Program-made: the position numbers and the translations under genes | Part shown: piece after piece, positions 1 to 45,409 of the stretch | How positions within the stretch are numbered: the first letter of the stretch is position 1 | Layout: every line of letters starts with the position of its first letter | The notes under the pieces: model-generated | Told to the model about the DNA's origin: nothing | The model's input: the letters and a program-made list of their open reading frames with translations, nothing else | Database searches by the model: none | Assembly: GCA_021299465.1 (NCBI GenBank) | Contig: JAJTHB010000015.1 | Coordinates: 1 to 45,409 of the forward strand | Origin: Rickettsiales bacterium | Lineage (GTDB): Bacteria > Pseudomonadota > Alphaproteobacteria > Rickettsiales > SXRF01 | DNA length: 45,409 bases | Direction: 5' to 3'

Positions 1-716
1 CGCCGGTTGCAACCGGCCCGCGTGAAGAACGCGTGAAGATGACCAAGCTGCGCCAGACGATTGCGCGCCGCCTGAAAGAATCGCAAAATACTGCCGCCAT
101 TCTCACCACTTTCAACGAAATCGACATGACCAACGTCATGGCGCTCAGGAATGAATACAAAGATGTGTTCGAGAAAAAACACGGCGTGAAGCTCGGTTTC
201 ATGGGCTTTTTCGTGAAAGCGGCGATTAACGCGCTGAAGGAAATTCCCGCCGTGAACGCGCAGATCGACGGCGATGAGATCATCTATAAAAATTATTACG
301 ATATCGGAATGGCTGTGGGTACCGATCAGGGGCTCGTCGTTCCGGTGATTCGTGATGCTGACCAGCTTTCGATCGACGGCGTGGAAAAAGAAATCGGCCG
401 CCTCGCCAAAAAAGCGCGCGAAGGCTCGCTTGCGATGGCCGACCTTCAGGGCGGCACCTTCACCGTCACCAATGGCGGCGTCTATGGCTCGCTGATGGCG
501 ACTCCCATCGTGAACCCGCCGCAGTCTGGCATCCTCGGCCTGCATAAAATCGAAGAGCGGCCGATTGCCCTGAAAGGTCAGGTCGTCATCCGCCCGATGA
601 TGTATGTCGCGCTTAGCTACGACCACCGCATCATCGACGGCAAGGAATCCGTCACCTTCCTCGTGCGCGTGAAAGAAGCGATGGAAGATCCCCGGCGGTT
701 GTTGTTGGGGTTGTAA
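1..716 (+). CDS. odhB: 2-oxoglutarate dehydrogenase E2 (dihydrolipoyl succinyltransferase), 3' part
   Basis: The reading frame is already open at base 3 and no stop precedes it, so the gene begins outside the window. The visible 237 residues are the catalytic acyltransferase domain. It opens with the linker-to-core segment [19 protein letters not shown] and ends with the DHRIIDG active-site motif near 623-643. The E2 core transfers succinyl groups from lipoamide to CoA in the 2-oxoglutarate dehydrogenase complex of the TCA cycle. The [13 protein letters not shown] segment and the core entry favour the succinyl type over pyruvate dehydrogenase E2. Its place just ahead of lpdA, the shared E3 subunit, supports this. 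The lipoyl and E3-binding domains must lie upstream. Confidence 0.95.
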
Positions 717-717
717 A

Positions 718-870
718 ATGGACATGCCTGAAATGGATCATTCTTCTGGCTATCATGCTGAGAAACCATATCCCGCAAAAGGTATTCGCCGAGTAATTAA
801 CTATATTGTGTTTAGTGCAATAATTATTTTTTGTGCGGGAATTCTTTTGGCACATTTTGGATACTTATAA
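718..870 (+). CDS. 50-residue single-pass membrane protein between odhB and lpdA
   Basis: An ATG lies one base after the odhB stop (TAA-A-ATG) and opens a 50-codon frame ending in TAA. The first half is polar and His/Met-containing (MDMPEMDHSSGYH). The second half is one hydrophobic helix (VINYIVFSAIIIFCAGILLA) with two arginines just before it. This suggests a small inner-membrane protein with its N terminus in the cytoplasm. Translation would be coupled to odhB. The base composition is more AT-rich than the flanking genes. I do not recognise a family. It could be an accessory factor of the dehydrogenase complex or an unrelated small protein. The tight junction and clear transmembrane pattern support a real gene, but the short length limits certainty. 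Confidence 0.55.
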   Translation: MDMPEMDHSSGYHAEKPYPAKGIRRVINYIVFSAIIIFCAGILLAHFGYL

Positions 871-873
871 CTC

Positions 874-934
874 GTCATTCCCGCGAAAGCGGGAATCCTG
901 TTTGTGCTACAGGATCCCTGCCTTCGCAGGGATG
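874..934. repeat. REP-like inverted repeat (GTCATTCCCGC family)
   Basis: A left arm GTCATTCCCGCGAAAGCGGG, itself a hairpin, is followed by a short spacer and an inverted, diverged copy (ACAGGATCCCTGCCTTCGCA...). The arms pair over about 26 bases with several mismatches. It lies between the 50-residue ORF and lpdA, in what is probably one transcript, and could fold in the mRNA and change relative expression. A closely related element with perfect arms lies at 3401-3508. Confidence 0.8.
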
Positions 935-954
935 AAATATAAAAGGAAAATAAA

Positions 955-2343
955 ATGTCAGAATTCGATTTAGTAGTGATTGGCGGTGGGCCGGGTGGGT
1001 ATGTAGCGGCGATTCGCGCTAGCCAGCTCGGCATGAATGTAGCCTGCGTGGAAATGCGCGGAAGTTTGGGCGGCACGTGCCTGAATGTCGGCTGTATTCC
1101 GTCCAAAGCGCTGCTTTCTTCATCGCACAAATTCCACGATGCGCAGCATCATTTCGCCGAGATGGGCATTAAGGGGAATGTGTCGCTCGACCTTCCCACC
1201 ATGCTTGCAAAAAAAGATAAAATCGTACTCGATCTCACTAAGGGCATCGAGTTTCTGTTTAAGAAAAACAAGGTGACCTATGTGAAGGGTCGCGGCGCGA
1301 TCAAATCGGCAAGCGAAGTCGTCGTTGACGGCAAAGAGACAATCAAAACCAAACGTATATTGATTGCCACCGGTTCGGATGTGATGCGTCTTCCCGGCGT
1401 GGATATTGACGAGAAAAAAATTGTGTCTTCCACCGGCGCACTGAATTTAAATCCGGTGCCGCAGCATCTGGTGGTGGTTGGCGGCGGCGTCATCGGCCTT
1501 GAGATGGGTAGCGTGTGGAAGCGCTTAGGCGCGAAGGTGACCGTCATCGAATATCTGGGTAACATCGGTGGCTACATGGATGCGGAAGTTGCCGCGCAGT
1601 TCCAGAAAATCCTCACCAAACAGGGCATCGAGTTCAAACTCGGCATGAAGGTGACAAGCGCCGATAGCAAAGGCAAAGGCGTGAGCCTCACGGTGGAGCC
1701 AGCCAAAGGCGGCGCGGCTGAGAAATTGGAAGCCGATGTGGTGCTGGTGTCGATTGGCCGCAAGCCCTACACGGAAAATCTTGGCTTGGAAAAAGTCGGC
1801 GTGAAACTGGATAATCGCGGCCGCATCGAAGTCGATTCGCATTTTGAAACAAATGTGAAGGGCATTTACGCGATTGGCGATGTCATCCCCGGCCCGATGC
1901 TCGCGCATAAAGCCGAGGAAGACGGCGTGGTGGCGGTGGAAAACATGATGGGCCAGAAATCGCACATTGATTACAACCTCGTTCCCGGCGTGGTCTATAC
2001 CTGGCCGGAAGTGGCGAATGTCGGCAAAACGGAAGAAGAGCTGAAAGCGGCGGGCGCGGACTATAAAGTCGGCAAGTTCCCCTTCATGGCCAATAGCCGC
2101 GGCAAAGCCGTGGGCGAAACGGAAGGGTTTGTGAAACTGCTGGCAGATAGCAAAACCGACCGGCTGCTCGGCGCGCACATCATCGGCCCCGATGCCGGCA
2201 CGCTGATTCACGAGGCCTGCTTAGTGATGGAATTTGGCGGATCGGCGGAAGATTTGGCGCGCACCTGCCACGCTCACCCAACCTTGAACGAAGCCGTGAA
2301 AGAAGCAGGACTTGCAGCGCAAAGCCGCGCCATTCACATTTAG
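955..2343 (+). CDS. lpdA: Dihydrolipoyl dehydrogenase (E3)
   Basis: This 462-residue flavoprotein reoxidises dihydrolipoamide on E2 and passes the electrons to NAD. The N terminus has the FAD-binding [10 protein letters not shown] motif, followed by the redox disulfide pair Cys42 and Cys47 ([16 protein letters not shown]). A second Rossmann motif for NAD ([11 protein letters not shown]) starts at residue 173. The C-terminal dimerisation domain carries the catalytic pair His441 and Glu446 (HAHPTLNEA). The length is normal. The start at 955 has an AAGGA ribosome site. The gene is downstream of odhB, as expected for the 2-oxoglutarate dehydrogenase operon, with a REP-like hairpin between them. 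Confidence 0.97.
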
Positions 2344-2352
2344 GAGAAAACC

Positions 2353-2769
2353 ATGAAAACACTCTACACCGCGCGCGCAACGTCAGTCGGTGGCCGTGAA
2401 GGCCATGCCGAGACGGATGATAAACGCTTAGTCGTTGATTTTGCGCGCCCGGGCAGTGATAAGCCCGGCACGAATCCTGAGCAGCTCTTTGCCTGCGGTT
2501 ATGCGGCGTGTTTTGGCGGCGCGATGGCCTATCTCGCCGGCCAGCAGAAAATTACTATGGGCGAGCTTACGATTGAAAACGAAGTGAACCTCAATCAGGA
2601 TGACGGCGGGTTTTTCATCAGCGTGCAGATGCATATCAAACTACCGCAGATGGAGCAAAAAGCGGCAGAAAAGCTGGTCGCCGATGCGCATCAGTTCTGC
2701 CCCTACTCCAAGGCCACGCGCGGCAATATAGCGGTTGCGTTTACGGTGAATGGGCAGAAAATAGCTTAA
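2353..2769 (+). CDS. ohr: Organic hydroperoxide resistance protein (Ohr/OsmC family)
   Basis: This 138-residue protein matches the Ohr branch of the OsmC fold, thiol peroxidases that reduce organic hydroperoxides and draw electrons from lipoylated proteins. The two catalytic cysteines are Cys53 in NPEQLFACGYAACF and Cys116 in HQFCPYSKATRGN. An early Arg (GGREGH, residues 13-18) fits the third active-site position. It begins 9 bases after the lpdA stop with a GGAG ribosome site, so it is probably cotranscribed. Because Ohr is recycled by lipoyl-E2 plus E3, its position directly behind lpdA makes functional sense. The extra cysteine at position 48 is unremarkable. Confidence 0.9.
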   Translation: MKTLYTARATSVGGREGHAETDDKRLVVDFARPGSDKPGTNPEQLFACGYAACFGGAMAYLAGQQKITMGELTIENEVNLNQDDGGFFISVQMHIKLPQMEQKAAEKLVADAHQFCPYSKATRGNIAVAFTVNGQKIA

Positions 2770-2834
2770 ATAAGCAGTAAATCCAGAGTAGGCACTGGAG
2801 GATGGGCGGATTTAGGCCAGTGGGGTTGCTATGA

Positions 2835-3299
2835 CTAGGCAGTAAGTTTATTGCCAGTAATATCAAGCGTACTTGCTAGCTCAGTTTCGATACCGGCGTA
2901 AAGTCGTTTGGTCATCTCTGCTCCCTCATACTCTCCAACAAGCTTTTTAAACTTGACTTCTGCTGCTGCTACATCATCATTTCCAGACACCCTAGACATA
3001 TAGATCCCATTACCAAGCAGGTAATTGGCATACGTATTAGCCAGATCTACAAAAGCTGAAGTTTTTTCTGACGCGTATTTATTTAAGGCGAAGATGAGGA
3101 CTTCGTCGGTTTTATATTTATCGGCAAACGTAATGCCGTGAGGGTCTTGAACATGTTTTGCAAGCATATCATATGCTGACATATGAATGTAATCAGCCAT
3201 CAAAAGTAATTCATTGTAGCGCTCGTCCCCAGCGAGAGTGCCTAGCCCAACGAGCGGAAATCTTTTTTTTACCAGCTCACTGTTAAAAGGTTCACGCAT
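2835..3299 (-). CDS. Unrecognised 154-residue protein, possibly phase-variable
   Basis: I do not recognise this protein. It looks soluble and helical, with no signal peptide, no transmembrane segment and no cysteine cluster. The start chosen is the ATG at 3299 because AGGGGAA lies just upstream. A TTG five codons earlier is less likely. The composition is more AT-rich than its neighbours and there is no operon partner, which suggests horizontal acquisition. Codons 10-13 contain a run of eight A (VKKR), a possible slippage site. A promoter-like sequence with an 11-C spacer lies about 30 bases upstream. Downstream it faces ohr across 65 bases with no clear terminator. Confidence 0.7.
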   Translation of the reverse strand: MREPFNSELVKKRFPLVGLGTLAGDERYNELLLMADYIHMSAYDMLAKHVQDPHGITFADKYKTDEVLIFALNKYASEKTSAFVDLANTYANYLLGNGIYMSRVSGNDDVAAAEVKFKKLVGEYEGAEMTKRLYAGIETELASTLDITGNKLTA

Positions 3300-3330
3300 A
3301 AATTCCCCTAACAAAATTAAAAACTAACGC

Positions 3331-3360
3331 ATCTTAACAAATGGGGGGGGGGGAAATCAA
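3331..3360 (-). promoter_or_regulatory. Promoter-like sequence with 11-C homopolymeric spacer
   Basis: On the minus strand TTGATT (3360-3355) and TAAGAT (3336-3331) are separated by 18 bases, eleven of them a C run (3353-3343). Each hexamer matches the sigma-70 consensus at 4 of 6 positions. The ATG of the unknown gene is 31 bases further. Gain or loss of one C would move the spacer to 17 or 19, the known way in which homopolymeric spacers make promoters phase-variable. Confidence 0.5.
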
Positions 3361-3400
3361 TGGCTGTTTTGTGAAGATTCGGTGACGGTTTAGGCTTTTC

Positions 3401-3508
3401 GTCATTCCCGCGAAGGCGGGAATCCAGCATTACTCGCGGTAGCGAGGAAAAAAGACCTTTTTCGGCGCAGACGCGCCTCAGCTGGATTCCCGCCTTCGCG
3501 GGAATGAC
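3401..3508. repeat. REP doublet with perfect 28-bp inverted arms
   Basis: GTCATTCCCGCGAAGGCGGG plus eight bases (3401-3428) is repeated exactly in inverse orientation at 3481-3508, around a 52-base centre. Each arm is also a small hairpin (CCCGCGAAGGCGGG). This is the layout of REPIN-type elements. It sits directly upstream of the rpoH promoter. The arms match the element at 874-934 closely. No transposase is nearby. Confidence 0.85.
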
Positions 3509-3522
3509 GGCTTCCCCGCCCC

Positions 3523-3551
3523 TTGCAATTCTGCCTCTTTCGCCCTATAAT
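3523..3551 (+). promoter_or_regulatory. Sigma-70-type promoter of rpoH
   Basis: TTGCAA (3523-3528) and a perfect TATAAT (3546-3551) are separated by exactly 17 bases. The predicted start is near 3558, giving a leader of about 37 bases with AAAGGTAGGA ahead of the rpoH ATG. The promoter begins 14 bases after the REP doublet. Confidence 0.8.
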
Positions 3552-3594
3552 TCGCTTCCTTGGTGATAATAGCCGAGTGAAAAGGTAGGATATT

Positions 3595-4476
3595 ATGACT
3601 GCCAATGCTGTAACACTTAAAACCATGCAGCTGCCGGCGCTGATTTCGCCGGAGCAGGGTCTTAGGAAATATCTGCAGGAAATTGCAAAATTTCCGGTGC
3701 TCTCCTTGGAAGAAGAGCAGCGCCTCGCCAAGCGCTGGACCGAGCATCAGGATATTCAGGCGGCGCACCAGCTGGTCACCTCGCATCTTCGGCTGGTTGC
3801 GAAGATCGCGTTCAAATATCGCGGCTATGGGCTGCCGATGGCCGACCTCATTGCCGAGGGCAATATCGGCATGATGCAGGCGGTGAAGCGGTTTGAACCG
3901 GAAAAAGGATTTCGCCTTTCCACCTATGCGATGTGGTGGATCCGCGCAAGCATTCAGGAATATATTTTGCGTAGCTGGTCGCTGGTGAAGATCGGTTCCA
4001 GCGCCGCGCAGAAGCGACTGTTTTTCAATTTGCGTAAGCTGAAGAAAAAAATCGGCGTCGGTGATCGCGGCATGACCGACGAGCAGGCGCGCGACGTAGC
4101 GCGTATGCTGGATGTTTCGGTGGATGATGTGCGCGATATGGATAGCCGCATGAGCGGCAATGATGTCTACCTCAATAGCGCCGCCGGAGTTGATGGTGAT
4201 GAAGAAAAAATCGCTTTCCTCGCAGACCCGCGCGAAAGCCATGAAGAGCTGCTGGGTGCGCATGAAGAACTCATCGAAAAGCAGATTCTGCTGCAGAAAG
4301 CGCTTTCTACGCTGTCGGATCGCGAGCGCGATATCTTAAAGCGCCGCCGCCTGAAAGATGAGCCGGATACGCTGGAGGATTTAAGCCAGGCTTACGGCAT
4401 TTCGCGCGAGCGTGTGCGCCAGATCGAGGTTCGCGCGTTTGAGAAATTGCAGCAGGAAATGATGAAAGTCGCGTAG
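3595..4476 (+). CDS. rpoH: RNA polymerase heat-shock sigma factor RpoH (sigma-32)
   Basis: This 293-residue sigma-70 family protein directs RNA polymerase to heat-shock promoters. Region 1.2 (LRKYLQEIAKFPVL) is followed by region 2 with core-binding and -10 recognition sequence (GNIGMMQAVKRFEP, STYAMWWIRASIQEYI). The RpoH-specific box is QKRLFFNLRK at residues 139-148, which separates it from RpoD and RpoS. Region 4 ends the protein with the -35-binding helix-turn-helix (YGISRERVRQIE). The start has a GGTAGGA ribosome site and a strong promoter at 3523-3551. The stop codon TAG is itself part of the first unit of the 9-bp iterated palindrome that follows. No thermosensor stem was worked out. 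Confidence 0.97.
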   Translation: MTANAVTLKTMQLPALISPEQGLRKYLQEIAKFPVLSLEEEQRLAKRWTEHQDIQAAHQLVTSHLRLVAKIAFKYRGYGLPMADLIAEGNIGMMQAVKRFEPEKGFRLSTYAMWWIRASIQEYILRSWSLVKIGSSAAQKRLFFNLRKLKKKIGVGDRGMTDEQARDVARMLDVSVDDVRDMDSRMSGNDVYLNSAAGVDGDEEKIAFLADPRESHEELLGAHEELIEKQILLQKALSTLSDRERDILKRRRLKDEPDTLEDLSQAYGISRERVRQIEVRAFEKLQQEMMKVA

Positions 4477-4553
4477 GTTTCCAAGGTTGCGAAGGTTTCG
4501 CAGGTCGCCTAGACTCACTTAACCTACGAAACCTAAGAGACATACGAAACATC
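4472..4553. repeat. Iterated 9-bp palindrome, copy A
   Basis: The left arm is four tandem 9-mers of the form CGNAGGTTK (CGTAGGTTT, CCAAGGTTG, CGAAGGTTT, CGCAGGTCG). After a 13-base centre, the right arm holds the complementary units AACCTACGA, AACCTAAGA, GACATACGA. The whole could fold as one long imperfect hairpin. It begins in the rpoH stop codon and ends just before the ribosome site of the universal stress gene. Related copies lie at 5438-5516 and 9109-9200. Confidence 0.85.
4487..4515 (+). promoter_or_regulatory. Promoter-like pair inside palindrome copy A
   Basis: TTGCGA (4487-4492) and TAGACT (4510-4515) are 17 bases apart in the left arm, upstream of the universal stress gene. The same geometry occurs in copies B and C. 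Confidence 0.45.
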
Positions 4554-4568
4554 ATTTAAGGAGTCTTC

Positions 4569-5435
4569 ATGTACAAATCGCTTTTTGTTCCTGTTTCCAG
4601 CCACGGCAAGCAAGAAGGTGCGCTTTGCTTTGCCAGCGCCCTGTGTGATGCGTTTTCGGCGCGCGCCGAGTCGGTCTATCTTTCCAAGACGCTCGCGCTG
4701 CTCGACACAAAACAGAAAAAAGCAGTGGGCGATACCTATCGAAGCAAGGGCTATGAAGCCTCCCAGCTCCTCACCGAACAGTTTTATCAGGAGCAGTTTC
4801 ATGCAAGTAGCCAAAAAGTAAAAACATGGTTTGAGAAAACGAAAAAAGGCCTCGGCGCGCCAAAGGGGCTGGTGTGGCGCGATGCATCAGGGCTTTTCGG
4901 CGAAACCGCGCAGCAGATCGCTGATGTGACCTCGTTTTGCGATCTGACGATTGCAAGCACAGACTTAAGCGATTCGGTGTATGATGATCTGGTGCTTGGC
5001 TCGCTGTTTTTAAGCGGCAGGCCGCTCGCACTGATCAAGGATTATTCGGCGGCAAAAGAGCTGGAAAAAGCGCATATCATGGTCGCATGGAAGCACTCGC
5101 CGCAAACCCTGCGCGCGCTGTGGTATGCGCTGCCGCTGCTTAAAAAGGCCAAAGCCGTGACGCTGGTTTCGGTGGTGGAAGGCGATGAGGACGAGCAGGA
5201 TTATCTGGACGACGCCGTTTCCTATCTTTCGGATCACGGCATCAAGGCGCAAAAAATTCGCATTGATAACGCGCGCTATCCGGTGAAGGCGCTGGAAGAT
5301 GCCTATCGCGAGAAAAAAGCGGATCTCCTCGTGATGGGTGCTTATTCTCATTCACGCCTCGGCGAACTGGTGTTTGGCGGTTTCACGCGCAGCCTGCTTT
5401 TGGAGCCGAAATGCAATTTGTTTTTGGTGCATTGA
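4569..5435 (+). CDS. Universal stress protein, tandem-domain type
   Basis: This 288-residue protein has two UspA-like halves. The first (residues 1 to about 160) is diverged and has lost the nucleotide motif. The second keeps the ATP-binding signature: VMGAYSHSRLGELVFGG, starting at residue 255, matches the family pattern G-2x-G-9x-G-(S/T) with Ala in place of the first Gly pair. Such proteins bind ATP and act in stress tolerance, with no defined reaction. The start at 4569 has an AAGGAG ribosome site. It follows rpoH but is separated from it by a palindrome that may carry its own promoter. Cytoplasmic, with no signal peptide. Confidence 0.85.
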   Translation: MYKSLFVPVSSHGKQEGALCFASALCDAFSARAESVYLSKTLALLDTKQKKAVGDTYRSKGYEASQLLTEQFYQEQFHASSQKVKTWFEKTKKGLGAPKGLVWRDASGLFGETAQQIADVTSFCDLTIASTDLSDSVYDDLVLGSLFLSGRPLALIKDYSAAKELEKAHIMVAWKHSPQTLRALWYALPLLKKAKAVTLVSVVEGDEDEQDYLDDAVSYLSDHGIKAQKIRIDNARYPVKALEDAYREKKADLLVMGAYSHSRLGELVFGGFTRSLLLEPKCNLFLVH

Positions 5436-5437
5436 TG

Positions 5438-5516
5438 AAGTTTCGAACGTTGCGAAGGTTTCGGATGTTTCGTATGTTTTCTTGAACCTACGAAACCTAC
5501 GAAACATGCGAAACCT
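5438..5516. repeat. Iterated 9-bp palindrome, copy B
   Basis: Left-arm units CGAACGTTG, CGAAGGTTT, CGGATGTTT and CGTATGTTT are followed by a short centre and right-arm units AACCTACGA (twice), AACATGCGA and AACCTC. The copy starts right after the universal stress gene stop. Its right arm contains the ATG used by the next gene. The repeats are the same length as three codons, so read-through would give three-residue peptide repeats. Confidence 0.85.
5450..5478 (+). promoter_or_regulatory. Promoter-like pair inside palindrome copy B
   Basis: TTGCGA (5450-5455) and TATGTT (5473-5478) are 17 bases apart. A start near 5485 would put the right arm into a leader of about 20 bases before the ATG at 5506. 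Confidence 0.45.
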
Positions 5517-6024
5517 CTTTTCCTCCTTCTTCTCCCCCCCCGTCCTCCAGCAGCAAGCTCATGAGGCTTATGTGGCGTTGGTTGAGCGCGCGCGGGCGCC
5601 GTTTCTGTATCGCGAATGCGAAGTGGCCGATACGCTTGATGGCCGGTTTGATGCGATCATCCTTCATCTATGGCTGATCATGCAGCGGCTAAAAACAGAA
5701 ACGGGAGAAGATGCGCTTCGCTTCCAGCAAGTGCTGCAGGAGGCTTTTTTTGCCGACATGGATCGCAGCATCCGCGAATTAGGTTCAACCGATACTGGCG
5801 TTGGCAAGCGTATCAAAAACATGGCGCAGGCATTTTTTGGTCGCCTGCAGGCCTATGATCAGGCGCCGGATGATGAGGGCCTCAGGCAGGCGCTGATCCG
5901 CAATCTCTACCGTGAGAATCAGCCCCCATTAGCAGCACTTGACCGCTTGATGGCGTATATCCGCAGCGAGCAGCAACGCCTGACGCAGTGCTCGGTTCAG
6001 GATGTTATCGCAGCTAAATTCTAA
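5506..6024 (+). CDS. Ubiquinol-cytochrome c chaperone (CBP3/UQCC1 family)
   Basis: This 172-residue protein matches the CBP3-like domain used in assembling cytochrome b into the respiratory bc1 complex. Family features are the DTLDGRFDAIILHLWLIMQR block, FFADMDRSIRELGSTDTGVG and KRIKNMAQAFFGRL. The start chosen is the ATG at 5506 because family similarity begins a few residues later. The upstream open frame only translates the universal stress gene end and the palindrome. That ATG lies inside the palindrome's right arm, with no clear ribosome site. A run of eight C at 5534-5541 (codons 10-12) is a possible slippage site. The stop overlaps the convergent neighbour by four bases. Confidence 0.88.
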   Translation: MRNLFSSFFSPPVLQQQAHEAYVALVERARAPFLYRECEVADTLDGRFDAIILHLWLIMQRLKTETGEDALRFQQVLQEAFFADMDRSIRELGSTDTGVGKRIKNMAQAFFGRLQAYDQAPDDEGLRQALIRNLYRENQPPLAALDRLMAYIRSEQQRLTQCSVQDVIAAKF

Positions 6025-6734
6025 ATGCTTTCAACGGTTGGTTTTTTCAGCGCATCATTTCGGGCAGCGGTTGCCAGATAGGCCGCGATAATCGGGCGCG
6101 GCGGCGTTTGAGTTGGCGCTGCTGCCTGTGCGGGTTCGGCTTCGACTGGTTCCGCTGGTTTGGCCTCACTCTCAGCTTCTGTTTCTTTGAGTGGCGCCGG
6201 AGTTTTGATTGCTGTGCTGCCGAGGCTCGCTTGCTGGGCATTTGCAGTTGCGGCCTGTGCCATTAGTGCTGTTTGCGTGGATGCTTTGGTTTGCTGTTCT
6301 TGTTTTAAGATCTGGCTGAAAATATTATTCGGTTCCGGCTCCGGCATGCTCGCATTGCTGGGTTTGTATTTTACCTGCGAGAGCACCACCAGCTTTTCAT
6401 ATTCCGAGAGTACACCGCGCGCATAAGGTGAATTGTCCTGACTGATCAGCTGTGCCATGAAGGTCGTCGAGGCGTTCAGGCTCAGGCTGCTTGGGGTGCC
6501 GTCCAGAAAAGTAACCAGTGAACTAAAGCCGCTGGCAACCGTAGACGTTACAGGCGCTGCCTGCGAACTTGTTGCACCGCTACCCCGTCTTGTATTATCG
6601 CCGACAGGAACGTTAGAAACATTCGGCGCGACATTATCGGGAGCAACGCGCAGCACGTTATTTCCCGGAACCGTGGTGGCCACGATTACGGGGGCAGGTA
6701 CAATAACAGGTGCGCTATTGACGGCTGGCAACAT
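6021..6734 (-). CDS. Unrecognised Ala/Pro/Gln-rich protein
   Basis: This 237-residue protein is not one I recognise. The first 80 residues are rich in Val, Pro, Asn and Ser. A middle block (FSSLVTFLDG to KLVVLSQVKY) looks folded. The last 90 residues are low-complexity Ala, Gln, Glu and Pro ending in a more ordered tail. There is no signal peptide or transmembrane helix. The ATG at 6734 is the first possible start after an in-frame stop. A good sigma-70-type promoter lies at 6772-6800, so transcription is likely even though coding evidence rests on length and context. The stop codon interlocks with that of the bc1 chaperone gene. A disordered scaffold or surface-structure component is possible but not shown. 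Confidence 0.7.
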   Translation of the reverse strand: MLPAVNSAPVIVPAPVIVATTVPGNNVLRVAPDNVAPNVSNVPVGDNTRRGSGATSSQAAPVTSTVASGFSSLVTFLDGTPSSLSLNASTTFMAQLISQDNSPYARGVLSEYEKLVVLSQVKYKPSNASMPEPEPNNIFSQILKQEQQTKASTQTALMAQAATANAQQASLGSTAIKTPAPLKETEAESEAKPAEPVEAEPAQAAAPTQTPPRPIIAAYLATAARNDALKKPTVESI

Positions 6735-6771
6735 GCCAAATACTTTCTCTACATGAGTCCCCTAATTTATT

Positions 6772-6800
6772 AGTCTAGCATAACGATACAAAAAAGTCAA
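6772..6800 (-). promoter_or_regulatory. Sigma-70-type promoter of the 237-residue gene
   Basis: On the minus strand TTGACT (6800-6795) and TAGACT (6777-6772) are separated by 17 bases. The predicted start is near 6765, about 31 bases before the ATG at 6734. The rest of the AT-rich 6735-6879 gap should hold the divergent sco promoter; TTAAGT (6812) and TATGAT (6837) are weak candidates with 19-base spacing. Confidence 0.65.
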
Positions 6801-6879
6801 AAAACACCAAATTAAGTCTATGAAATATAAATAAAATATGATACATCGCGACCCATCCAACCCCAAATAGGCAACGACT

Positions 6880-7626
6880 ATGAGAAAAACACTGCTACCT
6901 ATTATCCTGATTTTGCTTGTTTTAACGACAGTAATGCTGTGGATGACCAAAGACCAGCCCAGCGTACCGCAGCAGGTTGCGACCTCGCCATCGGCCGAAC
7001 TCGCCAACCAGCCACCGCCAGCGATCGGGGGAGCCTTTTCGCTGATAGGCCAGAACGGCCAGGCCGTTTCGGATGCTGATTTTCGCGGTAAGCTGATGCT
7101 GGTATTTTTCGGTTTCACCAATTGTCCGGACATCTGCCCGATTACCGCGAAATCGCTCTCGGATATGATGGGGCTGCTGGGTGATAAGGCGGATCAGGTG
7201 GCGCCGATTTTCATCACAGTCGATCCTGAGCGCGATACGCCGGAAGTGATGAAAAACTATTTTGCAAGTTTCGATCAGCGCATTCAGGCGCTCACGGGAA
7301 CGCCCGAGCAGATCAAGCAAGCGGCTTCTGCCTACAAGGCTTACTATGCGAAAGCGCAGCCGGAAGATGAGCAGGCGCAGGATCAGCAGATTGCAGGTCG
7401 TGAAGATGTGGCAGAGCCAGATGATCATGACGGGCATGGCGCAGCCCAGAATGATCCGCATGCTGGGCACGCTGCCCACGGCGGTCATGGCGCGAATGCT
7501 AATTACCTCGTCGATCATTCGGGCTATATTTACCTCATGAGCCGCGACGGTGTATATGTGAAGCATTTCCAGTATGATGCTTCGCCGGAGCAGCTGGCAG
7601 CAGCCGTGAAGGAGCTTTTGAACTAG
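6880..7626 (+). CDS. sco1: Sco1/SenC copper chaperone with His-rich insertion
   Basis: Sco proteins deliver copper to the CuA site of cytochrome oxidase and have a thioredoxin-like fold. This 248-residue protein has an N-terminal membrane anchor (residues 4-22). The copper ligands are Cys82 and Cys86 in TNCPDICP and the distal His213 in VDHSGYIYLM. Between the domain core and His213 lies an insertion, roughly residues 165-207. Its residues 181-206 contain seven histidines spaced as HDGHG and HAGHAAHGGHG repeats, which is unusual. The protein is anchored with its domain in the periplasm. It starts 3 bases upstream of gmk in effect (stop 7626, next ATG 7629), so the two are probably cotranscribed. 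Confidence 0.92.
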   Translation: MRKTLLPIILILLVLTTVMLWMTKDQPSVPQQVATSPSAELANQPPPAIGGAFSLIGQNGQAVSDADFRGKLMLVFFGFTNCPDICPITAKSLSDMMGLLGDKADQVAPIFITVDPERDTPEVMKNYFASFDQRIQALTGTPEQIKQAASAYKAYYAKAQPEDEQAQDQQIAGREDVAEPDDHDGHGAAQNDPHAGHAAHGGHGANANYLVDHSGYIYLMSRDGVYVKHFQYDASPEQLAAAVKELLN

Positions 7627-7628
7627 CC

Positions 7629-8282
7629 ATGTCGCTTCAGCGCAGCATCGAGCTTAAACGTAGGGGATTGCTCTTTATCCTTTCGTCGCCGTCGGGCGCG
7701 GGCAAGACCACGCTGTCACGAAAGCTGCTTGCGCGCTATGACAAGGCGGCAGCGCATGAGGCGATTCGCATGTCGGTGTCGGTCACCACGCGTAAACCCC
7801 GCCCGGGCGAAAAGCACGGCGAGGATTATTTTTTCCTTTCTGATGAGGAATATCAGCGCATGGTGGCGGGCGGTGAACTGCTGGAACATGCCAAGGTGTT
7901 TGAATATCACTACGGCACACCGGCGCATTTTGTGCGCGGCTGCATTGGTCAGGGCACCGACGTGCTCTTCGATATTGACTGGCAGGGCACACAGCAGCTG
8001 AAGAGCAAAAACCCGGATGACCTCGTGAGCGTGTTCATCCTGCCGCCTTCGATGAGCGAGCTGGAGCGCCGCCTGAAAGCCCGCGCGCAGGACAGCGATG
8101 AGGTGGTGAAAAAGCGCATGAGCAAGGCCGAGGCGGAGATCAGCCACTGGCAGGAATATGACTATGTGCTGATCAACCATGATCTTGGTGAGACGCTGGA
8201 AAAAATCGATTCCATTCTGAAGGCAGAACGTCTACGGCGTGTACGTCAGGAGGGGCTGGCTGGGTTTATTTCTTCGCTATAG
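7629..8282 (+). CDS. gmk: Guanylate kinase
   Basis: This enzyme phosphorylates GMP to GDP with ATP. The 217-residue protein has the P-loop SSPSGAGKTT at residues 19-28, the GMP-binding SVTTRKPRPGE block and the later GTD.LFDIDWQG segment of the family. The length is normal. It begins two bases after the sco stop. The 3' end overlaps the convergent rsmA gene by 17 bases, so the last residues of both proteins are encoded by the same DNA. Cytoplasmic. Confidence 0.97.
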   Translation: MSLQRSIELKRRGLLFILSSPSGAGKTTLSRKLLARYDKAAAHEAIRMSVSVTTRKPRPGEKHGEDYFFLSDEEYQRMVAGGELLEHAKVFEYHYGTPAHFVRGCIGQGTDVLFDIDWQGTQQLKSKNPDDLVSVFILPPSMSELERRLKARAQDSDEVVKKRMSKAEAEISHWQEYDYVLINHDLGETLEKIDSILKAERLRRVRQEGLAGFISSL

Positions 8283-9105
8283 CTGCGGCCAACCTACAAA
8301 ACTCTTCCACGCTTAATTGCTCAGCGCGTTTGGTGCCATCAATACCGCTAGCTGCGAGCAGCTGTTCGATATCCACACCCAGCGTTTTAAGCGAGACACG
8401 CAGCATTTTGCGGCGCTGGTTGAAGGCGCTAGCCAGCACTTTTTCCAGCGCTTCTTTAGGCACCTCCACCAGCGGTTTTTCTCGCGGCGTCAGGGTGATC
8501 ACAGCGGAATGGACTTTGGGCGGCGGGCTGAAGGCTTCGGGCGGCAGATCCATATCCCAGCGTGCTTCGCACAGCCACTGAGCAAACACTGACAAGCTCC
8601 CGTAAGCCTTGCTTCCCGGCGCAGCGGTGATGCGCTCGGCCACTTCTTTCTGGAACATCAGGGTGAGGGATTCGAAGTTCGAGCCGGGCGTAGCATAAAT
8701 CTGCTCCAGCCAATTTAGCAGCAGCTGCGTGCCGACATTGTAAGGCAGGTTGGCGATGACCCTTCGTGGCGGCGGCACTTGCTTGAGCAGGTTTACGCTG
8801 AGCGCATCCTCATGCAGGATGGTCAGCCTGTCGGGAAAAGCTTCAGCGAGTTCGTGCATGATGGCAATCGCGCGGTCATCTTTTTCCACCACATAGACGT
8901 GCTTCGATTTTGAACGCAGCAGCGAGCGCGTAAGCCCGCCCGGGCCGGGGCCGATTTCGATGGCGCTGATCCCGTTTAAGTCTCCTGCGTAGCGCACGAT
9001 TTGCTCGGTAATACCCTCATCCAGCAGGAAATGCTGGCCGAGCGATTTCTTTGCATCAAGGCCATAGCGGTGGATGGTGGCAGCGAGTGTAGGAAGTTGT
9101 TGCAT
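8266..9105 (-). CDS. rsmA: 16S rRNA dimethyladenosine transferase RsmA (KsgA)
   Basis: RsmA dimethylates two adjacent adenosines near the 3' end of 16S rRNA during small-subunit maturation. The 279-residue protein has the entry motif KKSLGQHFLLDE, the SAM-binding EIGPGPGGLTRSLL and the catalytic NLPYN. The C-terminal helical domain has a typical FNQRRKMLRVSLK segment. The ATG at 9105 lies next to the edge of palindrome copy C, which carries a possible minus-strand promoter. No strong ribosome site is visible, since the bases before the ATG are GCAACCTAACATCC. It converges on gmk. Confidence 0.96.
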   Translation of the reverse strand: MQQLPTLAATIHRYGLDAKKSLGQHFLLDEGITEQIVRYAGDLNGISAIEIGPGPGGLTRSLLRSKSKHVYVVEKDDRAIAIMHELAEAFPDRLTILHEDALSVNLLKQVPPPRRVIANLPYNVGTQLLLNWLEQIYATPGSNFESLTLMFQKEVAERITAAPGSKAYGSLSVFAQWLCEARWDMDLPPEAFSPPPKVHSAVITLTPREKPLVEVPKEALEKVLASAFNQRRKMLRVSLKTLGVDIEQLLAASGIDGTKRAEQLSVEEFCRLAAAIAKK

Positions 9106-9124
9106 GGATGTTAGGTTGCGAAAG

Positions 9125-9153
9125 TTGCGTAGGTTTCGGAAGTTGCGTATGCT
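9125..9153 (+). promoter_or_regulatory. Plus-strand promoter-like pair inside copy C
   Basis: TTGCGT (9125-9130) and TATGCT (9148-9153) are 17 bases apart, facing the CobD/CbiB-like gene at 9205. Confidence 0.45.
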
Positions 9154-9158
9154 TGCTT

Positions 9159-9187
9159 AACCTACGAAACCTAAGAAACATACGCAA
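9159..9187 (-). promoter_or_regulatory. Minus-strand promoter-like pair inside copy C
   Basis: On the minus strand TTGCGT (9187-9182) and TAGGTT (9164-9159) are 17 bases apart, facing rsmA. The -10 match is weak. In copies A and B, which have no minus-strand gene to serve, this arm lacks TTGCG. Confidence 0.35.
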
Positions 9188-9204
9188 CCTACGAAACCTC
9201 ATCT

Positions 9205-10119
9205 ATGGATCATGCCCTCATCGCTTTACTGGCATTGCTGCTGAATCTTGCTCTTGGCGGGCCGAGGGCGCTGTATGAGGCCAGCGGCATTGTTCGCTTG
9301 TCGCGTATTCCGGCGAAGCTGCTGCGCGACCGCGAGCCATTTTTTACTAAGGAAAATCAACCGATTCTGCTGGTAGGCTACACCCTTGCGATGGCTTGTG
9401 CGACAGGGCTTTTTTTCCATTTCATCCTGCGCGGCAATATTCAGTTTGTGGAAATTATCATCGTCGCCTGCCTGCTGCCGATCCGGCCGGCGCTGGAGCG
9501 CGTATGGTTTATCCGTACCGCCCTGATGGCTGGCGATGTTACGGGGGCGCGAAAACAGCTCGAAGGTACGGTATGGAAGCATCATGTGCTGCTTGATGAG
9601 CATGGTGTGGCGCGCGCCGGCGCTGAGCTTGCAGCGGCGGTGTTTCATGAGCGTTTACTGCATCCGCTGATATGGTATCTCGCGCTTGGCCTGCCAGGAT
9701 TATTGGTATGCCGCAGTGTGACACTGATGAAAGAGGCTCTGCCCTCCTCCTTTAATGCGGAGGGTTATATTCACCAGCTCACCTTTGGTGTGTTTAAGCT
9801 TACGAGCTGGGTTTCATCGCGGCTCATGGCGATCATCTGGCTCATAGCCTCGCTGTTTGTACCGCCGTCCGATGCTCTAAAAACCAGTAACCAGCTGGCC
9901 TCTTCCGCTACGACGGCAGCACCGCTTGCTTATGCGATTGAGGCGGTGGCGGTGGTGCTTGGGGCGGCGCTGGGCGGGCCGACATCGGCGTATGTGAACC
10001 AGATCTGGCTGGGCAGCGGTTCAGCAAAACAAGCGCCAGCGCAGCTTTACCGCCTGCTTATCATGAGCGGTTTTGCGCTGGTGGTAATGCTACTTCTTCT
10101 TGGGCTTTTTGCGAGCTAG
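9205..10119 (+). CDS. Divergent CobD/CbiB-like (or AmpE-like) membrane protein
   Basis: This 304-residue integral membrane protein has hydrophobic segments near residues 3-18, 53-75 and 83-95, around the ALGLPGLLV stretch, and at the C terminus. The general pattern resembles CbiB/CobD, the membrane amidase that joins aminopropanol to adenosylcobyric acid. The family's ENTSDG-type active segment is replaced here by FHERLLHPLIWYLALGLPG, and no other cobalamin gene is in the window. A non-biosynthetic paralogue, as in the related AmpE branch, is therefore more likely. The ATG at 9205 follows palindrome copy C directly. The 3' end overlaps the convergent patatin gene by 30 bases. Confidence 0.6.
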   Translation: MDHALIALLALLLNLALGGPRALYEASGIVRLSRIPAKLLRDREPFFTKENQPILLVGYTLAMACATGLFFHFILRGNIQFVEIIIVACLLPIRPALERVWFIRTALMAGDVTGARKQLEGTVWKHHVLLDEHGVARAGAELAAAVFHERLLHPLIWYLALGLPGLLVCRSVTLMKEALPSSFNAEGYIHQLTFGVFKLTSWVSSRLMAIIWLIASLFVPPSDALKTSNQLASSATTAAPLAYAIEAVAVVLGAALGGPTSAYVNQIWLGSGSAKQAPAQLYRLLIMSGFALVVMLLLLGLFAS

Positions 10120-11163
10120 ATCGGTCATCGCCATGCCGCAGGTTGGGCCGGTGAGAAACTTATCACGGATATTCAGCGTGGATTTCTTGCCGATATCACT
10201 CCAGTGTGCCTTTAGCCATTCATCGGCATTCTGCCTGCCCATATTTTTGAGATAGACAAAAAAATCCCAGTCCGCGTTCATCTTGCTTGAGGCGTTGAGC
10301 TCATGCATCTCATCGGCTGCGTAGACAAGGTGCATCTTGATGTCCTTGTACTGCTTCTTATCGAGCTTGCCCTCTTTAATCAGGCGCGAGACAAAATCAA
10401 TCGCGCGCATCTCAGCGATCAGGCTGGAGTTGAAGGTGATTTCATTGAGGCGGTTGATGATCTCGCTTGCGGAGCGCGGCAGCTGCGTGTTGCGAATAGG
10501 GTTGATTTGCACCAGCAATACATCATCGCTTTTGCAATTATAAATCAGCGGCCAGATGGCGGGGTTACCCATATAGCCGCCGTCCCAGTAATGATCGCCG
10601 TCAATCTCAATCGCCTGAAACAAAAACGGGATGCAGGCCGAGGCGAGCAGCACATCAGTGGTGATTTCCTCACAGGAAAAGACGCGCGCCTGACCGCTTT
10701 CGACATGGGTTGCGGCGATGAAAATCTTGATCAGTCCACAAGCTTTGATAGCGTCGTGATCGAGCATGTCATCAAGGATGTAGCGCATCGGATTTAAATT
10801 CATCGGGTTCAAATCGTAAGGCGAGAACATGCGGCTCATCAGATCCACCCACTGGTAGCTTGCTGTATTATCCATGTTCCAGCCGGAAAAGGCGCGCTCA
10901 AAAGGGTTTTTGTGTAAGGGGCCGAACGCGCCCGCCTCGCTGATCCGCATCCAGAAACGCTCAAGGTCCTCCTTCGCGCCCTCGCGGCCGTTTTTCATGT
11001 AGCCGTTTACGAGCAGCGCGGCGTTCATCGCACCGGCAGAGGTGCCGGAGATGCCATCAATGGTTAAGTCTTTTTCCTCCAGCAGTCTGTCGAGCACGCC
11101 CCAAGTGAACGCCCCGTGCGCGCCGCCGCCCTGAAGGGCGAGATTGATGGTTTTGCTGGTCAT
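10090..11163 (-). CDS. Patatin-like phospholipase
   Basis: Patatin-family lipases use a Ser-Asp dyad to release fatty acids from lipids. This 357-residue protein has the oxyanion-hole motif GGGAHG (residues 12-17), the nucleophile Ser42 in GTSAG and the catalytic Asp194 in DGG. The C-terminal half, after about residue 260, is helical and may be a separate domain. The start at 11163 is chosen because its ATG overlaps the stop of the upstream dehydrogenase as ATGA, which implies translational coupling, and because the family motif begins ten residues later. The longer frame to 11229 would read into the dehydrogenase gene. Coupling to a ketone-body enzyme suggests lipid or polyhydroxybutyrate turnover. 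No signal peptide is seen. Confidence 0.9.
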   Translation of the reverse strand: MTSKTINLALQGGGAHGAFTWGVLDRLLEEKDLTIDGISGTSAGAMNAALLVNGYMKNGREGAKEDLERFWMRISEAGAFGPLHKNPFERAFSGWNMDNTASYQWVDLMSRMFSPYDLNPMNLNPMRYILDDMLDHDAIKACGLIKIFIAATHVESGQARVFSCEEITTDVLLASACIPFLFQAIEIDGDHYWDGGYMGNPAIWPLIYNCKSDDVLLVQINPIRNTQLPRSASEIINRLNEITFNSSLIAEMRAIDFVSRLIKEGKLDKKQYKDIKMHLVYAADEMHELNASSKMNADWDFFVYLKNMGRQNADEWLKAHWSDIGKKSTLNIRDKFLTGPTCGMAMTDLARKKPKKK

Positions 11164-11942
11164 TGTGCTGTCCAGCCGCCATCCATCGAGATCACCTCTC
11201 CGGTCATGGCCGCGCTGTGGGGGCCGCACAGGAACACCGCCATCGCGCCGATATCTTCCGGCGTGTTGAAGCGTTTTTTTGGTTGTTTTTCGCCGAGCAG
11301 TTCTGCCTCGGCTTTTTTGGCATCGCAGCCCTGCGCCTTTGCGCGGTCATCGATCTGTTTTTGCACCAGCGGGGTCAGCACCCAGCCCGGGCAGATGGCG
11401 TTGGCGGTGATGTTGAAATCTGCCGTTTCCAGCGCGGTAACTTTGGTCAGGCCTAAAATGCCATGTTTGGAAGCGACATAGGCCGATTTCTGTTTGGAGG
11501 CGACAAGGCCATGCGCCGAGGCGATGTTGATGATGCGGCCAAAGTTATTTTTTTTCATTCCCGGCAAAGCTGCTTTCATCGCATGGAACGCCGATGACAG
11601 GTTGATGGCGATGATCGCATCCCATTTTTCCTGCGGGAAATCCTCGACATTGGCGGTGAACTGGATACCGGCGTTATTGACTAAAATATCGCAGCTACCG
11701 AACGTATCTTCGCACTGCTTCACCATCGCCGCAATCTGGTCGGGTTTACTCATATCAGCGCTCGAATGAGCATCTTTAACGCCATATTTAGCCGCGATAT
11801 CTTTCAGCTCTGCATCAATCGCCGCCGCATCGCCGAAACCATTGATCAGTACATTGCAGCCGCTTTCCGCGAGCTTGTAAGCGATGCCCATGCCGATACC
11901 GGAGGTGGAGCCGGTGACGATAGCGTTTTTTCCTTTAAGCAT
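11160..11942 (-). CDS. bdhA: 3-hydroxybutyrate dehydrogenase (short-chain dehydrogenase)
   Basis: This 260-residue short-chain dehydrogenase probably interconverts 3-hydroxybutyrate and acetoacetate with NAD. It has the cofactor motif TGSTSGIG (residues 10-17), NNAG at 89-92, and the catalytic Ser142, Tyr155 and Lys159 in the segment ASAHGLVAS...YVASK. The family-specific AICPGWVLTPLV and LLGEKQP segments support the 3-hydroxybutyrate assignment over FabG. The start at 11942 is preferred because AAGAAAGGAAA lies upstream. An earlier ATG at 11987 falls inside the neighbouring inverted repeat. The gene is coupled to the patatin lipase. Confidence 0.9.
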   Translation of the reverse strand: MLKGKNAIVTGSTSGIGMGIAYKLAESGCNVLINGFGDAAAIDAELKDIAAKYGVKDAHSSADMSKPDQIAAMVKQCEDTFGSCDILVNNAGIQFTANVEDFPQEKWDAIIAINLSSAFHAMKAALPGMKKNNFGRIINIASAHGLVASKQKSAYVASKHGILGLTKVTALETADFNITANAICPGWVLTPLVQKQIDDRAKAQGCDAKKAEAELLGEKQPKKRFNTPEDIGAMAVFLCGPHSAAMTGEVISMDGGWTAQ

Positions 11943-11960
11943 GTGGAAATTTTCCTTTCT

Positions 11961-12035
11961 TGTCATGCTCGGGCTAGACCCGAGCATCCATCTTTATATT
12001 AGAGATGGACCCTCGGCTCAAGGCCGAGGGTGACA
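11961..12035. repeat. REP-like inverted repeat (TGTCATGCTCGGG family)
   Basis: TGTCATGCTCGGGCTAGACC begins an arm that contains a local hairpin (CTCGGGCTAGACCCGAG). The other arm ends in GAGGGTGACA and contains CCTCGGCTCAAGGCCGAGG. The outer ends TGTCA/TGACA and the inner ATCT/AGAT pair. It fills the gap between the bdhA leader and the stop of the sensor kinase and may act as a barrier between the two transcripts. Confidence 0.75.
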
Positions 12036-12043
12036 AATTCTTT

Positions 12044-13444
12044 TTAGGACCCAAATTCTATTCTTACCCTAAGCCCCGGCCGGTTATCTTCAAGTGTTAT
12101 TCGCGCTTTGTGAATGCGGGCGATGGCGGCGACCAGCGACAGGCCAAGCCCGTTGCCCTTGCTGCCCCTGCTCTGCTCGAGACGGAAGAATTTTTCAAAG
12201 ACCTTGTCGTGATATTCGGGTGGGATGCCTGGGCCGCCGTCTGCAATGAGTACCGAGATGCTACCTTCATGTTGCTCGATGCTGATGGAAATAGCGCCAT
12301 GTTCGGGTGTGAATTTAATCGCGTTATCGATCAAATTCGCAAAGGCCTGAGTGAGAAGATTTTTCTCGCCTTGAACGATGTAGTTGTTATCTGTAACCGG
12401 CAGCAGCGCGAAATTCAGGTGTTTCTCAGCGGCATACGGCTCGTAAAATTCGATTAGATTTTCTATCACCTCACGTACATCACATGGCTCGAATGTCACG
12501 GATTCTGGCCTTGCTTCCAGCTCAGAAATTTTAAGGATGGAGTTGAAGGTGCTAACCAAACCTTCCATCTCGCGCGCGTTTTTTTCAAGCAGGCGGTAGG
12601 CGGGGTTTGCGGGTTCGATGCTGCGCAGGCCAGCATCGAGGCGGTTAATGATGCGCGACAGCGGCGTGCGCAAATCATGGGCGATATTGCTTGAAAATTG
12701 CGAGAGTGAAAGCAGCAGCATCTCGTTACGATCAAGCATGCGGTTGAGGTTCGAGGATAGCTCATCAAATTCGTCGCCGCCCCGTGTTGCAGGAATGCGC
12801 GCCGATAAATTGCCGCGCATGATAGTTGCGGCCGAGCGGTTGATGATGCTCAAGCGATGAATCACGCTGCGAGTGATGATGAGCGCGCCGATAAAGGCCA
12901 TCATCAGCGTGACGAGAAGGCTCGCCCAGAAAGTCTGGATGATCGTTTGTTTGACGCGGTCATTGGCCTGCATGGTTTCGCCGATAAGCAGCATTCTCCA
13001 TTTCGATAGCGGAATGGTCAGCGCTTTGACTTCAATGCCCTCGGGAATATTCCGCGCACTTTCGATGTAAAAACGAATCCACTCGCCTTCTTTTTCAAAG
13101 GTGCCTTCCTTGGTGATGGTTTTTGGCCAGGTGTTCAGGTTGCCGGCGAGCCGCTCCTGCTCGCGGTTGACCAAGAGGAAAATACGCGAGGCTTCGTCAT
13201 CTTCGGCAATGAGTTCGCGGATGCGCCGCTCTACACCTGCCGAGCCATTTTCACGATATTCATTGAGTAGGTAGGAATATTGCAGCCGGATCGAATCGCT
13301 CACCTGCGTATCGATGTAGCGCATGGCAAACGTATAGATGAACGCAAACAGCAGCACGGCCGACAGGCTGAACAGCCCGACATACACCAGCGCGAGGCGG
13401 AACGTGAAGGTGTTGACGGTGCGGGCGAGGCGCGAGAACATCAT
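12044..13444 (-). CDS. Two-component sensor histidine kinase
   Basis: This 466-residue membrane kinase has two transmembrane helices (about residues 17-40 and 172-193) flanking a periplasmic sensor region of about 130 residues. A HAMP segment follows (SVIHRLSIINRSAATIMRGN). The phosphoacceptor is His256 in SNIAHDLRTPLSR. The catalytic ATPase domain has the N box (ANLIDNAIKFTP), G1 box (DGGPGIP) and G2 box (GNGLGLSLV). It phosphorylates the regulator encoded just upstream, whose stop overlaps this ATG as ATGA. The periplasmic segment gives no clear hint of the signal. The overall shape is like the envelope- or metal-sensing kinases paired with OmpR-type regulators. Confidence 0.93.
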   Translation of the reverse strand: MMFSRLARTVNTFTFRLALVYVGLFSLSAVLLFAFIYTFAMRYIDTQVSDSIRLQYSYLLNEYRENGSAGVERRIRELIAEDDEASRIFLLVNREQERLAGNLNTWPKTITKEGTFEKEGEWIRFYIESARNIPEGIEVKALTIPLSKWRMLLIGETMQANDRVKQTIIQTFWASLLVTLMMAFIGALIITRSVIHRLSIINRSAATIMRGNLSARIPATRGGDEFDELSSNLNRMLDRNEMLLLSLSQFSSNIAHDLRTPLSRIINRLDAGLRSIEPANPAYRLLEKNAREMEGLVSTFNSILKISELEARPESVTFEPCDVREVIENLIEFYEPYAAEKHLNFALLPVTDNNYIVQGEKNLLTQAFANLIDNAIKFTPEHGAISISIEQHEGSISVLIADGGPGIPPEYHDKVFEKFFRLEQSRGSKGNGLGLSLVAAIARIHKARITLEDNRPGLRVRIEFGS

Positions 13445-14112
13445 GCCACTAGCTTATAGCCAGCGCCGCGCAGCGTTTGAATCATACTTTTGTCGAAGCC
13501 TTTATCGATCTTCTGGCGCAGGCGGCTGATATGCACGTCGATGACATTGGTCTGCGGGTCAAAATTATAATCCCACACATGCTCCAGCAGCATGGTGCGG
13601 GTGATGACGGTGCCGCTGTTTCGCATCAGATATTCGAGCAGTGAAAATTCGCGTGCCTGCAGGTCGATCTCTTTTCCAGCGCGGCGCACGGTGCGTGTGA
13701 GCAGGTCCATCTCCAGCTCGCCGCAAACAAGTTTGGTGACGGCTTTTTCGCCGCTTTTGCGGCGGGTGATGGTCTCAAGGCGCGCCATGAGTTCAGTAAA
13801 AGAGTAAGGCTTGGCGAGGTAATCATCGGCGCCGGCTTTAAGGCCTTTCACCTTCTCTTCCACCTTATCAAGCGCGGTTAGAAACAGGATCGGCGTTTCA
13901 TTGCCCGAAGCGCGCAGCGTCTGCACCACGGTCATGCCGTCCACTTCCGGCACCATGCGATCAACGATCAGTGCGTCGTAATGTTCGGTGGTGGCCATGA
14001 ACAGGCCGTCTTTTCCTGAGGCGCGGTGATCCACTACATGGCCATGCTCGCGCAGCCCCTTGGCGAGGTATTTGGCGGATTCAAGATCGTCTTCAATAAG
14101 CAGAAGTTTCAT
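13441..14112 (-). CDS. OmpR-family response regulator
   Basis: This 223-residue protein has a receiver domain with acidic pocket residues at 7-9 (IEDD), the phosphorylation site Asp51 (LIVDRMVPEVDG) and the conserved Lys in LAKPYSF. A winged-helix DNA-binding domain follows (EFSLLEYLMRNSGTVITRTMLLEHVW, then DVHISRLRQKI and the terminal RGAGYKL hairpin). It is coupled to the kinase gene by an ATGA overlap. The gene begins about 9 bases from a REP-like repeat (14121-14221), so its promoter must lie in or beyond that repeat. The target genes cannot be told from the window. Confidence 0.95.
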   Translation of the reverse strand: MKLLLIEDDLESAKYLAKGLREHGHVVDHRASGKDGLFMATTEHYDALIVDRMVPEVDGMTVVQTLRASGNETPILFLTALDKVEEKVKGLKAGADDYLAKPYSFTELMARLETITRRKSGEKAVTKLVCGELEMDLLTRTVRRAGKEIDLQAREFSLLEYLMRNSGTVITRTMLLEHVWDYNFDPQTNVIDVHISRLRQKIDKGFDKSMIQTLRGAGYKLVA

Positions 14113-14120
14113 GGTGCTAG

Positions 14121-14221
14121 CTCCGCATTGATTGCGGTGTCCGGTTCATATCAATGTTGATTTTAAGCAAAGAACATAACGTATTTGGAAAAAAATACCA
14201 GACCTCGCAATAAGTCAGGGG
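14121..14221. repeat. Inverted repeat of the CCGCA...TTGCGG family, copy 1
   Basis: The left arm, CTCCGCATTGATTGCGGTGT then CCGGTT, pairs imperfectly with the right arm TACCAGACCTCGCAATAAGT then CAGGGG across an AT-rich centre of about 45 bases. A second copy with the same layout is at 15068-15171. The two copies flank the unknown gene at 14224-15060. This copy fills the leader region of the response regulator. Confidence 0.7.
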
Positions 14222-14223
14222 TT

Positions 14224-15060
14224 TTACCGCCCCATTTCCCGCCTGGTCTGGCTGATGGAAGCCTCAACAAAATTACCCACCAGATTCATGCCTTGGGTCG
14301 CCATTTTCTTTAGCATATCGCGGGAATTTTCAAAAAGGGCGAGCTGGGTAAGGCTGTAATCCATATGCGCCTGTTCAAGTTTTGCGCGCTGCTTGTCTTT
14401 GGCTTTGCTTTTATTTTTGAGGCCGGCGATCAGTTTTTTAATCAGCTCAGGTTTTTTCATGCCGCCATTTTGGATAAAGGCGATAAGTTCGGCGCGCAGC
14501 CGCTCGTCCTCTAAGTGATTGGCGAGGTTTGTGATGGCACTGCTATTTCCTTTCTCGCACTGCTGGATGATGGCGCTAAGTTCGCGCACATCCTGATCGA
14601 GATCGCCCGTGCGTTCATGGGTATCAGCGTCGGCCTGCGGCTTGAGCAGCGCGGCGAACAGCACGCTGTAATTCTGGTAAAGCTCGACAAGGCGTTCCTT
14701 GGTTTTTCGGTCAGGGCGTTTTGGGGTAGCGACCAGCTGGTGATCCAGCGCCACTAGCTCGCTATGCGGTGAATCCATGCCGCCTTTTGCCTTAAACGGC
14801 GATAGCGGCATGGAAAGGATATAGCGCAGGCACTGCACATCATAGCTAAGAAATTCTACCCCCAGCCGGCCGCCATTTTCGAGGTGCTTGCTATCTCCGG
14901 AAAACAGCGCCTGCACCGCGTCATGGAAATAATCAATGCGCGGCCTGAAATCCCCCTCGCCGATCACCAGCGCATAGTCGCTTTCAATGGCTCGGATCTC
15001 CTCATAAAGCCGTGTCATCAGGCTGACGAGCTGCTCTTGTTCTTTGGGTGAAAGTTTCAT
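14224..15060 (-). CDS. Unrecognised helical protein
   Basis: This 278-residue soluble protein is predicted by eye to be mostly helical and charged, with a Lys-rich stretch (LKNKSKAKDKQRAKLEQ) before a C-terminal amphipathic segment. I do not recognise a family. The start at 15060 (MKLSPKEQEQ) is chosen because the longer upstream frame translates the inverted repeat and then runs antisense into hemW. No strong ribosome site is visible. The gene is bracketed by two copies of one inverted-repeat family, an arrangement that can reflect past mobility or chance. It lies between a response regulator and hemW, on the same strand as the regulator. Confidence 0.72.
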   Translation of the reverse strand: MKLSPKEQEQLVSLMTRLYEEIRAIESDYALVIGEGDFRPRIDYFHDAVQALFSGDSKHLENGGRLGVEFLSYDVQCLRYILSMPLSPFKAKGGMDSPHSELVALDHQLVATPKRPDRKTKERLVELYQNYSVLFAALLKPQADADTHERTGDLDQDVRELSAIIQQCEKGNSSAITNLANHLEDERLRAELIAFIQNGGMKKPELIKKLIAGLKNKSKAKDKQRAKLEQAHMDYSLTQLALFENSRDMLKKMATQGMNLVGNFVEASISQTRREMGR

Positions 15061-15067
15061 GGTGTAA

Positions 15068-15171
15068 ACCCCGCACTTGTTGCGGGGTCTGGTTCCTTGT
15101 AGAAGTTGGTCATGGAAACCAATAGTAACGCAATAAATAAAAAAAACCAGACCCTGCCATGCGGCGGGGAT
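15068..15171. repeat. Inverted repeat of the CCGCA...TTGCGG family, copy 2
   Basis: ACCCCGCACTTGTTGCGGGG and TCTGGTT form the left arm. AACCAGACCCTGCCATGCGG and CGGGGAT form the right arm. The spacer of about 50 bases holds the hemW start codon and a run of eight A (15139-15146). The right arm is translated as residues 12-20 of HemW. The left arm abuts the start codon of the unknown gene on the other strand. Confidence 0.75.
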
Positions 15172-16293
15172 ATAGCCCTCTACATCCACTGGCCGTTTTG
15201 CCTGTCCAAATGCCCTTACTGCGATTTTAACAGCCATGTGCGGGATTCGGTGGATCAGGCGCGCTGGCGGAGTGCCTTGCTGGCCGAGTTGGATACCATG
15301 GCGGTTAAGCTACCTGATCGCAGGTTATCTAGCATTTTTTTTGGCGGCGGCACGCCGTCCCTGATGCCGCCAGATACGGTCGCGGCGCTCATCGAACGCG
15401 CCAAAAAACATTGGCCGGAAGCTGAGGGAATTGAAATCACGCTGGAGGCGAACCCGACCACGATTGAGGTGGGAAGTTTTGCGGCGTTTAAAGCAGCCGG
15501 CATCAACCGTGTGTCGCTTGGGGTGCAGTCGTTTGACGACAAAGAGCTTCAGTTTCTGGGTCGCGGCCATAGCGCGCGCGATGCGATGCGAGCCATCGAG
15601 CTGGCGCAGCGCGAATTCGGGCGCACCTCCTTTGATCTGATTTATGCGAGGCCGAACCAAACGCTGGCATCATGGCGCGATGAGTTATCGCAGGCGCTTA
15701 GCTTCGGCACCGAGCATCTTTCGCTTTATCAGCTCACCATTGAGCCGAACACCGCCTTTGCCCATGCTTATGCCAAGGGAGCCTTTGCACTGCCGGATGA
15801 TGAGATTTCGCATGCGCTTTATGAGTGCACGGCTGAGATGGCGGCAAAAGAAAATCTTTTGGCTTACGAAGTATCGAACTATGCAAAGCCGGGCGCTGAA
15901 AGCCGCCACAACCTCACCTACTGGCGGGGCGGAGAATATGCGGGTATTGGCCCGGGGGCGCATGGAAGGATCATGACCGGCGCACATCGCGTTGCAACAG
16001 CCACGCTTAAATCTCCTGAGCGCTGGCTCACTCAAGTTGAAACCAAGGGCCACGGCATTGAAACATGGCAGGAGCTAGATAGCCAAACGGATTTAGAAGA
16101 ACGGCTGATGATGGGGCTTAGATTAACGGCTGGTATTGACGATGCGCCGTTTCTTACCCTTATCAATGCGCGAAAACGTGAGCTTTATGAACGCGAAGGA
16201 TTGCTCGAGCGCCTATCGGGCCGGCTTAAAACCACGCCGCGCGGCAGAATGGTGCTGACGACGCTGACCACAGAATTGATGATAAGCGTCTAG
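15112..16293 (+). CDS. hemW: HemW, radical SAM heme chaperone
   Basis: HemW is a HemN-like radical SAM protein that hands heme to respiratory-chain apoproteins. The [4Fe-4S] ligands are Cys30, Cys34 and Cys37 in YIHWPFCLSKCPYCDFNSH. The family segments FFGGGTPSLM, EANPTT, NRVSLGVQSFDD and HNLTYWRGGEYAGIGPGAH are all present. The ATG at 15112 gives 393 residues. A TTG two codons earlier is less likely. About 20 residues precede the conserved ALYIHWPFC start, and most of them come from the inverted repeat. The stop interlocks with that of the convergent lipoprotein gene (CTAG). Its role fits the bc1 chaperone and Sco genes nearby. Confidence 0.95.
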   Translation: METNSNAINKKNQTLPCGGDIALYIHWPFCLSKCPYCDFNSHVRDSVDQARWRSALLAELDTMAVKLPDRRLSSIFFGGGTPSLMPPDTVAALIERAKKHWPEAEGIEITLEANPTTIEVGSFAAFKAAGINRVSLGVQSFDDKELQFLGRGHSARDAMRAIELAQREFGRTSFDLIYARPNQTLASWRDELSQALSFGTEHLSLYQLTIEPNTAFAHAYAKGAFALPDDEISHALYECTAEMAAKENLLAYEVSNYAKPGAESRHNLTYWRGGEYAGIGPGAHGRIMTGAHRVATATLKSPERWLTQVETKGHGIETWQELDSQTDLEERLMMGLRLTAGIDDAPFLTLINARKRELYEREGLLERLSGRLKTTPRGRMVLTTLTTELMISV

Positions 16294-17528
16294 CGCTCGA
16301 AGCTTTTCTTCGCCGGATCAATCACCTTAAAGCCGGTAGGCGTAATTTCCAGGATCGAAAGTGGCCGCTCGGATGTGCCGTTTGGCATCAGGCGGTAAAG
16401 GCTGTTGGCGGTGCCGACATAGCCACGCGGATCAGTGAGGGCCGCACGATCGATATGGCCGTTTGGCGAGGTAATCGCGATACCGGCGACCAGTGACATC
16501 GCATCATAAGCGAGGCTGGCAAGGCGAATGGGTTTGTAGCCATAAACGGTATTGAATTGCCGCTCAAAATTTTGGTAAGTCGCAGGCGGAGCGCTGGGAA
16601 ATAAAGCACCATGCATTTCAGGGATGCTTAGCAGCTCCGGATCATCCCATTGGCCGGTTCCGATCAGTTTGATCTTGCTCAGGTCAATGCTGGTTTTTTT
16701 GAGTGAGGTGAGAATATTTTTGAGCTGGCTGCCGCCATCGGCAATGAAAATGGCTTGAAATTTGCGATCATCAGCGACATTGCCATAAGAAGCGGCGAGG
16801 CGCGATACGGCAGCATCGATATTCACGGGGCTCGGAGCATAGAGCTCGCTTGGGGTCACCTGCACGCCGCGACGACCCATCTCCTCTCTTAAAACATCAA
16901 GAACCTTCTGCCCATAGGCATCATTGGGTGCGAGTACTGCGATGCGTTGGATATTCTGCAGGAACATATACTCCGCCATGCGCTCGACCTGCTGCTCCGG
17001 CAGGAAGCCGAACGTGTAGATACCATCGGCGGCAATGGCCTGATTATTGGAGAAGGTGAGCATGGTGATGCCGGCTTCTTTGGTCATCGGCGCGATCACG
17101 CTCACCGATTGGCTGAAGAGTGGCCCGACGATGAATGACGCGCCCTGCTCAATCGCTTGCTTAGCCACGCGAGCAGAATCGGCAGGGGTGTTGCCGCTAT
17201 CTTTCGGCAGCAGCACGACACGGGATTTAATCGCATCAGAAGGGGTATTGCCATAGGCGTTGTGCAGGGCCATGGTGGCGGCATCGAGCATCGCGCTGCC
17301 CACAGCCATGGATTTACCCGAAAGCGGAACCAGCAGCGCTACTTTAACGACCGGCACATCAGCGGGAATCACTCCGCGCGACGGTACGCTGGGTGCTTCA
17401 CCAATCAGCGGCGGCTGGGCACCGGTGGGAGCGCTTGGAGCGGAGGGGCGTTTGAGCGGCGCGGTGGAACAGGCCGAGGCTACCAGCAAGCTGGCAAGAG
17501 CAGCGATCAAGAAAGAACGTGTCATCAT
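16290..17528 (-). CDS. Penicillin-binding-protein activator, LpoA-like lipoprotein
   Basis: This 412-residue lipoprotein has a signal peptide ending at Cys20 (LLVASAC), then a Pro-rich linker to about residue 58. The remainder is a periplasmic-binding-protein fold: VALLVPLSGKSMAVGSAMLDAA, the FIVGPLFSQS hinge and RIAVLAPNDAYGQKV. This is the pattern of the C-terminal domain of LpoA, which activates peptidoglycan synthase PBP1A from the outer membrane, but an amino-acid-binding protein cannot be excluded. The gene is divergent from rsmI, as in the LpoA (YraM)-RsmI-YraN arrangement known in other Proteobacteria. That context supports the assignment. Confidence 0.85.
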   Translation of the reverse strand: MMTRSFLIAALASLLVASACSTAPLKRPSAPSAPTGAQPPLIGEAPSVPSRGVIPADVPVVKVALLVPLSGKSMAVGSAMLDAATMALHNAYGNTPSDAIKSRVVLLPKDSGNTPADSARVAKQAIEQGASFIVGPLFSQSVSVIAPMTKEAGITMLTFSNNQAIAADGIYTFGFLPEQQVERMAEYMFLQNIQRIAVLAPNDAYGQKVLDVLREEMGRRGVQVTPSELYAPSPVNIDAAVSRLAASYGNVADDRKFQAIFIADGGSQLKNILTSLKKTSIDLSKIKLIGTGQWDDPELLSIPEMHGALFPSAPPATYQNFERQFNTVYGYKPIRLASLAYDAMSLVAGIAITSPNGHIDRAALTDPRGYVGTANSLYRLMPNGTSERPLSILEITPTGFKVIDPAKKSFER

Positions 17529-17571
17529 GCGAAGAACCGCGCTATAAATCTAGTATGAAAGTCAGGCTAAG

Positions 17572-18426
17572 ATGAAATCTCTCGCGAGTCAAACACAACC
17601 GCCGGGGCTGTATGTGGTGGCAACACCGATCGGCAATCTTGGTGATATCACGTTGCGCGCAATCGAGTGCTTGAAAGCGGCCGATGTGATTGCCTGTGAA
17701 GATACGCGCGTGACTGCAAAGCTGTTGTCGGCCTATGGCATCGCCGCCCGCACCATATCTTACCACGATCATAGTGATGAGAAGAAAGAAGCAGAAATAC
17801 TTTCGCTGCTGGCGGAAGGAAAGCGCGTGGCATTAGTTTCTGATGCAGGTACGCCCCTTATTTCTGATCCTGGTTTTCGGTTGGTGCGTTCAGCGATCGA
17901 AGCCGGGCATTATGTGACCACGCTTCCTGGTGCTTCGAGTGTCATGGCGGCGCTGATACTTTCCGGCATCGCGTGTGAACGATATTTCTTTGCCGGATTT
18001 CTTCCTGCTAAAACGCAGGCACTTCAGCATGAGCTGCTGCTACTCAAAACCATTCCGTCCAGCCTCGTGTTTTTTGAATCCGCAAGAAGGCTCACCGAAA
18101 CACTTGCCGCGATGCAGGAGGTGCTTGGAAACCGGCAGGCAGCGGTGGTGCGCGAGATCAGCAAATTATTTGAAGAAGCGCGGCGCGGCACGCTTCATGA
18201 GCTTGGCGCATATTATGAAAAACAGGGTGAGCCAAAAGGTGAGGTGGTGATCGTGGTGGCGCCGCCATTGGCTGAAATGATATCTGATGACGATATTAAA
18301 AAACAGATCGCGGCCTTGCTGCCAACGCATGGTGTTAAGGAAACCTCATCGCTGGTCGCGGAGATGACGGGTCGCTCCAAGAAAGAGATCTATGCGCTGG
18401 CGCTCAAACAGCACGAAACGAAGTAA
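17572..18426 (+). CDS. rsmI: 16S rRNA (cytidine 2'-O)-methyltransferase RsmI
   Basis: RsmI methylates the 2'-OH of C1402 in 16S rRNA. This 284-residue tetrapyrrole-methylase-fold protein has LYVVATPIGNLGDITLRA, the ACEDTRVT segment, SDAGTPLISDPGFRLV and LPGASSVMAAL, all characteristic of the family. The C-terminal extension ends in a helical SKKEIYALAL segment. The start at 17572 has only a weak ribosome site. The gene lies 43 bases from the divergent LpoA-like gene, so the two promoters must be compressed or overlap. Its last 35 bases overlap yraN. Confidence 0.96.
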   Translation: MKSLASQTQPPGLYVVATPIGNLGDITLRAIECLKAADVIACEDTRVTAKLLSAYGIAARTISYHDHSDEKKEAEILSLLAEGKRVALVSDAGTPLISDPGFRLVRSAIEAGHYVTTLPGASSVMAALILSGIACERYFFAGFLPAKTQALQHELLLLKTIPSSLVFFESARRLTETLAAMQEVLGNRQAAVVREISKLFEEARRGTLHELGAYYEKQGEPKGEVVIVVAPPLAEMISDDDIKKQIAALLPTHGVKETSSLVAEMTGRSKKEIYALALKQHETK

Positions 18427-18787
18427 GGCGCAGCACTTTGGTGTGCGTGCGGAAAAGATTGCAGCCTTATTTTTGCGCGCGAAGGGCTACCGCATTTTGG
18501 CCGAGCGTTACCGAGCAGCCAGTGGTGAGATTGATCTGGTTGCACAGCATGGCCGCACATTGATAGCGGTGGAAGTCAAGGCTCGGCGCCATGCTAAGGA
18601 TTTAACCGAATCAGTCACACCGCACAAACAGGCGCGTATGGCACACGCGATGGAAACCCTAATCGCGAATGATTACAAAATCGCTGGACTTGCAGCAAGG
18701 CGCATCGATACAATGCGCTTCGATGTTATCTACATCGCGCCGCGCTCGTGGCCGGTGCATATCAAGGACGCATGGAGGCTTTCATGA
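18392..18787 (+). CDS. yraN: YraN/UPF0102 endonuclease-like protein
   Basis: This 131-residue protein has the nuclease-fold core G-ERYRAASGEIDLVAQHGR and EVKAR that gives the D-ExK-like metal site of the UPF0102 family. The function of the family is not settled. It overlaps the 3' end of rsmI by 35 bases, a common arrangement, and its stop overlaps the next start as ATGA. The N terminus is basic (MRWRSNSTKRSK). Cytoplasmic. Confidence 0.92.
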   Translation: MRWRSNSTKRSKAQHFGVRAEKIAALFLRAKGYRILAERYRAASGEIDLVAQHGRTLIAVEVKARRHAKDLTESVTPHKQARMAHAMETLIANDYKIAGLAARRIDTMRFDVIYIAPRSWPVHIKDAWRLS

Positions 18788-19368
18788 AACAATGGCTGTT
18801 GGTGTTGCCGATTGCTCTTTCGGGCTGTATTCCGCTTTTGGTTGCCGGTGGCACTGAGACGGCGGCGGTGGTAGCGCAGGAGCGCTCGGTTGGTAATGCG
18901 GTGGATGATGCAGGCATTCTCCTGCAAATCAAAAATAAGTTTGCCAATAAGGACTATAAAGACCTGCTGGCGAATGTTGAAATCAAGGTGGTGGAAGGGC
19001 GTGTGCTGCTCACTGGCAATGTTGACAAGCCCGATTCGCAGATCGAGGCGGTGCGCCTCACCTGGCAGGTGAACGGTGTAAAGGAAGTGATTAATGAGAT
19101 CCAGATCAGTGATCAGGCTGGCATCTGGAACTACACGCGCGACCTCTGGATTTCGACGCAGGTTCGAAGCCGTATGATTCTGGAAAAGGGTGTGCGCTCG
19201 ATCAACTATTCGGTGATCACCGTGAATCAGGTGGTTTATCTGATGGGTATTGCGCAGGACCAGACCGAGCTGGGCAAAGTGACCCATATCGCCAGCACCA
19301 CCAATTATGTTCAGCGTGTGGTGAGCTATGTGAAGCTTAAAGATGATCCGCGTCGGGGCTATAACTAA
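18784..19368 (+). CDS. BON-domain lipoprotein (DolP/YraP-like)
   Basis: The start at 18784 is set by a GGAGG ribosome site and the ATGA overlap with yraN. The 194-residue product has a lipoprotein signal ending at Cys15 (LPIALSGC). Two BON domains follow. The first is around residues 45-105, with VEIKVVEGRVLLTGNVDKPD. The second is around residues 120-185, with SINYSVITVNQVVYLMGIAQ. DolP-type proteins bind anionic phospholipid and support outer-membrane integrity. The order LpoA-like, rsmI, yraN, BON lipoprotein matches the yraM-yraN-yraP neighbourhood known elsewhere. Confidence 0.9.
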   Translation: MKQWLLVLPIALSGCIPLLVAGGTETAAVVAQERSVGNAVDDAGILLQIKNKFANKDYKDLLANVEIKVVEGRVLLTGNVDKPDSQIEAVRLTWQVNGVKEVINEIQISDQAGIWNYTRDLWISTQVRSRMILEKGVRSINYSVITVNQVVYLMGIAQDQTELGKVTHIASTTNYVQRVVSYVKLKDDPRRGYN

Positions 19369-19372
19369 AGAA

Positions 19373-19392
19373 GTTTCGAAACCTGCGCAACC
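19373..19392. repeat. Degenerate remnant of the 9-bp iterated repeat
   Basis: The short stretch AGTTTCGAAACCTGCGCAAC reads as one left-type unit followed by right-type units of the 9-bp family. It occupies nearly the whole gap between the BON lipoprotein and gshB, and the gshB ATG follows an AACCT unit, as at copy C. It lacks the TTGCG motif and a full arm. Confidence 0.45.
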
Positions 19393-19394
19393 TT

Positions 19395-20306
19395 ATGCAT
19401 ATCGCCATTCAAATGGATCCGCTCGCCACGATGAAATATGCGACGGATTCGACATTGCGTCTGGGGCTGGAAGCGCAGCGCCGCGGGCATAGGATTTGGG
19501 TTTATACGCCGGAAAAGCTTGCGCTTCGTGATGGCAGGATTACTGCCGCAGCCCAGCATGTTTCGTTTTTTGATGCTCCTGATCGCATGTTCGACATCCA
19601 TGAATCGGCGCGCCTCGATTTGTCAGAGATGGATGTGATTCTTCTGCGCCAGGATCCGCCCTTTGACATGGCCTATCTTTCGACTACCTACGTGCTCGAG
19701 CGCCTCCAGCCGGAGGTGTTTGTTTTTAACGATCCCGCATCGGTTAGAAACCATCCCGAAAAATTATTCCCCACGGTTTTTGCGCAGTTCATGCCTCCGA
19801 CGCTGGTGACCGCCGATGGTGACGAGATCGCGGCGTTCAGGCGCGAATTTAAGGATATCGTGATCAAGCCGCTTTATGGTTATGCGGGTCATGATGTGGT
19901 GCGCGTGAAGCCGGATGACGCACTCACATTGGATGCGATGCGTGAGCCGGTGATGGTGCAACCTTTCCTGCCGGAAGTGAAAACAGGCGACCGGCGCATT
20001 ATCCTGATTGACGGTGAGATAGGCGGCATCATGGCGCGGATTCCCGCCGAGGATGATTTTAGGGCGAATTTCCGCGTCGGTGGCCATCCTGAAAAAGCGG
20101 TCATGACGCCCCGCCAGAGAGAGATTTGCGAAGCATTAAAACCGGAGATGAAACGTCTTGGCATTGTGTTTGCGGGGATCGATTGCATCGGCGACACCTT
20201 AACCGAGATCAACATCACCTCCCCCACCGGTATTGCTGCGATGAACCGGCTTTATGGCCTGAAGCTAGAATCTCAGATCTGGGACGCGGTAGAAGCAAAG
20301 ATCTAG
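19395..20306 (+). CDS. gshB: Glutathione synthetase
   Basis: GshB joins gamma-glutamylcysteine and glycine using ATP. This 303-residue ATP-grasp enzyme has the N-terminal IAIQMDPLATMKYATDST signature, the substrate segment VFNDPASVRNHPEKLF, the ATP-binding IVIKPLYGYAGHDVVRV and the glycine-binding ITSPTGIAAMNRL end. The length is normal. The ATG at 19395 has no clear ribosome site and follows a repeat remnant. The stop interlocks with the cysQ stop (CTAG). Its first gene of the pathway (gshA) is not in the window. Confidence 0.96.
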   Translation: MHIAIQMDPLATMKYATDSTLRLGLEAQRRGHRIWVYTPEKLALRDGRITAAAQHVSFFDAPDRMFDIHESARLDLSEMDVILLRQDPPFDMAYLSTTYVLERLQPEVFVFNDPASVRNHPEKLFPTVFAQFMPPTLVTADGDEIAAFRREFKDIVIKPLYGYAGHDVVRVKPDDALTLDAMREPVMVQPFLPEVKTGDRRIILIDGEIGGIMARIPAEDDFRANFRVGGHPEKAVMTPRQREICEALKPEMKRLGIVFAGIDCIGDTLTEINITSPTGIAAMNRLYGLKLESQIWDAVEAKI

Positions 20307-21136
20307 CCAGGGCTTCCCATGCCGCTGCTGATCCTTGGGGCTTTGCGATAGTCTGGGCCGTAAGCGATGAAATGCGGGTTTTTATAGCCTGGCTTGCCAT
20401 AAGTCATTTCCTTGCCATCCATGCCAATCACATGGCCGCCGGCGCCATTTAGTATTGCATGGCCAGCGGCGATATCCCATTCCATGGTATTACCGAAGCG
20501 CGGATAGAAATCTCCACTTCCTTCAGCAATCTGGCAGAATTTAATCGAGCTGGCAGAGGGCTTGATTCCTTTAATTTTGAGCAGGCGCGTAAATTGCTGC
20601 GCCTGTTCTGTGTGGCTGCTGCGACCTCCAAGCACGACTATCCCGTCATTGGCGTTGTCGCGCACCTTGATAGCCGTCTCAGGCTCATCACCAATCTGAC
20701 GATAGGCACCAGCCCCTTCACTGCTCCAGTACAGACGCTGCGGGCTGCCGTCTTTTTGTGGTGGCGACCAGATCACCCCCATCACCGGCCTGCCGTTATC
20801 GATCAGGGCGATATTCACCGTGTATTCACGCTCACCGTTTACAAAGCTTGTGGTGCCATCCATTGGATCAACCATAAAAAAGCGCTTATGGCCTGGCTCA
20901 GCGTTCTTGGCGTTTTCTTCAGCAATGACGGGGATCAGTGGAAATTTCTTTTGTAACTCATCGACGATAAGCTGGTTGGCTTCGTTGTCAGCGATGGTTT
21001 CGGGGCTTTTATCGGGTGGAACCTTATAGCGAATCACTGTTTTAGCGGGGTCCTTATGTTGCAAGATAAGGTCGCCGGCTTTCTTAGCAATTTCCTTGCA
21101 AGGCTCTAGAAATTGGCTGTAATCGGTGCTAATCAT
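20303..21136 (-). CDS. cysQ: 3'(2'),5'-bisphosphate nucleotidase (CysQ, inositol monophosphatase family)
   Basis: CysQ removes the 3'-phosphate from PAP formed in sulfate assimilation. This 277-residue protein has the metal-binding segments VIAEENAKN and DPMDGTTSFVNGEREYTVNIALI (DPxDGT) and WDIAAGHAIL, all standard for the fold. Starts at 21136 and 21148 are both possible. The shorter one fits the usual spacing to the first helix, and neither has a good ribosome site. The gene is divergent from the NAD-glutamate dehydrogenase with only about 34 bases between starts, so at least one promoter must overlap a coding region. Confidence 0.9.
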   Translation of the reverse strand: MISTDYSQFLEPCKEIAKKAGDLILQHKDPAKTVIRYKVPPDKSPETIADNEANQLIVDELQKKFPLIPVIAEENAKNAEPGHKRFFMVDPMDGTTSFVNGEREYTVNIALIDNGRPVMGVIWSPPQKDGSPQRLYWSSEGAGAYRQIGDEPETAIKVRDNANDGIVVLGGRSSHTEQAQQFTRLLKIKGIKPSASSIKFCQIAEGSGDFYPRFGNTMEWDIAAGHAILNGAGGHVIGMDGKEMTYGKPGYKNPHFIAYGPDYRKAPRISSGMGSPG

Positions 21137-21170
21137 GGACACAATCATAGACCAACGCCAGAGGAAATAA

Positions 21171-24100
21171 ATGAAAATCGCATATAAACAGCAGCACGAA
21201 AGCGCGCTGGAGAGCATTTTGTCGGCTCTTTCGAAGCAGGATTCAGGCTCATTCAGGCAGTTTGTAAGGCGGTTTTACGAACGCACAGCGGTTTCGGATT
21301 TAGAGGCGATGCAGCCCAAAGCGGCCGTTGCAATTGCTCGCGGTGCGCTAGATTTCATGAAAAATCGCAAGGCAGGCGAGACTAAAATTCGCTTATTTAC
21401 ACCGGAAATCAAGCAGCACGGCTATGCCAGCAAGCATCTGGTGGTGGAGCTGGTGGGCGATGACATGCCATTTTTGATTGATTCGCTATCGGCTGAGCTG
21501 ATGCGCCATGGCCTGACGGTTTATGAAACATTGCATCCGATGTTTTTGGTGCTGCGTGACAAGAAGGGAGAATTTCTTGGGCTTGCAGAAGCGGGTGATA
21601 ACCAGGCTAAACAAGAATCATTTATTCATTTTGATGTTTCGGCGCTGCCGGCAGGGCTATCCGAAAAAGAGCTCCTTGCCGATTTGCAGTGGGTGTTGTC
21701 GCATATTCGTGCGTCGGTGAAAGACTGGCGGGATATTATTACGAATGCGGAACAGATCATTGCTTCGCTTGGCGATACGGTGGGGCGTTTTGGCAAGCAA
21801 GATGTTGCAGAAGTGAAAGACTTCCTGAGCTGGCTTGTCGATCGGAACTTTGTGTTTCTGGGGTATGGTGATTATGACCTGGCTGATAGCAAGGGCAAAG
21901 CGCTTAACAGCTCCAATCCGGTCAAGCTTTTGGGCATCAGCACCATCACCGAAGAGAACAATCTGCAAACGATCGAACAGATGCTTGCCAGCAACCATCT
22001 CATGGAAATCACCAAATCCAGCCGCCGTTCGCCAGTGCACCGGCCGGTGCCGATGGATTACATTGGGGTGAAGCGCATCGGCAGTGACGGCAAAACTATC
22101 GGCGAGCATCGCTTCCTTGGCCTGTTTACCTCCAATGTTTATTACCAGAGCACTGACGATATTCCTTTCCTGCGTCGCAAGGTAGCCAGTGTACTTGCGC
22201 GCTCCGGCTTTGCGCCGATGAGCCACGATGGCAAGGCGCTGCGTACCATCCTCGAATTCCTGCCGCGCGATGAAATTTTTCAGATGGATGAGGATGAGCT
22301 GTTTGATGTCAGCATGGGCATTTTTGCACTGGAGTCGCGCCCGGGCGTTCGTATTTTTGCGCGCACCGATACGTTTGAGCGCTTTGTCAGCTGCATGGTG
22401 TTTACACCGCGCGAACGCTTTTCAACCGATCTGCGCGAACAGATTCAGACGCTGATTGCCAAAGCCTATAATGGGCAAGTGACCAATTTTTCGACGCAGA
22501 TCACTGAAGCGCCGCTAGCGCGCCTGCACCTGATGATCAAGACCACGCCGGGCGATATTCCATCTGTGGATATGAAAGCGCTTGAAGCTGAGATTGCCAA
22601 GCGCGCCTATTTATGGAGCGACCAGCTCGCGGAAGCATTGTTGATTAAGTATGGTGAGGATCAGGGTGAGCGGTACGCACGCACCTATGGCCGCGCTTTT
22701 TCACAGTCTTACATCAATGACCATGATGCGATGTCTGCCGCCCATGATATCAGCAATATAGAGGCGTCGCTTGCCTCCAGTGATTTGGCGTTGGAGCTTT
22801 ACCAACCAAAGTACGAGCAAGCTTCAAATCTTCACCTCAAGATTTACAACCCGAATGATCAGATTGCGCTCTCGGACATTTTGCCACTTTTAGAGAATGC
22901 CGGTTTTCGTGTGATTGAGGAGCGGCCCTACGAGGTGCGCCTGAGCAACTCACAGGTGATCTGGATTCGTGATTTTAAACTGCACATTACCGCTCCTGAG
23001 TATGCGCCGATTTCAGAGGTGCGTACATTCATTGAAGAGGCCCTACTTAAAACCTGGTCGCGCGAAATGGAGGGGGACCGCTTCAATAGTCTGGTGCTAC
23101 TGGCGGGGCTTTCCTGGAAGCAGGTAACACTGATACGCGCGCTTGCTAAGTATTTGCGTCAGGCGGGTTTTGCGCAGGTTCGTACCAGCATGGAGCAGGC
23201 TTTGTGCCTGTACCCTGCCATCGCACGCCAGTTGGTCGATCTGTTTGATGCACGCTTTAATCCAGCGGGCAAAGATCACGCCAAGCAGGCAGAAAAACAA
23301 GCTCAGGCGATTGAGGCAGCGCTTTCGTCGGTGACCAACGCCACGCATGATTTGATTTTGCGTCGTTACATGGAGCTCATCCAGTCGATCCTGCGTACAA
23401 ACTATTACCAGCAAGCGCGCAGCGTGCTCTCGTTCAAGTTCGACTCGAAGCGTGTTCCGGACCTGCCAAAGCCGCGCCCACATGTAGAGATTTTTGTCTA
23501 TAGTCCGCGCGTCGAGGGCATTCACCTGCGCGGTGGTTTGGTTGCTCGCGGCGGGCTTCGCTGGTCAGACAGGCCGGATGATTTCCGCACTGAAGTGCTC
23601 GGCCTGATGAAGGCGCAGATGGTGAAAAATTCAGTGATTGTTCCGGTGGGTTCTAAGGGTGGGTTTGTAGTGAAGCGCCCGCCCGCTAGCCGTGATGCTT
23701 ACCAGCAGGAAGGTGTCGCCTGCTACAAAATGTACCTTTCAGGTTTGCTTGATCTCACGGATAACATTGCTTCCGGCAAAATTGTGCCCCCGAAGGATCT
23801 GGTGCGCCATGATAAGGATGATCCTTATCTCGTGGTTGCTGCGGATAAAGGCACGGCGAGTTTTTCTGATATCGCAAACTCGGTTTCCGCCGAGTACGGC
23901 TTCTGGCTGGGCGATGCCTTTGCCTCTGGCGGTTCGGTTGGATATGACCACAAGGAAATGGCGATCACCGCGCGCGGTGGGTGGATTTCGGTTGTGCGCC
24001 ATTTCGCTGAGATGGGCGTAGATATTGGCAAGCAGGAATTCACCTGCATCGGCATTGGCGATATGTCAGGCGATGTGTTTGGCAATGGCATGCTGCTCTC

Positions 24101-25907
24101 GGATAAGATTCGCCTCGTTGCGGCGTTTAATCACCTGCATATTTTCATTGATCCGGCGCCGGATGCGAAGAAGTCGTTTGCTGAGCGCAGTCGCTTATTT
24201 CATTTGCCTCGCTCAAGCTGGAAAGATTATGACGAGAAATCGATCAGCAAGGGCGGTGGTATTTATGAGCGTAGCGCCAAATTTATTGAGCTTTCTAAGG
24301 AAGCACAAGCAGCGCTCGGTGCGTCTAAAGCTAAATTCACGCCGGATGAGCTGGTGCGGGCGGTCTTGCTGGCACCGGTTGACCTTCTGTGGAACGGCGG
24401 TATCGGCACTTATGTAAAAGCTGAGGAAGAAAGCCACGAAGAGGTGGGCGACCGCGCTAATAACTCGGTACGCGTCAATGGCCGCGAGCTTCGCGCGAAA
24501 ATCATCGGCGAAGGCGGCAATCTTGGCTTCACCCAGAAAGGCCGTATTGAATATGCGCGCGCGGGTGGGCGCATCAACACCGATGCAATTGATAATTCCG
24601 CAGGTGTCGATTGCTCGGATCATGAGGTGAATATCAAAATCGCCTTTAGCCCGCTCGTTGCTTCGAAAGCGCTACCGATTAGCAAGCGCGACACGATCCT
24701 GAGGAAAATGACCGATGAGGTGGCAAGCTTAGTGCTCAAAGATAACATCCTGCAAACACAAGCAATCACCCTTGCCGAGCATCAAGGCGCCGCGCTTCTT
24801 GATGCCCAGCAGCGACTGATCCATACGCTTGAAAAAACAGGCCTGCTGGATCGTACGATTGAATTTCTACCCAGCGATAAGCAAATTGGCGAGCTACGCG
24901 CTGCGAAAAAAGGCCTCACTCGTCCGGAAATTGCGGTACTTCTTTCTTACAGCAAGATGGAAATCTACCAACAACTTCTCGCGTCAAGCCTACCGGACGA
25001 GCGTTATTTCATTTCGGATCTGAAGCGCTATTTTCCGGGCGTGATGCAGAAGGATTTTGCTGAGGCGATTGAGAAACATCGCTTAAAGCGCGAGATCATC
25101 GCCACCGTTATGACCAATAGTCTGGTCAATCGTGCGGGCATAACTTTTTATTTCGACCTGATGGAAGAAACCGGTGCAGGCGCGCGCGATGTGGCGGCGG
25201 CCTATGCGCTGGCGCGTGACAGCTTTGGCCTGCGCGATATTTGGAATGGCATTGAGGCGCTGGCATCCAGTGTGCCGGTTTCGGTTCAGGTATCGATGCA
25301 TGCAGCGGCTAATCACTTCATTGCGGCTCAGGCCATGTGGTTATTGCGCAACTTCCCGCTGCCGTTATCCATGGACCAGATCTCAGCGCATATCACCCCG
25401 CAGATCATTGAGATTCAAAAACTACTCGGCAAGATGCAGTCTGAAACGCTGGCACGAGAGCAGGAAAAAATTCGTCTTCAGCTTATCGCAAGTGGCGTGC
25501 CGGAAAAGCTGGTGCTCCGTATTGCTTCGCTTGAGAGCATGGGTTCGGCGCTCGACATCATCACCGTGGCGGATCAGCTGAAAAAGAATGTACGCGAGGT
25601 CGGACCGGAATTCTTTGAGATGGGTGCCCGCCTTAGCCTCTTCTGGCTGAAAATTTCAGCGCAGAAAATCGCCGTATCGTCGCATTGGGAAAAACTCGCA
25701 CTGCAGGCGCTCATCAGCCAGTTATCAGATGAACATCGCCGGTTGGTAGCAACTGCGTTTAAATCGGGTGGTGCCAAGGCATGGGGGGTTAAAGCACAAG
25801 CGTCGCTTTCACATTATGATGCTTTCCTTACTGATCTCAAAAGTACGGACGGCTTCGATGCGCCGCGCCTGATGGTTGCGCTTAAACATATTCGTAAGCT
25901 GGGTTAA
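21171..25907 (+). CDS. gdhB: Large NAD-specific glutamate dehydrogenase (L-GDH180 type)
   Basis: This 1578-residue enzyme oxidatively deaminates glutamate to 2-oxoglutarate with NAD, feeding the TCA cycle. The long N-terminal half carries ACT-like regulatory segments ([19 protein letters not shown] near residue 90, and [17 protein letters not shown] around 570-590). The catalytic core begins around residue 780 ([25 protein letters not shown]) with the substrate-binding [10 protein letters not shown] near 825. The nucleotide-binding [15 protein letters not shown] is near 960. The helical C-terminal region is typical of the 180-kDa family. The ATG has AGAGGAAA upstream. Allosteric control by amino acids is known for the family. 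It is intact with no frameshift. Confidence 0.97.
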   Translation: [1578 protein letters not shown]

Positions 25908-25911
25908 TGTT

Positions 25912-27204
25912 ATGATGATCGCGAATCAAGTCACTAGCGCGCTACCGAAGATGGTCCCGCTTGAAAGCGGCAGCGCCCCCGCTTCGCCCACCAGTGTCGC
26001 TGCAACCGGTGTGGCGCGTGCTGTGCTCGCTGATATTGCGATTAAAACGGCCTATATCCTGCCGCAATTTACTGCCGAGGATATTGCAAAGCGTATGCAT
26101 TTGCCGCAGGTGGTGATCGCAGAGCTGCTTGAGGCGATGCGCACTGATAACCTGCTGGAAGTGCTTGGGCATAGTGAGCAGCAGGGCTATCGCTATAACC
26201 TGTCGCAGCGTGGCCGCGAGCGCGCACAGCGCCAGCTGGATATTTCCGGCTATATCGGCCCGGCGCCGGTCTCGCTCGATGCCTACACGGCGATGTTTGA
26301 ATGGGACGCCAGCCAGCCGCGCGCGATCACGCCGAAGCAGGTTGGGCAGGCGCTGGGTGATCTGGTGCTTGATTCGGCCTCGGTGGAGGTTGCGGGCATG
26401 GCAGTATCATCCGGCCGGAGCCTCTTTGTATCGGGGCCACCGGGCAACGGTAAAACCAGTATGGGGCGCGCTTTGCATAACGTCATGCAGGGCGAGATAT
26501 GGATTCCGCACGCGATCGCCGTCGATAATCACATCATCCGCCTTTACGATACGCATTGCCATCAAGCCGTCGAGGTTGATGCAAAGTCGGGCATGATTGA
26601 TGCGCGCTGGATAAAAGTGAAGCGGCCATTTGTGGTGGCGGGCGGCGAGATGACGCTTGAATCACTCGATATGACCTACCTGCCCTCGCTCAAATATTAT
26701 GAAGCGCCGCTGCATATGAAAGCCAACGGCGGCACCTTCCTGATTGATGATTTTGGCCGCCAGCATGTGGAGCCGAGCGAGCTGCTGAACCGCTGGATTA
26801 TTCCCCTTGAGCACCGCGTTGATTTCCTCACGCTGTTTGGCGGGCAGAAGATTCAGGTGCCGTTCCTCCTCATGCTGATTATCGCAACCAACCTCAGGCC
26901 GGAAGATGTGACTGACCCGGCGTTCCTGCGCCGCATCGGCTATCGGCTTACCATCGATAAGCCGACGCCGGACAACTACAACGCGATTTTCCGTCGCTAC
27001 GCCGAGCGCTACAACATTACGGTCAATGACACCTTCCTGAAAGCGCTGCACGCACGCTATGAAGCCTCAAAGAAAGAGCTTCGCGCCTGTGAGCCGCGTG
27101 ACCTCATCGAGCGCATGCGCGATATCTGCCTTTATCGAGGTGAGGCGGTTACGGTGAATGAAGAATTGCTAGGCCTGGCTTGGAAGGCGTATTTTGGGGG
27201 TTAG
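25912..27204 (+). CDS. AAA ATPase with N-terminal winged-helix segment
   Basis: This 430-residue protein starts 4 bases after the glutamate dehydrogenase stop, so it is probably cotranscribed. Residues about 45-120 look like a winged helix ([24 protein letters not shown], then [12 protein letters not shown]). The ATPase core has Walker [10 protein letters not shown] at residues 175-183, Walker [10 protein letters not shown] around 275-282 and a sensor-like [12 protein letters not shown]. The final segment resembles an AAA lid. This architecture recurs in alphaproteobacterial genomes, but I know of no established role. A function in regulation or in remodelling a complex is possible. The ATG at 25912 is preferred over an upstream TTG. 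The stop interlocks with that of purH (TTAG). Confidence 0.85.
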
Positions 27205-28748
27205 TGCCTGAAATGGCGAACGCCGGTAAAGACCATCGCGATGTTTGCTTGATCAGCCGCCTCTATGACTTCTGCGTCACGAATCGATCCGCCGGGCTGG
27301 ATGATCGCGGCAATGCCCGCCTCTGCGGCCAGTAGCACATTATCAGCAAACGGAAAGAACGCCTCGGAGGCCAGCGCCGCACCCTTTGTGGATAATCCCG
27401 CCTCACCTGCTTTGCGCACGGCGATTTTGGTGGAATCGATACGGCTCATCTGACCGGCGCCGATGCCGACCGTTTGGCCATCCTTCACCATCACGATGGC
27501 ATTGGACTTCACATGCTTGGCGACGGTGAGTGCCATTTTAAGGTCAGCGAGCTGCGCCTCGGTTGGTGCTAATTTGGTTGCGATTTTGAGAGCGGCTTCA
27601 TCAAACAGCGTATGATCGCGTGTTTGCACCAGCAGCCCGCCGGTCACGGATTTGACCACCACATCGTTTGCTTTCGGATCGGGCATGCCGCCTGTTTCCA
27701 GCACGCGCAGTTTGGTTTTCTTTGACAGTAGCTCGGCGGCTTCCTTGGAAATTTTCGGCGCGATAATCACTTCGACAAACAGCTTGGCCATTTCCTCTGC
27801 GGCCTTACCGTCCAGCTCGCGGTTCACGGCGATGATGCCGCCGAAGGCACTGGTGGTATCGCAGGCGTAAGCGCGCAGGTAGGCTTCGTGCAAATTCTTG
27901 CCGGTTGCGACGCCGCAGGGATTCGCATGTTTGATGATGGCAACCGCTGGCTCAGCAAACTCGCTCACCAGTTCCCACGCCGCGTCGGTATCGTTGATGT
28001 TGTTATAAGAAAGTTCCTTGCCTTGCAGCTGGCGCGCAGTGACAAGGCCATAGCGAGGGTTTGGCAGCGCGTAAAACGCCGCTTGTTGGTGCGGGTTTTC
28101 GCCGTAGCTAAGTGGTTGTTTGAGGCTGGCAGAAAGCAGGAAGCGATCAGGGAAGGCTTCGCTTTGCTGGGCAGCGAACCACTGGCTGATCGCGCTATCA
28201 TACGAAGCGGTGCGGGCGAAGGCCTTGGCGGCGAGTTTTCTACGTGTTTCGGCGGTGGTGGCGCCGGAGTTTGTTTTCATTTCTGCCATCACCGCGTCAT
28301 AATCCGCCGGATCGGTGATGATGGTGACGAACGCATGATTTTTGGCGCTTGAGCGCACCATCGCCGGACCGCCAATATCGATGTTCTCGATGCATTCATC
28401 AAAGCCCGCGCCTTTTTGCACGGTCGCTTCAAACGGGTAGAGGTTGATGACGACCAGATCAATGGCGCTGATAGCGTGATCGCTCATGGCCTGCTTGTGG
28501 TCAGGATGGTCGCGCAGCGCGAGCAGGCCACCATGGATTTTAGGGTGCAGGGTTTTGACGCGGCCATCCATCATCTCTGGAAAGCCGGTATGCTCCGACA
28601 CATCTTTCACGGGGATAGCGGCGTCCCGCAGCGCTTTTGCGGTGCCGCCGGTGGAGAGAATCTCAACCCCTTGCGCGGCAAGAAACTGGGCAAATGGCAG
28701 AAGGCCGGTTTTATCGGAAACGGAGAGGAGTGCGCGGGTGATGGTCAT
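27201..28748 (-). CDS. purH: Bifunctional AICAR transformylase / IMP cyclohydrolase
   Basis: PurH carries out the last two steps of de novo purine synthesis. The 515-residue protein has the N-terminal cyclohydrolase domain ([44 protein letters not shown]) and the C-terminal formyltransferase domain with the catalytic [10 protein letters not shown] motif. The length is normal and it is uninterrupted. It is the last gene of the long minus-strand array. Its ATG overlaps the stop of the CapD-like gene as ATGA. Confidence 0.98.
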
Positions 28749-30634
28749 AAGGCAGGATAGCGTGGATCATGGGTGAATTCGGGAACAAGCGCTTTAAGCT
28801 GCGTAAGTGCGGCGAGCTTATCGCGATTCTCTGCGGCATCAAGTAGCGTTTTCAGCGCGTTTCGTAAAGTAGCAAGTTCGCTGGCGCGCGGACTCGCAAG
28901 AAAAATGCTCTGGTGCTGCGTGCGAACCACATTTTCGCCGCCATGAAACAGCTCTTCATGAAGTTTTTCGCCTGGTCTGAGCCCGGTATAGGTGATCTGG
29001 ATATCCTTGCCAGGTGTGAGGCCGACAAGGCGGATCATCTGTTCAGCGAGGTCTTTGATTTTCATTGGCTGTCCCATATCGAGGACAAAAATACATTCAT
29101 TGCGTTCTTTCATAGCGGCTGCGAGCGTGGTCGCCTGCAGAACCAGCTCGACTGCTTCACGAACGGTCATGAAGTAGCGGGTGATGTCGGGATGGGTTAC
29201 CGTGATTGGCCCGCCGCGTGCAATTTGCTCTTGAAACAACGGCACCACCGAGCCGGTAGAGCCCAGCACATTACCAAAGCGCACGGTGACAAAGCATGTT
29301 TTGCCAAGTCCGCCCATCGCCTGGCAGAAACTTTCGGCGAGGCGTTTGGTCGCGCCCATGACATTGGTGGGGTTCACCGCCTTGTCGGTTGAAATCATTA
29401 GCATGGTAGCAGCTTCGTGCCTGACTGCGGCTTCGGCGATATTTCTGGTGCCAAATACGTTGGTGAGAATCGCTTCTTCAATATTAAATTCAGCCATCGG
29501 TACATGTTTGATAGCAGCGGCATGGATAACAACATCTGGCTTATGCTGACTGAAAATATGCTCCACATGCACGCTCGATCGCACATCACACAAAATGAAT
29601 GCCAGCTGCAAATCAGGATGGCGATCGCGTATCTCACGCTCGATCTGGTAAAGATGAAATTCGGAAAGTTCGGCAATAACCAGTTTTCTGGGCGCGTAGG
29701 TTGCGATCTGGCGCGTGAGTTCGCTACCGATAGTGCCACCGGCGCCGGTAATAAGCACAGTTTTACCAGTAATGAACTGGCGCACTTCCTCATGGTCATG
29801 AACATTTTGTGCGCGCCCAAGCAAGTCTTCGACCGCAATTGGACGAATGGCGAGTTTATCACTGATGCCTGGCCTTAGCTCATCTCGCTTGGGAAGGCGC
29901 GCCAATGTCAGGCCATGTGTTTCGGCCTTGGCGAGCAAATGGCGAAGTTTTTCAGGCGCAACGCCATCATCGGTGATGATGATTTTATGGGGGCGCTCGC
30001 CCTTGCGTTCGAGTTTGTGAATCACCTGCTCAAGGACATTACAATCGCCGTAAACCGGAATGCCGTGGATGGTGCGCCCCTTGTGATCACGGCCTTCGCT
30101 TAAAATCGCAACCGGCCGGTAAAGTGTATGGGGTGTGCGGTGCAGATCGCGAATGAGCTGTTCGGCGTAGTGCGGCTGGCCGATCAGGATTACTGGCAAT
30201 TGACCCACTGCCTCAACCGGTTTGCTAAAACCCAGCGAACGCTCATACACTGTGCGGTAGAGAAAGCGCGGTCCGCCAAGCAGAAGCATGAGCAGCATCC
30301 AGTTAATAACAAGCGCTGTGCGCGGCACATCATCGAGGCGGGTAAACAGAAACATGGACAATGAAAAAATGAGAATCACCAATGAGGCGGCGCGCACGAT
30401 GGTGATCAAATCGCGCATGGACGCATAGTGCCAGGACGCTCGGTATAAGCGCATTTGCACAAAGACAATCAACGCCACCATGATGATAACGGGTGTGCCG
30501 TAGCGCACATAATCCAGCTCAAAGCTAAAATCATCGCCAAGCCGGATCGCCATCGCCAGTAAAAAGCTGCTGGCTGCAGCTACGATATCATACAGACCCA
30601 CGAACAGATTGCGGTGCTGACCTAACTCACGCAT
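28745..30634 (-). CDS. Membrane-bound nucleotide-sugar 4,6-dehydratase (CapD/WbpM/PglF family)
   Basis: This 629-residue protein has four N-terminal membrane helices (about residues 12-125), an intervening nucleotide-binding-like domain, and a short-chain dehydrogenase domain. The latter has [13 protein letters not shown] near residue 300 and [17 protein letters not shown], where the Tyr of ordinary dehydratases is replaced by Met, as in WbpM. These enzymes convert UDP-GlcNAc to a 4-keto-6-deoxy sugar for surface glycans. The start at 30634 overlaps the preceding gene by 8 bases. The pairing with a WbpL-like transferase is typical of O-antigen loci. Confidence 0.93.
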
Positions 30635-31616
30635 CGGAATTTGCCTTGCGTGGTTGATAAGAAAAAAATCCCAGCAGCATGAAGACGCAGCAATAAGCAA
30701 GACCTACATAGATGATGCTCATCTCGGGATCTATCACGCAGCGTACTGATAAAAACGCAAGCAGGATGTGCAGGCCAATCAAAAGCTCTGCAATGCGAAC
30801 GGGGGATTTGCCACCGGTCAATGCACGCTGATAAAAATAAGGATGGGCAGGATCGCGTAGGGCAAGGCGTCTCATCTGTGTGATAAGCCCGTCGCTGACG
30901 ATATAAGCACACAGGATGAACGCGGTGTAGTGATAGCCGTTATTAGCGGCGACCATCAGTAAGTAGCCAATCACAAACCCTACGGGTGCGGCGCCGACCT
31001 CGCCCATGCGAATTTTTGCCGGCGGCCAGTTCCACCACAAAAAACCAACCAGTGAGGAAGCAAGAATCAAGCTATGAATCGAAAGCGGTGATGGAAACTG
31101 GCCGTCAAACACGGCGATAAGACATAGCCCGCCGGCGATGGCAATGCTGGGTATGGTAAAGGGCCCGTCATTGTGTTCGATGGAGGCGGTCGTTGCCATG
31201 AACCATATCCACAGGAGGCCGGTGAGCATTTTATCGGGGTTCTCGGGCAGCCAGGCGCCAAAAATACCCGATGGCATGAGGCCAAGTGGAATCATCGCAG
31301 CGAGCACCATGACCAGTGATCTGATCATCAGCGGTAGTGGAATGAAGCTATTCATCAGGCTGCTTGCTGCAATCAACAGCGTTGCAAGTAAAATCTCAAA
31401 AGGAAAATCAGCGAGTGTCAGGCAGACCATCAGTGCCACCACGATCGCAGTGCCGCCGCCAGATGGGGTTGCGGCTTTCTTTTTTTGGGTCAGCACAGCA
31501 ATATCAAGTGCGGGGGTGCGCCGCCTGAGTGTGGCCAGCAGCACGCGCGTGCCGGCAAGTGTCATGATGAACGCGCCCAGCGATAGCGGAATGTAAAGCG
31601 GCAATTCTTCAAACAT
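30627..31616 (-). CDS. WbpL/WecA-like lipid-linked sugar transferase with altered catalytic motifs
   Basis: This 329-residue polytopic protein aligns by eye with the MraY/WecA/WbpL family, which moves a sugar phosphate to undecaprenyl phosphate. The best match is the segment FLWWNWPPAKIRMGEVGAAPVGF, and ATPSGGGTAIV fits the N-terminal PTPRGGG motif. The adjacent aspartates that bind the metal are replaced (SLMNSFIPLP), the NFMDGIDG motif reads SIEHNDG, and MGD reads MGE. It may have changed mechanism or lost activity. The start at 31616 shares one base with the mutL stop (TGATG). The partner is the CapD-like gene. Confidence 0.82.
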   Translation of the reverse strand: MFEELPLYIPLSLGAFIMTLAGTRVLLATLRRRTPALDIAVLTQKKKAATPSGGGTAIVVALMVCLTLADFPFEILLATLLIAASSLMNSFIPLPLMIRSLVMVLAAMIPLGLMPSGIFGAWLPENPDKMLTGLLWIWFMATTASIEHNDGPFTIPSIAIAGGLCLIAVFDGQFPSPLSIHSLILASSLVGFLWWNWPPAKIRMGEVGAAPVGFVIGYLLMVAANNGYHYTAFILCAYIVSDGLITQMRRLALRDPAHPYFYQRALTGGKSPVRIAELLIGLHILLAFLSVRCVIDPEMSIIYVGLAYCCVFMLLGFFSYQPRKANSDA

Positions 31617-33397
31617 CAGGACCGACCGAAGAGTTTCTGGATATCCCGTTCTTTTAGCGTAAGTGTGGTCGGTCGTCCATGATTGCATTGACCGGAAAGC
31701 GGTGTGGCTTCCATTTGCCTGAGTAATGCGTTCATTTCTGCAATCGACAGACTACGGCCAGCGCGCACGCTGCCGTGGCAGGCCATGGTGCCGGCGAGTG
31801 CTTCGATGCGTTCCTTAAGGGCGATGGTCTCGCCGAATTCGCTGATATTATCGGCTAGCTCGCGCACGAGTCCGCTCGCATCGATCTCGCCTAGCATGGC
31901 AGGGATTTCGCGCACCACCAGCGAGTCCGGCCCAAAGGCTTCAATCACCAGACCAAATGCTTTAAGTTCCTCGCTCCGTGCCAGCAGCGCTTCGCAAAGG
32001 GCGGGTTTTAGGCTTATCACTTCTGGTAGCAGCAGCGCTTGGCGCGCGATACCGCCTTCCTTCATCTGTGCTTTCATGCTTTCAAGCACGAGGCGTTCAT
32101 GGGCGGCGTGCTGGTCAACGATCACCAGCCCGTCCGATGTTTCTGCTACGATATAAGTTTTGTGCAGCTGCGCGCGAGCGGCGCCAAGCGGATAGGCGGT
32201 ATAGTCTGGTTCGCTTGTTTCAGAGAATGCGGGCCTTGCCATCGGCGGTGTCATTGCAGGATCTAGCAATTCAAGAGGCTCATAAAAGCGCGGCGCGGCT
32301 TCGTGCAGCGCATAGGTGGGTTGGGCTGTGCGTGCGAAATTTTGGCTCGGGATGAAACGTGTCAGCGCGTCATTGCTGGCGCTGCTCGAAGTACGAAATC
32401 CTGCTTCCGCGAGCGCATGGCGAATACCGCCGATAATAAGTCCGCGCACTTGCTGCTGGTCACGAAACCGCACCTCGGCTTTCGCAGGGTGCACGTTGAC
32501 ATCGACTTCTTCGGGCGGCAGGTCAAGAAACAGCGCGACCACCGGATGACGGTCATGGGCGAGCACATCCTGATAAGCGGCTTTGACAACACCAAGCAAT
32601 AACCGGTCGCGCACAGGCCTGCTGTTGACAAACAGATATTGCTCGCTTGACGTGCCACGATTAAACGTGGGCAGCGCAGCAAAGCCGGAAAGGCGGATAT
32701 TTTCGCGCTGCATGGCAAGCGCGAGCGCGTTATCGGCAAATTCCTTGCCCATCAGATCACTCAGGCGCGCAAGCCTTGCATCAAGCAGATCGCCCTGAGC
32801 GCCATCCATGCGTAGCGAAGCTTTGCCATCAATCATCAGGCTAAAAGATATATTTGGATTCGCCATCGCGAGGCGTCTGATTACATCCTGCACCTGGCCG
32901 GTTTCACTGCGGTCGCTCTTTAAGAACTTAAGCCGCGCCGGGGTTGCAAAAAATAAATCACGCACGCTGATACGCGTGCCAACACTGCGCGCTGCGGGAC
33001 GTGGCGCGGAGACATCGCCAGCTTCAATGCTGATCTGCCATGCCTCAGCCTCGCCACGTGCGCGGCTTTCGATTGTCATGCGGCTCACCGATCCAATCGA
33101 CGGCAGTGCCTCGCCGCGAAAACCAAGCGTGCGGATATCCAGCAGATCATCAGAAGGCAGCTTGGAGGTGGCGTGGCGCTGCACCGCGAGCGTCAGTTCC
33201 TCACGGTTCATGCCTTTGCCATTGTCACTGATGATGATGGCGTTCTTTCCCGCTTCTTCGAGCGAGATATCAATTTGTGTCGCGCCGGCATCGATGGCGT
33301 TTTCAACCAGCTCTTTGACAGCTGATGCTGGCCGTTCAATGACTTCGCCGGCAGCGATGCGATTAATGAGCGTGCTGGGCAGCAGGCGAATGGTCAT
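31616..33397 (-). CDS. mutL: DNA mismatch repair protein MutL
   Basis: MutL couples mismatch recognition by MutS to strand removal. The 593-residue protein has the GHKL ATPase motifs in order (ELVENAIDAG, DNGKGMNREEL, TLGFRGEALPSI, then GTRISVRDLFFATPAR). The C-terminal domain has VDQHAAHERLVLE, ACHGSVRAG and CNHGRPT, the metal-binding motifs of endonuclease-type MutL, so it probably nicks DNA itself. Its ATG overlaps the pgi stop as ATGA. MutL neighbours cell-surface and metabolic genes here without an evident functional link. Confidence 0.97.
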   Translation of the reverse strand: MTIRLLPSTLINRIAAGEVIERPASAVKELVENAIDAGATQIDISLEEAGKNAIIISDNGKGMNREELTLAVQRHATSKLPSDDLLDIRTLGFRGEALPSIGSVSRMTIESRARGEAEAWQISIEAGDVSAPRPAARSVGTRISVRDLFFATPARLKFLKSDRSETGQVQDVIRRLAMANPNISFSLMIDGKASLRMDGAQGDLLDARLARLSDLMGKEFADNALALAMQRENIRLSGFAALPTFNRGTSSEQYLFVNSRPVRDRLLLGVVKAAYQDVLAHDRHPVVALFLDLPPEEVDVNVHPAKAEVRFRDQQQVRGLIIGGIRHALAEAGFRTSSSASNDALTRFIPSQNFARTAQPTYALHEAAPRFYEPLELLDPAMTPPMARPAFSETSEPDYTAYPLGAARAQLHKTYIVAETSDGLVIVDQHAAHERLVLESMKAQMKEGGIARQALLLPEVISLKPALCEALLARSEELKAFGLVIEAFGPDSLVVREIPAMLGEIDASGLVRELADNISEFGETIALKERIEALAGTMACHGSVRAGRSLSIAEMNALLRQMEATPLSGQCNHGRPTTLTLKERDIQKLFGRS

Positions 33398-34647
33398 GCA
33401 GTTTTGCCCAGCAGATAATTTCGGGCGAGCCGCTTGCCTTCTTCAACAGCGGGCTGATCAAACGGGTTGACCTCGAGCAGCGCTGCCATGCAGATGATCT
33501 CCAGCGTGAAATGTGCAAGCAGGCTGCCAAGCGCTGCCTCATCAAGCTTATCAAGCTCCATCACCCTGACTGGTGCGCCAGTTGCTGCAATGGTTGCCAG
33601 CGTTGCCTGCTGCTCGGCAGCGAGTACGTCGCCAGTCGTTTTATCGGAAATATAGCTAAGTTCACGGTCATCCAGTTTGCCAATCGCTTGACCGGTGCCG
33701 CGCCGATTCATGAGGATCATGGTGAAGAATTTATCTCTGGGGCCATCCAGATAAAGCTGAAGCTGGCTATGTTGATCAGTGCTGCCGACGGCGCGGATCG
33801 GCGTTGTGCCTTTGCCTGCTTTGCCAAGGCTCTCCGCCCAGCTTTGTCGATACCAGCTGGAAAATCCCTCTAGGCGCTGAGCGTAGGGCAGCATCACCGA
33901 CATGTTGCGCCCCGCACGCATGGCGTCGTACTGCAGGGCAGCCCCTATGGCAGGCGCAAAAGAATCAGCTGTTTTTGCTTGCTGCAGATCTTCTGCGACG
34001 CTGGCCGCGCCGCTGAGTAGTGCGCCGATATCAAGACCGGCAATCGCGGCAGGCAGCAGACCGACATTGGTAAAGAGTGAAAACCGCCCGCCAATGTCGC
34101 TGACATGCGTCAGGCAGCGAATGCCGCGCGCGTTAGCTGCGCGCCGCAGCGGATTATCGGTCTGGGTGGTATTGACTAAAATTTGCTGTGCGGCTGCTTT
34201 TCCTGATTTCTGTTCCAGTATCGAAACGATGGCATGAAAATGCGCGAGCGTTTCCACGGTGCCACCTGATTTGCTGATGAAGATGAAGAAGCTTTGTTTC
34301 AGATCAAGCCTGATGAGCAGGTCATCAATTGCATCAGGGTCGATATTTTCAAGAAAATGCAGTCTGGGTTTCAGGCAAGGCTTCAGGCTGCTTAGCACGC
34401 GGCCACTGAGGCCCGATCCCCCTGCTCCGACCACCACCACATCCGCATATTTACTGCAAATCTCCCCCGCGATTACTTGAAGTTCGGGTATGTATTTCGT
34501 GGTATGCCAGGCATGCAGGATGGGTTCGGCGGGCAGCGTTTTGTCACCGGCATGCGCATGGCGCAGCATGTCGAACGCAGGGGCAAGTTTTTTAAGCGTT
34601 TCGGGGTTTGGGTTTGGGCAGTGCTGCGTAAGCTGGCGGTAGAGCAT
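33394..34647 (-). CDS. pgi: Glucose-6-phosphate isomerase, short form
   Basis: This enzyme interconverts glucose 6-phosphate and fructose 6-phosphate. The 417-residue form is shorter than the 550-residue enterobacterial one, as in many alphaproteobacteria. It keeps VVVGAGGSGLSGRVL, the phosphate-binding FIFISKSGGTVET, DIGGRFSLFTNVG and the terminal LEVNPFDQPAVEEGKRLA segment with the catalytic Lys region. The start codon directly follows the TAA of the M16 gene, with no gap, so translation is likely coupled. Confidence 0.95.
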   Translation of the reverse strand: MLYRQLTQHCPNPNPETLKKLAPAFDMLRHAHAGDKTLPAEPILHAWHTTKYIPELQVIAGEICSKYADVVVVGAGGSGLSGRVLSSLKPCLKPRLHFLENIDPDAIDDLLIRLDLKQSFFIFISKSGGTVETLAHFHAIVSILEQKSGKAAAQQILVNTTQTDNPLRRAANARGIRCLTHVSDIGGRFSLFTNVGLLPAAIAGLDIGALLSGAASVAEDLQQAKTADSFAPAIGAALQYDAMRAGRNMSVMLPYAQRLEGFSSWYRQSWAESLGKAGKGTTPIRAVGSTDQHSQLQLYLDGPRDKFFTMILMNRRGTGQAIGKLDDRELSYISDKTTGDVLAAEQQATLATIAATGAPVRVMELDKLDEAALGSLLAHFTLEIICMAALLEVNPFDQPAVEEGKRLARNYLLGKTA

Positions 34648-35949
34648 TTATGGTTTCTTTCCCACGCTTATGACCAGCAGGTTGTCTGGAATAATCAGGC
34701 GTTTTGCCATCGCCATGACCTGTTCGCGCGTGACCGCTTCGACCAGCTGGTTGCGTTTCTCCAGATAATCAATGCCAAGCGCATGAAGCTGCATGTTGAT
34801 CAGGAACGAAGCGATCTCGGCGTTGCTATCAAGGCTTAAAACAAACGAGCCTTTGATGAATTCTTTGGCGTCAGCAAACTCCACGTCGGTCGGTCCATTT
34901 GCGCTGAAATCAGCCAGTGTGTCTTTAAGCGTTTTGATAGCCTCTGGCGCCTGCTCATTTTTCGTGGCAAAGCCGCCGCGCAGCAGCGCCGCGTGATCCA
35001 TCGGATCCAAGCCGGAAAAAACCGAATAAGAAAGCCCGCGCTTTTCTCGGATCTCGCGGCCAAGGCGTGCATTCAGGCTACCACCGCCGCCTAAAATATG
35101 GTTCATGACATGCGCCACCATGTAGTCCGGATCGGTGCGTTTAATGCCCTCCATGGCAAAGGCCACCATGGTTTGCGGCACGTTAAAATCCACATGCACC
35201 TGTTTGCCAGGCGTAGGAAGTGTCACCTCATCAAGCTTTATTTCGGGATCATAACGCTCCGGCAGGCTGCCTAAATGCGTATCGAGCAGACGCTTTGCTT
35301 CATCTGCGGATAGATCACCAACAATCGCAATTACCAAATTACCGCGCGTGAGATAGCGCTCGGTGTAGTCGGTTAAATCACTTCGGGAGATATTATCTGC
35401 TGATGCTAGTGTGCCAAGCGGCGGGCGGCTGTAGGGATGATCTCCGAATGCTGCCCTCGCCATCGCCATTTGCAGCTGGTAGCCCGGGCGGCTTTCCTGC
35501 TGCTTGATGACGGAGAGGGTTTGATTTTTAACGCGCTCCAGCGAGTCGCTATCGAAGCGAGGTTTGGTTAGCACAAGGCCGAGTAGCTCAAACGCCTTGT
35601 CCTTGTGTTCGCTTAAGGATTCGAGCGAGACATTAAAGCGGTCTTCCTCGGCGCCCATCTGCAGGCCGATCGCGTGCGATTCCACCGCCACACTGAACGC
35701 GCGTGAGTCAAGATCGCCCGCGCCTTCGGTGAGCAGCGCGGCCACGCGGTTAGCGCGGCCTTCCTTGCCGGCGGGATCATAGGCGCTGCCGGCGCCGGTG
35801 AAAGTGATTTTTACTGCAAATAAAGGCAGCGATTTTTCTTCCACGAGCCATGCCTTGATGCCTTTGTCGCTGACGATTTCCTGAACTTCGGCGGCGCTTG
35901 CATGGCCTGCTGAAAACAGCATGCAGATGATGGCGAAGAAATATCTCAT
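34648..35949 (-). CDS. M16-family peptidase-like protein, non-catalytic partner
   Basis: This 433-residue periplasmic protein has a signal peptide (MRYFFAIICMLFSAGHASA). The M16 fold is present, but the zinc motif HxxEH is missing; the equivalent place reads RVAALLTEGAGD. C-terminal M16 segments such as GGGGSLNARLGREIREKRGLSYSV are kept. Paired M16 genes commonly encode one active and one inactive subunit that form a heterodimer. The active partner is the neighbour at 35946-37379, whose stop overlaps this ATG (ATGA). Confidence 0.92.
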   Translation of the reverse strand: MRYFFAIICMLFSAGHASAAEVQEIVSDKGIKAWLVEEKSLPLFAVKITFTGAGSAYDPAGKEGRANRVAALLTEGAGDLDSRAFSVAVESHAIGLQMGAEEDRFNVSLESLSEHKDKAFELLGLVLTKPRFDSDSLERVKNQTLSVIKQQESRPGYQLQMAMARAAFGDHPYSRPPLGTLASADNISRSDLTDYTERYLTRGNLVIAIVGDLSADEAKRLLDTHLGSLPERYDPEIKLDEVTLPTPGKQVHVDFNVPQTMVAFAMEGIKRTDPDYMVAHVMNHILGGGGSLNARLGREIREKRGLSYSVFSGLDPMDHAALLRGGFATKNEQAPEAIKTLKDTLADFSANGPTDVEFADAKEFIKGSFVLSLDSNAEIASFLINMQLHALGIDYLEKRNQLVEAVTREQVMAMAKRLIIPDNLLVISVGKKP

Positions 35950-37379
35950 GGCTTCGCCTCCGGCAGCAAGGCCCCGGTGACGGATTGTTTGAGCTGAAGC
36001 GTTTCATTCGCCGCGCGCAGGATATCTTCGGCGCGCACCTGATCAATCAGCTCCGGCCATAGCGTGAAATAATCAGCGGGCAGGCCTGCGATTCTCACCC
36101 AGCCCATGATGCGCGCCATAGAGGTCAGCCCCTCGCGTGCATAAATAGTGTCGGCTTTGTAGAGTGTTTTGGCGCGTTTCAGCTCATCATCCTTGATGCC
36201 TTGGGTAAGGCGAGCGATTTTAGCATCAATCGCTGCTTCAAGCTTGTCCAGCGCTACGCCTTTTTCAGGCACGGCAGTGATTTCAAATTGCGCCGGTCCT
36301 ACGTTAAAGCCGCTATAGCTGGTATCAATGCTGCTTGCGAGCTTCTGCTCGACGACGATCGCCTGATACAGCCTGCTGGTTTTACCGCCGCCAAGGAGCT
36401 GCGAGAGTAAAAACAGCGGCAGCGCATGCTCTTTTTTGCCGTAAGCGAGGCTTGCGGCGCTGTAAGTGCGGCTCCATACCGGCTGGTTCACGTTGGGGTG
36501 CGCAAGCGTGATACGCCGCGCGGCGATCTGCGGCGGTTCGCTCGTCCATTCGCGTTTTGGAACTTCTTTTCGTCTCAAGGGGCCATAATATTTTTCCGCG
36601 AGCGGCCTGAGTTCATCAGCGGTGATAGCGCCGGAGACGATCAGGATCATGTTATTCGGGTGGTAATAGCGCGCATGGAAATCCAGCACATCCTGCTTGG
36701 TTAAACCCTCCATCTCATGCATCCAGCCGATCACCGGTATGCGATAAGGATGGTTTCGAAACAGCATCGCATTCACCTGTTCATTCAGCAGCGCATCGGG
36801 ATTGTTTTCAACACGCGACCGGCGTTCCTCTAAAATGACCTGTCTTTCATTCGCGATATCTTGGTCGGACGGCGTAAGACCGCGTATGCGGTCAGCCTCC
36901 AGCTCCATCACCAGCGGCAGGTGCTCTTTGGCGATGTTCACAAAATAAGAGGTGGCATCATAGCCGGTGAAGGCGTTTTGCTCGCCTCCGTGGCGGGCGA
37001 TGATATCGCTGTACTGGCCGCGAGAGTAACGCGGCGTGCCAAGAAACATCACATGCTCATGGAAATGGGCAAGGCCCGATTTGCCGGCCGGATCATCGGC
37101 GCTGCCGACACGAAGCCATATCATGTGGCTGACTGCTGGCACGCGGTGGTTTTGGGTCACCACCACTTCCATGCCGTTTTTTAAGGTGAAGCTCTCGGTG
37201 GTTAGGGCGCTAGCGGGCTTTGTGATGAGCATCAAAGCAAGGCCAAGCAAGAGAAAAAATCGCGCAGGATTTTTTTTGTCATCCCGAGCGCAGCGCAGCG
37301 CAGTCGAGGGATCTTTGAAACAGAAAGATTCTTCGCTAACGCTCAGAATGACAAATTTTTTACGTATTATCGCTACCAC
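35946..37379 (-). CDS. M16-family zinc metallopeptidase, catalytic subunit
   Basis: The zinc motif is HFHEH (His105, Glu108, His109), followed by the downstream E in YFVNIAKEHLPLVMELEADR. The frame opens at a GTG (37379) overlapping the stop of the DUF3035 gene as GTGGTAG. The gene has no clear ribosome site. Residues 10-34 are encoded exactly by a 75-bp inverted repeat. The signal peptide (RFFLLLGLALMLITKPASA, ending at residue 58) comes after it. The N-terminal extension is therefore repeat-derived. Use of another start inside the repeat cannot be excluded. The enzyme probably degrades small periplasmic peptides with its inactive partner. Confidence 0.9.
   Translation of the reverse strand: MVAIIRKKFVILSVSEESFCFKDPSTALRCARDDKKNPARFFLLLGLALMLITKPASALTTESFTLKNGMEVVVTQNHRVPAVSHMIWLRVGSADDPAGKSGLAHFHEHVMFLGTPRYSRGQYSDIIARHGGEQNAFTGYDATSYFVNIAKEHLPLVMELEADRIRGLTPSDQDIANERQVILEERRSRVENNPDALLNEQVNAMLFRNHPYRIPVIGWMHEMEGLTKQDVLDFHARYYHPNNMILIVSGAITADELRPLAEKYYGPLRRKEVPKREWTSEPPQIAARRITLAHPNVNQPVWSRTYSAASLAYGKKEHALPLFLLSQLLGGGKTSRLYQAIVVEQKLASSIDTSYSGFNVGPAQFEITAVPEKGVALDKLEAAIDAKIARLTQGIKDDELKRAKTLYKADTIYAREGLTSMARIMGWVRIAGLPADYFTLWPELIDQVRAEDILRAANETLQLKQSVTGALLPEAKP
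37278..37352. repeat. 75-bp inverted repeat inside the M16 reading frame
   Basis: The arms GTCATCCCGAGCGCAGCGCA and, inverted, GTCATTCTGAGCGTTAGCGA pair around AGGGATCTTTGAAACAGAAA. Both ends are next to T runs. The element is exactly 25 codons and is translated in frame as VILSVSEESF...CARDD, a peptide that this repeat family is known to give in many proteobacterial ORFs. Confidence 0.85.
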
Positions 37380-37972
37380 AGCCAGTCCAGAATGCCGCGA
37401 TCTTTAGGTTTGGTGCTGGCGGTTTCGCCTTCGGTCGGCGGCTTGCCTTCGCGTTCGTTTTTTTCTAAGCGCTCAGCCTCGCCCTTCGCATCAACCACCG
37501 GCTCTTTTTTCTCTGGGCTTAGGCCAAGGTCCCACCACGGGCGATCTTCCTTTTGTTCCTGAATAACGAGTTTTTCTTCAGCGAGTTCGCGGCGAACGGC
37601 AGGATCGGCCGCTGTCGCTCCGGCCTGTTCAAGCAGGCGCGATTCTGCTGTGGTTTTTCCGCCGGTTTGGGCAGCAGGCTTTGCCGCTTCAGCAGGGTTT
37701 CCTCCAAGCTTGAAACGATTCTCACCCTCGCCCGCGCCAACGACAGCGGCGCGCGCCTTGTCGTCTGCGCCGATGGTCCCAGTGCCATCCGGCACTGAAG
37801 GTGGGCGCAAATTAAATTGCGGCGGCACCGAAAGCGGCGGGCGCGACACCACGCGAAATTCATCCGGCGCGCGCTGGTCGATGCCGAGCGTTTCCTTCAC
37901 TGTGGTTGTCCCGCAGCCAGCAAGCAGGAGCAGGCAGGTCATTAAACTAAATTTGATCGTTTTATCGCTCAT
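37373..37972 (-). CDS. DUF3035 lipoprotein
   Basis: This 199-residue protein has a lipoprotein signal ending at Cys20 (CLLLLAGC). The family signature is RAPDEFRVVSRPPLSVPPQFNLRPP. The remainder is low-complexity and charged, with a C-terminal RPWWDLGLSP segment and DWLW end. The family is found in alphaproteobacteria, often near lspA and M16 genes as here, and its function is not known. A role in outer-membrane protein or lipoprotein handling is a reasonable guess from context only. Its ATG overlaps the lspA stop as ATGA. Confidence 0.88.
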   Translation of the reverse strand: MSDKTIKFSLMTCLLLLAGCGTTTVKETLGIDQRAPDEFRVVSRPPLSVPPQFNLRPPSVPDGTGTIGADDKARAAVVGAGEGENRFKLGGNPAEAAKPAAQTGGKTTAESRLLEQAGATAADPAVRRELAEEKLVIQEQKEDRPWWDLGLSPEKKEPVVDAKGEAERLEKNEREGKPPTEGETASTKPKDRGILDWLW

Positions 37973-38481
37973 CGTTTATCCCTCTTTCCCGCCACTATAC
38001 TATCCAGTAGCAAAACGGCAACTCCGATAAAAATGCAGCTATCGGCAATGTTAAAAGCCGGCCAGTGATAGCCGTAAAGATGGAAATCAAAAAAATCTGC
38101 AACTGCGCCGAAGCGGAAGCGGTCAATGACATTGCCCAGTGCGCCGCCGATAACGAGGCCAATGGCGATGGCAAGGTGGCGGGTATCTGCTTTTTTGAGC
38201 CACATAAAAAGAATCAGACAAATGGCAATTGCAACCGCGGAGAGCACCATCGGCATGTCATGGCGGGCGAACATGCCGAAGCTCACGCCCGGATTCCAAA
38301 CCATCACTAGATTGAAAAAACTGGTCACTTCGATGGGCGGCCGCGCATCAATATCAATGATCTCCAGCATCCACCATTTGCAGAGCTGGTCGGCGCTAAG
38401 AATGAAAAGCGCGATCGCAAGGCCGAGCATGAAAAAACTCGGCTTAGCGGGCAAGGATTGTTCGGGCGGTGTGGGTGTCAT
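37969..38481 (-). CDS. lspA: Lipoprotein signal peptidase
   Basis: LspA cleaves lipoprotein signal peptides after lipid attachment. The 170-residue membrane protein has four hydrophobic helices and the two catalytic Asp motifs, GNVIDRFRFGAVADFFDF and FNIADSCI. The ATG at 38481 overlaps ribF by 38 bases. The neighbouring DUF3035 lipoprotein is a likely substrate. Confidence 0.97.
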   Translation of the reverse strand: MTPTPPEQSLPAKPSFFMLGLAIALFILSADQLCKWWMLEIIDIDARPPIEVTSFFNLVMVWNPGVSFGMFARHDMPMVLSAVAIAICLILFMWLKKADTRHLAIAIGLVIGGALGNVIDRFRFGAVADFFDFHLYGYHWPAFNIADSCIFIGVAVLLLDSIVAGKRDKR

Positions 38482-39367
38482 GGGTGATTTGTTCCTTCAG
38501 CGCGTCGGCGCCTTCAAATTTTTTCTCATCACGAATGAAGTGCTTAAGGCTCACCATGGCATAGCGGCCATACACCTCCTCAGCAAGTCCAAACGCATGG
38601 GCTTCGAGCAGCGGCGTGTGAACACCAAAGGTTGGTTTCACCCCGATATTCACCACCGCATCAAACATCTTTCCTGCGACTTCCAGCTTTGCCGCGTAAA
38701 CGCCTTTTCGTGGGATGAAGCGTTTTTTTAGGGCGATGTTCATGGTGGGAAAGCCGAGCTTTCTGCCGCGCGCTTCGCCGCGTATCACATGGCCGGCGAT
38801 GGCGTAATCATCCCCGAGCATGGCGCGGGCGCCCACCAAATCTGCTTCTTTCAGCAGCTCGCGGATGGCGCTGGAGGAGGCCATGCGGCCCTCTCCGTCC
38901 GTCACGGCAGCGGCGGCAGTGAAGCCAAAGCCATGCGCGCGCGCTTTCTGCGTCAGGAATTCGCTATCCCCTCCTCTGCCCTTGCCGAAAGCAAAATTAC
39001 TGCCGGTTACCACATGGCGCACGCCGAGTGTTTTGACGAGTAATCCTTCTACAAAATCATCGGCGCTGGTCGATGCTAAGGCCCCATTAAAACGAAGCAG
39101 GATCAGCTGATCAGCGCCGAGGCCAGCGATGGCGCCAGCCTTTTGTTTGAAAGAAAAAAGACGCAGCGGTTCGCTTGCGCGGCCAAAAAACTCCCGCGGA
39201 TGCGGCTCGAAACTCATCACCGCGGCGGGCACGCCAAGCGCACGTGCCAGCGCCACCGATTCACGTATAATCTCACGGTGGCCGAGATGCACCCCATCGA
39301 AATTACCGATGGCAAGCACGCAGCCTTTTGGAAAAAGATCGGGTTTGACGTCGCGGGTGAGTTTCAT
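38444..39367 (-). CDS. ribF: Riboflavin kinase / FAD synthetase
   Basis: RibF makes FMN and then FAD. The 307-residue bifunctional enzyme has the adenylyltransferase motif IGNFDGVHLGHREII, FEPHPREFF and SSSAIRELL in the first half, and the flavokinase motif GRKLGFPTMNI with GVYAAKLE in the second. It sits in front of lspA, as is common in Proteobacteria (ribF-ileS-lspA elsewhere, here without ileS). Its ATG overlaps the maoC stop as ATGA. Confidence 0.96.
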   Translation of the reverse strand: MKLTRDVKPDLFPKGCVLAIGNFDGVHLGHREIIRESVALARALGVPAAVMSFEPHPREFFGRASEPLRLFSFKQKAGAIAGLGADQLILLRFNGALASTSADDFVEGLLVKTLGVRHVVTGSNFAFGKGRGGDSEFLTQKARAHGFGFTAAAAVTDGEGRMASSSAIRELLKEADLVGARAMLGDDYAIAGHVIRGEARGRKLGFPTMNIALKKRFIPRKGVYAAKLEVAGKMFDAVVNIGVKPTFGVHTPLLEAHAFGLAEEVYGRYAMVSLKHFIRDEKKFEGADALKEQITHDTHTARTILAR

Positions 39368-39801
39368 TGTGGGCGCGAGGGAACCTTGATGAGCGCCTCA
39401 CCATCCACCACCAGTGTATCGCGCACGAAACACTGAGTGGTAAGTAGCGCGCGCTTTTTTTCAGTGTTGAGCTCCCGCACGGTGGCAGTGGCATAAACGG
39501 TATCGCCGACGCGCACCGGCGCTAAAAATTTCAGCGTCTGGCTCATATAGATGCAGCCCGGGCCGGGCAGTTTGGTGCCGATCACGGCGGAGATCAGGCT
39601 GGCGGTGAGCATACCGTGCACGATGGTGCCGCCGAAAATGGTTTGCTTGGCAAATTCTTCGCTCAGGTGCATCGGGTTGGTATCGCCGGAGACGCCTGAA
39701 AAGTTGCGCAGGTCGGTCTCGGTAATCGTGCGCGAGACGCTCGCCTGCTGGCCGAGCTTTAGCTCTTCAAAGAAATAACCGTGTAGCCCGGGATGTTCCA
39801 T
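39364..39801 (-). CDS. MaoC-like hot-dog dehydratase, (R)-enoyl-CoA hydratase type
   Basis: This 145-residue protein has the hydratase-2 signature GVSGDTNPMHLSEEFAKQTIFGGTIVHGML, with the catalytic Asp and His of PhaJ-type enzymes. Such enzymes supply (R)-3-hydroxyacyl-CoA from fatty-acid oxidation, sometimes for polyhydroxyalkanoate. The 15 bases before the ATG contain C-rich repeats and no ribosome site. Upstream is secF. The gene is coupled to ribF. Confidence 0.9.
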   Translation of the reverse strand: MEHPGLHGYFFEELKLGQQASVSRTITETDLRNFSGVSGDTNPMHLSEEFAKQTIFGGTIVHGMLTASLISAVIGTKLPGPGCIYMSQTLKFLAPVRVGDTVYATATVRELNTEKKRALLTTQCFVRDTLVVDGEALIKVPSRPQ

Positions 39802-39803
39802 GT

Positions 39804-39891
39804 CAGGGGTCGGGGGTTAGGGGTCAGGGGTTAGTATCTGTGATTGTGGGGATTTAATCTGATCCCCAATCCCCGATTCCTGATCCCTGAT
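39804..39891. repeat. Iterated G-rich inverted repeat with G-quadruplex motif
   Basis: On the plus strand, G runs at 39806-39809, 39812-39816, 39820-39823 and 39827-39830 are separated by loops of 2-3 bases, a canonical G-quadruplex pattern in units like TTAGGGG and TCAGGGG. A complementary C-rich arm follows (ATCCCCAATCCCCGATTCCT, then GATCCCTGA). The element holds the secF stop and last codons, and the region just before the maoC ATG. Confidence 0.8.
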
Positions 39892-40773
39892 TTTGAGATA
39901 AAGCAGCGTCGGCGCCGAAATATAAACGGACGAGTAGGTGCCGACGATGACGCCGAAAACCATCGCCCATGAAAAGCCTTCAATTACCTCGCCGCCAAAC
40001 AGCGCAAGTGCGAGTGCGGCAAGCAGGGTGGTGGAAGCGGTGAGGATGGTGCGCGAGAGCGTCTCGTTGATGCTGATATTGAGCAGTTCCATCACCGCCA
40101 TTTTTTTATAGCGGCGCATGTTCTCGCGGATGCGGTCAAAGATCACCACTGAGTCGTTGATCGAATAGCCGACGATGGTGAGGATCGCGGCAACGGCGGT
40201 GAGGCCGAATTCAAACTGGGTGACCGCAAAAAAGCCGATGATCATGATGGCATCGTGAATCAGCGCAAGGATGGCACCGAAACCATATTGCCACTCAAAG
40301 CGAAACCAGACATAGATCATGATAGAAAGAAACGACAGCAGCACGGCAATGATACCGTTTCTGACCAGCTCCTCGCCAACCGTGGGGCCGACATAATCAA
40401 TCTTGCGATAATCGATGCTGCCGCCGATGGAGGCGGCGAGAATTTCTTTTACCTTGGCGGTGAGTTTGGCCTGATCATCGTCCTTGGATACCTGAATGCG
40501 GATCATCACATTTTTATCATCACCGATATTCTGTAGCGATACTTCGCCAAATCCCTGACCCGAGAGCGCGCTACGCATCTGGCCGAGGCTGGCAGGCTCC
40601 TGCGTTTCAATCTCCATCAAAATACCGCCGGTAAAATCAATACCGAGGTTGAGGCCTTGCGTGAAGACCAGCCCGAGCGAGCCGAGCGTGAGTAGGCCGG
40701 AGACGATAAAGCCGATCCAGCGTTTACCCATGAAATCAAAATTCGGGCGTTTTGAGAAGAGACGAAGGGGCAT
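39817..40773 (-). CDS. secF: Protein translocase subunit SecF
   Basis: SecF works with SecD to pull secreted proteins across the membrane using the proton gradient. This 318-residue protein has six membrane segments, the periplasmic GLNLGIDFTGGILMEI motif and, after the second helix, the GYSINDSVVIFDRIREN motif. The final 24 residues (IRDQESGIGDQIKSPQSQIL then TPDP) are not typical of SecF and are encoded by the adjoining G-rich repeat. The upstream gene is an antiporter, so secD is not adjacent. There is no clear ribosome site. Confidence 0.95.
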   Translation of the reverse strand: MPLRLFSKRPNFDFMGKRWIGFIVSGLLTLGSLGLVFTQGLNLGIDFTGGILMEIETQEPASLGQMRSALSGQGFGEVSLQNIGDDKNVMIRIQVSKDDDQAKLTAKVKEILAASIGGSIDYRKIDYVGPTVGEELVRNGIIAVLLSFLSIMIYVWFRFEWQYGFGAILALIHDAIMIIGFFAVTQFEFGLTAVAAILTIVGYSINDSVVIFDRIRENMRRYKKMAVMELLNISINETLSRTILTASTTLLAALALALFGGEVIEGFSWAMVFGVIVGTYSSVYISAPTLLYLKIRDQESGIGDQIKSPQSQILTPDP

Positions 40774-40782
40774 GAGATTTTT

Positions 40783-41745
40783 TTAAGCGGTTACAGTGAA
40801 GCCGTACTGATATACAACATACGCTACGTAAAGCAACATCAGTACAGCGCCCTCAAGACGCGAGAGTGTATGTTTGGAATAGAGCATCCAGATGCCAATA
40901 AGCGCGGTGGCAATCATCACATAAAGATCCACGCTTAAAAACTGCGCGGAGACAGCAATCGGGGTGATGGCGGCTGACACGCCGACAATGCCTAAGATAT
41001 TGAAAATATTGCTGCCAATGATGTTGGCGATGGAAAGATCAGCCTGTTTTCGAAAGGCGGCGACCAGCGAGGTGATAAGTTCCGGTGTGGAGGTGCCGAT
41101 TGCAACGATGGTCAGGCCAATCACTGCATCCGACACGCCAAACATGCGCGCGAGGCCGCTGGAGCCATCAATCAGGATGTCGGCGCCGGTGGTAAGAAGG
41201 CCAAGGCCGACCGCGATGTAAGCGATGGCGCATGGCAGGCAGGCTTTTTTATCGGTATTTGGCACTTCCTGCGCCTGCGGTACTGGCAGCACCGGGCGCA
41301 GCTTCGAGCTTTGGATGGTGCGGTAGGAGTAGTAAATGACACCGGAAAACAGGATCAGCGCATCCAAGCGGCCGACTTCGCCGTCCAGACACAGGATAAG
41401 CAGCAGCACCGATACGCCCACCATGATCCAGCCGTCGCGCTTGATGAGGTCAGGGCAGGCTCTAAGTGGTGTGATGATGGCAACCAGCGCAAGAATAGTA
41501 AGGATGTTGCCGATATTGCTGCCAATGACATTGCCTAGAGAAATATCCGGACTGCCGCCGGCTGCGGCCTGAATGCTCACAATCATTTCCGGCGAGGATG
41601 TGCCGTAGGCGACGATGGTAAGGCCAATGACCGTGGTTGAGAGCTTGAAATATTTAGCAACCGTCACCGCGCCGCGTACCAGCAGCTCGCCGCCTGCAAC
41701 GAGCAGGGTGATACCAAACAGGATTTGCAGGATGAAAGGGGTCAT
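40783..41745 (-). CDS. Calcium/sodium antiporter (CaCA family, YrbG-like)
   Basis: This 320-residue membrane protein has two inverted alpha repeats, each with the signature GTSSPEMIVS...GNVIGSNIGN and GTSTPELITS...ANIIGSNIFN. These form the ion-binding sites of calcium/cation exchangers. About ten hydrophobic helices are seen. It lies 5 bases after nfu and 9 before secF. The transported ions are inferred from family only. Confidence 0.94.
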   Translation of the reverse strand: MTPFILQILFGITLLVAGGELLVRGAVTVAKYFKLSTTVIGLTIVAYGTSSPEMIVSIQAAAGGSPDISLGNVIGSNIGNILTILALVAIITPLRACPDLIKRDGWIMVGVSVLLLILCLDGEVGRLDALILFSGVIYYSYRTIQSSKLRPVLPVPQAQEVPNTDKKACLPCAIAYIAVGLGLLTTGADILIDGSSGLARMFGVSDAVIGLTIVAIGTSTPELITSLVAAFRKQADLSIANIIGSNIFNILGIVGVSAAITPIAVSAQFLSVDLYVMIATALIGIWMLYSKHTLSRLEGAVLMLLYVAYVVYQYGFTVTA

Positions 41746-41750
41746 CGAAC

Positions 41751-42302
41751 CTAGTTTACTGCTTCCACCGCCACCACTTCCGGCACGTAATGCTTCAGCA
41801 TATTCTCAATGCCGTTTTTGAGCGTCACGGTCGAGCTGGGGCAGCCGGAGCAGGAGCCGTGCAGTTCGAGCTGCACGATGCCATCTTCAAAGCCGCGGAA
41901 GATAATATCGCCGCCATCCTGCGCCACAGCGGGGCGCACACGGGTGTCGATCAACTCTTTTATTTGTTTCACCAGTTCACTGTCTTCGGCGTTTGCGGTA
42001 TTCGTAGCCGTTGCGCCGCTGACAATCACAGGCTTACCGGCTGTGAAATGGTCGAGAATAATTGAAAGTAATATAGGGCGTAGCGCCTCCCAGTGGCTTT
42101 TTTCATTTTTGGTGATGGTGATAAAATCGCTGCCGAAAAACACCGCCTCGATATCCCCCGCTTCAAACAGCGCTCTTGCCAGCGGCGATTCCTTGGCGGA
42201 CTCGAGGCCGGTGTAAAATTTCGTGCCGGATTCAAGTACGGCGACGCCGGGGACGAATTTCATGGTGAGTGGATTGGGGGTGGGTTCAGTCTGGATGAAC
42301 AT
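41751..42302 (-). CDS. NifU-family iron-sulfur scaffold (Nfu type)
   Basis: This 183-residue protein has the Nfu N-terminal domain (MFIQTEPTPNPLTMKFVPG) and a C-terminal NifU-like domain with Cys151 and Cys154 in GSCSGCPSS. The two-domain form matches mitochondrial NFU1 and alphaproteobacterial NifU-like proteins, which pass 4Fe-4S clusters to targets such as lipoate synthase. It is the first gene of the long minus-strand array and is preceded by a promoter at 42360-42388. A short stem (42312-42316 with 42325-42329) could cover its AGGGA ribosome site. Confidence 0.95.
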   Translation of the reverse strand: MFIQTEPTPNPLTMKFVPGVAVLESGTKFYTGLESAKESPLARALFEAGDIEAVFFGSDFITITKNEKSHWEALRPILLSIILDHFTAGKPVIVSGATATNTANAEDSELVKQIKELIDTRVRPAVAQDGGDIIFRGFEDGIVQLELHGSCSGCPSSTVTLKNGIENMLKHYVPEVVAVEAVN

Positions 42303-42359
42303 AAAAGCCAGTCCCTTTAAAATCAGGGATCCTGTAAGAGTTGCAAAAGAATTGCTCGT

Positions 42360-42388
42360 AATATAGGCTCACATCCTACCAAAATCAA
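42360..42388 (-). promoter_or_regulatory. Sigma-70-type promoter of the nfu-to-purH array
   Basis: On the minus strand TTGATT (42388-42383) and TATATT (42365-42360) are 17 bases apart. The predicted start is near 42353, about 50 bases before the nfu ATG. It is the only good promoter I found for the next 15 kb on this strand. Confidence 0.6.
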
Positions 42389-42416
42389 TCCCGCCTTCTA
42401 TTCATGGAGTAGTTTT

Positions 42417-43097
42417 ATGCGCAGATTAGCGCTTGTTGTTTTTTCACTGCTGGTTTCCTCCCCTGCTTTTGCGCAGGAACCTGCTAAACTGAGTGTCAAG
42501 GTCGGTGGTGTTGAGCATGGCCGTTCGATTCCTGAGCGCTTCGCATATTGTATGCAGGACGGCAAGGGCAAAACTAAGGATGGCCAGAATATCAATCCCT
42601 CGATTGATTGGTCAGGCGCGCCGGAGGGCACCAAATCGTTTGCGATTATCATGGTGGATCGTGACGTGCCGCAGAGTTTTGAACTTGCCAATCAGGATGA
42701 CAAAGTAATTCCTTACAATTTTCCAAGGCAGGATTTTTACCACTGGGTGCTGGTCGATATTCCTGCGACCATGATTGGTATTGCCGAAGGCGCTGATAGC
42801 CGCGGTATTACCAAGGGCGGCAAGCAGCTCGGTCAGCGCCCTTATGGCGTGGTTGGCCAGAATGATTATGTTCGCGTGTTGGATGAAGGTCCGCATGGTG
42901 GCTATGATGGCCCCTGCCCGCCATGGAATGACAACCGCCTGCATAACTATCATTTCATTGTTTATGCGCTTTCTGTGCCGACACTCAATTTAAGCGGCAC
43001 GTTTGGTGGCAAATATGCGGAAGAGATGATGAAGCCGCATATTCTCGCTAAAGGTGAGGTGATCGGCACTTTTACCAATAAGCCCGGCATATTTTAA
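42417..43097 (+). CDS. YbhB/YbcL-family (PEBP-like) periplasmic protein
   Basis: This 226-residue protein has a signal peptide (MRRLALVVFSLLVSSPAFA), then the phosphatidylethanolamine-binding-protein fold: INPSIDWSGAPEGTKSFAIIMVDRDVP, HWVLVDIPA, and GPCPPWNDNRLHNYHFIVYAL. The family's exact role in bacteria is unclear. A GGAG ribosome site precedes the start. The stop shares one base with the next start (TAATG), so it is probably an operon with the following membrane gene. Confidence 0.9.
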   Translation: MRRLALVVFSLLVSSPAFAQEPAKLSVKVGGVEHGRSIPERFAYCMQDGKGKTKDGQNINPSIDWSGAPEGTKSFAIIMVDRDVPQSFELANQDDKVIPYNFPRQDFYHWVLVDIPATMIGIAEGADSRGITKGGKQLGQRPYGVVGQNDYVRVLDEGPHGGYDGPCPPWNDNRLHNYHFIVYALSVPTLNLSGTFGGKYAEEMMKPHILAKGEVIGTFTNKPGIF

Positions 43098-44776
43098 TGT
43101 CGGCACTGCCTAAGAAAGCGCATTGGCCTCCTGCCTATATTTATTTTCAAAGCGCTGTCATTGCATTGGTTGTGTGGTGGTTTATGCGCAGTCTTTACCA
43201 GGACGATGCCTACATTACGCTGGTTTATGCGCGTAACTGGCTGGAGGGTCACGGTCTGGTATGGAGCCGAGGCGACGAGCCGGTTGAGGGTTACTCCAAC
43301 TTTTTGTTCCTGCTGCTGATCGCTGGCCTTGGCTGGCTTGGCATGGATTTAGTGCTGGCCAGCCGGTTGATCAGCTTTGTCGCTTATTTCGGGCTGATTG
43401 CCGCGCTCTTTCTGTTTACACGCACCGTCTACCGGCAGCGTTTTGCCGGCAGTGAGAAATATTATGCCCACCAGATTAATAGTGCGCTTGCCGTTGGTCT
43501 GGTCGCGTCCGCTGTTCCTGTGCTTGCCTGGGTGATGGGTGGGCTGGAAACGGTATTGTTTACTTTTTTGCTTACGAGCGCTGTTTGTTCGGTGCTTTAC
43601 TGGCTTGAATTTGGTCTGAGCCGCAAGAGGGTCTTTTTGACGGGCGTTCTGTTTGCCCTCGCCACCATGACGCGCCTGGAGGGGCTCATGGTCTGGGGCA
43701 TGACCGGCATTGTGCTCGGGCTGTTCTGGCTTATTCCAGCCAGGCGTAATCACCTTGATTTTTCGCGTCTGATGCTGCTGTTTTTTGGCTATATGCTGCT
43801 TGTTGCGCCATGGATGGCGTGGAAATTTCATATGTATGGCGATTTTCTGCCTAACACCTACTACGCGAAAGTATACGGCATTCCCGATGGCATACTAACG
43901 TTCCTGGGCTGGCTCTACATGTTCCAGGTCTTTTATGTGCCGCCGTTTTTGTTGCTGGCAGCGGTGATTCTGCTGCTTATGTATCGGCGCTTTGTCATGC
44001 CTAATCGCAGCATTATTTACCTGATCGTAATTGCCTGCCTATTGTGCTGGCATGTGTTTACCAGTGGCGGCGATCACATGCCCTATTTGCGTTTTTATGC
44101 GCCGATTATCCCGCTGCTCTGCCTTCTGATTTATTATTGCTGCGCCTCGATGATTGAACAGAACGAAGCAAGGTTCAGGGATATTTCTGGCGCTATGATT
44201 GTGCTCTCGGTGTTTCAGTTGGGCATCATTGAGGATCTCGTTGTATCGCGTGGCGCGGTGTCTGGAACATCGGTGGCGGCGCATATTGAAGCGCATTGGA
44301 AAAAAGGGGCGCTGATCGCCATTAATCCTGCCGGTGCGCTGCCTTACTATGCTCCTGATTTTCGCTATGTCGACATGCTTGCCCTCAACGACAAGCACAC
44401 GGCCAGGCTTGATCTAAGTGAAGATGAAAGGCTCAAGAACTGGGCGCGGCTGACCATTGGCCATCTGAAAACCGATGGTGTTTATGTCTTAAGCCGTAAA
44501 CCTGATTACATTATGTTTGGTGAAGCGTGGGGTGATGAGAAACCTCGCTTCATGAGCGATGTTACGATTGCTGAGCAAAGTGATTTTCAAACCAACTATC
44601 GCCGCGTCGAAACCTTTATTGATATCGCACCAGAGCGTTTAGAGCAGCTGAGGGAAATGGACCGCATGAATCAGGAAGATTACAAGGCTAATCCTGATAA
44701 CCCTCGCTGGGTACGCGGGCCAGTGGTGAGCGATGATAACAAGCTTCGCTTTATTTACTATGAGCGTATCAGGTAG
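43097..44776 (+). CDS. GT-C-type membrane glycosyltransferase (polyprenyl-phosphate sugar donor)
   Basis: This 559-residue polytopic protein has an N-terminal helix followed by Asp36-Asp37 in QDDAYITLVYARNW, then GHGLVWSRGDEPVEGYSNFLF. This is the early acidic loop motif of GT-C enzymes, close to the AftB-like arabinofuranosyltransferase branch. About ten more helices are seen up to residue 370. A soluble C-terminal domain of about 190 residues faces the periplasm in this family. The substrate is unknown; surface polysaccharide or protein glycosylation is possible. It ends the plus-strand operon. Confidence 0.85.
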   Translation: MSALPKKAHWPPAYIYFQSAVIALVVWWFMRSLYQDDAYITLVYARNWLEGHGLVWSRGDEPVEGYSNFLFLLLIAGLGWLGMDLVLASRLISFVAYFGLIAALFLFTRTVYRQRFAGSEKYYAHQINSALAVGLVASAVPVLAWVMGGLETVLFTFLLTSAVCSVLYWLEFGLSRKRVFLTGVLFALATMTRLEGLMVWGMTGIVLGLFWLIPARRNHLDFSRLMLLFFGYMLLVAPWMAWKFHMYGDFLPNTYYAKVYGIPDGILTFLGWLYMFQVFYVPPFLLLAAVILLLMYRRFVMPNRSIIYLIVIACLLCWHVFTSGGDHMPYLRFYAPIIPLLCLLIYYCCASMIEQNEARFRDISGAMIVLSVFQLGIIEDLVVSRGAVSGTSVAAHIEAHWKKGALIAINPAGALPYYAPDFRYVDMLALNDKHTARLDLSEDERLKNWARLTIGHLKTDGVYVLSRKPDYIMFGEAWGDEKPRFMSDVTIAEQSDFQTNYRRVETFIDIAPERLEQLREMDRMNQEDYKANPDNPRWVRGPVVSDDNKLRFIYYERIR

Positions 44777-44811
44777 GGCTTTTAGCTTCAGAAGTTTGTG
44801 GCCTGCTCTCC

Positions 44812-44820
44812 TGCTATACT
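44812..44820 (+). promoter_or_regulatory. Extended -10 promoter motif
   Basis: TGCTATACT (44812-44820) is an extended -10 element (TGN-TATACT). No good -35 is placed 17 bases upstream. A start near 44827 would be just before the 22-bp inverted repeat. Confidence 0.5.
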
Positions 44821-44830
44821 AAGGCTCTTA

Positions 44831-44965
44831 AGGGCGCTTTGATTTCATCATAGACCTGTTTTGAATCACTTTATTTCCCTTAGCCCCTTCCATGAAAAGA
44901 GTGGCAAGCGATCGCTCAGGCGCTCGCGGGCATCAAGAAATTGTATGATGAAATCAAAACGCCCT
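44831..44965. repeat. 22-bp inverted repeat enclosing 91 bases
   Basis: AGGGCGCTTTGATTTCATCA plus TA is mirrored by TATGATGAAATCAAAACGCC plus CT with a single mismatch, which would be a G-U pair in RNA. No target-site duplication is seen at the outer edges. A further copy of the end, GCGCCCTTA (44988-44996), could compete for TAAGGGCGC at 44829-44837. Confidence 0.85.
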
Positions 44966-45101
44966 GTTGGATTCGACAGCCGAAGGGCGCCCTTATTTAC
45001 CAACCTTCTCTGGAGTCCTTGTGAATTAAGGAGCTCGGGGAGGATAAGGAAAACTGATCAATAAGAAGCAAGCTGGTTTAGTTGGTGTTGCAAGCGACCA
45101 C

Positions 45102-45135
45102 AAAAAAACCCTGCCGATTGCTCGGCAGGGTTTTT
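45102..45135. terminator. Bidirectional intrinsic terminator
   Basis: CCCTGCCGA (45109-45117) pairs with TCGGCAGGG (45122-45130) over a TTGC loop. It is flanked by seven A on the left and five T on the right, so it can end transcription in both directions. On the minus strand it lies 22 bases after the virB2 stop. Confidence 0.9.
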
Positions 45136-45157
45136 CTTGAACGTCCTAATATTAAGA

Positions 45158-45409
45158 TTAGGTCGTTGCACAACCAGTGCCAGCACCAGCGTTCATCGCA
45201 TCAACGATGCCAGCAGCACCGAACACGATAGCAACGCCAACACCAACGATGATCGCCATACCCCAGGATACTTTACCCAGGAGTGCGCCGATACCGATCA
45301 CGGTGATTGCAATGGTAGCAAGACCTTTACCGGTGTTACCGATAAACCAGCCTACTACGGTACAGAGAACTTTACCCATTGGGGTATCGTTACCTGCGAA
45401 TGCGAGTTC
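45158..45409 (-). CDS. virB2: VirB2/TrbC-type pilin of a type IV secretion system, 5' end missing
   Basis: The frame is open to the window edge, so its start lies outside; the internal ATG at 45379 is not the real start. The 83 visible residues begin ELAFA-GNDTPMG, in which AFA followed by Gly looks like the signal-peptidase site. The mature part of about 78 residues has two hydrophobic helices (GKGLATIAITVIGIGALLG and WGMAIIVGVGVAIVFGAAG) with a short basic GKVSWG turn. There is a Cys near each end. This is the VirB2 pilin pattern. The GKVSWG turn is like Rickettsiales VirB2 proteins. It forms the extracellular pilus of a conjugation or effector-translocation machine. Other system genes should lie beyond the edge. 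Confidence 0.85.
   Translation of the reverse strand, partial: ELAFAGNDTPMGKVLCTVVGWFIGNTGKGLATIAITVIGIGALLGKVSWGMAIIVGVGVAIVFGAAGIVDAMNAGAGTGCATT

Follow-up and report, generated by a model that had tools for sequence, protein, structure and literature searches.

Intergenic palindromes of tandem short units as probable cargo-less copies of an IVP-associated element in a Rickettsiales bacterium

Introduction

What are the palindromes of short tandem units that lie between protein genes in a Rickettsiales bacterium, and what could have put them there? The question arises from a stretch of 45,409 nucleotides, here called the window, in which a preliminary description had reported three such elements. 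All three are present at the places it gave. The answer developed below involves PF05635, the 23S rRNA-intervening sequence protein (IVP/S23), a four-helix-bundle protein. Its domain has been called functionally uncharacterised (PMC11270868), and excerpts from two further papers place the protein beside CRISPR genes (PMC3936711, PMC10910872). As used here, an IVP element is a PF05635 gene between inverted arrays of 7-9 bp units, and the term also covers cargo-less forms.

Results

Palindromes in the window

The features discussed are as follows, in window coordinates.

3595-4476: rpoH, bordering palindrome 1
4463-4555: cargo-less palindrome 1, forward arm 4463-4507 and reverse arm 4520-4555 in the 9-mer framing, between rpoH and usp
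4569-5435: usp, between palindromes 1 and 2
5435-5519: cargo-less palindrome 2, forward arm 5435-5479 and reverse arm 5484-5519, between usp and a ubiquinol-cytochrome c chaperone gene
8266-9105, - strand: ksgA, bordering palindrome 3
9110-9202: cargo-less palindrome 3, forward arm 9110-9154 and reverse arm 9158-9202, in the divergent ksgA/cbiB gap
9205-10119, + strand: cbiB/cobD, bordering palindrome 3
11160-11164, - strand: empty site, the overlapping stop and start (ATGA) of SDR-type and patatin-like genes (gene names by eye)
19370-19396: relic element, one forward unit and about two reverse units remaining
39364-39801, - strand: MaoC-like gene, bordering the 7-mer palindrome
39802-39891: cargo-less 7-mer palindrome of the GGGGTYA type, between the MaoC-like gene and secF
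39817-40773, - strand: secF, bordering the 7-mer palindrome

Each 9-mer element is about 90 bp long, with about five CGNANGTTK units opposite about five complementary units. Tandem inverted 9-mers had been described before with the unit CGNAGGTTK, but CGNANGTTK fits better, since only 72 of 117 forward-arm units have G at position 5. Chance does not explain the units: the window has 9 copies of the stricter motif CGNAGGTTK where 2.65 are expected, and none of 100 shuffles reaches 9. Overlap with stop or start codons had been claimed for all three elements, together with gap filling, and it holds for two of them. Palindrome 1 fills the rpoH-usp gap and contains the rpoH stop codon TAG, and palindrome 2 fills the usp-chaperone gap with the chaperone ATG (5506-5508) inside its reverse arm. 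Palindrome 3 fills its divergent gap but overlaps no start codon. No functional theme is shared by the genes adjoining the window elements. A degenerate copy noted at 19373-19392 is real: an intact element lies at the orthologous place in a sister species (G001 C8:24332-24420). Both Pfam-supported neighbours of this relic are on the + strand.

The 7-mer palindrome at 39802-39891, missed by the preliminary description, is the same kind of structure. Its unit is similar to that of the GGGATTM arrays flanking an IVP gene elsewhere in the genome, on contig C16.

Copy number and placement

A search for three tandem units with at most three mismatches gave 48 matches in the window's own genome, which cluster by eye into 10 loci, and a reversed control pattern gave 0. 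The sister species has 18 loci, also clustered by eye, and 16 of them carry no cargo. A search for a Y1/RAYT transposase (PF01797) found none in the two genomes. The earlier view, that the elements form a true family scattered between genes and unlike REPs or plain tandem repeats, is supported. Many copies with variable unit numbers had been proposed as a check; the copies are many and dispersed, but unit number varies weakly, with arms of 4-5 units and 6 units in 5 of 48 arms. The arrays were not found in 88 further relatives searched at one mismatch or fewer. A pattern scan of the named genomes gave at least 113 stretches. Most of the matches listed are ordinary tandem repeats that lack a reverse partner; inspection by eye showed facing arrays in, among others, some Acidobacteriota records (such as L049, L052 and L055) and the sister species.

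We recorded neighbour orientation at 26 places; the C24 pair counts as one of them, and the relic, the 7-mer palindrome and a place with a single arm are part of the set. Neighbours are codirectional at 15, divergent at 9 and convergent at 2. Strands were called by the longest open stretch, except that the relic was set codirectional by its Pfam-supported neighbours; the uncorrected counts are 14, 10 and 2, and some other calls have small margins. Strand calls by open-stretch length put a gene 5' end next to 24 of the 26 places, on one side or both.

Comparison with the sister species

The two species differ in which orthologous sites carry an insertion, which we take as a sign of mobility. 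Palindrome 1 occurs in the window species only, and the sister has a terminator-like hairpin there (by eye). Palindromes 2 and 3 are common to both. Found only in the sister are elements at G001 C6:20326 and C46:5911 and one copy bearing an IVP gene. In one gap the two species carry different palindromes, of 9-mers in one of them and of 7-mers in the other. The empty-site alignments of the two species contain no clear target-site duplication.

The IVP-bearing copy (G001 C8:32569-33029, 461 bp) consists of five forward units, an IVP ORF starting 2 bp later, and then the reverse units. The ORF encodes 120 aa and matches PF05635 (E 2.7e-34). It is the sole ORF fitting between the sister's 9-mer arrays, and no other cargo was found. 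The element sits exactly at the window's empty site, 11160-11164, and its edges supply TAG and ATG. Within this genus the same arrays enclose a PF05635 gene, in the sister and not in the window's own genome, where 9-mer arrays surround none of the three IVP genes.

Arrays around IVP genes in other genomes

Inverted flanking repeats exceeded the threshold around 62 of 67 IVP genes of the order and 5 of 191 matched controls; direct flanking repeats did so around 2 of 67 and 12 of 191. Clear inverted flanks are absent around the other five IVP genes. Of the 62, 46 score best at period 7, 9 at period 8 and 4 at period 9, and by periodicity alone 20 of 67 exceed the controls' 99th percentile. These 67 come from a PF05635 sample of 82 rows, from which 10 were left out, one more was lost to a flank cut by a contig end, and four others (L259, L262, L264 and L265) were not refound by tblastn. 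Two duplicate loci were also removed. Flanks were measured from the end of the conserved domain, replacing measurement from the stop codon. The latter gave 36 of 67 (control: 99th percentile of 400 random pairs), a lower number since the downstream array is left open in some frames, which run on through it. Another 16 IVP genes, from Cyanobacteria, Acidobacteriota, Gemmatimonadota, Azospirillum and IMG/VR contigs, were compared with shuffled versions of their flanks (100 mononucleotide shuffles each), and 13 passed. In both sets the inverted repeats are mostly 7-9 bp unit arrays. We examined 13 of 28 plasmid records with IVP, and the cyanobacterial plasmid IVP genes examined are flanked by 7-8-mer arrays. 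There was no Rfam match in the window or in the seven IVP loci scanned.

Units differ from element to element, while both arms of one element share one unit. Similarity between IVPs is weakly correlated with similarity between units (Spearman 0.14, a value reached by 0 of 500 permutations). Unit similarity climbs sharply only above 60% IVP identity, which simple co-inheritance predicts as well. Of the 61 IVP genes in the order that could be evaluated, 53 have both neighbours on their strand by the longest open stretch, and none is antisense to both. This strong sense orientation hints at an RNA-level step, a step that would be superfluous in a DNA-only model.

Cargo-less arrays were also found for other units. 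AGAGTTC arrays gave 30 matches in G061 and 36 in G081, the two genomes in which AGAGTTC surrounds an IVP gene (by eye); six other genomes had at most 4 matches and 82 had 0. Away from the IVP gene, 16 of 31 AGAGTTC loci are convergent pairs (12 of 12 in G061 and 4 of 19 in G081, where L282 and L283 have a weak second arm), and 15 of the 19 G081 loci are single arrays. For IVP elements with the GGGTGCT unit, no solo copies were found. The five GGGRTYM loci that we read in the window's own genome were picked by eye, partly for their paired look.

Conservation of the units

Seven elements are common to both species, and their core letters are identical at 346 of 388 positions (89%). At the same sites, variable letters agree at 111 of 192 positions and flanks at 587 of 745. 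In four neighbouring genes, the difference at synonymous sites is 0.47-0.63 (37-53% identical). Core letters of the 9-mers deviate at 16 of 362 positions in the window's own genome and 27 of 380 in the sister. Since the own-genome cores are no more deviant in a species without a 9-mer IVP, a cognate IVP is not needed for their upkeep.

In-register pairing of variable letters between arms was no better than in shuffled arms. Once G-U pairs are included, two of the 14 register shifts tested have p 0.025 and 0.044. When arms were aligned from the outside, leaving out the three outermost letters per arm, 1 of 78 deviating core pairs was compensated and 19 more were kept as G-U. Alignment from the inside gave 11 of 117 compensated and 24 as G-U, a count that includes the three outermost letters per arm, which belong to the flank. 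Predicted RNA folding of the three palindromes gave z-scores of -4.6 to -4.9 on the + strand and -2.8 to -7.3 on the - strand. Judged from the sequences, a conserved core with drifting variable letters and arms that do not covary points to recognition of the arrays by a protein and not as an RNA hairpin.

Discussion

We think that the palindromes are probably cargo-less ('solo') copies of the IVP element, with arrays recognised and mobilised via IVP. IVP is the most likely recogniser of the arrays, and we infer that it binds the units and drives mobilisation. The minimal mobile element would be a small IVP/S23 gene between two inverted arrays, of 9 bp units here. IVP, of which a solved relative has five four-helix bundles, may bind the units one by one in both arms and bring the two ends of the element together. 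Host replication or repair enzymes, together with IVP, would then copy or insert the element between genes, and the cargo-less copies would be mobilised in trans. Insertions would survive chiefly at the borders between genes; there, the outermost unit is able to provide a stop or start codon. Some resident copies may be retained because their units remain a lasting binding platform. Against this reading we count the intact cores in a genome without a 9-mer IVP, the lack of solos for GGGTGCT, the single arrays in G081, the five IVP genes without inverted flanks, the 20 of 67 that pass on periodicity alone, the rise of unit similarity that co-inheritance would also produce, the lack of a clear target-site duplication and the sense orientation of IVP genes.

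The arrays could instead be IVP-derived but now resident, serving as operator-like or nucleoid sites for a host protein and kept for regulation of the neighbouring genes, with movement rare or over. Core letters kept at seven shared sites despite large synonymous divergence would fit such a platform, as would core decay no faster in the species without a 9-mer IVP copy and the gene 5' ends beside nearly all places. The gains and losses between the sister species, including the gap whose palindrome is built of 9-mers in one of them and of 7-mers in the other, make it unlikely, as do the missing functional theme among window-element neighbours and the lack of a candidate regulator. It is improbable that replication slippage and template switching built the inverted arrays passively, with IVP genes tolerating or attracting them. 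The arrays do look slippage-made, with units that vary between elements and are identical in both arms of one, but near-universal bracketing of one gene family, a unit shared by dispersed loci of one genome, and conserved cores beside near-neutral variable letters all argue against a passive origin.

A role as RNA hairpins, either terminators or mRNA stabilisers, would account for the stable predicted folds, the sister's hairpin at the place of palindrome 1, the two register shifts and the core pairs kept as G-U. Given the lack of in-register covariation, the single compensated core pair, the two convergent places and the lack of an Rfam match in the window, we consider this role highly improbable; it was set aside for want of in-register covariation and because convergent places are few. 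It is scarcely credible that the elements are REPINs dependent on a RAYT (Y1) transposase, or that an ordinary transposon left them as MITEs. They are short, palindromic, intergenic and dispersed, but the only array cargo found is IVP, and REPIN/RAYT is rejected because PF01797 has no match in the window's own genome (G000) or the sister; of six genomes searched, two have one. A reverse-transcriptase partner is not general. RVT_1 is absent from the sister and six other IVP-bearing genomes of nine searched; it is present in G061 and in G000 (one partial match on contig C2, which has no IVP match).

The probable IVP element can be compared with known systems. Rickettsia palindromic elements are dispersed palindromes as well; we know of no unit arrays or IVP link for them. 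The STRR heptamers of cyanobacteria are tandem 7-mers, like the arrays bracketing the cyanobacterial plasmid IVP genes examined, and a link between STRR heptamers and IVP was not found in the open-licence papers searched. MITEs are also short and noncoding and have inverted ends in common with a larger cargo-bearing copy, as found here. Here, however, the larger copy has no transposase, the ends are unit arrays and there is no clear target duplication. In the part of PMC4990558 used here, the Coxiella 23S rRNA intervening sequence is 428 nt long with an S23/IVP ORF and a 28-bp inverted-repeat stem; an earlier suggestion of a mobile element is mentioned, and function and origin are called unclear. 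The likeness is a small S23/IVP ORF between inverted repeats, in 428 nt there and 461 bp here. Unlike that sequence, the window elements lie between protein genes and not within an rRNA gene, the element ends are 7-9 bp unit arrays, and copies without cargo are scattered through the genome. PF05635 also resembles Avd of diversity-generating retroelements, for which homology is suggested in the excerpt seen of PMC10053308; unlike these, the sister has no RVT_1 and yet holds 9-mer IVP copies.

Xanthomonas GGGAATC and Nostoc GGGGA(C/T)T are intergenic tandem heptamers, and according to the sections of PMC4692102 consulted, X. campestris has 70 cases of two facing GGGAATC arrays, Nostoc arrays are rarely paired, and heptamer repeats are generally not tied to mobile elements. 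That paper contains no mention of intervening sequences, S23, four helix or xcc0516. The facing pairs of X. campestris, also tandem, short and intergenic, resemble the arrays here, and X. campestris encodes an IVP (XCC0516, PDB 2gsc). Searches of open-licence papers gave no link of IVP/S23 to array repeats; one may be in print elsewhere.

We propose tentatively, as a possibility somewhat short of probable, that IVP/S23 is the recognition, perhaps mobility, protein of an unrecognised class of minimal mobile elements that spans phyla and has no known transposase. Such elements would end in inverted 7-9 bp unit arrays whose units change together as lineages separate, and several long-known intergenic repeats (the STRR heptamers, the Xanthomonas GGGAATC pairs and the 9-mers described here) would be cargo-less copies. 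Inverted arrays around IVP genes, with cargo-less copies elsewhere, give IVP a testable substrate, the array. They also offer a likely reason for the presence of IVP within operons, cas operons among them, and would give several so far unexplained families of repeats a possible origin in common. If this is true, the rRNA intervening sequences would be one special landing place of the IVP-element class.

Nine-mer palindromes in two sister species

Three intergenic palindromes were found in the window, as the preliminary description had claimed. In each, a short centre separates about five 9-bp CGNANGTTK units from complementary units, again about five:

4463-4555, 9-mer palindrome 1
5435-5519, 9-mer palindrome 2
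9110-9202, 9-mer palindrome 3

By eye, the flank supplies the outermost three letters on both sides, so the element extends roughly from AGGTT to AACCT. The pattern occurs nine times in the window, above the 2.65 expected by chance. It has 48 matches in the window's own genome (G000), compared with 0 for the reversed control pattern, and 88 in the sister species (G001). Copies in the genome and its relatives were to be counted according to the preliminary description; matches clustered by us gave 10 loci in the own genome, with one arm only at the contig C8 locus, and 18 in the sister, namely 16 palindromes without cargo and two places with cargo. A search of 90 genomes, allowing at most one mismatch, found arrays of this unit only in these two, which belong to one genus.

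Presence and absence in the two species were determined from Blast and alignments of matching stretches. Seven palindromes are common to both, palindrome 1 is restricted to the window's species, and the copies at G001 C6:20326 and C46:5911 to the sister. The degenerate copy described at 19373-19392 proved to be the remnant of an element that is intact in the sister. One gap holds a 9-mer palindrome in the sister (C6:21002; L178:9002-9110) and, in the own genome (C33; L194, approximately 7015-7115), a 7-mer palindrome whose units include TAGTGCT as judged by eye. This could be either a hot spot or an in-place unit swap. On G001 C24 (L184:4175-4413), two similar 9-mer palindromes stand in tandem, their flank copied along with them.

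An IVP gene as cargo

At two contig ends in the sister (C8 and C107), the same 9-mer arrays surround an open frame. The C107 copy ends at the contig edge, and the C8 element (L179:14569-15029) reads:

14569-14613, five forward units
14616-14978, open reading frame, 120 aa
14985-15029, complementary units

Both frames match PF05635, the 23S rRNA-intervening sequence protein or IVP (E 2.7e-34 and 3.6e-32). In the window, the insertion site corresponds to an ATGA near 11160-11164 where the stop and start of two genes overlap; in the sister, the TAG and ATG come from the element edges. The two proteins share 84 of 112 residues over their overlap, with pS 0.836 and pN 0.17; purifying selection thus acts on the protein. 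The two copies (L179:14569-15029 and L187:5368-5752) have near-identical arrays and adjoin the same patatin-like gene while their synonymous sites are saturated (pS 0.836). Either cargo was exchanged between conserved ends, or the assembly mixes strains.

Inverted arrays flank IVP genes in general

PF05635 matches, 82 rows in all with three from the own genome, came from 29 of the 90 genomes. With 500 random pairs setting the threshold at their 99th percentile, an inverted match between flanks was seen for 62 of 67 IVP genes tested and 5 of 191 matched control positions; direct flanking repeats numbered 2/67 and 12/191. The best-scoring period in the 62 passing genes was 7 bp in 46, 8 in nine, 9 in four and other in three, and the periodicity criterion alone passes 20/67. 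Among callable array stretches, the arm is G-rich upstream in 54/58 and downstream, read on the opposite strand, in 63/65. Within the order, both neighbours (strands taken from the longest open stretch) lie on the IVP gene's own strand in 53 of 61 evaluable cases and on the other strand in none, seven of the 68 genes having short flanks. Antisense IVP genes do occur on plasmids.

Sixteen IVP genes came from beyond the order: one in Acidobacteriota L052, 13 in plasmid regions and two on IMG/VR contigs. When each one's flanks were mononucleotide-shuffled 100 times, 13 of the 16 scored above every shuffle, and the three failures (L267, L268 and L270) nonetheless have 7-8 bp repeats visible by eye. 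Several of these genes sit between neighbours of the same function, for example ribonucleotide reductase, cas10/cmr3 or cas6/cas4. On cyanobacterial plasmids, IVP elements lie between cas genes at L270 and L272.

Elements with AGGTTTT/AGGTTAC-type units occupy, by eye, apparently one gap between pyruvate dehydrogenase alpha and beta (L202, L213, L220, L221 and L247). Sharing of this gap across several genera reflects either an old insertion or a preferred site.

Cargo-less copies with other units

Cargo-less copies are general, beyond the 9-mer family. The AGAGTTC unit, seen around an IVP gene in G061 and G081, has 30 and 36 array matches in these genomes, at most four in six others and none in 82. 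Excluding IVP copies, 16 of 31 AGAGTTC loci are facing pairs (12/12 in G061 and 4/19 in G081, two of these four with a weak second arm) and the rest are single arrays. A GGGRTYM search of the own genome recovered the C16 IVP copy and further places, with 34 pattern matches against 14 for the control; four of five loci, picked by eye, are facing pairs. The further places include one in the window that was absent from the preliminary description:

39802-39891, between secF and a MaoC-like gene, GGGGTYA-type 7-mers forming a palindrome without cargo

GGGTGCT is a counter-example: in G070 its sole match is the IVP copy, and G013 adds one.

Selection on unit letters

In the seven shared palindromes, core letters (1, 2, 4, 6, 7 and 8) are identical at 346/388 positions, variable letters (3, 5 and 9) at 111/192 and flanks at 587/745. 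For four neighbouring genes, the difference at synonymous sites is 0.47-0.63. The cores are thus under constraint, and the variable letters evolve almost neutrally. Variable letters match between arms in register at 0.363, compared with 0.397 when shuffled (inner-aligned, 0.348 and 0.400). With G-U counted, two of 14 register shifts reached p 0.025 and 0.044. Where core pairs deviate (78 in all), one has a compensatory change and 19 others remain as G-U. Selection for the arms to pair is not visible. Constrained cores without visible pairing selection suggest that units are recognised one by one, presumably by a protein. A host-level role for settled copies is possible, because cores are kept equally well where a 9-mer IVP is lacking (16/362 deviations, compared with 27/380 in the other species).

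IVP similarity and unit similarity correlate weakly overall (0.14, a value reached by 0/500 permutations). Units therefore turn over quickly, while the two arms of one element retain a common unit. This concerted change of both arms is the most puzzling aspect.

Proposed mechanism and relation to earlier work

An IVP multimer would bind the repeated units on both arms and thereby pair the element's two ends; host enzymes would then copy or insert the element, and cargo-less copies would be mobilised in trans. The closest solved structure to IVP is XCC0516 (2gsc; E 1.7e-19), and PF05635 is described in a passage of PMC10053308 as resembling Avd.

In available passages of earlier work, rRNA intervening sequences have unclear origin and function, carry terminal inverted repeats and were suggested to be mobile (PMC4990558); heptamer repeats form facing pairs in Xanthomonas, generally without a tie to mobile elements (PMC4692102); and IVP ORFs lie inside rRNA insertions of CPR bacteria (PMC11270868). 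Further literature includes PMC4679880, PMC10910872 and PMC8700078. No published link between IVP genes and unit arrays was found in the open-licence literature, including the available portions of these six papers, PMC3936711 and PMC10053308. An excerpt of PMC3936711 places 18 IVP genes within cas loci. IVP elements inserted between cas genes may explain such reports of CRISPR-associated IVP.
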